Positions 1 through 51,585 of a stretch of 51,585 nt of DNA are shown here, piece by piece; position 1 is the stretch's first letter; every line of letters starts with the position of its first letter. The stretch comes from Thermoguttaceae bacterium (GTDB lineage Bacteria; Planctomycetota; Planctomycetia; Pirellulales; Thermoguttaceae). The position numbers and the translations under genes are program-made. The notes under the pieces were generated by a model, which was not told where the DNA came from, searched no databases, and saw only the letters and a list, made by a program, of their open reading frames with translations. The stretch spans positions 1 to 51,585 of the forward strand of contig JANXBW010000008.1 of the NCBI GenBank assembly GCA_025060325.1. Direction: 5' to 3'.

Positions 1-2630
1 ACGTAGGCCAGCCGAAGCCGGTCGTCGCCCGCATTGCCGAGGACGGTCCATGTTAGTGGACCCAAGGCTGCGACGCCCCGGGTGGCTTCCAACTGAATGA
101 AATCGTCCCCGGTATTTCCCACGATGACATTGACAGGCGTACCATAGTCGTCGGCCAAGCCAAGGACGGTAAAGCTATTCGGTCCCGCGGCCAAGTTGAT
201 CGTCAGTGAACCGGTCGGTGTCGTAAAGTCAACAAACTCGGAAACACCCGAAGCAATGCGCGTCAGCGTTGCCGAAACGCGGGTAAGCCTGCCGTCCGGT
301 ACCGCATTGGTGAAGGTGAACACGCGATTGACAACATCCAGGTTGTCCACGATGGGCTCCAAGGCCGCATAGTTGATCAGATACCCGTCAACAAGCACTT
401 GCCCTGTCGACGGTCCGTCCAACCGATGGGCGATAGTGTTCGCGCTTCCCCCCACAAGGGCTAAGGAATCTGCCCCGGCCGACCCATTAAAGCTCACCCC
501 TCCGGCCGGAACCGGTATGCCATTACCCCAGTCGATGGTCAAAGTATCGTTGCCCTGAAGGCCATCGGCGAACACACTCGTGACTCGGCTATACGGGAAG
601 CTAAAGACAAGCGAGCCATTTAACCAAAATTGAAGGTCAGCACCGCCCGCGTCCAAGCGGATGAGCATATCGTCATCAGCCGGGGTCCCAATAAAGTAGA
701 TGGGAACGGAAGCGCCGGTTTCCAAAAGTGCTCCGAAAGCCTCGATCAGCCCCCAGCCACTATCGAACTCGTAACCGGCCGGGCCCATATCGATAGCGGA
801 GTTTTCCATGGCCGCATAAATTTGCGCGGGCGTTAGTGCCGGCGCTGCTTGCCGTAACAAAGCAGCCAAGGCAGCAGCATGGGGGGCAGCCGCCGAGGTG
901 CCAAAAAAGTTGGGTAAGCCGTCCCCCTCGTAGTCCCAGCCAAAGAATGTGGTGTTGACGCCATCCGGGGCAACCGCGTCTGGGGTCTGACGGATTTCCG
1001 GCGCGGGAAGAGGGTTACCGGCGAAGTCGAAAAGGATGGGCACGCCACCTGCCGAAGAATACGGATTCAGGAGGGGGGGACTCACACCGTAGGCGGGGGT
1101 CAGTTGGTAAAAAGCGGCACCTGTGGCGAACGATCCCGCTGCATTAGCGTGTCCATAAGAAGTCCCGCTTGCCGTGTCCCACTCCATAAATTGGAAGCCA
1201 CCCAAGCTAAACGCGACAGTTTTTAGTAAAGGTGGCGGAGTCACGGGGCCTCCCGCGTGGAGTAAGACGAGATTAAATTCCGTGTCCGGGATCGAGTCCC
1301 CGTCGAAGTCGTACGACCCGTCGTTGACGAAATAAAACATCTCCACAGGGTCGCCGCCGAGGTTATCGTCAATGCTCCATGCGAGAACAGTACTTTCTGC
1401 AACATCGATGAGTGCGATGTCAAAATCGCGCGTCGCTCCGCCGCTACCCGGTGCCCAAGTGGCAAACGGGTCTTGCCACTGAAATACGACGACGATAGCC
1501 TCGCCAACGGGCAAAGTGATTTTCTGGGTGACATCCACGCTCAGCCCAGGGTCGAAATCATGAAGTTCCCAAACCAACGAGCCTACTGAAACATAGACAC
1601 CGGAGGGATTGTACTGCCGCTCATAAGAAAAGCGGTCCTCGTTGCCAGCTGCCGAGAAGTACGTGACGCCAGCTGCAACTACTTGATCCACAGCCTGCGC
1701 CACGCCGCCATCCATAAACATCGGCTCGGCGAAGTAAATGACATCATCAACAATTACATTGCAGCCCGCCGTTGCCAGATCAAGAATGCTCTGTGCAAAC
1801 GCCGCTTCCCCGTACAAAGCACTAGCAAACGCAAGCGATGCACCCGGGGCAATGTCGTGGATGATCTGGAGCATTGCCCGGCCCTCGTCGGTCCCGCCCG
1901 GGAAGTCGGAAAGAACCTGGACCGGCGTGAGATACCCATTTGGATTCCCCGGACCGGGCAAGTCACCAGTGGAAACATCAACCGCCGCACCACCCAGAGC
2001 GTCGAAACTGTCGGACAAGACGCCCACCTTCTGTCCACTGCCATCCAGGCCAAACCACTGCCGCAATATGTTAGCGCCTATGGCGATGTCCCCCTGCGTG
2101 GTGGTTAGGCCCATCCGGCTAAGCGACCCAGCTCCCCGGGCATAAGCCAAGCTATCAAGCGAGTCCAAAATCGGAATGGCTGCCGCGGGCACCAACGCTG
2201 AGACCATCCGCTGAAACTGCCCGGTGATCTGCGCCCCCAAACCGACGAGGTCTTGGATGAGCAAAGCAGGATCGCCTTGGGCGACTGCGTCCACAACAAT
2301 CATGTCCCCAAGAAGGGTAGCGACCGGGCGTTGCCCCCCGAGGTCCTCCGGGCGCCAGTCCCCCACGGCTGTTTTGGCAGCGGCAAGAAGGTTCCAGTCG
2401 ACCTTAGAATCCTTCGCATCAAACTGCCCGAGCAAATTAGAGGCAAGCTGCCACTGAAGGAAAGACCCGGCGATATCCAAGAGCAGTCGATTTTCAAGAG
2501 GCTCAAGCTGCAGCCGACGCGGCCGCAGATCTTTAGCAATGCGGGTCAGCCGAGAAGATTTCCGATGAGTCAACGAATGCTTAGTTTGCGGGGACAAATG
2601 TGCCGTCGGCCCAAGTCGGCGCTTACCCAT
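1..2630 (-). CDS. Giant secreted subtilase-like protease, partial (C-terminus beyond left edge)
   Basis: The frame is open from ATG at 2630 to the window edge (876 codons seen) and is preceded by a strong GGGGAGGTG ribosome site. Residues 42-52 carry the planctomycete N-terminal export-type motif LEPLENRLLLD. A subtilisin-like fold follows: Asp in VLSDSFD (D207), DEGRAM (E249) where S8 enzymes have HGT, then APGA, SAAGN (oxyanion Asn, N330), and GTSAAAPH with the likely nucleophile S579. About 140 residues of beta-rich sequence are inserted between AAGN and the Ser block. From residue 650 on, the chain is beta-rich with GNDTL- and GDDRL-type turns like those of large surface proteins. The Glu in place of His recalls sedolisins (S53), but the usual S53 Asp four residues later is not there. 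Probably an exported or surface protease. Fold call good; activity unproven. Confidence 0.85.
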   Translation of the reverse strand, partial: MGKRRLGPTAHLSPQTKHSLTHRKSSRLTRIAKDLRPRRLQLEPLENRLLLDIAGSFLQWQLASNLLGQFDAKDSKVDWNLLAAAKTAVGDWRPEDLGGQRPVATLLGDMIVVDAVAQGDPALLIQDLVGLGAQITGQFQRMVSALVPAAAIPILDSLDSLAYARGAGSLSRMGLTTTQGDIAIGANILRQWFGLDGSGQKVGVLSDSFDALGGAAVDVSTGDLPGPGNPNGYLTPVQVLSDFPGGTDEGRAMLQIIHDIAPGASLAFASALYGEAAFAQSILDLATAGCNVIVDDVIYFAEPMFMDGGVAQAVDQVVAAGVTYFSAAGNEDRFSYERQYNPSGVYVSVGSLVWELHDFDPGLSVDVTQKITLPVGEAIVVVFQWQDPFATWAPGSGGATRDFDIALIDVAESTVLAWSIDDNLGGDPVEMFYFVNDGSYDFDGDSIPDTEFNLVLLHAGGPVTPPPLLKTVAFSLGGFQFMEWDTASGTSYGHANAAGSFATGAAFYQLTPAYGVSPPLLNPYSSAGGVPILFDFAGNPLPAPEIRQTPDAVAPDGVNTTFFGWDYEGDGLPNFFGTSAAAPHAAALAALLRQAAPALTPAQIYAAMENSAIDMGPAGYEFDSGWGLIEAFGALLETGASVPIYFIGTPADDDMLIRLDAGGADLQFWLNGSLVFSFPYSRVTSVFADGLQGNDTLTIDWGNGIPVPAGGVSFNGSAGADSLALVGGSANTIAHRLDGPSTGQVLVDGYLINYAALEPIVDNLDVVNRVFTFTNAVPDGRLTRVSATLTRIASGVSEFVDFTTPTGSLTINLAAGPNSFTVLGLADDYGTPVNVIVGNTGDDFIQLEATRGVAALGPLTWTVLGNAGDDRLRLAY

Positions 2631-3119
2631 GATTAACACCTCCCCATGTCATCGGAGAAAACATAAGCAGAGAGAATTAGAAGCCCTCCCGGCCGGGTTG
2701 AGAAACTATTCCGAGGCTGCCGATTATTCCGGTTTTGTCGGCTTTGGCTACCTTGCGATTTTTATCACGTGTGCCGGGTGGGTCAATAAGTTTGACGAGC
2801 TAAATTACCCGCAAGGAGCGCAAGAGAAACCTGTTGAGAAAAACAAATTTATTAACACATTCAGCTACCCAGCTCCATGAGTGGTTGGCAGGCTTTGGGC
2901 CCCCGTCGGCGCATGTCCCGCTGGCAGCCTGGCGCTAAAATGCCCGTTTTCCCTAACATTAACCGCAGGGCTTAAAGCCACCGCCAATGCTCAACCGACA
3001 ACTCGACTTCCAACCGGAGAAGTGCGCTTCCAAGGGAAAGTTGCGAAGTGGACGGCCCGGGGTTTGTCCCGAAGACACCTGGGCTTAAGGAAAAGCTCTC
3101 CACCTTGATGACAATTCTT

Positions 3120-3133
3120 AGGGCTGCAGCCCT
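3120..3133. repeat. 14-bp perfect palindrome AGGGCTGCAGCCCT
   Basis: The sequence is perfectly self-complementary with no spacer, in the divergent gap and about 215 bases before thiE. It could be an operator or chance in GC-rich DNA. Confidence 0.4.
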
Positions 3134-3289
3134 TTACCGCCGCCGCACGAGCTGATTGGCCACCGCGGGAGAGTCCCCCGGACAAAGCAGACCAAAACTT
3201 TTTCTCGGCGGGCCTAGGGGCCTCTGGCAGGACTTTCTCCAAACTGCCCGCGATGCTGTCGACCTCCGGCTGCCTCCGGCCCTTTGGGT

Positions 3290-3295
3290 TATACT
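3290..3295 (+). promoter_or_regulatory. Possible -10 element of thiE (TATACT)
   Basis: The hexamer matches the sigma-70 -10 consensus at five of six bases and would give a leader of about 47 bases. No convincing -35 lies 16-18 bases upstream, so support is weak. Confidence 0.3.
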
Positions 3296-3348
3296 GCGAA
3301 GCAGGTTGCCCGCTGGAGACGGAAGGTTTTTTGGGGAGTTAGACTGCG

Positions 3349-4449
3349 ATGACGACGCCGGATCCTGCGCTTATCCGCGCAATTGACGCCAACGCCAACC
3401 GCTGCCGGGAAGGCCTGCGTGTGCTTGAGGACATCGCCCGATTCGTGCTAAACGATGTTTTTCTTACGGAAAGTGTAAAAAGCCTCCGTCATGAGCTGGA
3501 AACGGCTTTGGCGTCCGTGGCGGTCAGCGCCCGCTTGCAAGCACGCGATACCCGGCACGATGTGGGAACGAGCCTTTCCACTCCGGAAGAACTTCAGCGT
3601 GTCGACTGGGTGGCCATAGTGGTAGCCAACGCACGGCGGGTGCAGGAGGGCCTTCGCACACTTGAAGAGTTTACCAAGTTGGTGGCGGGCGACGTTGCCC
3701 CACGGATTAAAGCGATCCGCTACCGTTCCTACACATTGGAGAAGGCCTTGGCCGTCGTCCTTTCTTCCCGGAAGAATCTTGAAGGCGTTCGCCTTTATGT
3801 GCTTGTGGACGCTCGAGGGTCGGAAGAGGAATTTCGCCATATCGTGGAAGGCCTCGTCCGCGTCGGCGTGGGGGCAATTCAACTACGGGCCAAAAACGTT
3901 CCAGATAGGCTTCTTCTTGCCCGCGCACGCTTGTTACGGCAACTGACGGCAGAGCGAGCGCTCTGTATCATCAACGACCGGCCGGATATCGCTCTCCTCG
4001 TCCGCGCCGACGGTATTCACTTGGGGCAGGAGGATCTACCGCTAGCGGAGGTTCGCCGCGTTGTCGGCCCGGACATGCTTGTCGGCATCTCTACCCATAG
4101 TCTTGAGCAAGCGGAAACGGCCGTGTTGGAAGGGGCCAACTACATCGGAGTCGGCCCCATCTTCCCAAGCCGGACTAAGGACTTCACCCATTTCCCCGGG
4201 TTAGAATTCGCCCGTCAGGTGGCCACCCGATTGGCCATCCCGGCGTTTGCAATTGGCGGAATCAACCTGGACAACCTGCCCGATGTATTAGCCACTGGGA
4301 TTAGCCGCGTGGCAGTGGCCTCCGCGATTGTGGATGCTCCCGAACCGGCTGTCGAAGCGGCTAAATTCCTTAGAATGTTGACGTCACAAGGGGGTTCAAA
4401 AACCGAAAACAAACCGGAAATTCCCTCTGACCGGGACCCCGACACTTAG
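3349..4449 (+). CDS. thiE: Thiamine phosphate synthase with N-terminal extension
   Basis: Joins HMP-pyrophosphate and thiazole phosphate to make thiamine monophosphate in the cytosol. The C-terminal part (about residues 147-345) has the ThiE TIM-barrel blocks in order: QLRAK, INDRPD, GIHLGQEDLP, GISTHS, GVGPIFPSRTK and AIGGIN. The first 140 residues are an extra helical domain with NRCREGLRVLEDIARF, an extension known from cyanobacterial and planctomycete ThiE proteins. The total of 366 residues compares with about 210 for plain ThiE. ATG at 3349 is used; the Shine-Dalgarno is poor (GGGGAG, 11 bases upstream). It stands alone with no other thi gene in the window. The role of the N-terminal domain is not known to me. 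Confidence 0.93.
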   Translation: MTTPDPALIRAIDANANRCREGLRVLEDIARFVLNDVFLTESVKSLRHELETALASVAVSARLQARDTRHDVGTSLSTPEELQRVDWVAIVVANARRVQEGLRTLEEFTKLVAGDVAPRIKAIRYRSYTLEKALAVVLSSRKNLEGVRLYVLVDARGSEEEFRHIVEGLVRVGVGAIQLRAKNVPDRLLLARARLLRQLTAERALCIINDRPDIALLVRADGIHLGQEDLPLAEVRRVVGPDMLVGISTHSLEQAETAVLEGANYIGVGPIFPSRTKDFTHFPGLEFARQVATRLAIPAFAIGGINLDNLPDVLATGISRVAVASAIVDAPEPAVEAAKFLRMLTSQGGSKTENKPEIPSDRDPDT

Positions 4450-4766
4450 CCCCCGCGCGCTGGGCGGCAGCCCTCCCGGCCAACGTGGACGCGGGAAAGT
4501 GTTTGCTCTGCCAGGTGTGTTCTTGCCAGCTTTTGATATTCTTGGCAGACCACACGGCTTTGCGGAAGCCTAAAGCCTGCCGACCTATGGCCGGTCCGGC
4601 AGTACCACCTCGGTGTGTCAACCCGCTGGCCCTCAACCGATGTTGATTGCTAACTTGCCGCGTGGCTTCAGAAAGAAATCGGACCACCCTGGCGGGCTCT
4701 TTGGCCCGCGAGGAGAAACTTCAGTGTCGCACCGCGGAAGAACCGAGCCGGCCAATCCTTGGGGGC
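4450..4766. other. Short convergent gap
   Basis: Lies between the 3' ends of thiE (plus) and the glycosidase-like gene (minus). It contains a perfect 6-bp hairpin GCGGGC-TCTTTG-GCCCGC at 4692-4709 without a T-run. Nothing else seen. Confidence 0.5.
4692..4709. terminator. Hairpin in convergent gap, possible weak terminator
   Basis: Six GC-rich base pairs around a six-base loop, 58 bases past the stop of the minus-strand gene. There is no U-tract on either strand, so intrinsic termination is doubtful. Confidence 0.25.
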
Positions 4767-6104
4767 TTACTGGTCTAATGCTAACCGATACAGATGGACA
4801 GCATAAGGGCCGAATGCATCCTGAAATTGTCCACTTTCAACTGGCACCGAGCGATTTTCGCCCAAGACTTCGGCCAGCTTTGCCGCGACGGATGGAGGTA
4901 ATCGGAAAGACGCCTTCACCGGCCGGTCTTGCATCGCCACCGCAAAGATATAAAGCGCCCCGTCTTTTTTCTTGACCATCACGGCCACCGGCACATCGGC
5001 CGGCTCGGTAGTAACCGCCACAGCCCCATGGAGCGTCGGGCTATTAATGACCGGGGCAAGCTCGTGAATTTGCCGATTAATTTGAGCAACGCCAGCCTTA
5101 AGTTCTTCATCAACAAGAAGACTTGCCTCAATGAAGGTGGGCTTAAATTGGTGGACAAAATACACGATCCCCCGGCTGCCGTGGATTATCGACATCCACA
5201 CCTCCGCCCGGATTTGTTCCGCGGTCGGTTTCACCTCTGTGTTGCTGATCCGGCTGCATTCAATGCAATTCCACACAATCTTCTGATAGTTTGTCCAGTG
5301 TCGCAACCGCGCAACCCCATAAGCGACATACCAAAGCTGCCCTTTCACATCTGGGTGGGTGTGAACGACCGGATAAATATCAAACGAGACGATGTCCGCC
5401 CCTTGAACATAAAGGGGATAATCCTCCGGATGGTTACTGCGGACGCCCCGGCCGTACCAACGATCCCACGCCACCCCCTGGCCCAGGTTGAGGAATATTG
5501 GCCGGGTGGGGTCCTCGGCCTTCATTCGTTTGTATTCCGCGATAATTTCTTCAGGCGGAATGGGTGGCCCCCAGCCCGGTTTGCCATCCCGGCGCGGTTG
5601 AGCATTATCTGGCTCATCGCCGTGCATCCAGCCGACGATTATCGGGTCATCGAGGTGCTTGCGGGCAACCTCATTTAGGGAACAAATGACCGGCATCCCG
5701 GCCTCGCGGAGTAATTGCAGTTGCTCCTCCGTCGGTCCCCGCCACAGACCAATGTACAGGTTTATACCAAGTTCTTTAAAGGCCTTGGCGTTTTTCGGGT
5801 TTTGCAGCCAGACGGCGATCGGGAAGTAGTCAGGCGATTGGCTTGGACCGCGGGACCAACGGGCATAAGGGGTGGGATCTTCCGGCGGAATATCCGCTGG
5901 CGGTTTGGGAAACTCTGGCATAGCGACCCGCCCCGCGGCACGGGGTTCTTCGGCCCGGCCTACCTGCGCAAATCGTAGGAGAGGAGCCGGCACTGTCAGG
6001 GAAACCATTGGCTCACTTGCCGGGCACGAAGAACTGAGGTCCCAAACGGCCAGCAGTATTGCCAGCGCAAGGAAGGCACCAAATGGCTTACGCGTTTCCA
6101 CCAT
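4767..6104 (-). CDS. Secreted TIM-barrel glycosidase-like protein
   Basis: 445 residues. The start chosen is ATG at 6104, with AGGAG eight bases upstream; the frame stays open to 6323, but that part has no signal sequence. From 6104 the protein begins MVETRKPFG and continues with a hydrophobic stretch LALAILLAVW, a typical signal peptide. The mature part has strand-like blocks in glycoside-hydrolase order: INLYIGLWRG, MPVICSLNE, IVGWMHGDEPDN (acidic residues as in GH catalytic loops), RPIFLNLGQG, IVSFDIYPV and GIVYFVHQF, then a beta-sandwich-like C-terminus. Similar proteins are common in planctomycetes and are annotated as hypothetical or glycoside-hydrolase-like. The substrate cannot be read from sequence. 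Confidence 0.75.
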   Translation of the reverse strand: MVETRKPFGAFLALAILLAVWDLSSSCPASEPMVSLTVPAPLLRFAQVGRAEEPRAAGRVAMPEFPKPPADIPPEDPTPYARWSRGPSQSPDYFPIAVWLQNPKNAKAFKELGINLYIGLWRGPTEEQLQLLREAGMPVICSLNEVARKHLDDPIIVGWMHGDEPDNAQPRRDGKPGWGPPIPPEEIIAEYKRMKAEDPTRPIFLNLGQGVAWDRWYGRGVRSNHPEDYPLYVQGADIVSFDIYPVVHTHPDVKGQLWYVAYGVARLRHWTNYQKIVWNCIECSRISNTEVKPTAEQIRAEVWMSIIHGSRGIVYFVHQFKPTFIEASLLVDEELKAGVAQINRQIHELAPVINSPTLHGAVAVTTEPADVPVAVMVKKKDGALYIFAVAMQDRPVKASFRLPPSVAAKLAEVLGENRSVPVESGQFQDAFGPYAVHLYRLALDQ

Positions 6105-6972
6105 GGGCATTGCTCCTGAACATGGGGCTGACCCGTCGTTGACCACAATCTCGTGTCTTATCGTCAACAGTCGGGGTACCAGCAAGTGGCGGGCATTCTT
6201 TGGGTGGGCAATTGGTAGTGGAACATGGAGGCTTGCGGTGCCAATCTCCTCTCCCCGCGGAACGGTGTGCAGTGCCAGCTCGCGCTCCTCAGGGCGGCTT
6301 ATCACCTCCGGGGCCACGGTCACCGCAAATCCTACCGGACCGCACGCCTCAAGCTGGTGGGATAATACATCGGGGATGATCCTCGGGAAAGCACCGCATC
6401 ATGTAACTTTCCCCATCTGCCACCGCAATGGACCTTATGTCGAGTTGCCAGTGCCCTTAAGCCCCCAGCCTGCAAACCAAAGGGCAAAGCCTCCTTAGGT
6501 AGTCCAGCCGGATTCGAGCAAAGACTGCTCAAAAAGGCAGACTTCGCCAAGATCTTCGGGCGCTGCCCGCGGCTGGAAGGCGGTTGATTACGGTTGCCGC
6601 TTTAAGGTACTGCTTAGGGCAAGTAACCTCCAGCGTGCAAATGACAACGCCGCCGGGAATTGAACGTGTGGCCACCTTCCCCGGCGGACAGAATAGCCTG
6701 GCCCCGGGCAAACCGGGGGTGAAGGGATGCAATTGGGCATTTGTTTTGCCCGCGATGTTCTCTCCGGGTAACCGTGGCCGCGCTTAAAAGCGAAGGAGCC
6801 CGAGTGCTTAATCCGGGGAACCGCCCCATCCAGTAGGCTATGGGGAGCACTAGGCCTTGCGCCAGGGAGGAGCCCATTCCCGTGTTCTTTATGGGCTCTC
6901 GCGTAACTACGCATCGCTTAAACAAGAGGGAACTGCCGGGAAACACACCTCCGTGTACAGATCCCGACCGGA
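6105..6972. other. Intergenic region, no gene seen
   Basis: Short open frames on both strands lack ribosome sites and protein-like composition. Several small hairpins occur, for example GGGCA-TTTGTTT-TGCCC near 6735 and the stem at 6870-6898. A tRNA-like string (TTCAATTCC on the minus strand near 6655) does not sit in a foldable T-arm. Confidence 0.5.
6870..6898 (-). terminator. Stem-loop downstream of the 2047-residue protease
   Basis: GAGCCCAT and ATGGGCTC form an 8-bp stem around a 13-base loop, about 75 bases past the protease stop. There is no T-run on either strand, so it may be an RNA 3'-end structure rather than an intrinsic terminator. Confidence 0.35.
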
Positions 6973-9900
6973 TTACCATTGATCAACCCAGCTCCCGGTT
7001 GTGAGAACATAATCCACCCCCTCGGCAATAACTCGCCGATCGGTGGCACCGGAACTGCGGGCTTCCACGAAGCTAAAATCGAAAAGTTCCACCCGATAGG
7101 ACGATTCCAACCCTAGTAGCCGAACGTAGTCACGCGATGCCTCCAGAAGATCAACAGCCGGGGTGCCTGCGAGCGTAGCACGATGATCCGCCCCCTTTCG
7201 TCCACGGAACTGGGCAGACTCCGCTCCCCAAACGCTTAAACGGGTATTAGGCAGCGATAGCTGGAAGCTATTTCCCTCGACGACGAGTCTGGCCCAATCA
7301 TGAGGAAGCACTACTTCCGCCTGATTAGTCCCACCTTGGAGGTAAATAGAGACATCGGTATAACCTACCGCATAGCGTCGCCATCCTTGGCCAAAAAGCC
7401 CCACCGTGCCGCTCTCGACCTGGAGTCGCTCGGGCGCTTCCGTGCCGTAAAGCCGCGCACTGCTAGTCCGGTTTGCCGGGGCATAAGCTACCACATTGGC
7501 AAATCCCCACGCCCGCGAAAAGAATCCAGCCCCTTGAAGAACCCCGTAGCTAGCCGTCAACGTCACGATCGTTGTGCCGTCCTCTGGGTAAAGTCGGGCA
7601 GAGTCCTTGCCGCCGGCTGTGCTAAACGCTTGAACCTCACTGAAATCGTAAACGCGAAGCTCGTACGAATGGCCGCTTAAAGTGGTATAGCGGGGAGTGG
7701 CCACAAGGGCATCATCCCCCGGCTGGTCGTACAGAATTGCCCGGTCAGCACCTCCCATTCCGTAAACGGCTACCTGGAAAAAGCCGGTTGCCTGGAGTTG
7801 AAACACTCCCGACCCCAGCCGAACAACACCCCCTTGTGCACGAAGTGTCTCCGGGTTCGCCGAGCCGACTAAAGTCGCTCGGTCCTTCCCCCCGGCTGAG
7901 GAAAAAGCCGCAACCCGCTCGAAGCCAGTTCCCCTCACCTCCCAAGCCTGCCCACCCCAGCGGAAGTAAGTGGGCGAGCACCAAAACGATTCGTCCCCTT
8001 GCGAATCATAAACGCGGACATTGTCCACACCACCCACATCCGAATAGAGAGTAACTCCCGGAAAGGCAAAGATCCGGTAGATCACCGGCCCTCGGGTAAA
8101 ACTCACATAGCCTGGTGTCACCGTGTACGAATCATCCCAAGGGCCATCATAAACACGAGCTAAATCAGCCCCACCATTGCCCGGATAAAATGACGTGACA
8201 GCAAACCCGCCCACTCGGAAAGAATACCCTGGACCGACCAATGTTGCCGAACTATTGCCGACGGTCAACAAGTCATCCCCTTGACCGCCCCACAAGCCAG
8301 CGGAATCATTTCCCCCGGAGCCGGCAAAAGCATCCAGGTTGTTTATCCCCCGAAATTCCACCGCCAAACCCGCCGATTGCCATTTGGCAAAGCCTGGCCG
8401 AGCTACAAGGATGTCCTCGCCTGGCCCACCGCGCAGGTTGGCCGTCAGCTGGCTTCCTTGAGCTTCCACCGTCACTGTTTTGAAACCGGAAAGCCGAACG
8501 CTGTAGTCCCCAGTTGTCAGTTGCAACCGCCCGGCCGAAACGGTTGCCTGCGCTCGGGGAAGGGGCATCGTAACGACCGAAGCTTTGCCGCCGCGCCCCT
8601 CGATGTAAACATCTTCCCAATTTGTCCACGCGACAATCGGCCCGATTCTTTGTCCGGGTAACCCAAAGCTGCCAGACCCTTGCGGGTCGCCGTTGCTTGC
8701 CTGGACGTTTCCGCCGAACGGATCAGCTTGGAGGAAAATCTCCTCGGGCCAGCTCACCTCCAACCTGTCGACGCCGGAATAACCCAGCACATTCATCCGA
8801 CTTACAGGTTGACTAATCTGATAGGAAATTCCATTCCAGAACAGGGCGATGCCGCTTTCAATCCGGAGCGAGGCCCAGTCGGCCCGATCGGTTCCGTGGA
8901 CATTAATTAGCCCGTCGGACACCACTTCCACAACGTTGGCAAGGGTTAGGAGAGCCAGTCCCGGAGGAGCCTCTATCCGCACATGCCACAAGCTTGGCGC
9001 GCTGGCGGCTGTGACGTCTCCGCGGACTACCCCCCGCCCTCGCCCGTCCCATAGCGGTTGAGCGTAGGGATTTTCGTATACAGAAAGCCGGACGGGAAAA
9101 TCGCCCCCAGCCTCCGCCAAAAAAGTCACTAACCCGGCACGAGTGCTTTCCACGCTTGCCCACGTTACCCCGTCAGGCCCTACCGGCACTGCCCAGCGCT
9201 GGTAGGTGGCACTGCCAAGGGTAACGGGTAAAGGTATCGCAACTTCAAAGATATCCTCAGGCAATTCGCCGGGCACACCGTCGCCGTCGCAGTCTAGATG
9301 GAAGCCTGCCCAAGAAGCAATCCGCGGCCCCAATCGAACCCGATATTCCCCCCGAAGGCTTTGTGCTGGGAATCCAAGCCGAAGGGTCTGGGGATTTGGC
9401 CAACTGACATCCACAACAGGGATCGGCCCTGCCGGGCCCCGAAGGAGCTGCACATCGTCGGCGGTACTAAAGCTGTGGATATCGATCGGTTGTGTGAACA
9501 CGGCGGAGATAGCATGAAGGGCACCGGTTTCATTCACCTCCGGCATAACCCCAGCCAACCGGGGCGCTTCCAATGGGAGCCCTTCCAGGAGCAGTCCCCA
9601 CCGAGTAAGGAGTCCTTCATCGCGCCGGCTATCATCGTACACATGTAGCTGCCAAAGTCCTCGCGCGGGTTTACCCACAAGCTGCGACAGTGGCGTCTCC
9701 GGGCGAAAGCGACCCAGGAACGGCGCTTGCCCCTCGGCAATAGGCACAGGAGCGGAATCGTCTAAAATGGTCCGCCGAAAGTTATCCCCGGCTCCGCCCA
9801 CATCTGTTACAAGCTCGATCCGTGTTCCGTCGGGCGCAACGAGAAAGACATCCAGATCAGCAACAAACGTATGTTCAATCTCAAGAAAGACGTCCACATC

Positions 9901-12900
9901 ACGGAGCACGAACTCATCCACAACAAGAATTTCAGCAACTGCCGTTTGCAAATCGCGGATCGGAAGGGGATTACCCGCAGAGACATAAAACTGGCTCGGC
10001 AGGACCCGAAAGCGCAAAGTCCAATCCCCGCCAGGTCGGCCATCGCTGTCACCATCCAGAGGAAAGCCAACATCGTTTTTTACCGCGGCTGCCGCAAGCC
10101 GGAGTTGATAGTGCCCCGGAGGCAATCGCCCCGCATGGGGCAAGAGTGTTAGCCGATCCGGCGCCGTTTGCTCCCAAAGAATATCAAGGCCGAAAAGGCG
10201 GTCATCGATCGAACCCCATATTCCGTCCTGCCCCACGTGGACTAATTCTGCCGCCGGCAAGGGACCGGTAAGATCGACCGTGACCGGTGCCGAAAAGACG
10301 ATCTCTAGTTGGCGGACAGCTTCCAGAATCTCCCCGCCAATATGTGGGCTTGGTGTTATCGCGAGCACCTGAACTGGCATCTGCCCGTGTTTACGGATTT
10401 GAAGTTCCCAGCTTACAAGCTGGCCTTGGTCGAAAAGGCTGTCGTCGAAAATCTCCAGGGTCCAAGTGCCCTGGGCTGATCGCCCGACAAATCGCCCGAG
10501 CGGCTCGGCCGGCCGAAAACGTCCCCGGAAGGGAGCCGTCCCTTGGGAGATCGTCAAGGATGCCTCGTCATCCAAAATCGTGTTGACGAAGTTTTGCCCT
10601 GATCCCCCAACATCCGCCCACAAGAGGATCCGCGTTCCATCGGGCCCGATTAAGTACACATCTAAGTCGGCCACATAGGTGTGCTCGATGGTGAGGGCTA
10701 CGTCCAGATCACCGATGACGAGGGCTTCCGGCACGACAATGTGGCTTCGCGTCCACTGCCAATCGGTAATCGAGCGGGGCAGATCGGTTGCTCGGTAACG
10801 GGTCAGTTGGGGATCGCGTATCGTAAATCGGCCAGAATAGCCAGGCATCGGGTTGCCATGCCGGTCACGCACTGCCCCTTCAACTAGCCGAAATTCCACC
10901 ACACCATCTGCCGGCAGCTCGGCCAAGGTGTACACGATCGTGGTATCACTCTCTAGCCCGGCGGCAGGGACAACCCCTTCGGAGAGAAGAAGATCGTCTA
11001 CACCAACAGTAGCTCCGTCAACAGGTTCATTCCATGTGAGAACAAGCCGCCGCGGAGGGGCTGCCAGGACGGCGTCGCTTGTCGGCTCTGTGCCAACAAC
11101 GGCACCGAGCACCGCATCGTAATACCAGATTGCTTGCCATGCCTGCACCGGCCGGCTTGAGCCCAGCTGGCGCACGGCCCCCGCTTCAAGCTCCAGGAGC
11201 TGTGGTCCCTCAGCACTTACGGGCGAGGACGGGAAGGCGTATTCCACCTCGTTACTGCCCAGCAGGCGGAACTGCTCGGCCGGGTGACCGTTGACGCGAA
11301 ACCCGCCCGGCACCAGAGTGCTTGGGTCGACTGGGCCCGAAAAAACTAAGCGGAAGATGCGCGGAGGTTCGGTTACTCGTTGACCTTCGCCCGGGAAAGA
11401 GCCTGCTACCCGGAAATTCAGGGCCTGAAGTGTCCCCCTGGCATTTAGTCGCCCGCCAGACAAGACAAGGGCACTCCAGCCGGGCAGGCGATCGACTCCT
11501 TCAAGGAGGGCTTGGCGGATATCGGCCAGCGAAGCCGCGGGAGCAGCAGCATATGCTAAAGCCACTGTGCCGGAAACAAACGGCGCCGCCATGCTAGTCC
11601 CACTTAGCCAGGCGTACTCCTCGCCGGGATAGGTGCTTAAAATGTCCACGCCTGGAGCAGCAAGATGCACTCGCTGACGCCCAAAGTTGCTGAAGCTTGC
11701 CAATTGGTCGCGAGGATCGCTTGCAGCAACTGCGATAACGTTGGGAAGATCGTAGTTAGACGGATAGTGCGGCGCCGTGTCATTACTGCGTGCCCCGTTG
11801 CCCGCAGCTGCCACAAAGAGGATGCCCGCTGCCCCGGCGTTTCGCACAGCCGACTCAAGAGCCTGGCTAGGGCTTTCCGTTCCCCAACTTGCGTTGATGA
11901 CCCGAACATTCACACCGAAATGGCTGCGCATCAGTGTGACGTAGTTGATCGCCCGAACAGCATCGGCGATGCTTCCCACTCCGTCGCTGCCCAGGAATTT
12001 GACCGCCATCAGCCCCACTTGCCAAGCTACCCCAGTGACACCACGCCCGTTATTTCCCACGGCGCCTATGATCCCGGCCACATGCGTGCCATGGCCATTT
12101 TCGTCCCACGGATCGCTATCGCCCCTGGCAAAATCGTATCCGTATACATCATCCACAAAACCGTTCCCGTCATCGTCGCGACCGTTGCCGGGGACCTCGC
12201 GGGGATTTTGCCACATGTTGGCGGCAAGATCGGGATGGCGATAGTCAACGCCGGTGTCGACAATCGCCACCACTACTGAAGAGGCATCGACACGTTGGTC
12301 CCAAGCTTCTGGGGCGTCGATGTCAACATCCGGTGACAGCCCACCTCTGCCCACGTTGTGAAGTGCCCACTGGTCGCCAAAGAGGGGATCGTTCGGGACA
12401 ACGGCTGGAACCACCCGGGCATCGGGTTCAATCCAAGCAACTTCCGGGCGAGTCGCCAGGATGGAAAGGGCCGCTGCCGCTTCCGCCGGCGAGGGCCACT
12501 CAGTAAGAAGCACACCTGCCTGTCCCAAGCCCACCACTCGGCAGGCCCCCAGTTGATCTAATGTCAACAGCCGGCATGCCTCTTCCACACCGGTGAGCCC
12601 GTTTAAAAACTCGGATTTAAGGGAGAGGATCCAACTGGGGCTTATTTTGGCATCAGCTGGCCTTGCGCTGGCAGGCCCGGGGAGGTCCGCCGCCACACCC
12701 ACGGGGGTTACCGCGGGGGCCGCGGTGGGACCGCCGACGCCATCCACATAGGTGGGAAAAAGGAGCTCGGTAAACCAGGCAACGTCCACCGGGGAGACAG
12801 TTGGGGAAAGAGTTGCTGCAAGGGGATGAGCCTCGGAGGCGGGAAAGCCGCCAGCGTCGGAGCGGAGCCCGGAGAAAGCCCGCTCGCCATCCCCCCATTG

Positions 12901-13116
12901 TAGGGACATTAAGCCTCCGCCGAAAGTACGGCCCACGGAAAGAAGATGACGGAGCTCCAATTTTTCAAATAGGAGCGGCCGGGTCCAATGTTGGCATCGG
13001 CGACGGCGCTTCGCCTCCAAATTGTGGTTGGCCCCCCTCGGGCTGCCGAAAGTGCGGTAAAGCCAGAAAAAGCAACCAAAATTGCGAGAAAACATTTTCG
13101 GCCGGCCTGCTTCCAT
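6973..13116 (-). CDS. Giant secreted subtilase (S8) with tandem P/Homo B domains and C-terminal beta repeats
   Basis: 2047 residues. The N-terminus carries the planctomycete motif FEKLELRHLLS (50-60). The peptidase domain (about 240-560) has the full S8 triad: D287 in VDTGVD, H342 in GHGTHVAG, S508 in SGTSMAAP, plus oxyanion N440. SbsA/Big-type Ig-like modules (about 578-768, 925-1038, 1187-1290) alternate with two P/Homo B domains (775-908 and 1048-1180), recognised by EHTYVADLDV / EHTFVADLDV and ILDD blocks. Residues about 1554-2020 are ten repeats of 46-47 residues. The start ATG follows AAGGGGGG. A TATACT -10-like hexamer lies on the minus strand at 13191-13196. Probably an exported, surface-associated protease; the substrate is unknown. 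Confidence 0.92.
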   Translation of the reverse strand: MEAGRPKMFSRNFGCFFWLYRTFGSPRGANHNLEAKRRRRCQHWTRPLLFEKLELRHLLSVGRTFGGGLMSLQWGDGERAFSGLRSDAGGFPASEAHPLAATLSPTVSPVDVAWFTELLFPTYVDGVGGPTAAPAVTPVGVAADLPGPASARPADAKISPSWILSLKSEFLNGLTGVEEACRLLTLDQLGACRVVGLGQAGVLLTEWPSPAEAAAALSILATRPEVAWIEPDARVVPAVVPNDPLFGDQWALHNVGRGGLSPDVDIDAPEAWDQRVDASSVVVAIVDTGVDYRHPDLAANMWQNPREVPGNGRDDDGNGFVDDVYGYDFARGDSDPWDENGHGTHVAGIIGAVGNNGRGVTGVAWQVGLMAVKFLGSDGVGSIADAVRAINYVTLMRSHFGVNVRVINASWGTESPSQALESAVRNAGAAGILFVAAAGNGARSNDTAPHYPSNYDLPNVIAVAASDPRDQLASFSNFGRQRVHLAAPGVDILSTYPGEEYAWLSGTSMAAPFVSGTVALAYAAAPAASLADIRQALLEGVDRLPGWSALVLSGGRLNARGTLQALNFRVAGSFPGEGQRVTEPPRIFRLVFSGPVDPSTLVPGGFRVNGHPAEQFRLLGSNEVEYAFPSSPVSAEGPQLLELEAGAVRQLGSSRPVQAWQAIWYYDAVLGAVVGTEPTSDAVLAAPPRRLVLTWNEPVDGATVGVDDLLLSEGVVPAAGLESDTTIVYTLAELPADGVVEFRLVEGAVRDRHGNPMPGYSGRFTIRDPQLTRYRATDLPRSITDWQWTRSHIVVPEALVIGDLDVALTIEHTYVADLDVYLIGPDGTRILLWADVGGSGQNFVNTILDDEASLTISQGTAPFRGRFRPAEPLGRFVGRSAQGTWTLEIFDDSLFDQGQLVSWELQIRKHGQMPVQVLAITPSPHIGGEILEAVRQLEIVFSAPVTVDLTGPLPAAELVHVGQDGIWGSIDDRLFGLDILWEQTAPDRLTLLPHAGRLPPGHYQLRLAAAAVKNDVGFPLDGDSDGRPGGDWTLRFRVLPSQFYVSAGNPLPIRDLQTAVAEILVVDEFVLRDVDVFLEIEHTFVADLDVFLVAPDGTRIELVTDVGGAGDNFRRTILDDSAPVPIAEGQAPFLGRFRPETPLSQLVGKPARGLWQLHVYDDSRRDEGLLTRWGLLLEGLPLEAPRLAGVMPEVNETGALHAISAVFTQPIDIHSFSTADDVQLLRGPAGPIPVVDVSWPNPQTLRLGFPAQSLRGEYRVRLGPRIASWAGFHLDCDGDGVPGELPEDIFEVAIPLPVTLGSATYQRWAVPVGPDGVTWASVESTRAGLVTFLAEAGGDFPVRLSVYENPYAQPLWDGRGRGVVRGDVTAASAPSLWHVRIEAPPGLALLTLANVVEVVSDGLINVHGTDRADWASLRIESGIALFWNGISYQISQPVSRMNVLGYSGVDRLEVSWPEEIFLQADPFGGNVQASNGDPQGSGSFGLPGQRIGPIVAWTNWEDVYIEGRGGKASVVTMPLPRAQATVSAGRLQLTTGDYSVRLSGFKTVTVEAQGSQLTANLRGGPGEDILVARPGFAKWQSAGLAVEFRGINNLDAFAGSGGNDSAGLWGGQGDDLLTVGNSSATLVGPGYSFRVGGFAVTSFYPGNGGADLARVYDGPWDDSYTVTPGYVSFTRGPVIYRIFAFPGVTLYSDVGGVDNVRVYDSQGDESFWCSPTYFRWGGQAWEVRGTGFERVAAFSSAGGKDRATLVGSANPETLRAQGGVVRLGSGVFQLQATGFFQVAVYGMGGADRAILYDQPGDDALVATPRYTTLSGHSYELRVYDFSEVQAFSTAGGKDSARLYPEDGTTIVTLTASYGVLQGAGFFSRAWGFANVVAYAPANRTSSARLYGTEAPERLQVESGTVGLFGQGWRRYAVGYTDVSIYLQGGTNQAEVVLPHDWARLVVEGNSFQLSLPNTRLSVWGAESAQFRGRKGADHRATLAGTPAVDLLEASRDYVRLLGLESSYRVELFDFSFVEARSSGATDRRVIAEGVDYVLTTGSWVDQW
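7057..8457 (-). repeat. Coding repeat: about ten tandem 47-residue units
   Basis: In the 2047-residue protease the pattern GG-x-D-x-A-x-LYD-x-x-GDD, then an aromatic strand and an F-x-x-V-x-A strand, recurs at residues 1601, 1648, 1695, 1742, 1788, 1835, 1881, 1928 and 1974, with one more unit from about 1554. The spacing is always 46 or 47 residues (138-141 bases). The last units are degenerate. Confidence 0.8.
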
Positions 13117-13890
13117 CCCCCCTTGCAGGAGTGAACAGAAGGAATCACATGGATCGCCGGGCGGCGGCGGTACATCCGCCCCATTAAGGTAGTATAAGGG
13201 CCCCCTATTTTAGAGGATATTGCTCAAGCCTTGTTGGGGAGCTGGGAGTAGCGGATCACCACCACGAATTTACCTCTTCGACACTTTTTACTTTGCCCCA
13301 GCCTCCTTTAGGGCCCTGCTTAACAGGGTAAGCCGGTTCTTCAGGGCGGGCAAACAGTTGGATGGACCAAAGATGATAAACGTTGTAAAGACCCGGATAT
13401 TGACGGCGGTTTCCCGGTCGGCCAGAAGGTCCTCCCCGGGAGGGGCATTGGGCACCGCCGGCCCGCGCTGGAGACTGGGGGGCGGCCAGGCGTTGCAATC
13501 TCGCCCCCAGTGAACCCGAAGCTTGCGCACGTTGGCTCTGAGCTTAGCTCTCCTATTAATCCATTAGGGGTCGCCAGTGTCTAACGCCCCTCCCAAGAGG
13601 CTTGGCCCGTGCCTTTTTGCCCTACCGGAGAGGGGCTTGCACGGTACGAATGGCCGCCGTAAATTCCGGGGCAACGAGGACGGCAAAGTGTCCGTTGGCT
13701 AGCAACAAAGCCCGCCGGAGCTGGCGCGCGAGCTACGGGGGCCAGCGGAATTCCCGTTTCCACTTTGAGAGCTTTGGGACACGGCCGGCAATCGTGGGGG
13801 GCGACGGGAGCTTTGGCGGCCTGCGGGGAGCCGGGCGCCGCGATCGGCGGTTGGGACTCACCACTCACTTTACTTGAGAGGAGGACGGCG
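13117..13890. other. Divergent intergenic region, no gene seen
   Basis: Separates the minus-strand protease from the plus-strand DUF362 gene and so should carry both promoters. Short frames here look like chance. Only the TATACT at 13191-13196 (minus strand) is promoter-like. Confidence 0.5.
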
Positions 13891-15270
13891 ATGGTCACCC
13901 ACGGCAGCTATTCTTCGACTGGCCATAAGTTCGGCGGGAGACATCCTCGCATCCTTCCCGGGTGCCACTCCCGGGGCCAAGCAGCTGGTGATCAAGCATT
14001 TTGCCCCATTTCACGACGGCGGTTACTTCAAGAGGCGGGGGCCTCCCTGGCAGGGCTGTTAGTGGCTAAGGCAGGCCTAGGCCAAGCGGTAAAGGAAGCT
14101 CCGCCTAGGCGCCCAAACCTTGCCGATCGCGCGCCTACATCGCCAGTAGCCATTCGGCGGTGTCGCAGTTACGATCCCCAAGAGGTGTACCGCGAGCTTT
14201 CCGCCGCCATCGATGCTGTCGGCGGGCTGCGGGACCTTGTGGCCGGCAAAACGGTCGTGGTAAAAGTCAACATGACGGGGCCGGTCCGAGATTTCGATGG
14301 TCGCCCGGCTTCCGAGACCTTTCACATTCATCCCACCTTTGTGGAAGCCTTCTGCGCCCTTGCAGATCAAGCTGGGGCCCGGCGAATTGTCATCGTCGAA
14401 GCCCTCTATTACCGCGAGCCGATGGAGGAAATCCTCCGCAAGGCCGGCTGGGACTTAAATCGGCTGCAATCGGCCGGCGGACACAAAGTCATCTGGGAAA
14501 ACACTAAGAACATGGGCAGCTGGAAGAAGTACAGCCGGCTGACCGTCCCGTGGGGTGGCTACCTCTATCCAGCCTTCGATGTCAACTGCTGGTATGAGAA
14601 GGCCGATGTGCTCGTCTCGTTGGCTAAGCTGAAGGACCACGGTACAGCCGGGGTGACCATGGCAATTAAGAACATGTTCGGGATTTTGCCCACGGCCCTT
14701 TATGGCGACGATGCCCCCAACGAAGATTCGCTGCGGGCTCGTGTGGCGATCCTCCACATGGCCAGGCGGAAGGTGCCGGAGGGTGTCCCGGCGGAAGTCG
14801 GGCCGGAAGTCCCCACCGATCCCCTCGTGCGTGTGCCTCGTGTCACTGTGGACATTTTTGGTATCCGCCCAGCCGATCTCTGTATTGTCGACGGAGTGTT
14901 GACGATAAAAAACGGCGAAGGCTTTTGGAACGAGGGCGTTGCTCGAATTGAGCCACATCTTTTGATTGTCGGCCGAAATGGCGTGTGTACCGATGCCGTT
15001 TGCGCTGCGGTCATGGGGTATAATCCCCAGGCTGAGCACGGCACATTCCCATTTCCTGGGGAAAACCATCTTCAGTTGGCGGCCGAGGCGGGCCTTGGCA
15101 CAAACGACTTAAGCCGAATTGAAGTTCGTGGCTTGTCCATCAAGGAAGCTCTTTGTCCCTTCCGCACGGCCCCGCCAAGAGCGGCTTGGGAGGGCTTCGG
15201 TGCACCAATTTCGGGAGCTCACCTTGCCACCGGTTGCAGCGGGGCATGCATCCACGCGCCCTGGGCATAG
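13891..15270 (+). CDS. Tat-exported DUF362 domain protein
   Basis: 459 residues. ATG at 13891 follows a strong GAGAGGAGGACGGCG ribosome site; the frame is open further upstream but without a start signal. Residues 41-62 (SRRRLLQEAG then a hydrophobic stretch) look like a twin-arginine signal. The rest fits DUF362: VVVKVNMTGP, HIHPTFVEAF, IVIVEALYY, ADVLVSLAKLKDH, MAIKNMFGILP and GRNGVCTDAV. The ferredoxin-like CxxCxxCxxxCP segment of some DUF362 proteins is not present. The biochemical function of DUF362 is not established, and neighbours give no hint. A likely intrinsic terminator follows. Confidence 0.85.
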   Translation: MVTHGSYSSTGHKFGGRHPRILPGCHSRGQAAGDQAFCPISRRRLLQEAGASLAGLLVAKAGLGQAVKEAPPRRPNLADRAPTSPVAIRRCRSYDPQEVYRELSAAIDAVGGLRDLVAGKTVVVKVNMTGPVRDFDGRPASETFHIHPTFVEAFCALADQAGARRIVIVEALYYREPMEEILRKAGWDLNRLQSAGGHKVIWENTKNMGSWKKYSRLTVPWGGYLYPAFDVNCWYEKADVLVSLAKLKDHGTAGVTMAIKNMFGILPTALYGDDAPNEDSLRARVAILHMARRKVPEGVPAEVGPEVPTDPLVRVPRVTVDIFGIRPADLCIVDGVLTIKNGEGFWNEGVARIEPHLLIVGRNGVCTDAVCAAVMGYNPQAEHGTFPFPGENHLQLAAEAGLGTNDLSRIEVRGLSIKEALCPFRTAPPRAAWEGFGAPISGAHLATGCSGACIHAPWA

Positions 15271-15687
15271 GATGAGGACTTCGCCAACAAAAGCTCCGTT
15301 TGGATCATGCCGAGCCGATACGGGGGCTTTTTGAGTCAATCGATTAAGCTCGGCGAGCCGGCGCGGATTGCAGTTTGGCCGTTTGGCCAGTTGGGAAAAG
15401 GGCTCGGGCTATTTAATGCGCGGCGGATGAACCGGCCAGCAAGCTAGCTACAGCTTTCTTCGAATCCGCAATTGATGGAACCGTTTGTAGACGATATTAA
15501 TCTCCCCGGAAACTGAACGCTCCGGGAGTAAAGCCGGCAAGTTTGTCAAAACGAAGCGTATGTGGCCAAAGCAGCGGAAAAGATAAAGCGTGCCAACTTA
15601 GAACCGTCATAAGACCAGGTAACCGGCACCAGTGTGCTGGTGCCGGGCCTTAAGCTGCAAGCAAAAGTCAACAGCGAAGGAGACCCG
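15271..15687. other. Intergenic region before the dehydrogenase gene
   Basis: Holds the terminator of the DUF362 gene and presumably the promoter of the next gene. No other gene or RNA was recognised. Confidence 0.5.
15290..15332 (+). terminator. Likely intrinsic terminator after the DUF362 gene
   Basis: AAAGCTCC pairs with GGGGGCTTT (one bulged G) across a loop of about 24 bases and is followed by a run of five T, starting 20 bases past the stop codon. Confidence 0.55.
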
Positions 15688-16800
15688 ATGGCCTACGATG
15701 TGACGCTTATTCTTGGCGACGGCGTGGGGCCGGAATTGGCTCAGGCTGCGCGGCGGTGTATCGACGCCACAGGCGTGGCTATCCGCTGGGATATTCAGGA
15801 AGCCGGCACGGAGGTGATGGACCGGCTCGGCACACCACTGCCGGATGCCGTGCTGGAGAGTATTCGCCGCACCCGCTGTGCACTAAAAGCTCCCATTACC
15901 ACGCCTGTGGGTACTGGCTTTCGGAGTATCAACGTCTTCCTTCGGCAAGAACTAGGCCTTTATGCCTGTGTGCGGCCGTGCAAAATGTATCCCGGTGTTC
16001 GCACATACTATACGGGCGTTCCGATAGACTTAGTGATCGTTCGGGAAAACACCGAGGATCTTTACGCCGGGATCGAATTTGAGCGCGGCAAACCGGAAAC
16101 GGTCAGTGTCATCGAGGCCATTAATCGGCTGTCCACAGACCGGAAGGTCAAAACCCGGCCGGAAGAAACAGGGGTTTCTGTCAAGCCAATTAGCTTTTCC
16201 GCCAGTGAGCGGATTGTCCGCTATGCCTTCGAATACGCCCGGCGTTATGGCCGACGAAAAGTGACAGCCGTCCACAAGGCCAACATTATGAAGCATACGG
16301 ACGGCCTTTTTCTGGAAGCAGCCCGGCATGTGGCCAGCCAATATCCGGACATCGAATTCGAGGACCGCATTGTTGACAATATGTGCATGCAACTGGTTCA
16401 AAAGCCGGAGCTTTATGACATCCTTGTGTGTCCCAACCTTTACGGCGACATCATCAGCGACCTGGCGGCCGGGTTGGTCGGTGGCCTGGGGGTGGCACCG
16501 GGGATGAACGTCGGCGATAGCGGGGCGGTCTTCGAAGCCACCCACGGTTCAGCCCCCAAATACAAAGGGCTAAACAAGGTTAATCCCGCAGCGCTTATTC
16601 TCTCCGGCGTGTTGATGCTGCGTTATCTGGGGGAAACAGCGGCCGCTGATCGCTTGGAAAAAGCAGTGGCTGCGGTCATCGCCGAAGGCAAGTATGTGAC
16701 CTACGACCTCAAACCACATCGGGATGACCCCACCGCAGTGGGCACGCAAGAGATGGCCGATGCCATTTGCCGCAAATTGGAAGAGCTAGCAGCCGTCTGA
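15688..16800 (+). CDS. Isocitrate/isopropylmalate dehydrogenase family, probably NAD-dependent isocitrate dehydrogenase
   Basis: Would oxidatively decarboxylate isocitrate to 2-oxoglutarate in the TCA cycle. 370 residues from ATG at 15688, with GAAGGAG six bases upstream. The beta-decarboxylating dehydrogenase blocks are clear: [58 protein letters not shown] and [12 protein letters not shown]. The ENTED string resembles isocitrate dehydrogenases rather than isopropylmalate dehydrogenases (which usually read ELTGG there). The length fits the short NAD-type class. It is monocistronic and convergent with coaX. Homoisocitrate or isopropylmalate activity is not excluded. Confidence 0.85.
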
Positions 16801-16870
16801 GGTGTTGATGAAAGATTTTGATTCATGTGGCATGCTTTGTGGATTTAATAAAGTCGACAGGCTCTGTGGA

Positions 16871-17803
16871 TTAGCGCCACTGGGTCGTGGCCATCACCCA
16901 GCCGGCCGCAAGAGCAACGCCCAGGAGTGTAAGATGCGGCACGTGGCGAACGCGGACCGACCGGCCGAAGTGTTCCAAAGTAAACTCCGCTCCCCCGCCT
17001 TTCTGCTTACGGAATGGGGATTGCTCCGCCCCAGCTTCCCCTAGCAGCCGGGCAAAAATCGTACTTCCGCCGCCGGTAAGGATTATTTCGCCCGGGGCCC
17101 CCGCTTCTCGGAGCATTTGGCCGGCAAGTTGAGCCACCGCCCCCAGTGCCCCCCAAAAAAGTCCGGATTTCATGGCCGCCACCGTGTTCTTGCCCACCGG
17201 TGGCGGAGGTTCGTTGAACTCCCGACTATCCACAAGGGGAAGCATATCTGTAAACTCGTAAAGAGCCCGGGCGGCAAGCCCAAGTCCCGGCAAGATCGCC
17301 CCACCTTCGAAGACACCCTCGGCCGAGACAAAATCCACAGTGATGGCCGAGCCAACATCTACCACCACGATTGGCCCACTTTCCCGGCGGAGGTAAAAGC
17401 CTGCTAACGCATCAACTAGCCGATCAATTCCCACCATATCCGGCCGGGGCAGATTGACGGGAAGCGGCAAGTCGCTTGCGGTTAGCAGCACAATGCGATC
17501 TTCCGGCCGGTGTGTACGAATCCAATCGATAAGCTCGGTGCTGGCAGCCCGGTTGACAGTGGCAATCCACCACCCGCCCCGAAGCTCCCCCCGTGCGGCA
17601 AATGCCTCTAGCTCGGAAAGTTGTTGCGGCAACTGACTGAGGGCACGTTCGGCCGAGTAGGGACCGCCCTCGCGCATCGCCGTCCACTCATACCAGCCGC
17701 ACTTGATCCGGTTGTTGCCTACATCCACAGCCACAATCGGAAAGGCAGCCTGGACCGCAGGCGACGCTAAGACTTCCTCAAGCTTTCTCCACCAATAGTC
17801 CAT
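16871..17803 (-). CDS. coaX: Type III pantothenate kinase
   Basis: Phosphorylates pantothenate, the first step of coenzyme A synthesis. 310 residues, slightly longer than the usual 250-270. It has the ASKHA-fold motifs of CoaX: phosphate-1 VDVGNNRIK near the N-terminus, GIDRLVDALAG, phosphate-2 VVDVGSAITVDFV followed by EGGAILPGL, and ILTGGGSTIF near the end. Ser replaces the more common Thr in the DxGT motif, a conservative change. Start ATG at 17803 with a G-rich site upstream. Single gene, convergent with the dehydrogenase. Confidence 0.92.
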   Translation of the reverse strand: MDYWWRKLEEVLASPAVQAAFPIVAVDVGNNRIKCGWYEWTAMREGGPYSAERALSQLPQQLSELEAFAARGELRGGWWIATVNRAASTELIDWIRTHRPEDRIVLLTASDLPLPVNLPRPDMVGIDRLVDALAGFYLRRESGPIVVVDVGSAITVDFVSAEGVFEGGAILPGLGLAARALYEFTDMLPLVDSREFNEPPPPVGKNTVAAMKSGLFWGALGAVAQLAGQMLREAGAPGEIILTGGGSTIFARLLGEAGAEQSPFRKQKGGGAEFTLEHFGRSVRVRHVPHLTLLGVALAAGWVMATTQWR

Positions 17804-18064
17804 TAATTGGCCCCCAAAAGGGAATCATCCTCGACTTCAAATGGTCGATGAAGCCTGGCCTAGCCGGCCCCAAATGCTGCCGGGAAAAATTTGTCAACGT
17901 CAAGCCCGCCGCGTTCAAACTGACCAAAGGCTAAGCCTATTCGGCCGGCAAACCTCACCAAGTAACCGCGGGAACCTACGGAGAATTCCGCCAAGAGAAA
18001 TGGATCACACGGTTTATGTTGAGCCAAGCGCTCTGGCGTAGGGCGGAGCCGCAGCCGGACTGGA

Positions 18065-18997
18065 CTATTCCTTGTCAAATCGCCAGAGGCCCTCCTCCCG
18101 GGCAACGGCTAAGGCCTCGCGGTACTCTTGCCAAGTAATCGGACGGTTGAGCTGGGGATGGGCAAAAGCTTTCCCTTCCGGCCGATACTGGGGCATGATG
18201 TTGACGAATGTGTTCTTGGAAATCTCCTGGACAAGGAAGCGCATCAGGGGCCGAGTCCCCGCCAAACCTTCGGGCATAACCAAATGGCGGACCAATAACC
18301 CCCGCCGGGCAATGCCTTTTTCGTCTACGACGAGATCGCCCACCTGGCGATGCATCTCGCGGATTGCCGCCCGTACTACTTCCGGATAGTCTGGTGCCCC
18401 GGCCAAAGCCCGTGCCACCTCCGGATCGTCAAACTTTATGTCCGGCATGTAAATATCAATAATCCCCTCAAGCAGCCGCAGAGTTTCTACCGAATCATAC
18501 CCGCCGGTGTTGTAAACAAGAGGGATTCGCAAACCTCGAGGGATGGCAATCTCGAGAGCCTCCACAATTTGCGGCACCACATGCGAGGGAGTCACAAAGT
18601 TGATGTTGTGGCACCCGCGGCGCTGAAGGGCAAGCATCATCTCGGCTAATTCCTTAGCAGAGACGGGTCGGCCCTCGCCCAGGTGACTAATCTCGTAATT
18701 CTGACAGAAGATGCAGCGAAGATTGCACTGGGAAAAGAAGATCGTTCCCGAGCCCGCCCACCCTCGGAGACACCGCTCCTCGCCGTGATGGGCGAAGAAG
18801 CTGCTGACGATGGCCTCGCGGCCTGTCCGGCAAAATCCTTTAGCTGTCGGACCGGTGCGATTGGCCCCGCAGCGGCGAGGACAGAGCGTGCAGTTGACCA
18901 AAGCTTCCCGCAACTGGTCGGCTCGGCGGGCCAGTTCACCGGACTGCCAAATTTGCACGTAACTTGGAGTAAACTCCGACTGTTGAACGGGCGTCAT
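18065..18997 (-). CDS. PflA-like radical SAM protein (COG1313 type)
   Basis: 310 residues from ATG at 18997, with GAGGGGG eight bases upstream; the frame continues upstream to 19123 but without conserved sequence. The radical SAM cluster is CNLRCIFC (C91, C95, C98), binding a 4Fe-4S cluster and S-adenosylmethionine. It is preceded by a second cysteine group CTLCPRRC (C36, C39, C43) and C56, usual in this family. Further blocks: NINFVTPSH, YNTGGYDS, DIYMPDIKF, VRHLVMPEG and NIMPQYRPEG. Members are annotated as pyruvate-formate-lyase-activating-enzyme-like, but no glycyl radical enzyme is nearby, so the target is unknown. Confidence 0.88.
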   Translation of the reverse strand: MTPVQQSEFTPSYVQIWQSGELARRADQLREALVNCTLCPRRCGANRTGPTAKGFCRTGREAIVSSFFAHHGEERCLRGWAGSGTIFFSQCNLRCIFCQNYEISHLGEGRPVSAKELAEMMLALQRRGCHNINFVTPSHVVPQIVEALEIAIPRGLRIPLVYNTGGYDSVETLRLLEGIIDIYMPDIKFDDPEVARALAGAPDYPEVVRAAIREMHRQVGDLVVDEKGIARRGLLVRHLVMPEGLAGTRPLMRFLVQEISKNTFVNIMPQYRPEGKAFAHPQLNRPITWQEYREALAVAREEGLWRFDKE

Positions 18998-19434
18998 CCA
19001 GCAGACCCCCTCGCTCCCAAACCAACTGGTTCTAATGGCCGGCGGGCTTATCCTTCCCATTTTACGGGCGCCCCCCAACGCCGCGAAGTATCCCCGGTCC
19101 ACCGGGGTGGCACTAGCCCTCAAACCGGGCCGAGGAGGCCGTTAAGCCCGCGCGAAAACCGGGCCGTTGACCCGCCTTTAGGCCGCGACTAGATTAGGCC
19201 GTCAAGAACTAAGCGAGCCCGCTTAGCCGCAAGAGGTGGTTCGCAGCTCCGACGGTAGTATTCCGAGGGTAGCACCTTGAGGATAACAACATAGGCTATT
19301 AACCCAGCAGCCCGCCAAATCGGGGATTTTGGATACGGTCGAGACTTGCCGGATTTGTGCTTCCGAGAATGCTGCTTGTCGCGGCGGCATACAAACATTA
19401 GGTAGAGTCAACTGGTGGGGAGGAGCTTCCGACG
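18998..19434. other. Divergent intergenic region
   Basis: Between the radical SAM gene (minus) and the permease gene (plus). No gene, RNA or clear promoter seen. Confidence 0.45.
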
Positions 19435-20445
19435 ATGTTTGTTTTGGAAAGTAAGCCGCTTGCCGTTCTTTTCTGCGTGATCACGATGCTGTGTTGGGGG
19501 TCTTGGGCAAATACACAAAAGCTTGCCGGCCGAAACTGGCGGTTCGAGCTTTTCTACTGGGATTACGTCTTCGGTGTGCTTCTGATGTCAGTCATCTTTG
19601 CGTTTACGCTTGGGAGCTTCGGCACCGGTGGCCGGCCCTTTGTCCAGGACTTGCAGCAAGCCGATTGGACCAACATTGGCTCGGCGCTAGCCGGCGGGGC
19701 GCTTTTTAACTTGGCCAACATCCTCTTGGTGGCCGGCATTGCTGTAGCGGGGATGGCGGTGGCCTTTCCGGTAGGGATTGGGACCGCCCTTGTCCTCGGG
19801 GTGCTTGTCAACTACTTGGCCGAGCCAAAAGGCCAAGCAGGTCTTTTGTTTACGGGTGTGGCTCTGATCACCGCCGCGATTATTCTGGATGCAATCGCTT
19901 ATCGACGAATCCCAGGTCAAACGCCGCGAGGGGTCTTTCGGGGCCTTTTGATTGCTGTGTTGTGTGGTGTGCTGATGGGGTTTTTCTACCGATTTGTAGC
20001 AGCGGCAATGCCGGAGCCAGAGCCGGCGAAGTTCCTCAACATGCCCCCCGGCAAACTGAGCCCTTATACGGCCATGGTGTGTTTTGCGGTAGGAGTCCTA
20101 GCCAGCCAGATCGCCTTCAATGTCTCGAAGTTTATTAGCTGGGCGACAGCCGATCCGCCTCCTCCTGTGGATTATTTCCGCGGCAGTTTTCGGGATCACT
20201 TCTGGGGAATAATCGGCGGGATGATCTGGGCGGTGGGAATGACTTTCAGCATCATCGCCATGGGTGTCGCAGGGCCGGCGATTTCTTATGGTCTAGGACA
20301 AGGGGCAACCATGGTCGCCGCTGCTTGGGGGGTGTTTATCTGGCGGGAATTCCGCCAAGCAGCACCTGGCACCGGGGTAATCCTGGCAGCTATGTTTGTG
20401 GCTTATCTAGCCGGCCTTGCCCTGCTTGTAGCCGCCATGGCGTAA
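19435..20445 (+). CDS. GRP/DMT-type membrane permease
   Basis: 336 residues with about ten hydrophobic helices, for example LAVLFCVITMLCWGSW, VFGVLLMSVIFAFTL, NLANILLVAGIAVAGMAVAF, LFTGVALITAAIIL, GLLIAVLCGVLMGFFY and GVILAAMFVAYLAGLALL. The CWGSWANTQKL segment is typical of the glucose/ribose-uptake-like branch of the drug/metabolite transporter superfamily found in Bacteroidetes and Planctomycetes. Good ribosome site GGGGAGGAG before ATG 19435. Substrate unknown; sugar uptake is an inference from the family. Confidence 0.82.
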   Translation: MFVLESKPLAVLFCVITMLCWGSWANTQKLAGRNWRFELFYWDYVFGVLLMSVIFAFTLGSFGTGGRPFVQDLQQADWTNIGSALAGGALFNLANILLVAGIAVAGMAVAFPVGIGTALVLGVLVNYLAEPKGQAGLLFTGVALITAAIILDAIAYRRIPGQTPRGVFRGLLIAVLCGVLMGFFYRFVAAAMPEPEPAKFLNMPPGKLSPYTAMVCFAVGVLASQIAFNVSKFISWATADPPPPVDYFRGSFRDHFWGIIGGMIWAVGMTFSIIAMGVAGPAISYGLGQGATMVAAAWGVFIWREFRQAAPGTGVILAAMFVAYLAGLALLVAAMA

Positions 20446-20835
20446 GCTGCGCCTACCGCTCATTTGAGCCATGTGGTTCTCAATGGACACCCCCTTCCAC
20501 GTGGCGCTAGCTGCGATGGCGGGCACCTGCAGGGTGTTTGCTTTCGCGCGGTGAGGTGAGATCCCCCCTGGGGTGTGCGGAGAAGCTCTTTCGCTGGGTT
20601 AACGGAAGGCTGTGCCAACTGCTTTGGAACTTCTCCCAAACAAAACTCTCAGGCTTCCCCATCGTTTAGACCCGAGCCAAAACAGCGGTTAAGCAGCGCG
20701 CCCCCTGCGGGTACCTTCTTCTGTGGAAGCATCCTGTTTCGGAGCACACCTGGCAATCCCTGGCGGCGCTTGGGCGCCGAGGGCAAGGCCCTCTCGCCAA
20801 ACGTGTCCCGGTACGGTTTCCCGCTGGAACAACAC
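20446..20835. other. Convergent gap between permease and norZ
   Basis: Contains a 9-bp stem-loop (20468-20505) just past the permease stop. No coding sequence recognised. Confidence 0.5.
20468..20505 (+). terminator. Stem-loop downstream of the permease gene
   Basis: GCCATGTGG pairs with CCACGTGGC (one G-T wobble) over a 20-base loop, starting 23 bases after the stop. No T-run, so an intrinsic terminator is uncertain. Confidence 0.3.
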
Positions 20836-23109
20836 TCAGTTTTGGCTATCTATTGGCCGCAGGCGGGGGAATGTGGTCACAAGGAAGTATAGGAGCGGAA
20901 GTGCGCCGATCACGATGATGATTAAATCAGGCACGATCCGGAAGTTGCCTAACCACTGGATGACCGGTAGTTCGTAGAAGTCGGCGCTTCGTGCCCACCA
21001 AGTTCCTCGCTCAAAGGCATGCCAGGCTTGATAAAAGCCAATTGGTAATAGGCCTGTCAACGACATCAGTGCTAAGCCACCGTTGAGGCCCCAAAAGCTT
21101 ATCCCCAGCAGCCGGTCGTTCCAGTGCTCGTCCCGAACCAGTCCCCGCCAGGAAAAAAGTACCAGGGCGATGGCCAACATTCCGTATACACCAAAGAGCG
21201 CCGTGTGCCCGTGGTTGCTTGTCAAATAAGTGGCATGTTCATAGTAGTTGACAAGTGGCAAGTTGATCATAAACCCGAAGATGCCCGCCCCGACAAAGTT
21301 CCACACACTGCTTGCCGTCAGGAAATAAAGCGGCCAGCGGTAGGGGAAAGTTCTGCCGGCCTCGCGAATTGACTTGTACTCCATCCACGCTCGAACAACA
21401 AGGAGCATTAGCGGCACCGGTTCGAGCGAGCTAAACACGCCGCCCATTGCTAGCCAAAAGCTCGGTCCGCCATACCAGAAGTAGTGGTGCGCGGTGCCCG
21501 GAATTCCGGACAGGAACACGAGAATAGCCGTGAGGTAAGCAACTCTCAGGGCCGACTGAGCAGTCACTAGTCCTAGGTGCACAAGAAAGAGGGCAATCAC
21601 CGCCACGCCGAAGAATTCAAAGATGCTTTCCACCCAAATGTGGACGACAAACCACCGCCAATAGTCGGCCACCGTAAGATGGGTCCCCCGGCCATAAAAG
21701 AGTCCAAACCCGAAAAAGCCCACCACCAGCACAGCGCTACAGACATAGAACCATAGCAGTGCTCGCCGGTAGCTTGCCTCGTCGTTATCAGGGTTGCCGC
21801 CGGGCTGTTTTTCCTGTGTATACAGAGCTGGGACGAGTGTGCGGTAGACAATGAGGAGCCAGAAAATAAGCCCTACAAAAAGGAGGATCTGCCACAGACG
21901 CCCCAATTCGAGGTATTCCCACCCCTGATGGCCCAGCCAAAACCACCAATCGCCCAGGCCGCCTTTGATGCTCACAAGCTCGCCCAGAAGACTTCCACCG
22001 GCGACCACCAAAACGGCCACAAAGAGCAGATTGACTAGCGCTGCCTGATACGGGGGTTCCCGGCCCGCGACAAGAGGTGCAAGATAAATGGCTGTGCCCA
22101 CCCAGGAGACGGCAATCCACAAGATTGCAAGCTGCAAGTGCCAGGTCTTCGCCCAGCTATAGGGAATGAGTTGCCCAACAAGCTCAATATAGAATTTGCC
22201 AGGATGAACGGTATAGTGGGCCAATAATCCACCGTGGAGGATCTGGATCACAAAAAGAAGTCCCGCTACCAGAAAGAACTTGGCGGCAGCCCGCTGGCTA
22301 GCAGTCACCGGCAGACTCAGGAGGCGCTCAGCCGCCTGGACCGCTCGGGCCTCCCCGTAGAAAAATTGGTAGCGATGCACAACGTACACTATGATTCCGA
22401 AAACAGCAAACAGACCCAGTACCGAAGCAATTGTCCACACATAAGTGGCAGGTGTTGGCCGATTGCCTACTGTGGGATCAGGTGGCCAGTTGTTGGTGTA
22501 GCTGTAATTGGTGCCGGGACGGTTTGTGCCGGCAGCCCAAGCGGTCCAAAAGAAAAAGTCGGCCAAAGCCCGGCGGTCCTCCCCCGTCGGCACTGTGTTC
22601 GGCAGAAACCCGTAGCGAGCATTGCCTTCGCCCAGCTCGCGATCCCAATACTTCCGGTTTTCTTCAAAAGCATAAGCTTGGCCTTCGGTTAGCCGCAGAA
22701 CGCCTGTCTCCGCCTCATACCGGTTCTGGCGGATCTCGGCGATAACGCGGGAATCGATCTCCGCTTGGGCCGATTGAGTAAGGCTGTCGTAGGTTTGTCC
22801 TTCTGCCTGCTTGGCAGCGTAGAAGTCGCGCATCCACCGCCCGATATTGTGCAGTGTTGTCGCGGAAAAATCAGGCCCGCGGAGAGATCCGTGGCCCCAA
22901 ATGCTCCCGTGGTCCATTAGACCAAAGCGTTGATATGTGTCCTGGCCCCGGCGGAGCATTGCCTCGGTCGTCAGAAGACCACTTGGACCGTGGATTTCCT
23001 TCGGGATGGGCGGGACGTGATCGACGGCCAGATACCCCCCGCCGAGGAGCAGCACCATGGCGATCACAAAGGAAATGACCGCCCCTGCTCGAAGCCTGCG
23101 AATTTCCAT
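20836..23109 (-). CDS. norZ: Quinol-dependent nitric oxide reductase (qNOR)
   Basis: Reduces two NO to N2O using quinol, in the cytoplasmic membrane. 757 residues from ATG at 23109 (GGAG nine bases upstream), the usual qNOR length. The N-terminal part is the fused cytochrome-c-like domain without a heme c motif, containing GSIWGHGSLRGPDF. About 14 TM helices follow with the heme-copper-type ligands: HIWVESIFEF (His plus the Glu residues of the non-heme iron site), GTAHHYFW, and NHGHTALFGVYG for the two b hemes. No norC-like subunit is present, and no other denitrification gene lies in the window, which suggests NO detoxification rather than full denitrification. Its upstream region holds an FNR/DNR-type box at -41.5, and the regulator gene is divergent. 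Confidence 0.95.
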   Translation of the reverse strand: MEIRRLRAGAVISFVIAMVLLLGGGYLAVDHVPPIPKEIHGPSGLLTTEAMLRRGQDTYQRFGLMDHGSIWGHGSLRGPDFSATTLHNIGRWMRDFYAAKQAEGQTYDSLTQSAQAEIDSRVIAEIRQNRYEAETGVLRLTEGQAYAFEENRKYWDRELGEGNARYGFLPNTVPTGEDRRALADFFFWTAWAAGTNRPGTNYSYTNNWPPDPTVGNRPTPATYVWTIASVLGLFAVFGIIVYVVHRYQFFYGEARAVQAAERLLSLPVTASQRAAAKFFLVAGLLFVIQILHGGLLAHYTVHPGKFYIELVGQLIPYSWAKTWHLQLAILWIAVSWVGTAIYLAPLVAGREPPYQAALVNLLFVAVLVVAGGSLLGELVSIKGGLGDWWFWLGHQGWEYLELGRLWQILLFVGLIFWLLIVYRTLVPALYTQEKQPGGNPDNDEASYRRALLWFYVCSAVLVVGFFGFGLFYGRGTHLTVADYWRWFVVHIWVESIFEFFGVAVIALFLVHLGLVTAQSALRVAYLTAILVFLSGIPGTAHHYFWYGGPSFWLAMGGVFSSLEPVPLMLLVVRAWMEYKSIREAGRTFPYRWPLYFLTASSVWNFVGAGIFGFMINLPLVNYYEHATYLTSNHGHTALFGVYGMLAIALVLFSWRGLVRDEHWNDRLLGISFWGLNGGLALMSLTGLLPIGFYQAWHAFERGTWWARSADFYELPVIQWLGNFRIVPDLIIIVIGALPLLYFLVTTFPRLRPIDSQN

Positions 23110-23254
23110 GAGCGATACTCCGTCAAAAGCGTTTTCCGAAGATAGCCTAGAGATCACACAATTCCTATGTGGCCCGGGGTTAGTTTTCCTCCCTAAACAC
23201 AAAAGCACGGAGTCTCAACCGGGCGAAGTAATGGGCTCGCCGTTTTCGATCGCC

Positions 23255-23260
23255 ATTGTA
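23255..23260 (-). promoter_or_regulatory. -10 element (TACAAT) of the norZ promoter
   Basis: Read on the minus strand this is TACAAT, five of six bases matching the consensus. It places +1 near 23248 and gives a leader of about 139 bases. There is no -35 hexamer; the FNR-type box takes that place, as in class II activated promoters. Confidence 0.6.
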
Positions 23261-23282
23261 GTTTCCGGCAATACGGACACTT

Positions 23283-23296
23283 TTGATCTAGGTCAA
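23283..23296. promoter_or_regulatory. FNR/DNR-type operator TTGAT-CTAG-GTCAA
   Basis: Matches TTGAT-N4-ATCAA with a single mismatch. Its centre (23289.5) is 41.5 bases upstream of the norZ start point predicted from TACAAT at 23255-23260. It is also 57 bases before the Crp/Fnr gene. The recognition-helix residues of that regulator (E187, S190, R191) are those that read TTGAT in FNR. Confidence 0.7.
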
Positions 23297-23352
23297 CTTT
23301 TGGTACACAGGAAGGCACCTCGCAACCGAACGGCTTTGGACCTGTTGATCTC

Positions 23353-24042
23353 ATGGCAATGACCGTTATTGAAATCCTGGAACGGTGCCCGCTTTTCAGC
23401 CGGGTGCCGGCAGCGTCGCTTGCTCGGCTGGTGCAGATGGGTCGGGTCGTACGATTTCGCAAGGGGCAGGCCATTTTTCACGAAGGTGAGCCTTGTCCCG
23501 GCATGTACATCATTGGAGTAGGCTCAGTGCGGATCTTTAAGGCCGCCCCCAGTGGCCGCGAAGTAGTCCTCCACTTTGCTGGTCCCGGGCAGACTTTCGC
23601 CGAAGTGGCCGCCATGGCCGACTTTGCCCTTCCTGCCTCGGCCGAGGCAATGGCTCCCACAACATGCGCCCTTTTGCCGGCCGAACCTTTTCGCCGGGCG
23701 CTGGGGGAAGATCATCAACTGTGCCTTGGACTTCTTCAGGGGATGGCCGGGTGGGTCCGCAGCCTCGTGGGACTAATCGAAGACATTGTGCTTCGGGATG
23801 CGCTTGGCCGACTGGCCCGATTCCTACTTGAGCTGCCAGCCGATCCGGAAAACCGCGTTATTCTGCCTGCCCTTCGGCGGCATGTGGCAAGCCGACTGAA
23901 CCTGACAAGCGAGACCCTCTCCCGCTGCATGCGACGATTGGAAGAAGCCGGGCTTATCCTGCCGATGGGCGCTCGTTGCATCCGGCTGCTTGGGCGAAAA
24001 GGTCTGGAGCAAATAGCCAATCAGTTAACGCCGCACTTTTGA
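23353..24042 (+). CDS. Crp/Fnr-family regulator, DNR/NnrR-like
   Basis: 229 residues: a cyclic-nucleotide-binding-like beta-barrel (about 8-120), dimer helix (about 120-150) and winged helix (about 150-225). The recognition helix reads SETLSR; E187, S190 and R191 correspond to the FNR residues that contact TTGAT. There is no N-terminal cysteine group for a 4Fe-4S cluster, so it is not an oxygen-sensing FNR. The divergent qNOR gene points to NO or nitrosative-stress sensing as in DNR/NnrR (inference). ATG at 23353 and 23359 are both possible; neither has a strong ribosome site. The box upstream may also give autoregulation. Confidence 0.85.
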   Translation: MAMTVIEILERCPLFSRVPAASLARLVQMGRVVRFRKGQAIFHEGEPCPGMYIIGVGSVRIFKAAPSGREVVLHFAGPGQTFAEVAAMADFALPASAEAMAPTTCALLPAEPFRRALGEDHQLCLGLLQGMAGWVRSLVGLIEDIVLRDALGRLARFLLELPADPENRVILPALRRHVASRLNLTSETLSRCMRRLEEAGLILPMGARCIRLLGRKGLEQIANQLTPHF

Positions 24043-24477
24043 GAAGTCGCACACGGGGTCAGTTTTTCCACATCAGTTTCACCCGGGGCACATGCCCTCG
24101 AAGACTGGAATGGGCGGAAACGTCGCAGGGCGAGGACACACCCAGCGGAAAAATCGGCACCATAGCGTCGGCTTAGGCCAGCCGGGCCATTTTGTGCACG
24201 AAACGCTTGCTAGTCTTTTGAGTCGTTTAGAGTTCTTGGGTAGACAATCTCATGGGAGGAGGGAGGCGAGGGGCGCTACTGTCCAGGGCGAAAAAATTAG
24301 GTCGCCTAGAATGCGGCCACCTCCGGACCCTCGCTCAAAAAGCCGCCGCTGCTTGTCAAAAAGAACCCGATCGAAGGATCGACCTGTAAATCGCAAAAGC
24401 CAGCCAGTAATCTTGCCGGCGCAAAGAGCGGTTTATCCGGAAAATAGGCCGCAAGCGCCGCCCCCGAAAAAGGGGAA
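24043..24477. other. Convergent gap, nothing recognised
   Basis: Lies between the 3' ends of the Crp/Fnr gene and the YqgE gene. No gene, RNA or clear terminator seen. Confidence 0.45.
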
Positions 24478-25029
24478 TCAATTGAGCTCCGCATGGAGTG
24501 GCAGCTGTGGCAGCCGAAGGGCTTCGCGGATAATCGACCGGCCCACCTGGTAAGTAAGCCGCCGCCAAAGGCTACTTTCCTCGCTAAAGACATCTTCAAC
24601 GGTGGCAGGTAATGTCAACCACGCCCCTTCGCGAAGTTCCCGCTCCAATTGCCCCTTGCCCCAACCCGAGTGACCGATGAAAAGCCGGAAGGGTTGGTCG
24701 GCCTCTTCGACGAGCTGTTCTAGCTTGTCACGAGCGGCGCAAAAGAATAACCCGGGAATGACCTCTAGCTCGGCCAAATCAGGGCGAGTATGGATGGCAA
24801 TTAACGGCCCAGACACTGGCCCGCCAATATGGAGCGGCTGGGAAGCCTTGCACGGCTTGCCGGTAAGATGCTCCCAGAGCTCCTTAACAGACCGATTGGT
24901 CGCCCGGTTGACAATCACCCCAAAGGCACCGTCGGCATCGTGGTGAATCATAAGCACGACGGTGCGGATGAAGTTCGGATCGCCAAGCTCCGGGGTGGCA
25001 ACCAAAAAATGCCCTTTGAGAGAATGCAT
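24478..25029 (-). CDS. YqgE/AlgH family protein (UPF0301)
   Basis: 183 residues from ATG at 25029, with AGGAG eight bases upstream; the open frame runs further to 25236, but the family begins at LKGHFLVATPEL. Family blocks seen: DPNFIRTVVLMIHHD, GAFGVIVNR, LHIGGPVSGP, FRLFIGHSGWGKGQLERE and EGAWLTLPA. The length matches the family (about 185). Members are widespread, small, cytosolic, and of unsettled function. It is divergent from the ceramidase-like gene, 140 bases apart. Confidence 0.93.
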   Translation of the reverse strand: MHSLKGHFLVATPELGDPNFIRTVVLMIHHDADGAFGVIVNRATNRSVKELWEHLTGKPCKASQPLHIGGPVSGPLIAIHTRPDLAELEVIPGLFFCAARDKLEQLVEEADQPFRLFIGHSGWGKGQLERELREGAWLTLPATVEDVFSEESSLWRRLTYQVGRSIIREALRLPQLPLHAELN

Positions 25030-25169
25030 AAAGGCCGCTCCTGCCCAGGCCGGACCTGTCAATTGTTTCCCAGTCCTCCCCATTCTAATATTACGATTTG
25101 CCTGGGCCAAAAGCTTACACGCCCGTGGCGAAACTCCGTACCGATCTCGCGCTAAAGGAGATGCTTGCG

Positions 25170-26591
25170 ATGAGGATCCCCCCAGGATGCACGATTGGGG
25201 CGAGGGGCTTTTTTGTTTGGCTAGGGCTGGCAACATTGGCCGTGGGAGCGGTTTTCTTCGCGGGCCAAAACCCCAGCTTGGCCCAGGAGGGCTGGCAAGC
25301 GGGGGTGGCGGCAGTCAAGATCACGCCTGAACCCGGGCTGTGGATGGCCGGCTTCGCAGCACGTGATCAGGCAGCGCAGGGAACGCTCCAAGATCTTTGG
25401 GCCAAGGCCTTGGTCCTTCAGGACGCAAAGGGGCGGAAGGCACTCCTGGTAAGTGCCGACTTTTTGGGTTTTACACGGTCGTTAGGGGAATATTTGTGCA
25501 CAGAGATCCAGCGCCGCTGGCAAATTCCTCGCGAGCGGATCATGCTTTGCTGTACACATACACACTCTGGGCCAGTTATCGAAGGGGCACTGTACGATAT
25601 TTATCCGCTCGATGATGCGCAGCGGGAGAAGATATCCCGATATACCCGATGGCTTGAAGGCAAATTGGTCGAAGCCGTCGAGTCGGCTATGGCTCGGCTG
25701 GAACCGGTAGCTCTGTACGCCGGGGAGGGCACGGCCACATTTGCCGTCAATCGGCGGAACAATCGGGAGGCTGATGTTGTAAAGCTCCGGGAGGAAGGCA
25801 AGCCGCTGGCCGGCCCGAGCGACTATCGTGTACCCGTGCTTGCCGTCCGCCGGGCTGACGGATCACTGAAAGCTGTCGTCTTTCACTATGCCTGTCACAC
25901 CACAGTCTTGTCGCTTTACCAATGGCACGGGGATTACGCTGGGTGTGCCCAGCTTGAATTAGAAAAACGGTATCCCGGCGCAACGGCCATTTTCTGCATC
26001 GGCTGCGGAGCCGACCAAAATGCCCTTCCCCGCCGAACGGTAGAGCTCGCTGAGCAGTACGGGCAACAGCTGGCCCAAGCCGTGGCGGCCGTCTTGGACG
26101 GCCAAATGCGTGCCGTTCCGCCGCGGCTTGAAGCGCACTTCGAGCTAATTCGTTTAGATTACGAAGTGGTCGATCGGCCCACGTTGGAGGCCGCAGCTTC
26201 CCAGAGCACCTACGTAGCCCGCTGGGCACGACGACTTTTAGCCGCGCTTGATCGCGGAGAGAGTTTTCCCAATTGGTATCCCTATCCGGTTCAAGTATGG
26301 CTACTGGGCGACAACCAATGGTGGATTGCTTTAGGTGGCGAGGTGGTTGTGGATTATGCCCTTCGACTGGGAGAGCTTTACGGTTCGTCCACTTGGGTAA
26401 CTGGGTACACGAATGACGTGATGGCGTACATTCCGTCCCGCCGAGTGTGGCAAGAGGGCGGGTACGAGTCCGGGGCATTTTCCGTTTACGGATTACCTGC
26501 CAAGCGATGGTCCGAAGATATCGAAACGCGGATCCTCGCCGCCGTCGCCCGGGGGATGGAGGCCTGCCGGACCAAGCTTGCCCAACCATAG
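25170..26591 (+). CDS. Secreted neutral/alkaline non-lysosomal ceramidase-like hydrolase
   Basis: 473 residues from ATG at 25170; AAAGGAG lies nine bases upstream, and ATG 25161 is too close to it. The N-terminus has a signal-peptide-like hydrophobic segment FFVWLGLATLAVGAVFFAG ending near SLAQ. The mature protein matches the N-terminal catalytic domain of neutral ceramidases: VAAVKITPEPGLWMAGF, CCTHTHSGPVIEG (zinc-binding His cluster), FHYACHTTVLS, WHGDYAG and FCIGCGADQNALPRR. It lacks the C-terminal Ig-like domain of true ceramidases (about 650-700 residues), so the real substrate may not be ceramide. Close planctomycete relatives are annotated only as hypothetical or ceramidase-like. Confidence 0.82.
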   Translation: MRIPPGCTIGARGFFVWLGLATLAVGAVFFAGQNPSLAQEGWQAGVAAVKITPEPGLWMAGFAARDQAAQGTLQDLWAKALVLQDAKGRKALLVSADFLGFTRSLGEYLCTEIQRRWQIPRERIMLCCTHTHSGPVIEGALYDIYPLDDAQREKISRYTRWLEGKLVEAVESAMARLEPVALYAGEGTATFAVNRRNNREADVVKLREEGKPLAGPSDYRVPVLAVRRADGSLKAVVFHYACHTTVLSLYQWHGDYAGCAQLELEKRYPGATAIFCIGCGADQNALPRRTVELAEQYGQQLAQAVAAVLDGQMRAVPPRLEAHFELIRLDYEVVDRPTLEAAASQSTYVARWARRLLAALDRGESFPNWYPYPVQVWLLGDNQWWIALGGEVVVDYALRLGELYGSSTWVTGYTNDVMAYIPSRRVWQEGGYESGAFSVYGLPAKRWSEDIETRILAAVARGMEACRTKLAQP

Positions 26592-26840
26592 TCTTGCCGG
26601 CCACGGAAGATCTAGCCCCAGGACTAACCGGCAAAACTGTCAAGCTGCACCATCCATAGCAAGAAGCGCCCCGTATCCCCGCCGGAATACTGTCCACTGC
26701 AACTGGCAACCCTTGGCAGATAGGCTTACCTATGGTTTGAGCAGGGAATAAGGAAGGAGAAAGCGCCACGCGGCCCGAAGTAGCGCTGGTCAAGGTGCGG
26801 GGAGATTGGTCAACATCCAGATCTTGAGGGAGACTTGGCA

Positions 26841-28175
26841 ATGAATCGGCGGATTTCGCGACGAAGCTATCTAAAAATTGTAGCCGCGGCTAGCACCCTC
26901 ACTATTGCTCCAGCCGGCAGCGCCCGGGCGTACAAAGCCAACGAGAAAATCAACATTGGGATAATTGGTGCCGGCGGCCGGGGAGCAGCCAATTCCGACG
27001 CGGTGGCCCAGGAAAATGTGGTGGCACTATGTGATGTCGACAGGCGGTTCCTGGAAGGTCGGGCAAAGAAATTCACCGGCGCCCGGACGTACACCGACTT
27101 CCGGGAGATGCTCGACCGAGAGAAGAACTTGGATGCCGTCGTGGTGAGCACGCCGGACCATACCCACGCTGTGGCAAGTATTCGGGCGATGCGGCAGGGC
27201 CTCCATTGCTATTGCGAAAAGCCTCTCACGCACAATGTGGCAGAGGCCCGGCTGATGGCCAAGGTGGCCGCCGAGAAAAAGCTTGCCACCCAAATGGGCA
27301 CTGGCGGTCGGGCCAGCGAAGAGTACGCCCGAATTGCCGAAATCATCCGCGCCGGTGCCATCGGCGATGTCAAAGAGGCCCACTTTTGGACCAATCGGCC
27401 CATTTGGCCCCAGGGGTTTGACCGTCCACCAGGCGAAGATCCCGTGCCGGATTGGCTCAATTGGGATGCGTTCATCGGGCCGGCGCCCATGCGTCCGTAT
27501 AAGGCTCGCTGGCCGGAAGGCCATCCCGTTTACAATTTGCCGCCTAGTCAACGCCGGGCGGAAGTGTATCATCCTTTCGTCTGGCGAGGCTGGTGGGACT
27601 TCGGCACCGGTGCTTTGGGCGACATTGCGCCGCACATGTGGTCCGGGATCTGGTGGGCCTTTGATCTGAAGGCACCCAAACGGGTGGAAGTGGTCGACGT
27701 TTCCGGGCCGGTCACCGAGATGTTCCCCGCTTGGAGCATTGTGAAATTCATCTTCCCCATCCCCGGTACCGATAAGACGATTGATGTCTACTGGTACGAT
27801 GGCGGGAAGCATCCGCCCACCGAACTTGTCAACATGCAGAACGTGCCAGAAGGCGGATGGATTATCGTCGGCACTAAAGCCATCATCGGCACGGGCAACA
27901 AGTCGCTGGGGGCATTCGCCGATGTGCCGCGGACCTTGCCACGCTTCAAGGACATGTACAGAAGCTGGCTGGATGCCATCCGCGCTGGCGATCCGGACAT
28001 GCCTAGCTGCCCCTTCCATTTTGCCGGCCCCATGACGGAGGCCTACTTGCTGGGCAATATCGCCCTAAAGCTGGGCCAGCCGATCGAATGGGACGCCGAG
28101 GCCTTCCGCGTCACCTCCCCAGCGGAAGGGAACGCTTACGTAAGTCGCGAATACCGCAAGGGCTGGGAGTTGTAA
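26841..28175 (+). CDS. Gfo/Idh/MocA-family oxidoreductase with Tat signal
   Basis: 444 residues from ATG at 26841 (GAGGGAG ten bases upstream). The N-terminus SRRSYLKIV followed by a hydrophobic, Ala-rich stretch and SARA is a textbook twin-arginine signal, so it is probably folded with NAD(P) in the cytosol and exported. The Rossmann motif GIIGAGGRGAAN, the STPDHTHA block and the signature EKPLTHNVAEARLMAKVA identify the family. The C-terminal part has the WNWDAFIGPAP-like and WWDFGTGALGDI blocks seen in the many exported planctomycete and Bacteroidetes members. It likely acts on sugars or sugar alcohols; the exact substrate is unknown. It precedes a sulfatase fusion on the same strand. Confidence 0.9.
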   Translation: MNRRISRRSYLKIVAAASTLTIAPAGSARAYKANEKINIGIIGAGGRGAANSDAVAQENVVALCDVDRRFLEGRAKKFTGARTYTDFREMLDREKNLDAVVVSTPDHTHAVASIRAMRQGLHCYCEKPLTHNVAEARLMAKVAAEKKLATQMGTGGRASEEYARIAEIIRAGAIGDVKEAHFWTNRPIWPQGFDRPPGEDPVPDWLNWDAFIGPAPMRPYKARWPEGHPVYNLPPSQRRAEVYHPFVWRGWWDFGTGALGDIAPHMWSGIWWAFDLKAPKRVEVVDVSGPVTEMFPAWSIVKFIFPIPGTDKTIDVYWYDGGKHPPTELVNMQNVPEGGWIIVGTKAIIGTGNKSLGAFADVPRTLPRFKDMYRSWLDAIRAGDPDMPSCPFHFAGPMTEAYLLGNIALKLGQPIEWDAEAFRVTSPAEGNAYVSREYRKGWEL

Positions 28176-28321
28176 ACAAAGAACCTACCCCAACCGCTTG
28201 ATTTTGGAAGCGTAATGCGGCCCGGAGAGGGTGTGCGCAAGAAAAGCCCTTAACCAGGTTTGGGCTTGGGCGCGGCCGGGTAACCGAGACCTTTCCGCAA
28301 AATTTTTGCCGGGAGAAGCTT

Positions 28322-30367
28322 ATGTGGACAGCAAGGAAGATCCTGTCTACCATGCTTTTCTATTTGCTTTGGGCTGCTGCCTTCGTCGGAGGGACCACCT
28401 TCGGCTGGGGAGCTCCCGAAGAACCGGCGGCACCTTCCTTTACATTACCCAGTGAGTGTGAGCCGGATTTTGTCCGCCTGGATAACGGACGAGACTTATC
28501 CGGGTGGTATCCTGCCCGGGCCAGCGGCGAAGAGCTCCCGGACGTAGCCGGCTGGGAGGTGCGTGATGGTGCCATCTGCCTCGAGGCCTCCCGGGCTCGA
28601 GCCAACCTCTTTTCCCGCCACACGCACAGCCAAAATTGCATCATTCGCCTCCAATTCCGCGCAAGTCCGGGGGCTGATTCGGGCGTTTTCATCCACGGTA
28701 AACAGTTTCAGGTGCGAGATTATCCCGGATCGCTTCCCGACACCAAGCGGTATGCCCCGTACGCCCGGCCAGCGGGGGAGTGGAACGAACTTGAATTTGA
28801 CATAACCGACGGGATAGCGGTCGTCCGACTTAATGGACAAGTCATCGAGCGTCGCTGGCCCATTGGAGAGCGGGCCGAACTTGGCATCGGACTTCAGCGG
28901 GAGGTGGGCGATTTTGCCTTCCGGCTCATTCGCATCAAGGAGAAACCGGCCGGCAGCAAGCCCCAGGCCATGGAAGTGACGTTGCCGGGGCCGGCCGGGC
29001 AGCAACCGGTGGCCAAAACCCCCACACGCCGGCCTAATATCATTGTGTTTATCACTGATGACCAGCGCTGGGACACGTTGGGGATTATGGGAAATCCAAT
29101 CATCCAAACGCCCAACATCGACTCCTTGGGGCGACAGGGGGTGGTTTTTGACAACTGTTTTGTCACCACTTCCATTTGTGCCCCCAACCGGGCGTGTATT
29201 TTCACAGGGCAATATGCTTCTCGACACGGAATTTGGGATTTTCAAACGCCGCTTTCAGAAGAACAACTCCGGAATAGCTATGTCGGGCAACTGAAGGCGG
29301 CGGGTTACTGGCTTGGGTTTATCGGTAAATGGGGCGTGGGAGACCCACCGAAAAACTACTTTGACTACGACCGCGCTTGGCCCGGCCAAAACAATTACCT
29401 TCACTGGATCGGCGGGAAGGTTGTTCACCTTGAGGATATGATGGCCGATCAGGCCGAGGAATGTCTCCGGCTTGCCCCCGCCGATCGCCCATTTTGCTTA
29501 AGCTTTAGCTCCAAAGCACCTCATTGTCAGGACGGCGATCCGGACCGGTGGTTAAAGAATCCTCGATTTGCCGGCTTGTACGAGCGTCATCCCAGCCAAT
29601 TCTTTTACCAGCCGCGTTTTGCCCCGCTTTACCAGGAAGTTACGATACCGCCGGCACCGCTCTCGGAACCCCAGTTTTTCGAATCACTTCCTGATTTTCT
29701 CAAGAATTCCGAAAACCGCGTCCGTTGGAAAATCCGCTTTGCTACCCCGGAGATGTATCAGGAGACAGTCAAAGCGTACTATCGGCTGATCACAGGCGTG
29801 GACGAAACCATAGGCCGGATGCTTAAGGTCCTTCGCGAGCGGGGATTAGCGGACAATACCGTAATTATTTTCAGCTCGGATAACGGGTTTTATTTGGGCG
29901 AGCGAGGTTTTGCCGGCAAATGGTATCCGCACGAGGTGTCGATCCGCGTGCCGCTTGTGATTTACGACCCACGACTTTCCGCGGAGCTGCGAGGCAAGCG
30001 TCGACAGGAGATGGTGCTTTCGATCGATATTGCTCCTACCGTCCTTGAGCTGGCCGGCCTACCCGTGCCGCCGAGCATGCAGGGCCGCAGCTTAGTGCCC
30101 CTCCTTCGCGGAGAAAGTCCGCCGTGGCGCGAGGAATTCTACTACGAACATCTCTTCGAACATCCACTTATCCCGAAGACCGAAGGCGTGCGGACGACGC
30201 GGTGGAAGTATTTCCGCTATTTGGTTGATCCGCCTTATGAAGAACTATACGATCTACGTGTCGATCCCCACGAGGCCAAGAATCTTGCCAGTGATCCTCG
30301 GTACACTGCGGTCCTTAACGAGTTGCGAGCAAAGACGGAATCCTGGCGAAACCAGGTGCGTAAGTAG
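28322..30367 (+). CDS. DUF1080 (3-keto-disaccharide hydrolase-like) - sulfatase fusion, secreted
   Basis: 681 residues starting at ATG 28322 with GGGAGAAG upstream. A signal peptide (MWTARKILST plus hydrophobic core) leads into a DUF1080/LamG-like beta-sandwich (about 45-205: NGRDLSGWYP, GVFIHGKQFQVRD, WNELEFDI). Then comes a type I sulfatase (about 236-675): FITDDQRW (metal ligands D246, D247), C286-A-P-N-R290 with Cys to be converted to formylglycine, GKWG, SSKAPH, SSDNGFYLGERG and ELYDLRVDPHE. It would cleave sulfate esters from polysaccharides outside the cytosol. The DUF1080 domain may bind or cut the glycan. Maturation needs an anSME or FGE enzyme, not seen in this window. Confidence 0.93.
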   Translation: MWTARKILSTMLFYLLWAAAFVGGTTFGWGAPEEPAAPSFTLPSECEPDFVRLDNGRDLSGWYPARASGEELPDVAGWEVRDGAICLEASRARANLFSRHTHSQNCIIRLQFRASPGADSGVFIHGKQFQVRDYPGSLPDTKRYAPYARPAGEWNELEFDITDGIAVVRLNGQVIERRWPIGERAELGIGLQREVGDFAFRLIRIKEKPAGSKPQAMEVTLPGPAGQQPVAKTPTRRPNIIVFITDDQRWDTLGIMGNPIIQTPNIDSLGRQGVVFDNCFVTTSICAPNRACIFTGQYASRHGIWDFQTPLSEEQLRNSYVGQLKAAGYWLGFIGKWGVGDPPKNYFDYDRAWPGQNNYLHWIGGKVVHLEDMMADQAEECLRLAPADRPFCLSFSSKAPHCQDGDPDRWLKNPRFAGLYERHPSQFFYQPRFAPLYQEVTIPPAPLSEPQFFESLPDFLKNSENRVRWKIRFATPEMYQETVKAYYRLITGVDETIGRMLKVLRERGLADNTVIIFSSDNGFYLGERGFAGKWYPHEVSIRVPLVIYDPRLSAELRGKRRQEMVLSIDIAPTVLELAGLPVPPSMQGRSLVPLLRGESPPWREEFYYEHLFEHPLIPKTEGVRTTRWKYFRYLVDPPYEELYDLRVDPHEAKNLASDPRYTAVLNELRAKTESWRNQVRK

Positions 30368-30473
30368 AATGGGTAGCGGGATTCCAATAGCTGGCAGCCG
30401 GTTGCACCCAGGCAAGAGGGTAAAGCGGTTTGTCAACAAGACGAAATCCGCTCGTTGAGGGAATCGGCAGAAC

Positions 30474-30547
30474 GGCGGGGAATGCTTCGATAAGTCGCAA
30501 AAAGGGAGAAGTTGCCTTGATCTTCTCGCAACGGACCGTTCCCCGCC
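30474..30547. terminator. Nested stem-loop between convergent genes
   Basis: GGCGGGGAA (30474-30482) pairs perfectly with TTCCCCGCC (30539-30547). Within it GAGAAG and CTTCTC form a second hairpin. It lies between the 3' ends of the sulfatase gene and the sigma operon and could serve as a two-way terminator or 3'-end structure; no T-run is present. Confidence 0.4.
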
Positions 30548-30585
30548 TCCAGGGGATGCCGTCCTTGCCTCCTCGGGGATAAGTC

Positions 30586-30819
30586 CTAGCCCGGCTGAGA
30601 GGAGGCTTTCCACCGCTCGCGCTCGGCATTACAAATCCGACACTGGGCCTCCTCCACATGATAGCGGACATCACGAAGCGCTGGGTCGTTCGGTCTTTGG
30701 TTATAAGCTTGGAGTCGCTCCGGGGCCGGGCACATCGCTCCAAGTTCGTCCACAACCCAGCGAACCACATCGCCCAGGGTCTTCAAGTGGGGTTCTTTCG
30801 AGGCTTTGTCACGTGCCAC
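30586..30819 (-). CDS. Small zinc-finger-like protein, probable partner of the sigma factor
   Basis: 77 residues from GTG at 30819, overlapping the end of the sigma gene by 11 bases, which suggests translational coupling. The C-terminal half carries an HVEEAQCRIC motif (His-x5-Cys-x2-Cys) resembling the zinc-binding anti-sigma helix, though with wider His-Cys spacing than the classic H-x3-C-x2-C. Similar small proteins follow ECF sigma genes in planctomycetes. It has no TM segment, so a cytosolic modulator. An anti-sigma role is inference. Confidence 0.65.
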   Translation of the reverse strand: MARDKASKEPHLKTLGDVVRWVVDELGAMCPAPERLQAYNQRPNDPALRDVRYHVEEAQCRICNAERERWKASSQPG

Positions 30820-31450
30820 CGGTTGCCTTGCCCCCGTACAACGTCAGGAAGACTGATCGGTCCACATCCTTTTCCATTACCCGGCGCCGAACCCACTCCC
30901 TCGCTTGGTGCAACCACTGATAGACGCTCGCCGGTGCGACACCCATGGCCGCGGCAATGTCGCCGGGACTTTGTCCACGGAGTGATCGCTCGAACGTCTC
31001 CTTGATTGCCAACCGTTGCGGCCGCTTCTCACACCACCGGCAGAATTCTGTCAACACCTCGCTGAGGAGAAGTCCCTGCTTTGCCCGCCTTTCCCTCTCG
31101 GCCACTTGAGAGGAGGGCAGGGGCGTCCTCGCCTCGACTGGTTCAGGGTCGTGGGCTTGCGAGTCGGCCGGAGAGCTTGTCTGCCAACTACGGAAAATCC
31201 GCCGCTCAAACTCCCGAAGCCGATCGATGGCCCGGCTTCGAACAAGAGACAAGATATAGTTTTCCAATTTCCGCGGCGGGTCTAATTCCATTTCCGCGCG
31301 GCGGCTGTAGATTTCAAGCCAGGCGTCTTGAAGAATGTCCTCGGCCTCGTCGGCCAGGCGAGGAAATGCCCCCTTTAGATAACGCAACGCTCGAGGCCGG
31401 CAGGAGTTGAAGATTTCCGTGAGCAGGCGGTCCCTGGCTTCGGGTTCCAA
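30809..31450 (-). CDS. ECF-type RNA polymerase sigma factor
   Basis: 213 residues from TTG at 31450; AAAAGG lies eight bases upstream and the preceding gene ends 18 bases before, in the same frame. Region 2 (RPRALRYLKGAF, DEAEDILQDAWLEIYSRR, LVRSRAIDRLREFERR) and region 4 (GQSPGDIAAAMGVAPASVYQWLHQAREWVRRRV) are joined by a linker of about 60 residues. The C-terminal tail of about 20 residues is extra. Fourth gene of a five-gene operon; it overlaps its small zinc-finger-like partner. The regulon cannot be read from this window. Confidence 0.88.
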   Translation of the reverse strand: MEPEARDRLLTEIFNSCRPRALRYLKGAFPRLADEAEDILQDAWLEIYSRRAEMELDPPRKLENYILSLVRSRAIDRLREFERRIFRSWQTSSPADSQAHDPEPVEARTPLPSSQVAERERRAKQGLLLSEVLTEFCRWCEKRPQRLAIKETFERSLRGQSPGDIAAAMGVAPASVYQWLHQAREWVRRRVMEKDVDRSVFLTLYGGKATGGT

Positions 31451-31468
31451 GGCACTGGCCTTTTGCAG

Positions 31469-32845
31469 CTAGTCAGCCCTGTTCCACGGGCGGATTCGCA
31501 AGACCATTTTTTCCTCCGATTGGGGATCGAGCATCATTCGCCCGAGGCGCTCAGCTTCGTCCCAGGTAGCCTCAATGATAAGCTGGGCTGGACAATAAAC
31601 AAGTCGATCGGCGGGATGCCAGCTCCTGCCGGGGATTTCCATATTGGCCGGTGCTCCATCGACGCTCCAGTGCAGTCCCCCCTCTTGCCAGTGGAATACC
31701 ACCTGTCGACATGGCAGCGTAGGAAGCACAACGTGCGCCGGCTTCTGGCACCCGATAATCAAGCTATCGGCCAAGAGAATTACCCTCCGCAGCATCTGGC
31801 CCGGAGGCGCATAAATGCTGGCTGAGGAGCCAGGTGGCGCTTCTAGCAGGGCCGTCAGCGAACCGGCAACCGGAAGACGAAAGCACAAGCGACAATGGGC
31901 ATCGCCGAACTGAATCGTGGCTTCGTCCGCCAAGGTTGTCACCGCCGGCACTTCCACTTCGTTGACTACCACGGGGCACGCCTGGCCGTGTTTGTCCCGG
32001 CAAACCATCAGTTGCCAACCGAGCCGGTCACGGACAAACACTGCATGCCGGCGATGAATCCGACCAAGGATCGGAAGTTGGACGTCCTCACCCCGCGGCG
32101 TGCCAACGGCCACCTGGTCGGTCGAGATAACAAGCCCCACATCTTCCAAGACAAATGACTGGGTGCGACTTTGGACCGCAGCTGGCTGAGGAGCCGGACC
32201 GGTGCCCGGATAGGAGCGCTCTCGTGCGGCAAGGGCTGCCAGTTGGCCAGTCAACACTCGGACCTGGACCGCGTTGGGACATAGGTTGCGCAGTTTCTCC
32301 AGGTAGTGCCGGGCAAGCCCGATGTCGCCCGCCCCCACCGCATGTTCACAGTCCGCAACGGCCCGAGTGAATCTTTCCTGGCGCAGGCGGACTTCGGAGA
32401 GTGTCTCGGCGGCGCCGGGAAATCCATCCGCCCGAAGCAGTTCGAGCACCGCGATCGCCGAGGCAAATTCGCCCCCGTCGGCTAGCTGCTTAGCCTCGGC
32501 CAATTTCTCCGCCGCCCATTGTTCCTTCTGTTTCCTTTGCTCCTCTTTTCGCTTTTTTTCTGCAATCAAGGCTTGCAAGCGCTGCCTGAGGGTGAGTCCC
32601 TCCCCTTCTAGAGTCACACACTGACCAGCCAGTTCCACGGCGTTCCAGGCAGCCTCAACGTGGCCCAGCTCGGCCTCGGCCTTGGCGTGCTCCACCAAGC
32701 GTTTGCCCACTTCGCCGAGCAATTGCCGGACTGCGCGATGGTCCCGATTTTTGCTTTGGAGTAACAACCGGGCCGCTTCCGCTACCTGCCCCAATCGCAG
32801 ATAGTCACGAGCGGCTTTGCACTCTATAGGATCAAGCCACCCCAT
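31469..32845 (-). CDS. FHA-domain protein with N-terminal helical repeats
   Basis: 458 residues from ATG at 32845; a TTG at 32863 is an alternative with an AGGCGG site. Residues about 1-200 are helical and TPR-like (LGQVAEAARLLLQ, DIGLARHYLEKLRNL) with a charged coil EKKRKEEQRKQKEQ near residue 100. A forkhead-associated-like module follows at about 220-330: LPILGRIHRRHAVFVRD (Arg and His of the phosphothreonine pocket), VVVNEVEV and IQFGDAH. A second, more degenerate copy may occupy 350-455. FHA domains bind phosphothreonine peptides, implying a Ser/Thr kinase elsewhere. It sits 18 bases before the sigma gene, so it may link kinase signals to transcription (inference). Confidence 0.8.
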   Translation of the reverse strand: MGWLDPIECKAARDYLRLGQVAEAARLLLQSKNRDHRAVRQLLGEVGKRLVEHAKAEAELGHVEAAWNAVELAGQCVTLEGEGLTLRQRLQALIAEKKRKEEQRKQKEQWAAEKLAEAKQLADGGEFASAIAVLELLRADGFPGAAETLSEVRLRQERFTRAVADCEHAVGAGDIGLARHYLEKLRNLCPNAVQVRVLTGQLAALAARERSYPGTGPAPQPAAVQSRTQSFVLEDVGLVISTDQVAVGTPRGEDVQLPILGRIHRRHAVFVRDRLGWQLMVCRDKHGQACPVVVNEVEVPAVTTLADEATIQFGDAHCRLCFRLPVAGSLTALLEAPPGSSASIYAPPGQMLRRVILLADSLIIGCQKPAHVVLPTLPCRQVVFHWQEGGLHWSVDGAPANMEIPGRSWHPADRLVYCPAQLIIEATWDEAERLGRMMLDPQSEEKMVLRIRPWNRAD

Positions 32846-32875
32846 GGCCCGATTCTTTCCCAATGTTGATTCCGC

Positions 32876-33508
32876 CTAATAAGCCGTTAGGATCCACAGC
32901 CACAGGAAGGCGATAACGGTCACTAGCCCACCCATAACACCACAGACCACCAATGCCCGATAGTACCCTCGTGTCCACCGATCGATCGCGATCATCAGCG
33001 TAAGCCCCGCCCCAGAAACGAGAATCGTCCCCAGCGCCCCTATGAGCCGCGCCTGCCAGCGGAGACTGGCTTGGTTAACAAGACGGGTGGCCCACTGGCC
33101 CAAAACATGTGGCGGAATAAACAGCGAGACCTCGTGCTCCGCCACCCAACCATAATCTCTGGCCTGACAAGTCCGCTTCACATCCTGCTTGACGCCGGGT
33201 TGGGACGCAAGCCATGTCCATTCGTTTAAAGCCTGGGGGGAGGACAGGCTGACACCGGCAAACTGCCGGGCCAACTCTTGAAGGGCTGCAGCGAGTCTCT
33301 TTGACGCTTCGGCCTCGGCGTCTGTTTGGGCTTCCACCTCTGTTAAGCCGGGGCAGCGCCCACTTGAGACCACAATGGTCCGGCCGAGCGGTTGAGTGGC
33401 AGGGGGAGACGATTCTTCGGGACTGCCGGCCAGCCCCACCAAAACCGCGATAAGCCCGAGGGGTTGCATTTGCCTGTCTCCCATGGAGCATAAAAGCGAA
33501 CGGGCCAT
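32876..33508 (-). CDS. Predicted membrane protein of the sigma/FHA operon
   Basis: 210 residues if started at ATG 33508; ATGs at 33484 and 33469 (GGAG eight bases upstream of the latter) are alternatives, and the frame is open to 33616. A hydrophobic N-terminal segment (LGLIAVLVGLAG) looks like a signal peptide or anchor. A loop of about 130 residues follows, with ARDYGWVAEHEVSLFIPP. Two TM helices close the protein: LIGALGTILVSGAGLTLMI and ALVVCGVMGGLVTVIAFLW. I do not recognise the family. It lies between the coiled-coil and FHA genes with short spacers, so it is probably the membrane part of the same system. Confidence 0.7.
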   Translation of the reverse strand: MARSLLCSMGDRQMQPLGLIAVLVGLAGSPEESSPPATQPLGRTIVVSSGRCPGLTEVEAQTDAEAEASKRLAAALQELARQFAGVSLSSPQALNEWTWLASQPGVKQDVKRTCQARDYGWVAEHEVSLFIPPHVLGQWATRLVNQASLRWQARLIGALGTILVSGAGLTLMIAIDRWTRGYYRALVVCGVMGGLVTVIAFLWLWILTAY

Positions 33509-33557
33509 GGGGAGAGGTCGCCCCCTCCCCACGCCCTGCCGCCCTTGCCCACCGCCA

Positions 33558-34367
33558 CTAAATTTCGTTACCCCCTTCGGCCGCCTGACCCTCCGGCCGA
33601 CCGTACCGCTCGTCAAATCGTTCGATCACTGACCGGGTGTCTGCTTCGACCGGAATGCCCTGATCCCCGATCCGATCGGCATCAAGCACCCGCAGGCCCA
33701 CCCGAATCCGCGATTCGATCTCCCTTGCTAGATCCTTGGCTCGGGCCAGCCGAGAGGTGTCAAAGCTCACCGATCCGGCCGCCTCAGCCGCCTCCAAAGC
33801 CTTCAGCTGTGCGGCCAAAGACTCCGCCTTGATCCGCAGTTGCTCATACTGTCTCCGATACTCGGAAACCTTTGCCTGGGCCATTTCCCGATGTTTCTGC
33901 CGTTCGGCCAGAAGCTTCCGCTTGAGCTGGAGCTCAACCTCGCGAGCATCGAACTCATCCATTTGGGCGGCTAACTTCCGCTCCAAATCGCTGCGGCGAT
34001 AACTCTGCCCGGCGAACTGGACCTGGGGTGCGTCCCCGCCCAATGCCGCCCGAATATTGCGCATTTGCGCCATTAGCTGCTTCTGGGAAGCCTCGAGCTG
34101 GGCCACTTCTTGGGCCAGATTTTCTTCCTCTATCTCTAGCTGCGCCAGCACCCGCTGGTTCCGGCGGATCTCCGGTTCCAGATCGCGAAGCTCGGTGTTT
34201 AGCCGCTCCAATTCAAAGCCAATTGGCGTGGCCTCGCGAATGGCCTCACCAAACCCCCTAAAGGCCGTCTTAATGTAGCTCCAAGTGGTAGCCACCCCCA
34301 AGCTACTAACCACCACTGCTGCTACACTCGCAGCAACCCACCACGGTACTTTCTTGAGCCACATCAT
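33558..34367 (-). CDS. Membrane-anchored coiled-coil protein, first gene of the sigma/FHA operon
   Basis: 269 residues from ATG 34367 with GGAGGGTCGAGAC upstream. One TM helix (about 8-30, VPWWVAASVAAVVVSSLGV) is followed by a long coiled coil (about 50-210) rich in E, L, Q, R and K (LNTELRDLEPEIRRNQRVLAQLEIEE). The C-terminal 60 residues are charged and end in a disordered Gly/Glu-rich tail. Such an architecture suits a scaffold or sensor that spans the membrane. Family not recognised. Confidence 0.78.
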   Translation of the reverse strand: MMWLKKVPWWVAASVAAVVVSSLGVATTWSYIKTAFRGFGEAIREATPIGFELERLNTELRDLEPEIRRNQRVLAQLEIEEENLAQEVAQLEASQKQLMAQMRNIRAALGGDAPQVQFAGQSYRRSDLERKLAAQMDEFDAREVELQLKRKLLAERQKHREMAQAKVSEYRRQYEQLRIKAESLAAQLKALEAAEAAGSVSFDTSRLARAKDLAREIESRIRVGLRVLDADRIGDQGIPVEADTRSVIERFDERYGRPEGQAAEGGNEI

Positions 34368-35517
34368 GTCTCGACCCTCCGTTCAAAGATTTTGCGATGC
34401 TGACCTGAAACGCCGTGGTCCACTTCCCTCGTTCCTGGCACCTGCTTCCTGCCTCAATCTGCGCCGTGTGGCGGCTTGACTAACAAGCGTGCTTCGGTCC
34501 TCCGTCCATATTTGCGAAACAGACCGGCCGATCTTGGAAAAACTCCGTCTAAAGTTTTCTCGCGACTTCCCCTCTGGGTGGGAGTTCCCACCTTTTGAGC
34601 AGTTTGCCTCGATCCGCATGGATGAGCGGCGGCTGTTTCTCCTGAGAGGCTTCCCCCTCTGGCGCAAAAGTTTTCTGATTTGGTAGCCTTTCACCCCGTG
34701 CGTCTTTAAACTGGAAAGGAAAATTGTCGCGGGCCGGTGGCTAAAAATCCGAGCTAGCCACTGGGGAGTACTTTGCCGGCGTTTTCTGGACATAGGCGAG
34801 TGCTTTCCAGCTTACCTGGCAATTCGAGGCAAAGCCCGTTGGGGGAAAGGCCGCCCGAGTCTGGCAACTGGTGGCAGTAGTACGGCCCCTGAAGTGCCCG
34901 CAACCGGTCCATCAGTTACTTTGGCAGTGGTGAGGAAAGTGCGGAACACTTAGGGGCGCCCGAAGGAGGAACCTTTCACCCACGCATCGGGTCCACAAGG
35001 CATACGGCAGGCCCACCTTGGTCCTGGTGCGAATACCCGGCTAACAACCGCGGTTGCCCGAGCATGACGCACGAAACCACCACGACATTAGCGTAGCGCG
35101 ATCCGCATGCGTGCAAACTTCCGCCGTCCGGCTTAGGGACGTCTTTGGTGCTGCTTGGGCGGGTATCGCAGCTGTGGAGCGCACCCGAGAAAGCATTTCG
35201 GCAGAGTCTCCTGCGCCGGAAACGGCCTGTGGGTCCGGTAGCAAAGGACGAAACGCAAAGCCCGCGACCTTCCGGCCAAAAGTTGGAGGCCTTCCGTGGC
35301 GAATCGGCGAGGAATTGCTCGCTTCCGCGTGGACGTGAGGCGATTCCGACCGAAAATGCGGCTTCTTGGCCGATTCGGTCCCGATCTGCGCCGGTCTTAC
35401 GGGGTTGCCAGTCAACCGCACTCGGGACGGCCGGCCCCGTTCCAAACGTGATTTGCCAAACTGCAAAGGAGACCCTCGCAAACTTCAAGCTTAAGCAGTG
35501 GGAAGGGAGGTTTTCCG
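34368..35517. other. Large 1.15 kb gap without a recognisable gene
   Basis: Short frames on both strands have unusual composition and no ribosome sites. A compact terminator-like hairpin lies at 34577-34596 with no gene before it. The region should carry the promoter of the sigma/FHA operon (minus) and of the sugar-isomerase-like gene (plus); neither is obvious. Confidence 0.5.
34577..34596 (+). terminator. Orphan terminator-like hairpin
   Basis: GGTGGG-AGTT-CCCACC forms a perfect 6-bp stem with a four-base loop, directly followed by TTTT. No coding sequence lies just upstream on the plus strand, so it might end a small or antisense RNA starting near the sigma operon promoter. Confidence 0.4.
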
Positions 35518-37077
35518 ATGACGAACGAACCAGATCGTACCTTCGCGCGCGAGAGTTGTTGCTGTGGATGTCAACGGCCGATCATGGCGCAGCTTGGGAC
35601 CCACATCAACCGGCGGCAATTCATGTTTGTCTCCACCACTGCCGCCCTTACCGCCGCGCAGGTAACCGCCGAGACCGGCGCCGTGGTGGAACCGCGGGTC
35701 TCCCCGATCTATAAGCCGCTTCGGGTGCAACCTGTGTTTAATTGCCACATTTATCAACGGCAGCCGCAGACAAGTTGGCGGGTTACCGGGGCGATTAACG
35801 ACGAGGCCGAAATGGAGGCCGAAGAAAACCGACTCCGCCAGGAGCTAAAAGAGCTTGCCCAGCGGGCCGACTTTCCGCTTGAAATTCGCCCGCTTGTTCG
35901 CGTGGAAAATGTGGAGCAGGCGGCCAGCGTGGCTCAGGGTGACTTCGACGCAACGCTCATCTTCGCCGCCCGGCGGAATGTGCCGGTGCTTGAGGCACTG
36001 GCCAAGCCGGAGCGGTGGAACCTCATGTTCGTCCGCCATCGCTCGGGGCCATTGTATTACATGTACATCGGGGCCCATGTCCATTATCTCAGGAAGAGGC
36101 GGGACTTCTTTGCCGAACCCGCGATGAATATCCACGATGTGGTCGTGGATGATTACGACGAGGTTCTTTGGCGGCTCCGGGCACTCTCTGCCCTCAAAAA
36201 CACATTGGGAAAGAAGTTCGTGTGTATCGGCGGTCCCGCTGGTTGGGGTGCCGAGGGAAATTTCGCCCCACAAATTGCCACCAAAAACTGGAAGTTCGAA
36301 TATGTGGTCGTACCTTACGAGGAATTAGGTAAACGGATCGAAGCCACTCTTGCCGATCCAAAGCTGGTCCGCCATTGTGAGCACAAAGCCCGGGATTATG
36401 TTCGGCAGGCCGGCGTAACAGTGGAAATTCCCCAGGAGTCGGTTGATCGTGCCTTCGTGCTCACGGAAGTCTTTCTCCGGCTCTTGGAGGAAGCCCAGAC
36501 TGATGCCATTACCGTCCACAATTGCATGACAACGATCATGCCTGTCTCCGGGACAACTGCTTGCCTTCCGTTGACCCTGCTAAATGATGCCGGCCTTCTT
36601 GCCTTTTGCGAGTCAGATTTCGTCGCTATCCCCGCCGGTGTGTTGATGCGGTATATTGCCGATAAGCCCGCGTTTTTCTGCAACCCGTCCTGGCCTCATC
36701 GCGGTGTGGTGACGGTTTCGCACTGCACGGCGCCGCGGCGGATGAACGGTCGCGACCTTGATCCTGTCCGGCTTCTGACCCACTATGAATCGGACTTCGG
36801 GGCGGCCACCAAAGTGGAAATGCAAAAAGGAGAGTGGGTCACCGTTGTCGATGCCGACTTTGGCGGCAAGCGATGGCTTGGCTTTGAGGCTCAGATTATC
36901 GACACGCCTTTCTTCCCGATCTGTCGCACCCAGCTTGACCTAGCCATCGCAGGGCCTTGGGAGCGACTTATCGAGGAAATCCGTGGCTTCCACTGGATTG
37001 TTGTCTACGGGCGGTACCTTCGGGAGGCAGGCTATGCGGTGCGAAAGGCCGGCCTCGATTGGCTAGCTATTGCCTAG
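35518..37077 (+). CDS. Sugar isomerase-like protein (L-fucose/L-arabinose isomerase superfamily) with Tat-like N-terminus
   Basis: 519 residues from ATG 35518, which follows an excellent GGGAGG site. Residues 31-52 read NRRQFMFVSTTAALTAAQ, a twin-arginine-like signal, preceded by a Cys cluster ESCCCGC. The body has the two-part architecture of fucose/arabinose isomerases: an N-terminal Rossmann part (VCIGGPAGWG) and a C-terminal part with TVHNCMTTIMP, LPLTLLNDAGLLAFCESDF, FFCNPSWPHRG and VTVSHCTAPRRM. Related proteins are called sugar isomerases in planctomycetes. Export of such an enzyme is unusual. Isomerase activity is not proven. Confidence 0.75.
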   Translation: MTNEPDRTFARESCCCGCQRPIMAQLGTHINRRQFMFVSTTAALTAAQVTAETGAVVEPRVSPIYKPLRVQPVFNCHIYQRQPQTSWRVTGAINDEAEMEAEENRLRQELKELAQRADFPLEIRPLVRVENVEQAASVAQGDFDATLIFAARRNVPVLEALAKPERWNLMFVRHRSGPLYYMYIGAHVHYLRKRRDFFAEPAMNIHDVVVDDYDEVLWRLRALSALKNTLGKKFVCIGGPAGWGAEGNFAPQIATKNWKFEYVVVPYEELGKRIEATLADPKLVRHCEHKARDYVRQAGVTVEIPQESVDRAFVLTEVFLRLLEEAQTDAITVHNCMTTIMPVSGTTACLPLTLLNDAGLLAFCESDFVAIPAGVLMRYIADKPAFFCNPSWPHRGVVTVSHCTAPRRMNGRDLDPVRLLTHYESDFGAATKVEMQKGEWVTVVDADFGGKRWLGFEAQIIDTPFFPICRTQLDLAIAGPWERLIEEIRGFHWIVVYGRYLREAGYAVRKAGLDWLAIA

Positions 37078-38110
37078 AAGGCTGCGAGCAGAAAAAGCCT
37101 GGCGCTCGGTACCACAGCTCGGTCGCCGCCCAAAGTGTGACTCCCCTTCCGGCCTTCTTCGCCGCTGGCGCCGGTAAGGCCGATTGGCCACGGCCAATCT
37201 GGCACCACCCACTCCTTGCTCTACTTCCTTCCTGTTGACCCGGCAAATCAAGAGGGTCCTGTCATTCCCTCGGCCGGAGGCGGGCTATTTACGCCCCGGG
37301 TTCCCCAGGAAAGCTCCCGGAGGATTTCCAGCCTGATGCGCAAAATTCGGCCGAGTCGTCCGTCCATTAATTCGGAGACGAAAAAAACTGAGTTCTCCGG
37401 AGGGCAATCAAGAGCAACGGGGGGTCGGGTGGTACCCCTCTGGGGTATGAGCTGGGCGATGGGAGGGTTCTCTTGCCGCCCGGCCCCTCGCCGAAAGCAA
37501 TAGCCCAACCTCTGGGGGCTTGCCAATAACACATCTGAGATCGCCGTAGCTCGGCTGTGTTTGGCGAGACGACATCATCGCCGTGGTGGGAAGGTTGCGG
37601 GTCCGTTTACTTGAGCCAGTGCTTATGGCAGATCGCAGTACCATGATCCCGGAATTTCTGGAAGTCATTTGCCAGCTGCTTCAGAGCCACTGGGGGTCCG
37701 ACGGCAACGGACACGTTTCCCTTAGCCAAAGGGTTGGCAGACTGATTGTGCCTGGCCGGAGGAAAGAACCCGACAATCCCGGTGACTCCACCTCTGAATC
37801 TCGCCAGGCCGAGTTGACAAATCAGTGCCGTGGTAATGTCTGAGCATGAGGGGCTCCGAAGCGGCTTGACCAATGGCGAGTTTTATCGGGAAACAGCGAC
37901 GATTTTTTGCCGGTGGGCCACTTTGCGAACAAACCTCGGTCAAAAGATGGGATGGCAAACTAGGGGCAGGCGCACCAAACACTTCGTCGTTGACGAAGGA
38001 CCCATCGAGAAAGTTGAGGCGGGTTGCAACCCCTAACGTTACAGGGAGGGTGCGGGCCAGGAAGGGCGGAAACGACACGTTCCAACTTCTTCCCACGGGA
38101 GGGCCTGACC
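37078..38110. other. 1.0 kb gap without a recognisable gene
   Basis: Short frames look like chance. A tight hairpin TACCCC-TCT-GGGGTA lies at 37433-37447 without a T-run. Nothing else was recognised. Confidence 0.5.
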
Positions 38111-38977
38111 ATGAATCGGGCACGACTTTTCTTGATCGCCGCCGCCACAGGACTTCTGCTTGCTTCCGCAGGGCAACTTTGGGCACAGGAGATAGCTCCG
38201 GGCACCCGCGTGCGCGTGATTTCCACGGCTCCGGTGAAGGTTGCCCAGGAGGTTGTCGGAAGCGTTACGGAGGGAACCGAGCTGGTCGTCTTGCAGAGGG
38301 AAGGCAACTGGGTCTATGTGGAAACTGGTTCGGTGAGCGGTTGGGTCCACATCAGCCGGGTACGAGTCGTGGAAAGTCCGGAAGACGAGGGCGCACCTCC
38401 GCCTCCGTCCGGCGACAAGCTGCTTGATCGACTGGCGTCGTACATGAGTCGGCTCGGCTATCGCTTTCTTCGCGTTGACGAGCCAGGCGAGCGCGAAGGG
38501 ATCATTTTAACCGGCTTCACTTTCGTCGAGGAGGACTTCTCCATCGAGGTCATCATTGACCCGATTGTGGAGAAAGGTTGCCTGTTGATGAAAGCACCTC
38601 GACTGTTCTTCGCCCGGCCGAACGAGAATCCCACGCCGTTACTCGAGTTGCTCAAGGCGATCGGATATATCAACTACACGATTATCCTAGGCAAGTTCTG
38701 TTACGATCCCCGCGACGGGGAGGTCTCCTTCGAGCTCAATATCGCGATCGATGATATCAGCGTGAGCTTCAAGCAGTTTGAGCATTGCCTCCGCGTGTTG
38801 TGCCTCGAAGTTAAGGATAAACTCCCCAAGCTGAAAGCGATTTGGGAGGGCCGTTGCACCGCCGAGGCGCTCTATCAGGCCGGCTCAATCCTGCCGGTTG
38901 GCCCGCGAGGCCCGGTAACCACCGCCCGGACGGCAGCAACCGAGGCCTATGTCCGCCGCGATGACCATATCGCTTAA
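38111..38977 (+). CDS. Secreted SH3-domain and YbjN-like protein
   Basis: 288 residues from ATG 38111, with GGGAGG eight bases upstream. Signal peptide MNRARLFLIAAATGLLLASAGQLWAQ (shown by its RAR n-region, hydrophobic core and LWAQ cleavage site). A bacterial SH3 domain follows (about 27-85: GTRVRVIS, VVLQREGNWVYVET, VSGWVHISRV), then a Pro/Glu linker. A YbjN/type-III-chaperone-like alpha-beta domain comes next (about 100-250: LASYMSRLGYRFLRVDE, LLELLKAIGYINYTIILGKF, FELNIAIDD). Probably periplasmic or envelope-associated. Function unknown. Confidence 0.78.
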   Translation: MNRARLFLIAAATGLLLASAGQLWAQEIAPGTRVRVISTAPVKVAQEVVGSVTEGTELVVLQREGNWVYVETGSVSGWVHISRVRVVESPEDEGAPPPPSGDKLLDRLASYMSRLGYRFLRVDEPGEREGIILTGFTFVEEDFSIEVIIDPIVEKGCLLMKAPRLFFARPNENPTPLLELLKAIGYINYTIILGKFCYDPRDGEVSFELNIAIDDISVSFKQFEHCLRVLCLEVKDKLPKLKAIWEGRCTAEALYQAGSILPVGPRGPVTTARTAATEAYVRRDDHIA

Positions 38978-39744
38978 CCCATGGTTAGCAAGCAGCAGTG
39001 CGTACGCCTTAACTCGAACCTCCCAAGAACTTCGCCCATCGGCCTAGTGAGGCGTCCCAAGACGCCCGCTGGGCCGATTCAATTTTCCACATGCCGGCCC
39101 CTCTCAAGGTGTTCTGGATTTAACCGGGCGGAAAACCACCGGAAGAGCAAAGCCGTAACGCAGCGGTTAAACCCGGCCCTCTGTTCCCAAAGCTACTTCG
39201 AAGACTAAGGAACCTGGCGGCTCCCCGCAGAGCCAAGCCAAACTTGCCTCCGGGCAGCGGTTCAAGCTGGGACCAAAAAGCCGAGTGTACGCTAGGGTCG
39301 TTCGGAGACTCCTAGGGCCATAACTACACTGGGATCAATCGGCGAATCTGGCCAATGAATGATAGTGAAACCTCGGCCTAGGATGGTTCTCGGAGAATAT
39401 CTTGGCAATGGCCGGCCCGAGCGTGCGGCTTTTACCTCCTGTCTTGGATCCCAACGCCAGGGGCCACGAATCTGCCACCCGGCAGGTTTCGCAACAGTCC
39501 CAACCTCCCATGTCCTAGAAACCAGGTGCCTTCACCACAGCGGAGAAACACTTTTGTCGACGAAATTTGCTAACTGCAGCCGTTTAAGATCGGAGCCCGC
39601 AGCTGGCCTCCCCAAAAGATCCTGCCAACAGAAGGAAGCTAAGCCCAACGCCCGCGTTGAGAAGCAGGTTTATAATCCGCTGGGACCACTCCGTCTTTTC
39701 CCAGGACTTGGGGAGCAAATAGCTTGCCCGGTATATTGAGAGGC
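38978..39744. other. Gap before recG
   Basis: No gene recognised. A perfect TATAAT (39671-39676) lies 69 bases before the recG ATG. Confidence 0.5.
39671..39676 (+). promoter_or_regulatory. Possible -10 element of recG (TATAAT)
   Basis: Perfect consensus -10, giving a leader of about 62 bases. No recognisable -35 at 16-18 bases. Confidence 0.4.
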
Positions 39745-41835
39745 ATGGACCGTCCGGAGGAAACAGGCGTTCGAATTCTCAACCGACCGGTTCAATACCT
39801 GAAGGGGGTGGGACCCCAACGGGCCGAGCTGCTTGCGCGCCTGGGAATCACCACTGTCAAAGATGTCCTTTTCTATTTTCCCCGAGACTACTTTGATCTC
39901 ACGGACTATCGGGAAATTACTTTTCTTGAGGAAGGAAAGGTCCAGTCGGTGGAAGGGGTGGTGGCCGCCGTGGAATGCCGGACTTTTCCCAACGGCCGAT
40001 CGGTTTTGACCGTGGGGATCACGGGCAAAGGGGGCTTCCTCCGCGGTGTGTGGTTTAACCAGCCGTACCTTCGGGAGCAATTCCAGGTGGGACAGCGGGT
40101 GGTCTTTAGCGGCAAACCTCGCCGTGCCGGCTTGCTTTGGGAAATGTTCCACCCAATGGTCCAGCGGTTGGGCGAAGAGGAACAGCCTCAGCGAGGTCTC
40201 CTCCCGCTCTATAGCTTGACCCAGGGATTAGAGCAGTGGGAACTGCGGCGGATCGTCCGGGCCGCCCTGGAGGTGGGGCTTCCCTGGGTGGAGGACGTCT
40301 TTCCGGAAGACTATCGACAAAAGCACGCTCTTTTGCCCATCCAGGAGGCTTTACGGTTCATCCACTTCCCGCCCGATGCGACTTCCCTTGAGAAGGCCCG
40401 CCGGCGGTTTGTTTATCAGGAACTTCTCGTCCTCCAACTTGCGCTTGCGATCCGCCGCTGTCAACAGCAAAGCTTTCGCAAGGCCCCTGTGCTTCGCGTT
40501 ACTCGGGAGATCGACAAGCGAATTCGTCGCCTTTTCCCCTTTGAATTTACACCCGGGCAAAACCAGGCCATAGCCGAGATCTGCGAGGACTTGGCTAAAC
40601 CGGTGCCGATGCTCCGCCTCCTCCACGGGGATGTCGGGAGCGGAAAAACCGTGGTGGCAGCCTATGCCATGTTGTTGGCAGTGGCCCACGGGTACCAAAC
40701 GGCGTTGATGACGCCAACCGAAGTTTTAGCCCGCCAGCACATGGCCACGTTTGAGCGCCTGCTTGCCCACAGCCGGGTGCGGCGAGTTTTGCTCACCGGC
40801 GGCTTGTCCCCGCGCGAAAGAGCGACAGTTCTTGCCCAAATTGCCGCTGGAGAAGCCGACTTAGTTATTGGCACTCAGGCTCTTATCCAGGAAGATGTCC
40901 AATTCCACCGCCTGGGCCTTGTCATCATTGACGAGCAACACAAGTTTGGTGTGCGTCAACGGGCTGCACTTAAAGCATCCGGCGAAGATCCCCACTACCT
41001 AGTGATGAGTGCTACACCGATTCCCCGCACGTTGACGCTCACTCTCTTCGGCGACCTAGATGTGTCGACCATTCGCGACGCACCCCCTGGCCGGCAGCGG
41101 GTACACACGTTCCTGGCCGAACCTGACAAGCGCGGCCAGTGGTGGGAGTTCTTTCGGGAAAAACTTCGGGAAGGTCGTCAAGGCTATGTGGTCACACCGG
41201 TCATCGAAGAAAGCGACGAGCTGGATCTGGTAAGCTTGGAGCAGGCATTCGAATCGCTGGCCAACGGAGAGCTTGAGGCCTTCCGGCTAGGGCTTATGCA
41301 TGGTCGGCTTCCGGCCGAGCAAAAGCAGGCTATTATGCACGCTTTTCGCACCGGAGAAATCCAAGTCCTTGTGTGTACCTCGGTCATCGAAGTGGGGATC
41401 GATGTCCCCAACGCCACATTGATGGCCATCGAAAACCCAGAGCGCTTCGGGCTTGCTCAGCTCCATCAGCTTCGCGGAAGGGTTAGCCGCGGTCGCTACC
41501 CGGGCTACTGCTGCCTCTTCCCCGGCCCAGACCTAAGTGAACAGGCCCGTAAACGGTTGGAAGCTTTCGTGCGAACCACGGACGGCTTTGAACTAGCGGA
41601 AGTGGACTTTGCCCTTCGAGGTCCAGGGGAAATTTTCGGAACGCGACAGCACGGTTTTCCGCCACTGAGAGTCGCCGATCTGACCCGAGATTACGCTGTG
41701 CTTGTGGAAGCCCGCCGCGATGCCCAACAAATAGTGGCGGCCGACCCCGGCCTGGCCAATCCGCAATGGGCACTTCTTCGTCGGCAAGTTCTCGCCCGGT
41801 ATGGAAAGGCCCTGGACCTAGCCGAAGTCGCTTAG
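39745..41835 (+). CDS. recG: ATP-dependent DNA helicase RecG
   Basis: Branch-migration helicase that remodels stalled forks and Holliday junctions. 696 residues, normal for RecG. The N-terminal wedge/OB domain has YLKGVGPQRAELLARLGI and LFYFPRDYFD. Helicase motifs: Walker A GDVGSGKT (295-302), DEQH box (396-399) with IIDEQHKFGVRQR, MSATPIPRTL, then VTPVIEESDELDL, CTSVIEVGIDVPNA and QLRGRVSRG (motif VI). The C-terminal GFELAEVDFALRGPGE is characteristic. ATG 39745 is used (weak GAGAGG); an in-frame TTG at 39724 is less likely. Confidence 0.97.
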   Translation: MDRPEETGVRILNRPVQYLKGVGPQRAELLARLGITTVKDVLFYFPRDYFDLTDYREITFLEEGKVQSVEGVVAAVECRTFPNGRSVLTVGITGKGGFLRGVWFNQPYLREQFQVGQRVVFSGKPRRAGLLWEMFHPMVQRLGEEEQPQRGLLPLYSLTQGLEQWELRRIVRAALEVGLPWVEDVFPEDYRQKHALLPIQEALRFIHFPPDATSLEKARRRFVYQELLVLQLALAIRRCQQQSFRKAPVLRVTREIDKRIRRLFPFEFTPGQNQAIAEICEDLAKPVPMLRLLHGDVGSGKTVVAAYAMLLAVAHGYQTALMTPTEVLARQHMATFERLLAHSRVRRVLLTGGLSPRERATVLAQIAAGEADLVIGTQALIQEDVQFHRLGLVIIDEQHKFGVRQRAALKASGEDPHYLVMSATPIPRTLTLTLFGDLDVSTIRDAPPGRQRVHTFLAEPDKRGQWWEFFREKLREGRQGYVVTPVIEESDELDLVSLEQAFESLANGELEAFRLGLMHGRLPAEQKQAIMHAFRTGEIQVLVCTSVIEVGIDVPNATLMAIENPERFGLAQLHQLRGRVSRGRYPGYCCLFPGPDLSEQARKRLEAFVRTTDGFELAEVDFALRGPGEIFGTRQHGFPPLRVADLTRDYAVLVEARRDAQQIVAADPGLANPQWALLRRQVLARYGKALDLAEVA

Positions 41836-42742
41836 TCCCAGTCTCCGTTGGTCGCCAGGTGAGCTACTTCCGCACAGCTTTGCCCTTCATTCCCGACGCA
41901 GGCTAAACCAAAAAGGGCTTGGGCTTACCGGGAACCGTCTCGTTTCTTAGTGAATAGTTGACAACAGCCCGTTTTTTGTCGCACGGAGGAAGTGGAGGTA
42001 CGATCCACAGGCCTGAGGAGCATAAGCGCCGTGCCAAGCTGGCTTCATTTGGGATGTGTCCGCAGGCTGTCAACGCAGCGGCAAATGACGCTGGCTGAAG
42101 ACAATATCAGTTGCATAAGCCCACCGGAGGCGCCGCGTGAGCTTGACCCTCACCGCACCGGGTGATAGCACGTTCCTTAGCGGCTGAATTTCCAGAAAGA
42201 ACCAAGCTCCCAGATCTTTTTGCGCCTTGAGCCGGCACCGAACTGCCTGATCCGCTTGTTTTTGCATCTTCGTCCGTTGTAAGCACCGCCGTACAATTAA
42301 TAGTGTTTCGCCGCGAAAGGTATTGTTAGCTAGCACTTTTTTGTCGGGGCGGAAGCAACTAGTTCAGTAACGGCAGTTTGCGAAGCCGCGAGGTCAGCTG
42401 GGCTTAGCTTGCTAGTCCTAAAGAACCGGTAGAATGAAGGTGACAGTGGCAGTTTGATCCCTGACAGCGGATTGGCACCGGCTTCCGGATAACGTTTGCG
42501 TTAGGCGCCGAAGGCTGTTTCGCGCAAGAATGCTCGCCCGAGCGGCCAGTGGTGCAAACGAGTTTTGGCCGGAGGTGCGTTTAGTGGAAGGCCAAAAGGG
42601 GTGAGTGCGGGCGGGAGAAGATTGCCGCAGGGCCACAAGGGACGGTGATAACATCGCTTCTTGGGAGAAGTGGCCTTCACGGGGTGTCAAGGCGGTTGCT
42701 TGCCAAGTACCACCAGTCATCAGTAAGCTTCGGAGCAAAGGT
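41836..42742. other. 0.9 kb gap without a recognisable gene
   Basis: An 88-codon minus-strand frame (42070-42336) is the longest open stretch but lacks a ribosome site and family resemblance. A weak stem (GGGCT...AGCCC, then TTTTTT near 41972) might end recG transcripts. Confidence 0.5.
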
Positions 42743-43150
42743 ATGGATAAGCTAGCCCAAGCTCAAATGTACTACGATTTCCTTCGCCGCGAAGGCTACG
42801 ATCCCGAGATCGACGACGACGGCGATGTTATCTTCCGGGACGGTGACCGGGTTTATCTTATCCTAATCGACGAAAAGGACGAGGAATTCTTCCGCCTGGT
42901 GTTTCCGAACTTTTGGAGCATTACTAGCCAGAAGGAACGGGAACGGGTGGAGCGAGCTGCCCTTCACGCCACGGCAATGACCAAGGTGGCGAAGGTCTTC
43001 CCCGTCCGCAACAATGTCTGGGCCACCGTTGAGATGTTCGTTTCGCCCATTGAAGGTTTTATGCCGGTCTTTGAGCGGTCGATGCGGGCGCTTAATGTGG
43101 CCGTTCATTCCTTTGTGCAAAAAATGCGGGAAGAGGACGACGACGAATAG
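42743..43150 (+). CDS. YbjN-domain protein
   Basis: 135 residues from ATG 42743 with GGAGCAAAGG upstream; the frame is open earlier but without conserved sequence. It has the YbjN/type-III-chaperone-like alpha-beta pattern: QMYYDFLRREGYDPEIDDDGDVIF, YLILIDEKDEEFFRLVFPNF, ATAMTKVAKVF and TVEMFV, with a Glu/Asp-rich end. Small, cytosolic, no TM. Its stop codon directly abuts the ATG of the PQQ-propeller gene, so the two are co-transcribed. Function unknown; a chaperone-like role is only a fold analogy. Confidence 0.82.
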   Translation: MDKLAQAQMYYDFLRREGYDPEIDDDGDVIFRDGDRVYLILIDEKDEEFFRLVFPNFWSITSQKERERVERAALHATAMTKVAKVFPVRNNVWATVEMFVSPIEGFMPVFERSMRALNVAVHSFVQKMREEDDDE

Positions 43151-44581
43151 ATGAGGAGCGAGCCAGCCCGGCAAGTCACCCGGTTTGTACCCCTCTTGTT
43201 GATTTTTTGCTTGTTGGCCGCGCTTGCCTTGATCCGTTGGGGGCGGCCCGCCGGTAAAGCTACTTTGTCTCTTGAGGAAAAGCAGATCGGCCCGAACCAG
43301 CCGGTTTTTCCGTCCGCTGAGGATTCGTCCACACAAAGACCTGGTGCCTTATCGACCGAAGGACAGAGCCAGACGTTGGCAAAATTTGCCGGCTCGGACG
43401 CGGTTGAACCGGCGCAAGGGCAACTGGTCCACAGCCCAGGTGCTTGGGGGACTTTAGGCTCCTCCATCGGGCTTCTTGTTGACAATCAGCCTCCGAAACC
43501 TGCCAAGGAGGCAAACGCGCCGGCGCAGAGAGTTGACTTTCCGTTTTTCCGCGGAGATAGCCGGGCAAGCGGTTATGTTCCTTGGCTCCGGGTCGGCGGA
43601 CTTAAAGAACGCTGGCGGCTTGCTGCGGGAGAAGGTCGCGTGGAGAACACGGTGACAGCCAGCGGGGGCGTGGCCTATGTTGGCCTGTCGCATGGTGATC
43701 TTGTGGCCATTGATGTTGACAAAGGTAAGCCGCTCTGGCGGTTTTCTTCGCCGGGAGGTTGGACCGCCGCTCCGTCGGTGGCTCACGGGCGAGTCTATAT
43801 CGGGGATGGCGATGGACGATTTTTCTGCCTTGACGGAACTTCCGGCAAAGTCCTTTGGGAGCTGCGGACCGAGGGGCCGATTGATTCTCCAGCGAATGTC
43901 GTCGACGATCTTGTGCTGTTTGGCTCGCAAGACGGCAATCTTTATTGCGTTGACGCCAATTTCGGGCAGCGCCGCTGGACATATACAAGCGAAGATCAAA
44001 TACGTTGCTTTCCGACAGTCGCCGATGGTCGAGTATTGGTCGCAGGTTGTGACGGGCATCTCCACGTGCTGGAACTGGCTTCAGGCCAAAACCTGTTCCG
44101 CGTCCCCTTAGGGGGTCCAACGGGTAACGCTGCGGCCGTGGCAGACGGGGTGGCCTTCGTGGGGACAGAACATGGGGGCTTTGCGGCCATCGATATCTTG
44201 AAAGGGGAAGTCTTGTGGGCCTTTGGTGATGCCGGGCGACCGATGAGTATACGCACCTCGGCCGCGGTGAGCGAAGAGCTTGTTTTCTTTGGCGCGAGGG
44301 ATCGCAAGGTTCGAGCACTGAAACGCAAGACCGGGGAGCTAGCCTGGGAGTTTACCGCTCGCAGCGCGGTGGACTCCTCGCCGGTAGTGACTGCTGAAAG
44401 CGTGATCTTTGGGGCTGATGACGGCCGGCTTTATGTCCTGGACAAGAATACGGGGAGGCAAAGGGCCGTTTACGAAGTTGGCGGTCGAATTTCCGCCCCA
44501 CCAGCCGTGTACGACTCGCTTCTGCTCATAGGCACGTCGCAGGGTGAGGTTGTCTGCTGGCAGATTGTCCCACCCGGTTGA
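43151..44581 (+). CDS. PQQ-like beta-propeller repeat protein, membrane-anchored
   Basis: 476 residues. The ATG lies immediately after the stop of the YbjN gene (zero spacing). A TM anchor (about 12-29, VPLLLIFCLLAALALI) is followed by a low-complexity linker to about residue 130, then a propeller with repeated blade motifs: VAIDVDKGKPLWRF, FCLDGTSGKVLWEL, YCVDANFGQRRWTY, AAIDILKGEVLWAF, RALKRKTGELAWEF and YVLDKNTGRQRAVY. This resembles BamB and other PQQ-repeat proteins but lacks dehydrogenase residues. Probably a protein-interaction propeller on the outer face of the cytoplasmic membrane. Confidence 0.87.
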   Translation: MRSEPARQVTRFVPLLLIFCLLAALALIRWGRPAGKATLSLEEKQIGPNQPVFPSAEDSSTQRPGALSTEGQSQTLAKFAGSDAVEPAQGQLVHSPGAWGTLGSSIGLLVDNQPPKPAKEANAPAQRVDFPFFRGDSRASGYVPWLRVGGLKERWRLAAGEGRVENTVTASGGVAYVGLSHGDLVAIDVDKGKPLWRFSSPGGWTAAPSVAHGRVYIGDGDGRFFCLDGTSGKVLWELRTEGPIDSPANVVDDLVLFGSQDGNLYCVDANFGQRRWTYTSEDQIRCFPTVADGRVLVAGCDGHLHVLELASGQNLFRVPLGGPTGNAAAVADGVAFVGTEHGGFAAIDILKGEVLWAFGDAGRPMSIRTSAAVSEELVFFGARDRKVRALKRKTGELAWEFTARSAVDSSPVVTAESVIFGADDGRLYVLDKNTGRQRAVYEVGGRISAPPAVYDSLLLIGTSQGEVVCWQIVPPG

Positions 44582-44684
44582 CCCGAGCTAGGGGACCAGC
44601 GTACCTTCGCCGTAGCCTCAGGTGAATTTCCCCAAAGTAGTAACCAACGCATTCGTCAATTGGTGAGGAAGGGAGGGGTGAGAA

Positions 44685-45914
44685 ATGGCCAGAGAAGCTC
44701 GACGGTCAACGGTTGCTGTTTCACTCCTTTGCTGGGGCCTCCTTGTGGGGGCAAGCTTCGTCGGGCTTTATGCCCAAGAAACAAAGCAAGCCGATCTGCG
44801 ATTCCGTCACTTCGTTGTTGACGTGGGACTTGAAGGTCGGGGATTTGGTCAAACGGCTCTCGTTGACCTCACCGGGGACGGCCGACCGGAATTTGTGGTT
44901 GGCGTTGCTTTTGGGCCAATTTTTGTTTACGAGTACAAGCAGGCGGACCGGTGGGTACGGTACCGCGTGGCGGAGGAGTCAGCCTCCGAAGTGGGCTTGG
45001 CAGTTGTCGACGTGAATCGCGACGGCCGAAAAGATCTAGTCACCGGCGGGGCATGGTATCCACACAGTGGGGATCTTCATAAACCCTTCCAGCGGATTGT
45101 CTTCGACCCCAATCTGCGGAATGTTCACGACATGGCCGTGGCGGACATTGACGGAGATGGTCGGCAAGATATTGTGTGCCTTTCGGACCGGGCCGATCTC
45201 CGCTGGTATCGCATTCCTGATGATTCCCAGAGGCAGTGGCCTTTTGTGCGAATCGGTCCGCCTGTGCATGCAGGCTTAGCTGTGGGCGATCTCAACGGCG
45301 ACGGGCGGACGGACGTAGTCCGATCCACCGTGTGGTACGAAAATGTTGACGGCGGCAAGACATGGCGTGAACACGAAATTGGACCGACTTCGCCGCTTCC
45401 TCCAGATTTTCAGCGGAGTTTTGCCCTTTATGCGACAAAGGCCTGCGTAATCGATCTTAATCGTGACGGCAAGCAGGACATTGTTTTCACCGATGCCGAG
45501 ATGCCCGGCGGCAAGGTGTGGTGGATGGAAAACGTCGATGGCCAGGGCACCCGCTGGCAGCGGCATGACATTTTCACCCCGCAGCCCGGCCAGCCCCGTC
45601 GGGGGGCTTTCCATTCGCTAGTCGTGGCCGACTTTACCGGTGATGGGGCGGAAGATGTCTTCTCGGCGGAAATGGAATGGATCCGCGGGGAAGAAGCCCC
45701 TTGCTGGTACATTTGGGAAAATGTCGACAAACAAGGCCAGACCTGGCGCGAACATGTGATCCTCAACATCAATCTCGGCGGCCACGAATGTGTTGCCGGC
45801 GATGTCAACGGGGACGGCAAGTTGGACATCCTCGGCAAGCCGTGGATTCCTCATCCGAAAAATGCCCTCGGTGGGAAGTCGTTCGTCCTGTACTTGGAAA
45901 ATGCAAGCCGCTAG
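44685..45914 (+). CDS. Secreted FG-GAP/VCBS repeat protein
   Basis: 409 residues from ATG 44685 with GGGAGGGGTGAG upstream. Signal peptide (AREARRS n-region, hydrophobic core, LYAQ). Seven calcium-loop-like repeats of an integrin-type propeller are seen: DLTGDGRPEFVV, DVNRDGRKDLVT, DIDGDGRQDIVC, DLNGDGRTDVVR, DLNRDGKQDIVF, DFTGDGAEDVFS and DVNGDGKLDILG. Very common in planctomycetes, presumably extracellular binding proteins. Ligand unknown. Separate from the PQQ gene by 103 bases; may be in the same transcript. Confidence 0.9.
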   Translation: MAREARRSTVAVSLLCWGLLVGASFVGLYAQETKQADLRFRHFVVDVGLEGRGFGQTALVDLTGDGRPEFVVGVAFGPIFVYEYKQADRWVRYRVAEESASEVGLAVVDVNRDGRKDLVTGGAWYPHSGDLHKPFQRIVFDPNLRNVHDMAVADIDGDGRQDIVCLSDRADLRWYRIPDDSQRQWPFVRIGPPVHAGLAVGDLNGDGRTDVVRSTVWYENVDGGKTWREHEIGPTSPLPPDFQRSFALYATKACVIDLNRDGKQDIVFTDAEMPGGKVWWMENVDGQGTRWQRHDIFTPQPGQPRRGAFHSLVVADFTGDGAEDVFSAEMEWIRGEEAPCWYIWENVDKQGQTWREHVILNINLGGHECVAGDVNGDGKLDILGKPWIPHPKNALGGKSFVLYLENASR

Positions 45915-46149
45915 CTAAGGTGGCTGGCCTCAAGGATTTCTTACCCCCGAGGGTGTCCGCGGGTGAACCTACCTGGGCTTAGGCTAAGGGCAAGTAGGTC
46001 CCCAGAAGCGTTGGTGAGCTGTTTACAAATTCCGGAACTTTGCCGCGGGGCAATTGTCCGTTTCTGCCGGGGTGCGAGCGCCACGGTGCCAAGCTCTGCG
46101 ACTAGTCGTCTTTGGGATCGCTAAGGTCGCCGCAAAAGTTGCTAGCGCC

Positions 46150-47382
46150 ATGCCGGGCGAGCTGGACGATTATCTTTGGCTTATCTCGGACGAAGGGGCA
46201 AGATGGCTGGCTAAGCTTAGCGTTGACGAGCGGCCTCTTCATCAACTGGTGGCAAGCCTCCGGAGGGAACTGTCCGCCTCGCGGGCACGCTTGGTGGTGG
46301 AACAAGTAGCCCTCCGACGCAAGGCGGAAGAAAAATTCCCCTGGGCTTCGGTCATGTTCTTCACCAGCTTGGGACTTGAGCAAGCAACCGATGCCTGGGT
46401 GGGCTGTTACAAGGCCCAAAGATGGCCGGCGGGCCTCCCGGTTGTGGACCTATGTTGCGGCATTGGTGGTGATTTACTTGCCTTGTCGACGCGGGGAGCT
46501 GTTACGGGCGTTGACAGGTCCCCTGTGGCGGCGATTTTGGCCCAGGCAAATGCCCAGGCAGTGTTGGCAAAGTTGGGGCTTTCCCACCACGTGGAAGTCC
46601 AGCTAGCTGATGTGGCGCAAATTGGGCAAGCTTGGCCGGAATTTCCTCCCTGGCACATTGATCCGGATCGCCGGCCGGAGGGGCACCGCACCGCTCAGCC
46701 AGAGTGGTCCTCCCCCGCCCCCGCTGTACTTGAGCTCCTTCTTGGTCGTCAACACACAGCCGCCGTCAAACTAGCCCCAGCGGCGGATGTGCCCCCATCC
46801 TGGGATGCCCAAGCAGAACGAGAATGGGTAACGCTGGCCGGCCGGTGTCGACAGCAAGTCGCCTGGTTCGGGCAAGTAGCTAAAGATCCTGGTCTTCATG
46901 CGGCCACTCTTGTTAAGCGGACGGCCAACCCACTTTCACCAGTAGCTTATCGGCTTGTGGGCAGGCCCAATCTTCCGGTCCCTGTGGCCCAAACGGTCAA
47001 AACTTATGTCTTTGACCCTGATCCCTCGGTTCTTGCCAGCAAGCTTGTGGGCGAGGTGTGTCACCGTTTTGCCCTGGAGGCTTTGTCCTCCCATGGCGGC
47101 TACTTAACGGCCGATCATCTACCCCCAAGCCAGCTGCTTGTACCCTACCGCGTCGACGAAATCCTTCCCTTTGACCTAAGGAAGCTCCGCGCCTGGATCC
47201 GCCGCCGCAATAAGGGCGAGGTCATTATCAAAAAGAGGGGAGCCCCCGTCGACGTTGACAAATGGCGAAGACTTCTCAGCGGTAAAGGCGATGAACCCTT
47301 GCACCTTATCCTGGCCGAACATTCGGGCCACATACGAGCGATTGCCGTCTCCCCTCTCCCCGAACCTACCCCGGAACAATAG
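46150..47382 (+). CDS. SAM-dependent methyltransferase with THUMP-like C-terminal domain
   Basis: 410 residues if started at ATG 46150, just before the conserved LWLISDEGARWL; no clear ribosome site, and TTG 46054 is an alternative. An N-terminal helical domain (about 1-95) precedes a Rossmann methyltransferase: VVDLCCGIGGDLLAL (SAM loop), AVTGVDRSP and VQLADVAQ. The usual catalytic-loop position reads HIDPDRRPEGHR, as in THUMP-like proteins, instead of DPPY. The C-terminal part (about 310-400: EVIIKKRGAPVDVDKWRR) is the THUMP-like domain. Probably acts on RNA or a related substrate; target unknown. Convergent with the next gene. Confidence 0.85.
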   Translation: MPGELDDYLWLISDEGARWLAKLSVDERPLHQLVASLRRELSASRARLVVEQVALRRKAEEKFPWASVMFFTSLGLEQATDAWVGCYKAQRWPAGLPVVDLCCGIGGDLLALSTRGAVTGVDRSPVAAILAQANAQAVLAKLGLSHHVEVQLADVAQIGQAWPEFPPWHIDPDRRPEGHRTAQPEWSSPAPAVLELLLGRQHTAAVKLAPAADVPPSWDAQAEREWVTLAGRCRQQVAWFGQVAKDPGLHAATLVKRTANPLSPVAYRLVGRPNLPVPVAQTVKTYVFDPDPSVLASKLVGEVCHRFALEALSSHGGYLTADHLPPSQLLVPYRVDEILPFDLRKLRAWIRRRNKGEVIIKKRGAPVDVDKWRRLLSGKGDEPLHLILAEHSGHIRAIAVSPLPEPTPEQ

Positions 47383-47433
47383 CGGAAGTGAGGAAAATGG
47401 GGCTTGTTTAGCCAAAATGAAAATCAACAGCTA

Positions 47434-48336
47434 TCACACATCTGGTGTATCGACTCGGTCGGAGAGAATTTTTGATAAAACGCGAGCTTTTCCTTCATCA
47501 ACAAGACCTTCCCGCACAGCCATGCACAGTGCCTCCTCAGCAAGGAGGCGATAAAGAGTCCCCCACCGCGGATTAAGCCTTCGCAGGGCATCAAGCTCGC
47601 GTGCGACTACCTCCGCATCCCCCCGGGCCACTGGCCCTGTCAAGCTCCGGCCTGGGCCAAGTTCAAAACAGTTTTCCATTGCTGCTTCCACAAGCGGGCC
47701 AATAGCCTGCCGCCCCTCTTCCGAAGGAAAACCAACCCGTGCCAAAAGTTCAAGCCCAATATCCACAAGCACCACCAAGTAGTTGCACGCAAACACAAGG
47801 GCAGCATGGTAGACGGGCTTTTGCTCCGGAGTGATCGAAAGTATCTTCCCTCCAGTAAGTTCCACTATCTGAGCAAGGGTTTGGCAGGGGGCCGCGTCGC
47901 CTTCCAGTGTGTACACACAACCGGAAAGTTGGCCTAAGACCCGGGTGGGCTCCGCGAAGGTCATCACCGGATGGAGACTGGCCACTTGTACGCCAAAAGA
48001 ACGAAGTGGGCTAAGTACCTCGCTCCCGAGCGCCCCACTTAGGTGAAAAACAAAAGACCGTGCCGGAATCGTGGACGCGTGCCGAAGTTCGTCAACAAGG
48101 TGGCTAATTTCCTGGTCAGGTACACCGAGCAAAAGCGCATCAGCCTGGGGCAAGGCCCACCAAGCGGCAAAAGGCGTCCCTTGCCCGAGAAAAGCCGTCG
48201 CTTCTGCTCCAGAAGCTAGGGTGCGATTGACAACACCTAGAACCCGGACCAGTCCTCGTTCGATCCAAAGGCGCACTAAAGTTCGGGCAGCTCGTCCGCA
48301 CCCAATGATATTTAAGCTAATGGGTTGAAAAGCCAT
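47434..48336 (-). CDS. Rossmann-like and DUF2520 domain protein
   Basis: 300 residues from ATG 48336, with AGGA four bases upstream; a GTG at 48354 is less likely. NAD(P)-binding motif LNIIGCGRAARTLVRLW at the start, then ADALLLGVPDQEI, FHLSGALGSEVL, SLHPVMTF and a C-terminal helical DUF2520 domain (PVYHAALVFACNYLVVLVDIG, SLTGPVARGD). Related proteins resemble pyrroline-5-carboxylate reductase or ketopantoate reductase in fold. Often found near pantothenate genes in other bacteria, but not here. Reaction unknown. Confidence 0.87.
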   Translation of the reverse strand: MAFQPISLNIIGCGRAARTLVRLWIERGLVRVLGVVNRTLASGAEATAFLGQGTPFAAWWALPQADALLLGVPDQEISHLVDELRHASTIPARSFVFHLSGALGSEVLSPLRSFGVQVASLHPVMTFAEPTRVLGQLSGCVYTLEGDAAPCQTLAQIVELTGGKILSITPEQKPVYHAALVFACNYLVVLVDIGLELLARVGFPSEEGRQAIGPLVEAAMENCFELGPGRSLTGPVARGDAEVVARELDALRRLNPRWGTLYRLLAEEALCMAVREGLVDEGKARVLSKILSDRVDTPDV

Positions 48337-48574
48337 TGATTCCTGGCAGCCCACTTAGGTTGACTTTTGAAGACCATTCTGAGATCGTCATCAGTCCTCA
48401 TCGGAAATCCTTTTTCTTTCAATTACCTCTTTAGCGGAACAAATGTACCCCCCAGAAAATAGGCGGGAGGCCGTTCTTAGCACTTGGAAATTCGCAACTA
48501 ATCGGGAGGACTTCCGGCCGGTTTTCTTCAGCCTGCGATGGCGATAGTCCTTTCGTCCATCCGTCTCGGGGTGT

Positions 48575-49519
48575 TTATTCTTCTTCAAGTTCGCTTGGCC
48601 CATGGGCTGCGGAAAAGCCCAGTTTCCGGGCGGCCTCACAAAGCGCAAGAAGCCGATCCACCGACAGCTGTTCGGCCCGTTCTTGCCCCGTGAGCCCTAG
48701 TTCCTGGAGGATTTCGTCCACTTTTTCCTTAGGGACATTCTTGCCGAGGACATTCATCAACTCTGCCCGGAGGAATTTGCGTCGGTGAATGAAGATGGCA
48801 CGCACAAAGGCATGAAAGGCAGCAAGATCGGGAATAGCGGCCCGGCGGTCTTCACACAACACAATCTGAACGATGGCCGAGTGAACCTTCGGTCGTGGCC
48901 AAAAGACCTGCGGCGGCATCACCCGGACCACCTCGACATCACATTGGCACTGAACCCATACACTAAGAGAACCGTAGTCCTTCGTACTCGGTTTGGCGAT
49001 CAGCCGATCCGCGACCTCCTTTTGGATGGTAACGGTCATCGTTTTGGGGGGACGCGGCAGCGTCAACAAATTGGTAATGATCGGCGTAGCCACATTAAAG
49101 GGCAGGTTGGCGACGAGTTTAAACACGCGGTCGGGAGCTTCCGCTAACTTTTGCTCCACCGCCTCGATAACCTGTGGATTAAGTCGATTCTTCGAGGCGA
49201 GGGCATCAGCCTGAATCATCGTGACATTGGGAAGCTGATAAAGTTCTTCGCTTGCTAGCTGGAAAAGCTGCGGATCCATCTCCACCGTGACCACGGCCGC
49301 CACCGAAGGGGCAATCATCGCCGTGAGGGACCCGGTCCCTGTGCCCACCTCCAATACCACATCATTAGGCTGAAGATTAGCCGTGCGGACAAGCAGCCTC
49401 TGAAGGTTGAGGTCTATCAGGAAATTCTGCCCATGCTGTGTTTTTGGCCGGATTCCTGCCTCGGCAAATCGCTGGATCAAAAAACTTAGGGTCTGAGAAC
49501 GGGGGACTTCCTCAGGCAA
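48575..49519 (-). CDS. rsmA: 16S rRNA dimethyladenosine transferase (RsmA/KsgA)
   Basis: Dimethylates the two adjacent adenines near the 3' end of 16S rRNA during 30S assembly. 314 residues from TTG 49519, with AGAGGAG ten bases upstream. Diagnostic blocks: KTQHGQNFLIDLNL, LEVGTGTGSLT (SAM loop), VVTVEMDPQL, MIQADAL, the catalytic motif NLPFNVATPII (NLPY in most species; Phe is an accepted variant) and VFWPRPKVHSAIV. The C-terminus is a little longer and acidic (ELEEE). Single gene, 168 bases past the ribE stop. Confidence 0.95.
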   Translation of the reverse strand: MPEEVPRSQTLSFLIQRFAEAGIRPKTQHGQNFLIDLNLQRLLVRTANLQPNDVVLEVGTGTGSLTAMIAPSVAAVVTVEMDPQLFQLASEELYQLPNVTMIQADALASKNRLNPQVIEAVEQKLAEAPDRVFKLVANLPFNVATPIITNLLTLPRPPKTMTVTIQKEVADRLIAKPSTKDYGSLSVWVQCQCDVEVVRVMPPQVFWPRPKVHSAIVQIVLCEDRRAAIPDLAAFHAFVRAIFIHRRKFLRAELMNVLGKNVPKEKVDEILQELGLTGQERAEQLSVDRLLALCEAARKLGFSAAHGPSELEEE

Positions 49520-49687
49520 AGCCGCGGACTCCTCTTGGCACGCGCTAAATTTTCGGGGGAACTGGCTTCTGGAAAAATTTTAGGAATTTCGCCCAGGATC
49601 CTTTGCCCGTTACGAGCGTTCACGAGCCTTTTCACCTTGCCAAGCCCGCGTTTTTCGGCTTAGGTTCGTGGGGCAGCAGCTTAAGCT

Positions 49688-50290
49688 TCAACTTGGCCAC
49701 TCCCGGGCCTCTAACAACCGCTGGACATATTTGGCCAGGAGATCTGTCTCGATGTTGACGATATCCCCGGGCTTGATTCGGCCCAGAGTGGTGACGGCAA
49801 GTGTGTACGGAATCAAAGCCACACTAAAGCGATCGGGCAAGCTTTCCACGATAGTTAAGCTTACTCCATCCACAGCCACGGATCCTTTAGGGGCCATTTG
49901 CCGAGCAAGTTGGGGAGTAACGCGGAACCAGCAATCTGACCATTCGCCCATGTCGCGGCGCTCGATCAGCTCGGCCGTGCCGTCAATGTGACCGGTGACG
50001 AAGTGCCCACCCATCCGGTCACCGACTTTAAGTGCCCGCTCCAGATTGACCAAACTACCGGGCTGCAACCGGCCTAGGTTGGTTCGGGAAAGCGTCTCCG
50101 GGCCAGCCTGGAAGGCGAAGGTATCCCCGGACACATCAATCACAGTTAAACAGCATCCGTTGACGGCGATACTGTCCGCTACCTTAGTGGCAGCGGCAAT
50201 TTCCGGGTGGCGGATCACCAGCCGGCAGCCAGGGGGCTCCGGCCGAACTTCCACCACCTCGCCCATTGCCTCCACTATCCCCGAAAACAT
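49688..50290 (-). CDS. ribE: Riboflavin synthase, alpha chain
   Basis: Dismutates two 6,7-dimethyl-8-ribityllumazine molecules to riboflavin. 200 residues from ATG 50290 with GGAG upstream; MFSGIVE is the canonical start, although the frame is open to 50350. Two homologous lumazine-binding barrels: 1-95 (MFSGIVEAMGEV, VNGCCLTV, TLSRTNLG) and 96-195 (GGHFVTGHIDG, VAVDGVSLTI, IPYTLAVTTLG). Good length for the family (about 200-215). A TACAAT hexamer on the minus strand at 50410-50415 may be its -10. No other rib gene in the window and no FMN riboswitch seen. Confidence 0.95.
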   Translation of the reverse strand: MFSGIVEAMGEVVEVRPEPPGCRLVIRHPEIAAATKVADSIAVNGCCLTVIDVSGDTFAFQAGPETLSRTNLGRLQPGSLVNLERALKVGDRMGGHFVTGHIDGTAELIERRDMGEWSDCWFRVTPQLARQMAPKGSVAVDGVSLTIVESLPDRFSVALIPYTLAVTTLGRIKPGDIVNIETDLLAKYVQRLLEAREWPS

Positions 50291-50628
50291 GGGTTGCTCC
50301 ATCAACGTAGTCGAAGCAGATTGGACTGTCGGGCCCCACTGGGCAGACATCTGACCTTCCCTTTAAGCAGCAACAACGCCGTGCCCTCCGCCGTCTTGGC
50401 AACACCCTGATTGTACTGTAAAACCTTCCTACCGATTAGCCCTGGCCTAAGGCTGCCGGGCGCACAGGGCGAACTGGGCCGGCTTGGTTGGGCGGTCGAG
50501 CTTGTGCGCGGGGTTCCGGCCCGGCGACAAAAATATCGGAGCTGCCGGGCAGTGTTCAGCCAACTGGATTTGAGCGTCTTGGCCCTAGGGTTGGCTTATC
50601 CGATGCGTCGCTATGAGGGAGGCGATGA
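50291..50628. other. Divergent gap between ribE and the CPBP gene
   Basis: Carries the possible ribE -10 (TACAAT, minus strand, 50410-50415). A 73-codon plus-strand frame ending in the overlapping GTGA is most likely chance. Confidence 0.45.
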
Positions 50629-51483
50629 GTGAAGGATAGCCCTTCGGACCATCGGACAATCTTTTCCCACGAGAAAGAAACTGATGCAGCAGGCGGTCAG
50701 CTGGGCCGGGTGGGAAGCCTCACTTTGCTTTCCGTTGGGATGGTTCTTCCAACCCTCCTGGTCCTCTTTTACTTCATTTGGACCGAAGGGTGGAGCCCGC
50801 ATTCCCAGCAAACGGCTATTGCTTTGAGCAAAGCCGCCCAGTTTAGCCTTCCCTTGCTATGGTGGCTATTCTTCGGCCCCAAGGGCATGCTTGCCCTGGG
50901 GGCTTACCGCGGGAATAGGCTCGCTTGGGCCGGGATAGCCGGCCAGCCGGGCCAGGTGTCATCCGCACGACTTTGGCGGTCGATCGGCGAAGGCCTGGCT
51001 TTCGGCGTAGCTGCTTCGGCCGTAATCGCCGGCGGCTATGTCCTCCTTGAGGCCAACTCCCCCCTTGCCGGGAAAGCGGGCCAACAAATTGCCGCCTTCC
51101 TTGCCCGCAGCGGGATCAGCACGCTTTGGCAATATGCGGTCGTCAGCTTAGGATATTCGATCATCCATGCGGGACTTGAAGAGATCTACTGGCGGTGGTT
51201 TATTTTCGGGGGTCTTTGCCGTTTTTTGTCTCCGTGGCTTGCGTTGGTGGCAGGTTCGCTTGCCTTCACCTCTCACCATGTGATCATCCTGGGTGTCTAT
51301 CTTGGTTGGCTTTCCTGGGGACAAGCCGTAGGAACGCTCGGTGTCCTTGTGGGCGGGGCTTACTGGGCGTGGCTATTTTGGCGAACATCGTCGCTCCTTG
51401 CCCCGTGGTTGAGTCACGCGGTGGTCGATTTGGCCATCTTCTGGGTGGGCTTCCAGTTGGTGGGACCCTACTTAAGCTGGTGA
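50629..51483 (+). CDS. CPBP-family intramembrane metalloprotease
   Basis: 284 residues from GTG 50629, six bases after GAGGGAGG; the ATG four bases earlier closes after four codons. About six to eight TM helices. The CPBP (Rce1/Abi-like) signature is complete: E184-E185-IYW-R189 in the first motif, H216/H217 in FTSHHVII, and H263 with D267 in SHAVVD, which together bind the catalytic metal inside the membrane. Members cleave membrane-embedded peptides such as CAAX-like tails, bacteriocin-related peptides or anti-sigma factors; the target is unknown here. The N-terminal 30 residues are polar and cytosolic. Confidence 0.9.
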   Translation: MKDSPSDHRTIFSHEKETDAAGGQLGRVGSLTLLSVGMVLPTLLVLFYFIWTEGWSPHSQQTAIALSKAAQFSLPLLWWLFFGPKGMLALGAYRGNRLAWAGIAGQPGQVSSARLWRSIGEGLAFGVAASAVIAGGYVLLEANSPLAGKAGQQIAAFLARSGISTLWQYAVVSLGYSIIHAGLEEIYWRWFIFGGLCRFLSPWLALVAGSLAFTSHHVIILGVYLGWLSWGQAVGTLGVLVGGAYWAWLFWRTSSLLAPWLSHAVVDLAIFWVGFQLVGPYLSW

Positions 51484-51585
51484 GGGCCTAAGCCGCCTCG
51501 CCGACCGATTTAGTAAACATCAGCAAGTAAACTGGCATCGTGCGCGGAAAGTTGAGGCATAAAGATCGGCGTGACAGCTGCCGTT

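Follow-up and report, generated by a model that had tools for sequence, protein, structure and literature searches.

The question raised by this locus is how a compact set of five minus-strand genes in a Thermoguttaceae genome (G000, 4.8 Mb) might pass a signal from the cell envelope to a sigma factor. The window, meaning the whole stretch of 51,585 nucleotides analysed, belongs to contig C88 of this genome, and the initial annotation had read the genes as a candidate signalling operon in which Ser/Thr phosphorylation links the envelope to transcription. Comparison with other planctomycetes separates two operon types, type N with the order A-B-C-D-E as in the window and without a kinase, and type K with the order A-C-kinase-Y-D-E'. 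We give about an even chance to our preferred reading, in which planctomycetes have an envelope-signalling operon and the window holds a paralogue of it that has no kinase (type N) and would work via protein contacts and the D-E pair. The features are as follows.

Gene A: 33558..34367, minus strand; ATG start, 269 aa; transmembrane residues 7-25, then a long coiled coil
Gene B: 32876..33508, minus strand; ATG start, 210 aa; soluble alpha/beta domain, then two C-terminal transmembrane segments
Gene C: 31469..32863, minus strand; 458-464 aa; TPR-like helical repeats, FHA-like domain and a C-terminal domain common to type-K C
Gene D: 30809..31450, minus strand; TTG start, 213 aa; ECF sigma factor with sigma2 AED motif and sigma4
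Gene E: 30586..30819, minus strand; GTG start, 77 aa; probable soluble ZAS-like anti-sigma factor
His codon at the FHA position: 32054..32056, minus strand; Ser in most type-K homologues; IHRRHA in the window versus mostly D-[LIV]-S-x-x-H-A in type K
Promoter-like element TTTTTCCAAGAT-N12-TTCGC: 34512..34542, minus strand; 145-175 nt upstream of A

Two operon types in planctomycetes

The ORF starts bear out five minus-strand genes at 30586-34367 with spacers of 49, 30, 18 and -11 nt; for C an ATG start gives 31469-32845 and 458 aa, and an alternative TTG start 464 aa. Hydropathy predicts one transmembrane segment in A, two C-terminal ones in B and none in C, and together with the TIGR02937 and Sigma70_r2 matches of D described below the labels coiled-coil transmembrane protein (A), membrane protein (B) and ECF sigma factor (D) hold. 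The order A-B-C-D-E recurs in further genomes within the family and beyond it, with identities in examples of 36-58% for A and 36-49% for C, which supports the idea of a conserved ECF-sigma signalling operon with envelope proteins. In 14 type-N loci A, B and C are direct neighbours, and in eight loci, including two genomes of another family, C, D and E follow one another directly. Type K is widespread in planctomycetes and carries, two genes ahead of its sigma gene, a gene for a Hanks kinase; in the window 18 nt separate C from D, with no kinase between them. Profile comparison (hhalign) shows A of both types to be homologous (100%) and likewise connects the C profiles (99.1%), the C-terminal half of B with Y of type K (96.7%) and E with E' (93.5%, E=2.3e-7). 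Quick trees of A and of D, calculated without bootstrap, split into two clans, one for each operon type (SH-aLRT 100). The window genome also harbours a type-K sigma gene (C33:10502-11134) with E' behind it, and an assumed absence of such a gene from G000 was rejected on this finding. Neither operon type is described in the titles and abstract openings of the literature that we searched, with Jogler 2012 and Wiegand 2020 outside this scope.

Some relatives carry broken copies, with stops in C in G001 and an in-frame TGA in D in G002, the two other genomes of the window's genus, and a split A in G069. A decaying operon with little function left nevertheless appears very unlikely to us, as all five genes of the window copy are open, the upstream element is kept and sequence errors in metagenome-assembled genomes could account for some of the breaks.

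Gene B carries a conserved DRxTxGYYR-like loop between its two C-terminal transmembrane segments. For its soluble domain a dodecin/Lpp20-like fold is weakly suggested by the structure model (residues 43-147 versus Lpp20: Z 6.0 over 92 residues, rmsd 4.2, a weak match), and in Foldseek E never fell below 0.03. Searches of PHROGs and NCBIfam with B, C and E gave nothing usable.

The FHA domain and the question of phosphorylation

The assignment of an FHA domain to C stands for its homologues and for the family profile, but window C itself has no match to Pfam FHA (PF00498) at E<=1. All three type-K homologues that were scanned match this family (27.3-29.5 bits, cut-off 20.7), and a joint profile of type-N and type-K C finds FHA proteins in the PDB, namely KIF1B (3.8e-5), EmbR (0.0013) and GarA (0.0023). 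A serine of the FHA domain normally contacts the phosphothreonine of the ligand. This serine is present in 49/57 type-K proteins and in 0/18 type-N proteins, 15 of which have histidine instead. The tally is based on 72 C proteins (15 type N, 57 type K), including the fragment of the broken G001 gene and counting proteins with an identical C-terminal stretch once; three further loci bring type N to 18, while L184 and L187, met again alongside these three, had already been counted. For 49/57 versus 0/15 Fisher's test gives 4e-10, a value that carries no tree correction. The FHA arginine is also absent from type N (0/15), and type K shows Q at this position in 49/57 proteins, so that phosphothreonine binding by type-K C is itself putative. 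Judged from the sequences, the window operon has apparently lost its kinase together with the FHA residue that would hold the phosphate. The proposed phosphorylation relay is thus not supported for this copy, where the kinase is absent from the operon and the serine is replaced as in every type-N protein, and it fits the type-K relatives better, since these do contain a kinase.

Phosphorylation might still operate if a Hanks kinase encoded elsewhere phosphorylated B, A or D and C read the mark. The type-K kinase is present elsewhere in 19/19 genomes found with type-N genes, and the copy in G000 (on C44) retains the HRDLKP, DYG and lysine motifs. A second family of Hanks kinases, about 55-76% identical between genomes, adjoins the type-N operon in four loci (G009, G020, G069 and G113) and scores 194 bits or more in 14/19 type-N genomes, versus at most 123 bits in seven genomes with type K only. 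However, the phosphate-contact serine is missing from 18/18 type-N C proteins, G000 has no match to the second kinase at E<=1e-30, and contig C88, searched with the type-K kinase as query, gave no kinase match. We therefore regard a kinase acting in trans as somewhat unlikely. Slightly better placed, though still short of an even chance, is an evolutionary scenario in which a kinase-FHA-sigma system was duplicated and one copy became independent of phosphorylation, dropping the kinase, losing the FHA serine (replaced by histidine in most) and ending up as a self-driven operon whose FHA-TPR protein would connect envelope sensors with a soluble zinc anti-sigma/sigma pair purely through protein contacts.

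Sigma factor D, its partner E and the upstream element

D matches TIGR02937 (5.9e-14, 52 bits, cut-off 42.9) and Sigma70_r2 (3e-8, 33.8 bits, cut-off 24), while its match to r4_2 lies slightly below the cut-off (22.5 versus 25.7 bits). These profile matches identify D as an ECF sigma factor, which has regions sigma2 and sigma4 but no large sigma3, and the motif DEAEDILQD shows that the acidic AED motif is kept. A profile of type-K sigma factors gives window D 28 bits versus 62.5 bits for a generic ECF sigma factor of the same genome (C77), and its matches at E<=1e-4 include no type-N D gene from any of six genomes. D may therefore be an unrelated replacement. On the same profile scores a close relationship between the D proteins of both types was rejected despite an hhalign value of 96.5%. 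Type-N and type-K D also share a C-terminal tail, which is merely suggestive.

The initial annotation saw no obvious membrane anti-sigma factor and passed over gene E, which is not membrane-bound but fits such a role. The view that the operon lacks an anti-sigma factor was therefore rejected. E follows directly behind 42/49 D genes with room for it (10/10 in type N), counted for D genes above 150 bits in one set of loci, so that neither the broken G002 gene nor a later locus set enters, and after removal of five D genes that lie at contig ends. The pattern C-x23-H-x5-C-x2-C together with W21 is invariant in 22/22 aligned sequences, making C30, H54, C60 and C63 the candidate ligands. From this position and these Cys/His/Cys/Cys residues we read E as a probable soluble ZAS-like anti-sigma factor, a predicted zinc-binding off-switch for D. 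Its structure model shows four helices (pLDDT 76) with the ligands about where ZAS proteins carry theirs. For type-K E' there is a weak zf-HC2 match, below the cut-off and in its other half.

It is also conceivable that E helps or activates D as a small zinc protein, or that it senses redox state and does not touch the sigma factor directly. This would agree with the ligand spacing H-x5-C-x2-C, which departs from the class I anti-sigma motif H-x3-C-x2-C as given in PMC7406223, with the seven type-K D genes that have room but no E behind them, and with the fold search of the model, in which Foldseek reached E 2.3 at best and VIA returned two rows (Z 2.1), no anti-sigma chain being among the matches. 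Pfam likewise gave no credible match for E and a PDB sequence search nothing informative. The frequent position right behind D, the modelled four helices with their roughly ZAS-like ligand positions and the zf-HC2 similarity of E' speak against such a role, which we consider rather unlikely.

Independent promoters before each gene would be at odds with an operon, but a scan for sigma-70-type promoters (none found in 30200-35600) and a motif scan of the window brought up a single conserved promoter-like element, the one upstream of A. In G000, as in the single-contig genome G026, its strict pattern has just one occurrence, and this lies upstream of A. A relaxed regular expression is found upstream of 13/17 type-N A genes versus 1/59 type-K A genes (duplicates kept in the 59), and a leave-one-out score of 16 bits or more is likewise reached upstream of 13/17, the 17 regions including that of a lone A in G000. 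The regular-expression match in G002 is probably spurious because the best-scoring site of this region lies elsewhere (7.3 bits). The tail fractions of the random background are overestimates, since the loci from which it was drawn contain the real sites.

D and E stay paired even where they are apart from A-B-C, as in G020, G032, G070 and G071 and, at a distance of 2.2 kb, in G240. G046 has a solitary type-N C that is accompanied by none of A, B, D and E and has a Clp-like gene upstream, and a general rule that type-N genes always occur together was rejected on this case. A-B-C and D-E might hence be functionally separate neighbours, a plain ECF/anti-sigma pair beside an unrelated envelope assembly, a reading with which the missing specific kinship of D to type-K sigma factors and the four separate D-E pairs, upstream of which no copy of the element was seen, would also agree. 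Yet both operon types unite homologues of A, C, B/Y and E with an ECF sigma factor, the junctions in the window are as tight as 18 and -11 nt, and the element upstream of A is common to loci of both layouts. Such a separation therefore seems quite unlikely.

Proposed working and known systems

For the kinase-less signalling operon that we prefer, the following working can be proposed. The state of the envelope would be sensed by B, one domain of which probably lies outside the inner membrane, and by A, a coiled coil anchored in the membrane. Both would touch the soluble TPR-FHA adaptor C directly, so that no phosphothreonine is needed for their action on it. C would then control the D-E pair, in which E as a soluble zinc-type anti-sigma factor would hold D, and once freed, D might start transcription of the operon at the conserved element that precedes A. 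The two operon types are paralogous signalling operons that nature has paired, often within one genome, one having a kinase and the other none. With this pair one can ask what role is left to an FHA adaptor when phosphorylation has been lost and what restrains sigma factors of planctomycetes in the absence of a membrane anti-sigma factor, and the upstream element offers a direct handle on the regulon.

Among known systems, the ECF43 pairs EcfP-PknT and EcfK-PknS combine a sigma factor and a Hanks kinase into one unit and in this resemble the type-K relatives. According to PMC8999054 (section 12), these kinase-switched sigma factors lack the DAED motif of region 2.2 and phosphorylation is their switch; window D differs in both respects, having no adjacent Hanks kinase and retaining AED. 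ECF59, ECF61, ECF62 and ECF217 are groups of ECF sigma factors from planctomycetes with a link to Ser/Thr kinases (PMC8999054), which resembles type K, whereas the window operon has no kinase and an anti-sigma-like gene, the groups being compared by description only. The soluble domain of B has a weak structural likeness to Lpp20/dodecin-like folds (Z <=6.0 for this domain), from which B differs by two added transmembrane segments. E shares with the soluble class I proteins ChrR and RsrA the lack of a transmembrane segment, the sigma-adjacent gene, the Cys...His...Cys-x2-Cys candidates and the predicted helices, but has the spacing H-x5-C-x2-C, only 77 aa and no detectable sequence or fold match to them. 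Finally, the mycobacterial FHA regulators EmbR, GarA and TB39.8/FhaA, found in the PDB via the C profile, have the FHA domain in common with C and bind phosphothreonine, whereas window C carries TPR-like repeats and neither the contact serine nor the arginine.

Two operon arrangements in planctomycetes

The five minus-strand genes described in the initial annotation were recovered as stated: A (269 aa, coiled coil), B (210 aa, membrane protein), C (458–464 aa, FHA-like), D (213 aa, ECF sigma factor) and E (77 aa). Hydropathy predicts one membrane segment at the N-terminus of A, two at the C-terminus of B and none in C, D and E. The best named matches of A belong to Thermogutta, Thermoguttaceae and other planctomycete MAGs. 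The genome (G000) comprises 4.78 Mb in 89 contigs, with the window on contig C88.

Features of the window
6973-13116, minus strand: subtilisin-family protease with proprotein convertase P-domains, 2047 aa
28322-30367, plus strand: fusion of a 3-keto-disaccharide hydrolase-like domain (PF06439) and a sulfatase (PF00884, SGSH_C; Pfam), 681 aa, convergent with the operon
30586-34367, minus strand: operon A-B-C-D-E
34512-34542, minus strand: promoter-like upstream element, 145-175 nt upstream of A
35518-37077, plus strand: protein of 519 aa without a Pfam match (E<=1), located upstream of the operon, relatives at loci L089 and L096

We searched relatives with C and A and typed the loci by profiles, which gave two arrangements, the kinase-less type N of the window (A-B-C-D-E) and type K (A-C-X-Y-D-E'). 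X is a Hanks kinase of about 700 aa with C-terminal hydrophobic segments (PF00069 at 5.9e-51 in the one X scanned), and E' is the counterpart of E. The proposed gene order holds beyond the window, as A, B and C adjoin in 14 loci including it.

Type-N loci (G numbers are the genomes compared)
A-B-C adjacent: window, G026, G114, G113, G009, G003, G020, G032, G070, G071, G002, G240, G174, G069
D-E directly after C (8 loci): window, G026, G114, G009, G069, G002, G174, G144
G001: A kept, B and C as remnants
G063: begins within C, weak D and E matches after it
G115: ends after A-B (contig cut)
G046, L187 13528-15051: lone type-N C, Clp-like ATPase fragment upstream

D-E is separate from A-B-C in G020, G032, G070 and G071 and lies about 2.2 kb downstream in G240, and around the lone C of G046 neither A, B, D nor E was detected. 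Some copies are damaged: the G001 locus in C, that of G002 in D and that of G069 in A. The D gene of G002 has an in-frame TGA, and downstream of it the C-terminal part of D and E share one open frame (L038 674-1351).

Many MAGs of Pirellulales and other planctomycetes contain type K, and Adhaeretor mobilis, Bythopirellula polymerisocia and Lacipirellula limnantheis have it in full. Profile–profile comparison of the two types gave 100% for A with A, 99.1% for C with C, 96.7% for B against the C-terminal portion of Y, 96.5% for D with D and 93.5% for E with E', compared to less than 1% for each of two unrelated control pairs. Quick trees of A and of D each separate type-N and type-K clans (SH-aLRT 100). 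Type-N C was found at E<=1e-20 in 18 of 396 genomes sampled from the order, belonging to four families, and G115 brings the genomes with type-N genes to 19. Each of them has X as well, at E<=1e-60 (14 genomes in one search and 5 in another). In G000 itself, contig C44 (L088 5290-9397) carries an orphan C-X-Y of a kinase-type operon with none of A, D and E beside it, C33 a type-K D-E' pair and C20 a lone type-N-like A. A MAG labelled Chloroflexi (L120) holds type-K A, C and X, and its A groups among planctomycetes in the tree, pointing to misbinning or transfer.

Membrane protein B, proposed adaptor C and neighbouring kinases

The model of B (mean pLDDT 84 over the whole model) consists of an alpha/beta domain, with a weak predicted structural likeness to Lpp20 and dodecins, followed by two transmembrane segments joined by a conserved DRxTxGYYR-like loop. 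The positive charge of this loop suggests a cytosolic location for it and an extracytoplasmic one for the alpha/beta domain.

A Pfam search of the window C gave no PF00498 (FHA) match. The protein is homologous to type-K C across the FHA and C-terminal domains, PF00498 scored above cut-off in all three type-K proteins scanned, and the joint C profile has FHA and TPR proteins among its PDB matches. In FHA domains the Ser of the SxxH motif and the Arg of the GR motif contact the phosphate. Among 72 distinct aligned C proteins, this Ser is present in 49 of 57 from type K versus none of 15 from type N, which instead have His (13), Arg (1) or Pro (1, the broken G001 copy); Fisher's test gives 4e-10, a value that does not describe independent events as the rows are related. 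Three more type-N loci (His, His, Arg) extend the tally to 0/18. Half of the eight type-K C proteins lacking the Ser come from genomes that also have type N (G000, G001, G002, G026). Because the GR Arg is uncommon even in type K (4/57), phosphothreonine binding is unproven there as well.

A second Hanks kinase family adjoins the operon in G009, G020, G069 and G113, on differing sides and with varying C-terminal parts such as WD40 or beta-helix (L035 2-595; L036 1-1260; L093 1-1761; L097 2-1150). Its score is 194 bits or more in 14 of the 19 genomes with type-N genes versus at most 123 bits in seven type-K-only genomes; in G000 it was not found at E<=1e-30. This family counts against a clean phosphorylation-free reading.

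Sigma factor D, small protein E and the upstream element

D belongs to the ECF sigma factors, and the acidic motif of its region 2.2 is intact. The window D scores 28 bits on the type-K sigma profile, against 62.5 bits for a generic ECF of G000, and type-N D genes of six genomes gave no match at E<=1e-4. Judged by sequence, the window D is without specific kinship to type-K sigmas, and for this reason the sigma gene may have been exchanged or have strongly diverged.

E or E' directly follows 42 of 49 distinct D genes with contig room (40 by ORF profiles plus two others; five D genes at contig ends were set aside), including 10/10 of type N, and the seven exceptions are all type K. W21, C30, H54, C60 and C63 are invariant in 22 of 22 aligned proteins (4 type N, 18 type K), and the model of E has four helices (pLDDT 76). 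Zinc-motif class I anti-sigma factors carry H-x3-C-x2-C, a motif present in most of the soluble ones (PMC7406223). E probably works like them, but we keep it outside this class because x5 replaces x3.

Upstream of type-N A genes we spotted the element T-run-CAAGAT-N12-TTCGC. Of the 17 upstream regions of type N, 13 match a relaxed pattern (one probably by chance) versus 1 of 59 of type K (duplicates not removed), with a background of 0.02 per 450 nt across all loci. Leave-one-out scores reached at least 16 bits in 13/17 type-N regions, including that of G069, which had been left out of motif discovery, and that of the lone A of G000, and stayed below in G032, G070, G002 and G174. The strict pattern has 31 matches in 37 genomes versus seven for the reversed control: eight precede a type-N A, three precede a DUF2339 gene and the other 20 lie elsewhere, which makes scattered chance matches common. 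In G000 and the single-contig G026 it occurs once each, upstream of A. In three genomes of one genus (L223, L224, L225) the element lies about 350-390 nt upstream of the DUF2339 membrane protein gene, a candidate second regulon member. G000 has no homologue of this protein at E<=1e-30, and those of G062, G020 and G060 have no strong site within the stretch scanned.

Proposed signalling and known systems

The gene set, the absence of a kinase, the loss of FHA residues, the D-E pairing and the upstream element can be read from the sequence, and we infer all molecular contacts. Most likely, an envelope input would enter through B and A and be relayed by direct contact through the adaptor C, the soluble anti-sigma E would let go of D, and the operon would be transcribed from the upstream element. 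D might thereby autoregulate its operon through this putative promoter.

No description of either operon type was found in the literature searched, which covers the key work incompletely. Coupling of ECF sigma factors to Hanks kinases is already known from planctomycetes (PMC8999054). In Rhodopirellula baltica, the FHA protein RB1789 and the ECF sigma factor RB1790, a pair that may belong to a different system, have neighbouring numbers, and RB1790 is up under high salinity (PMC2754498).
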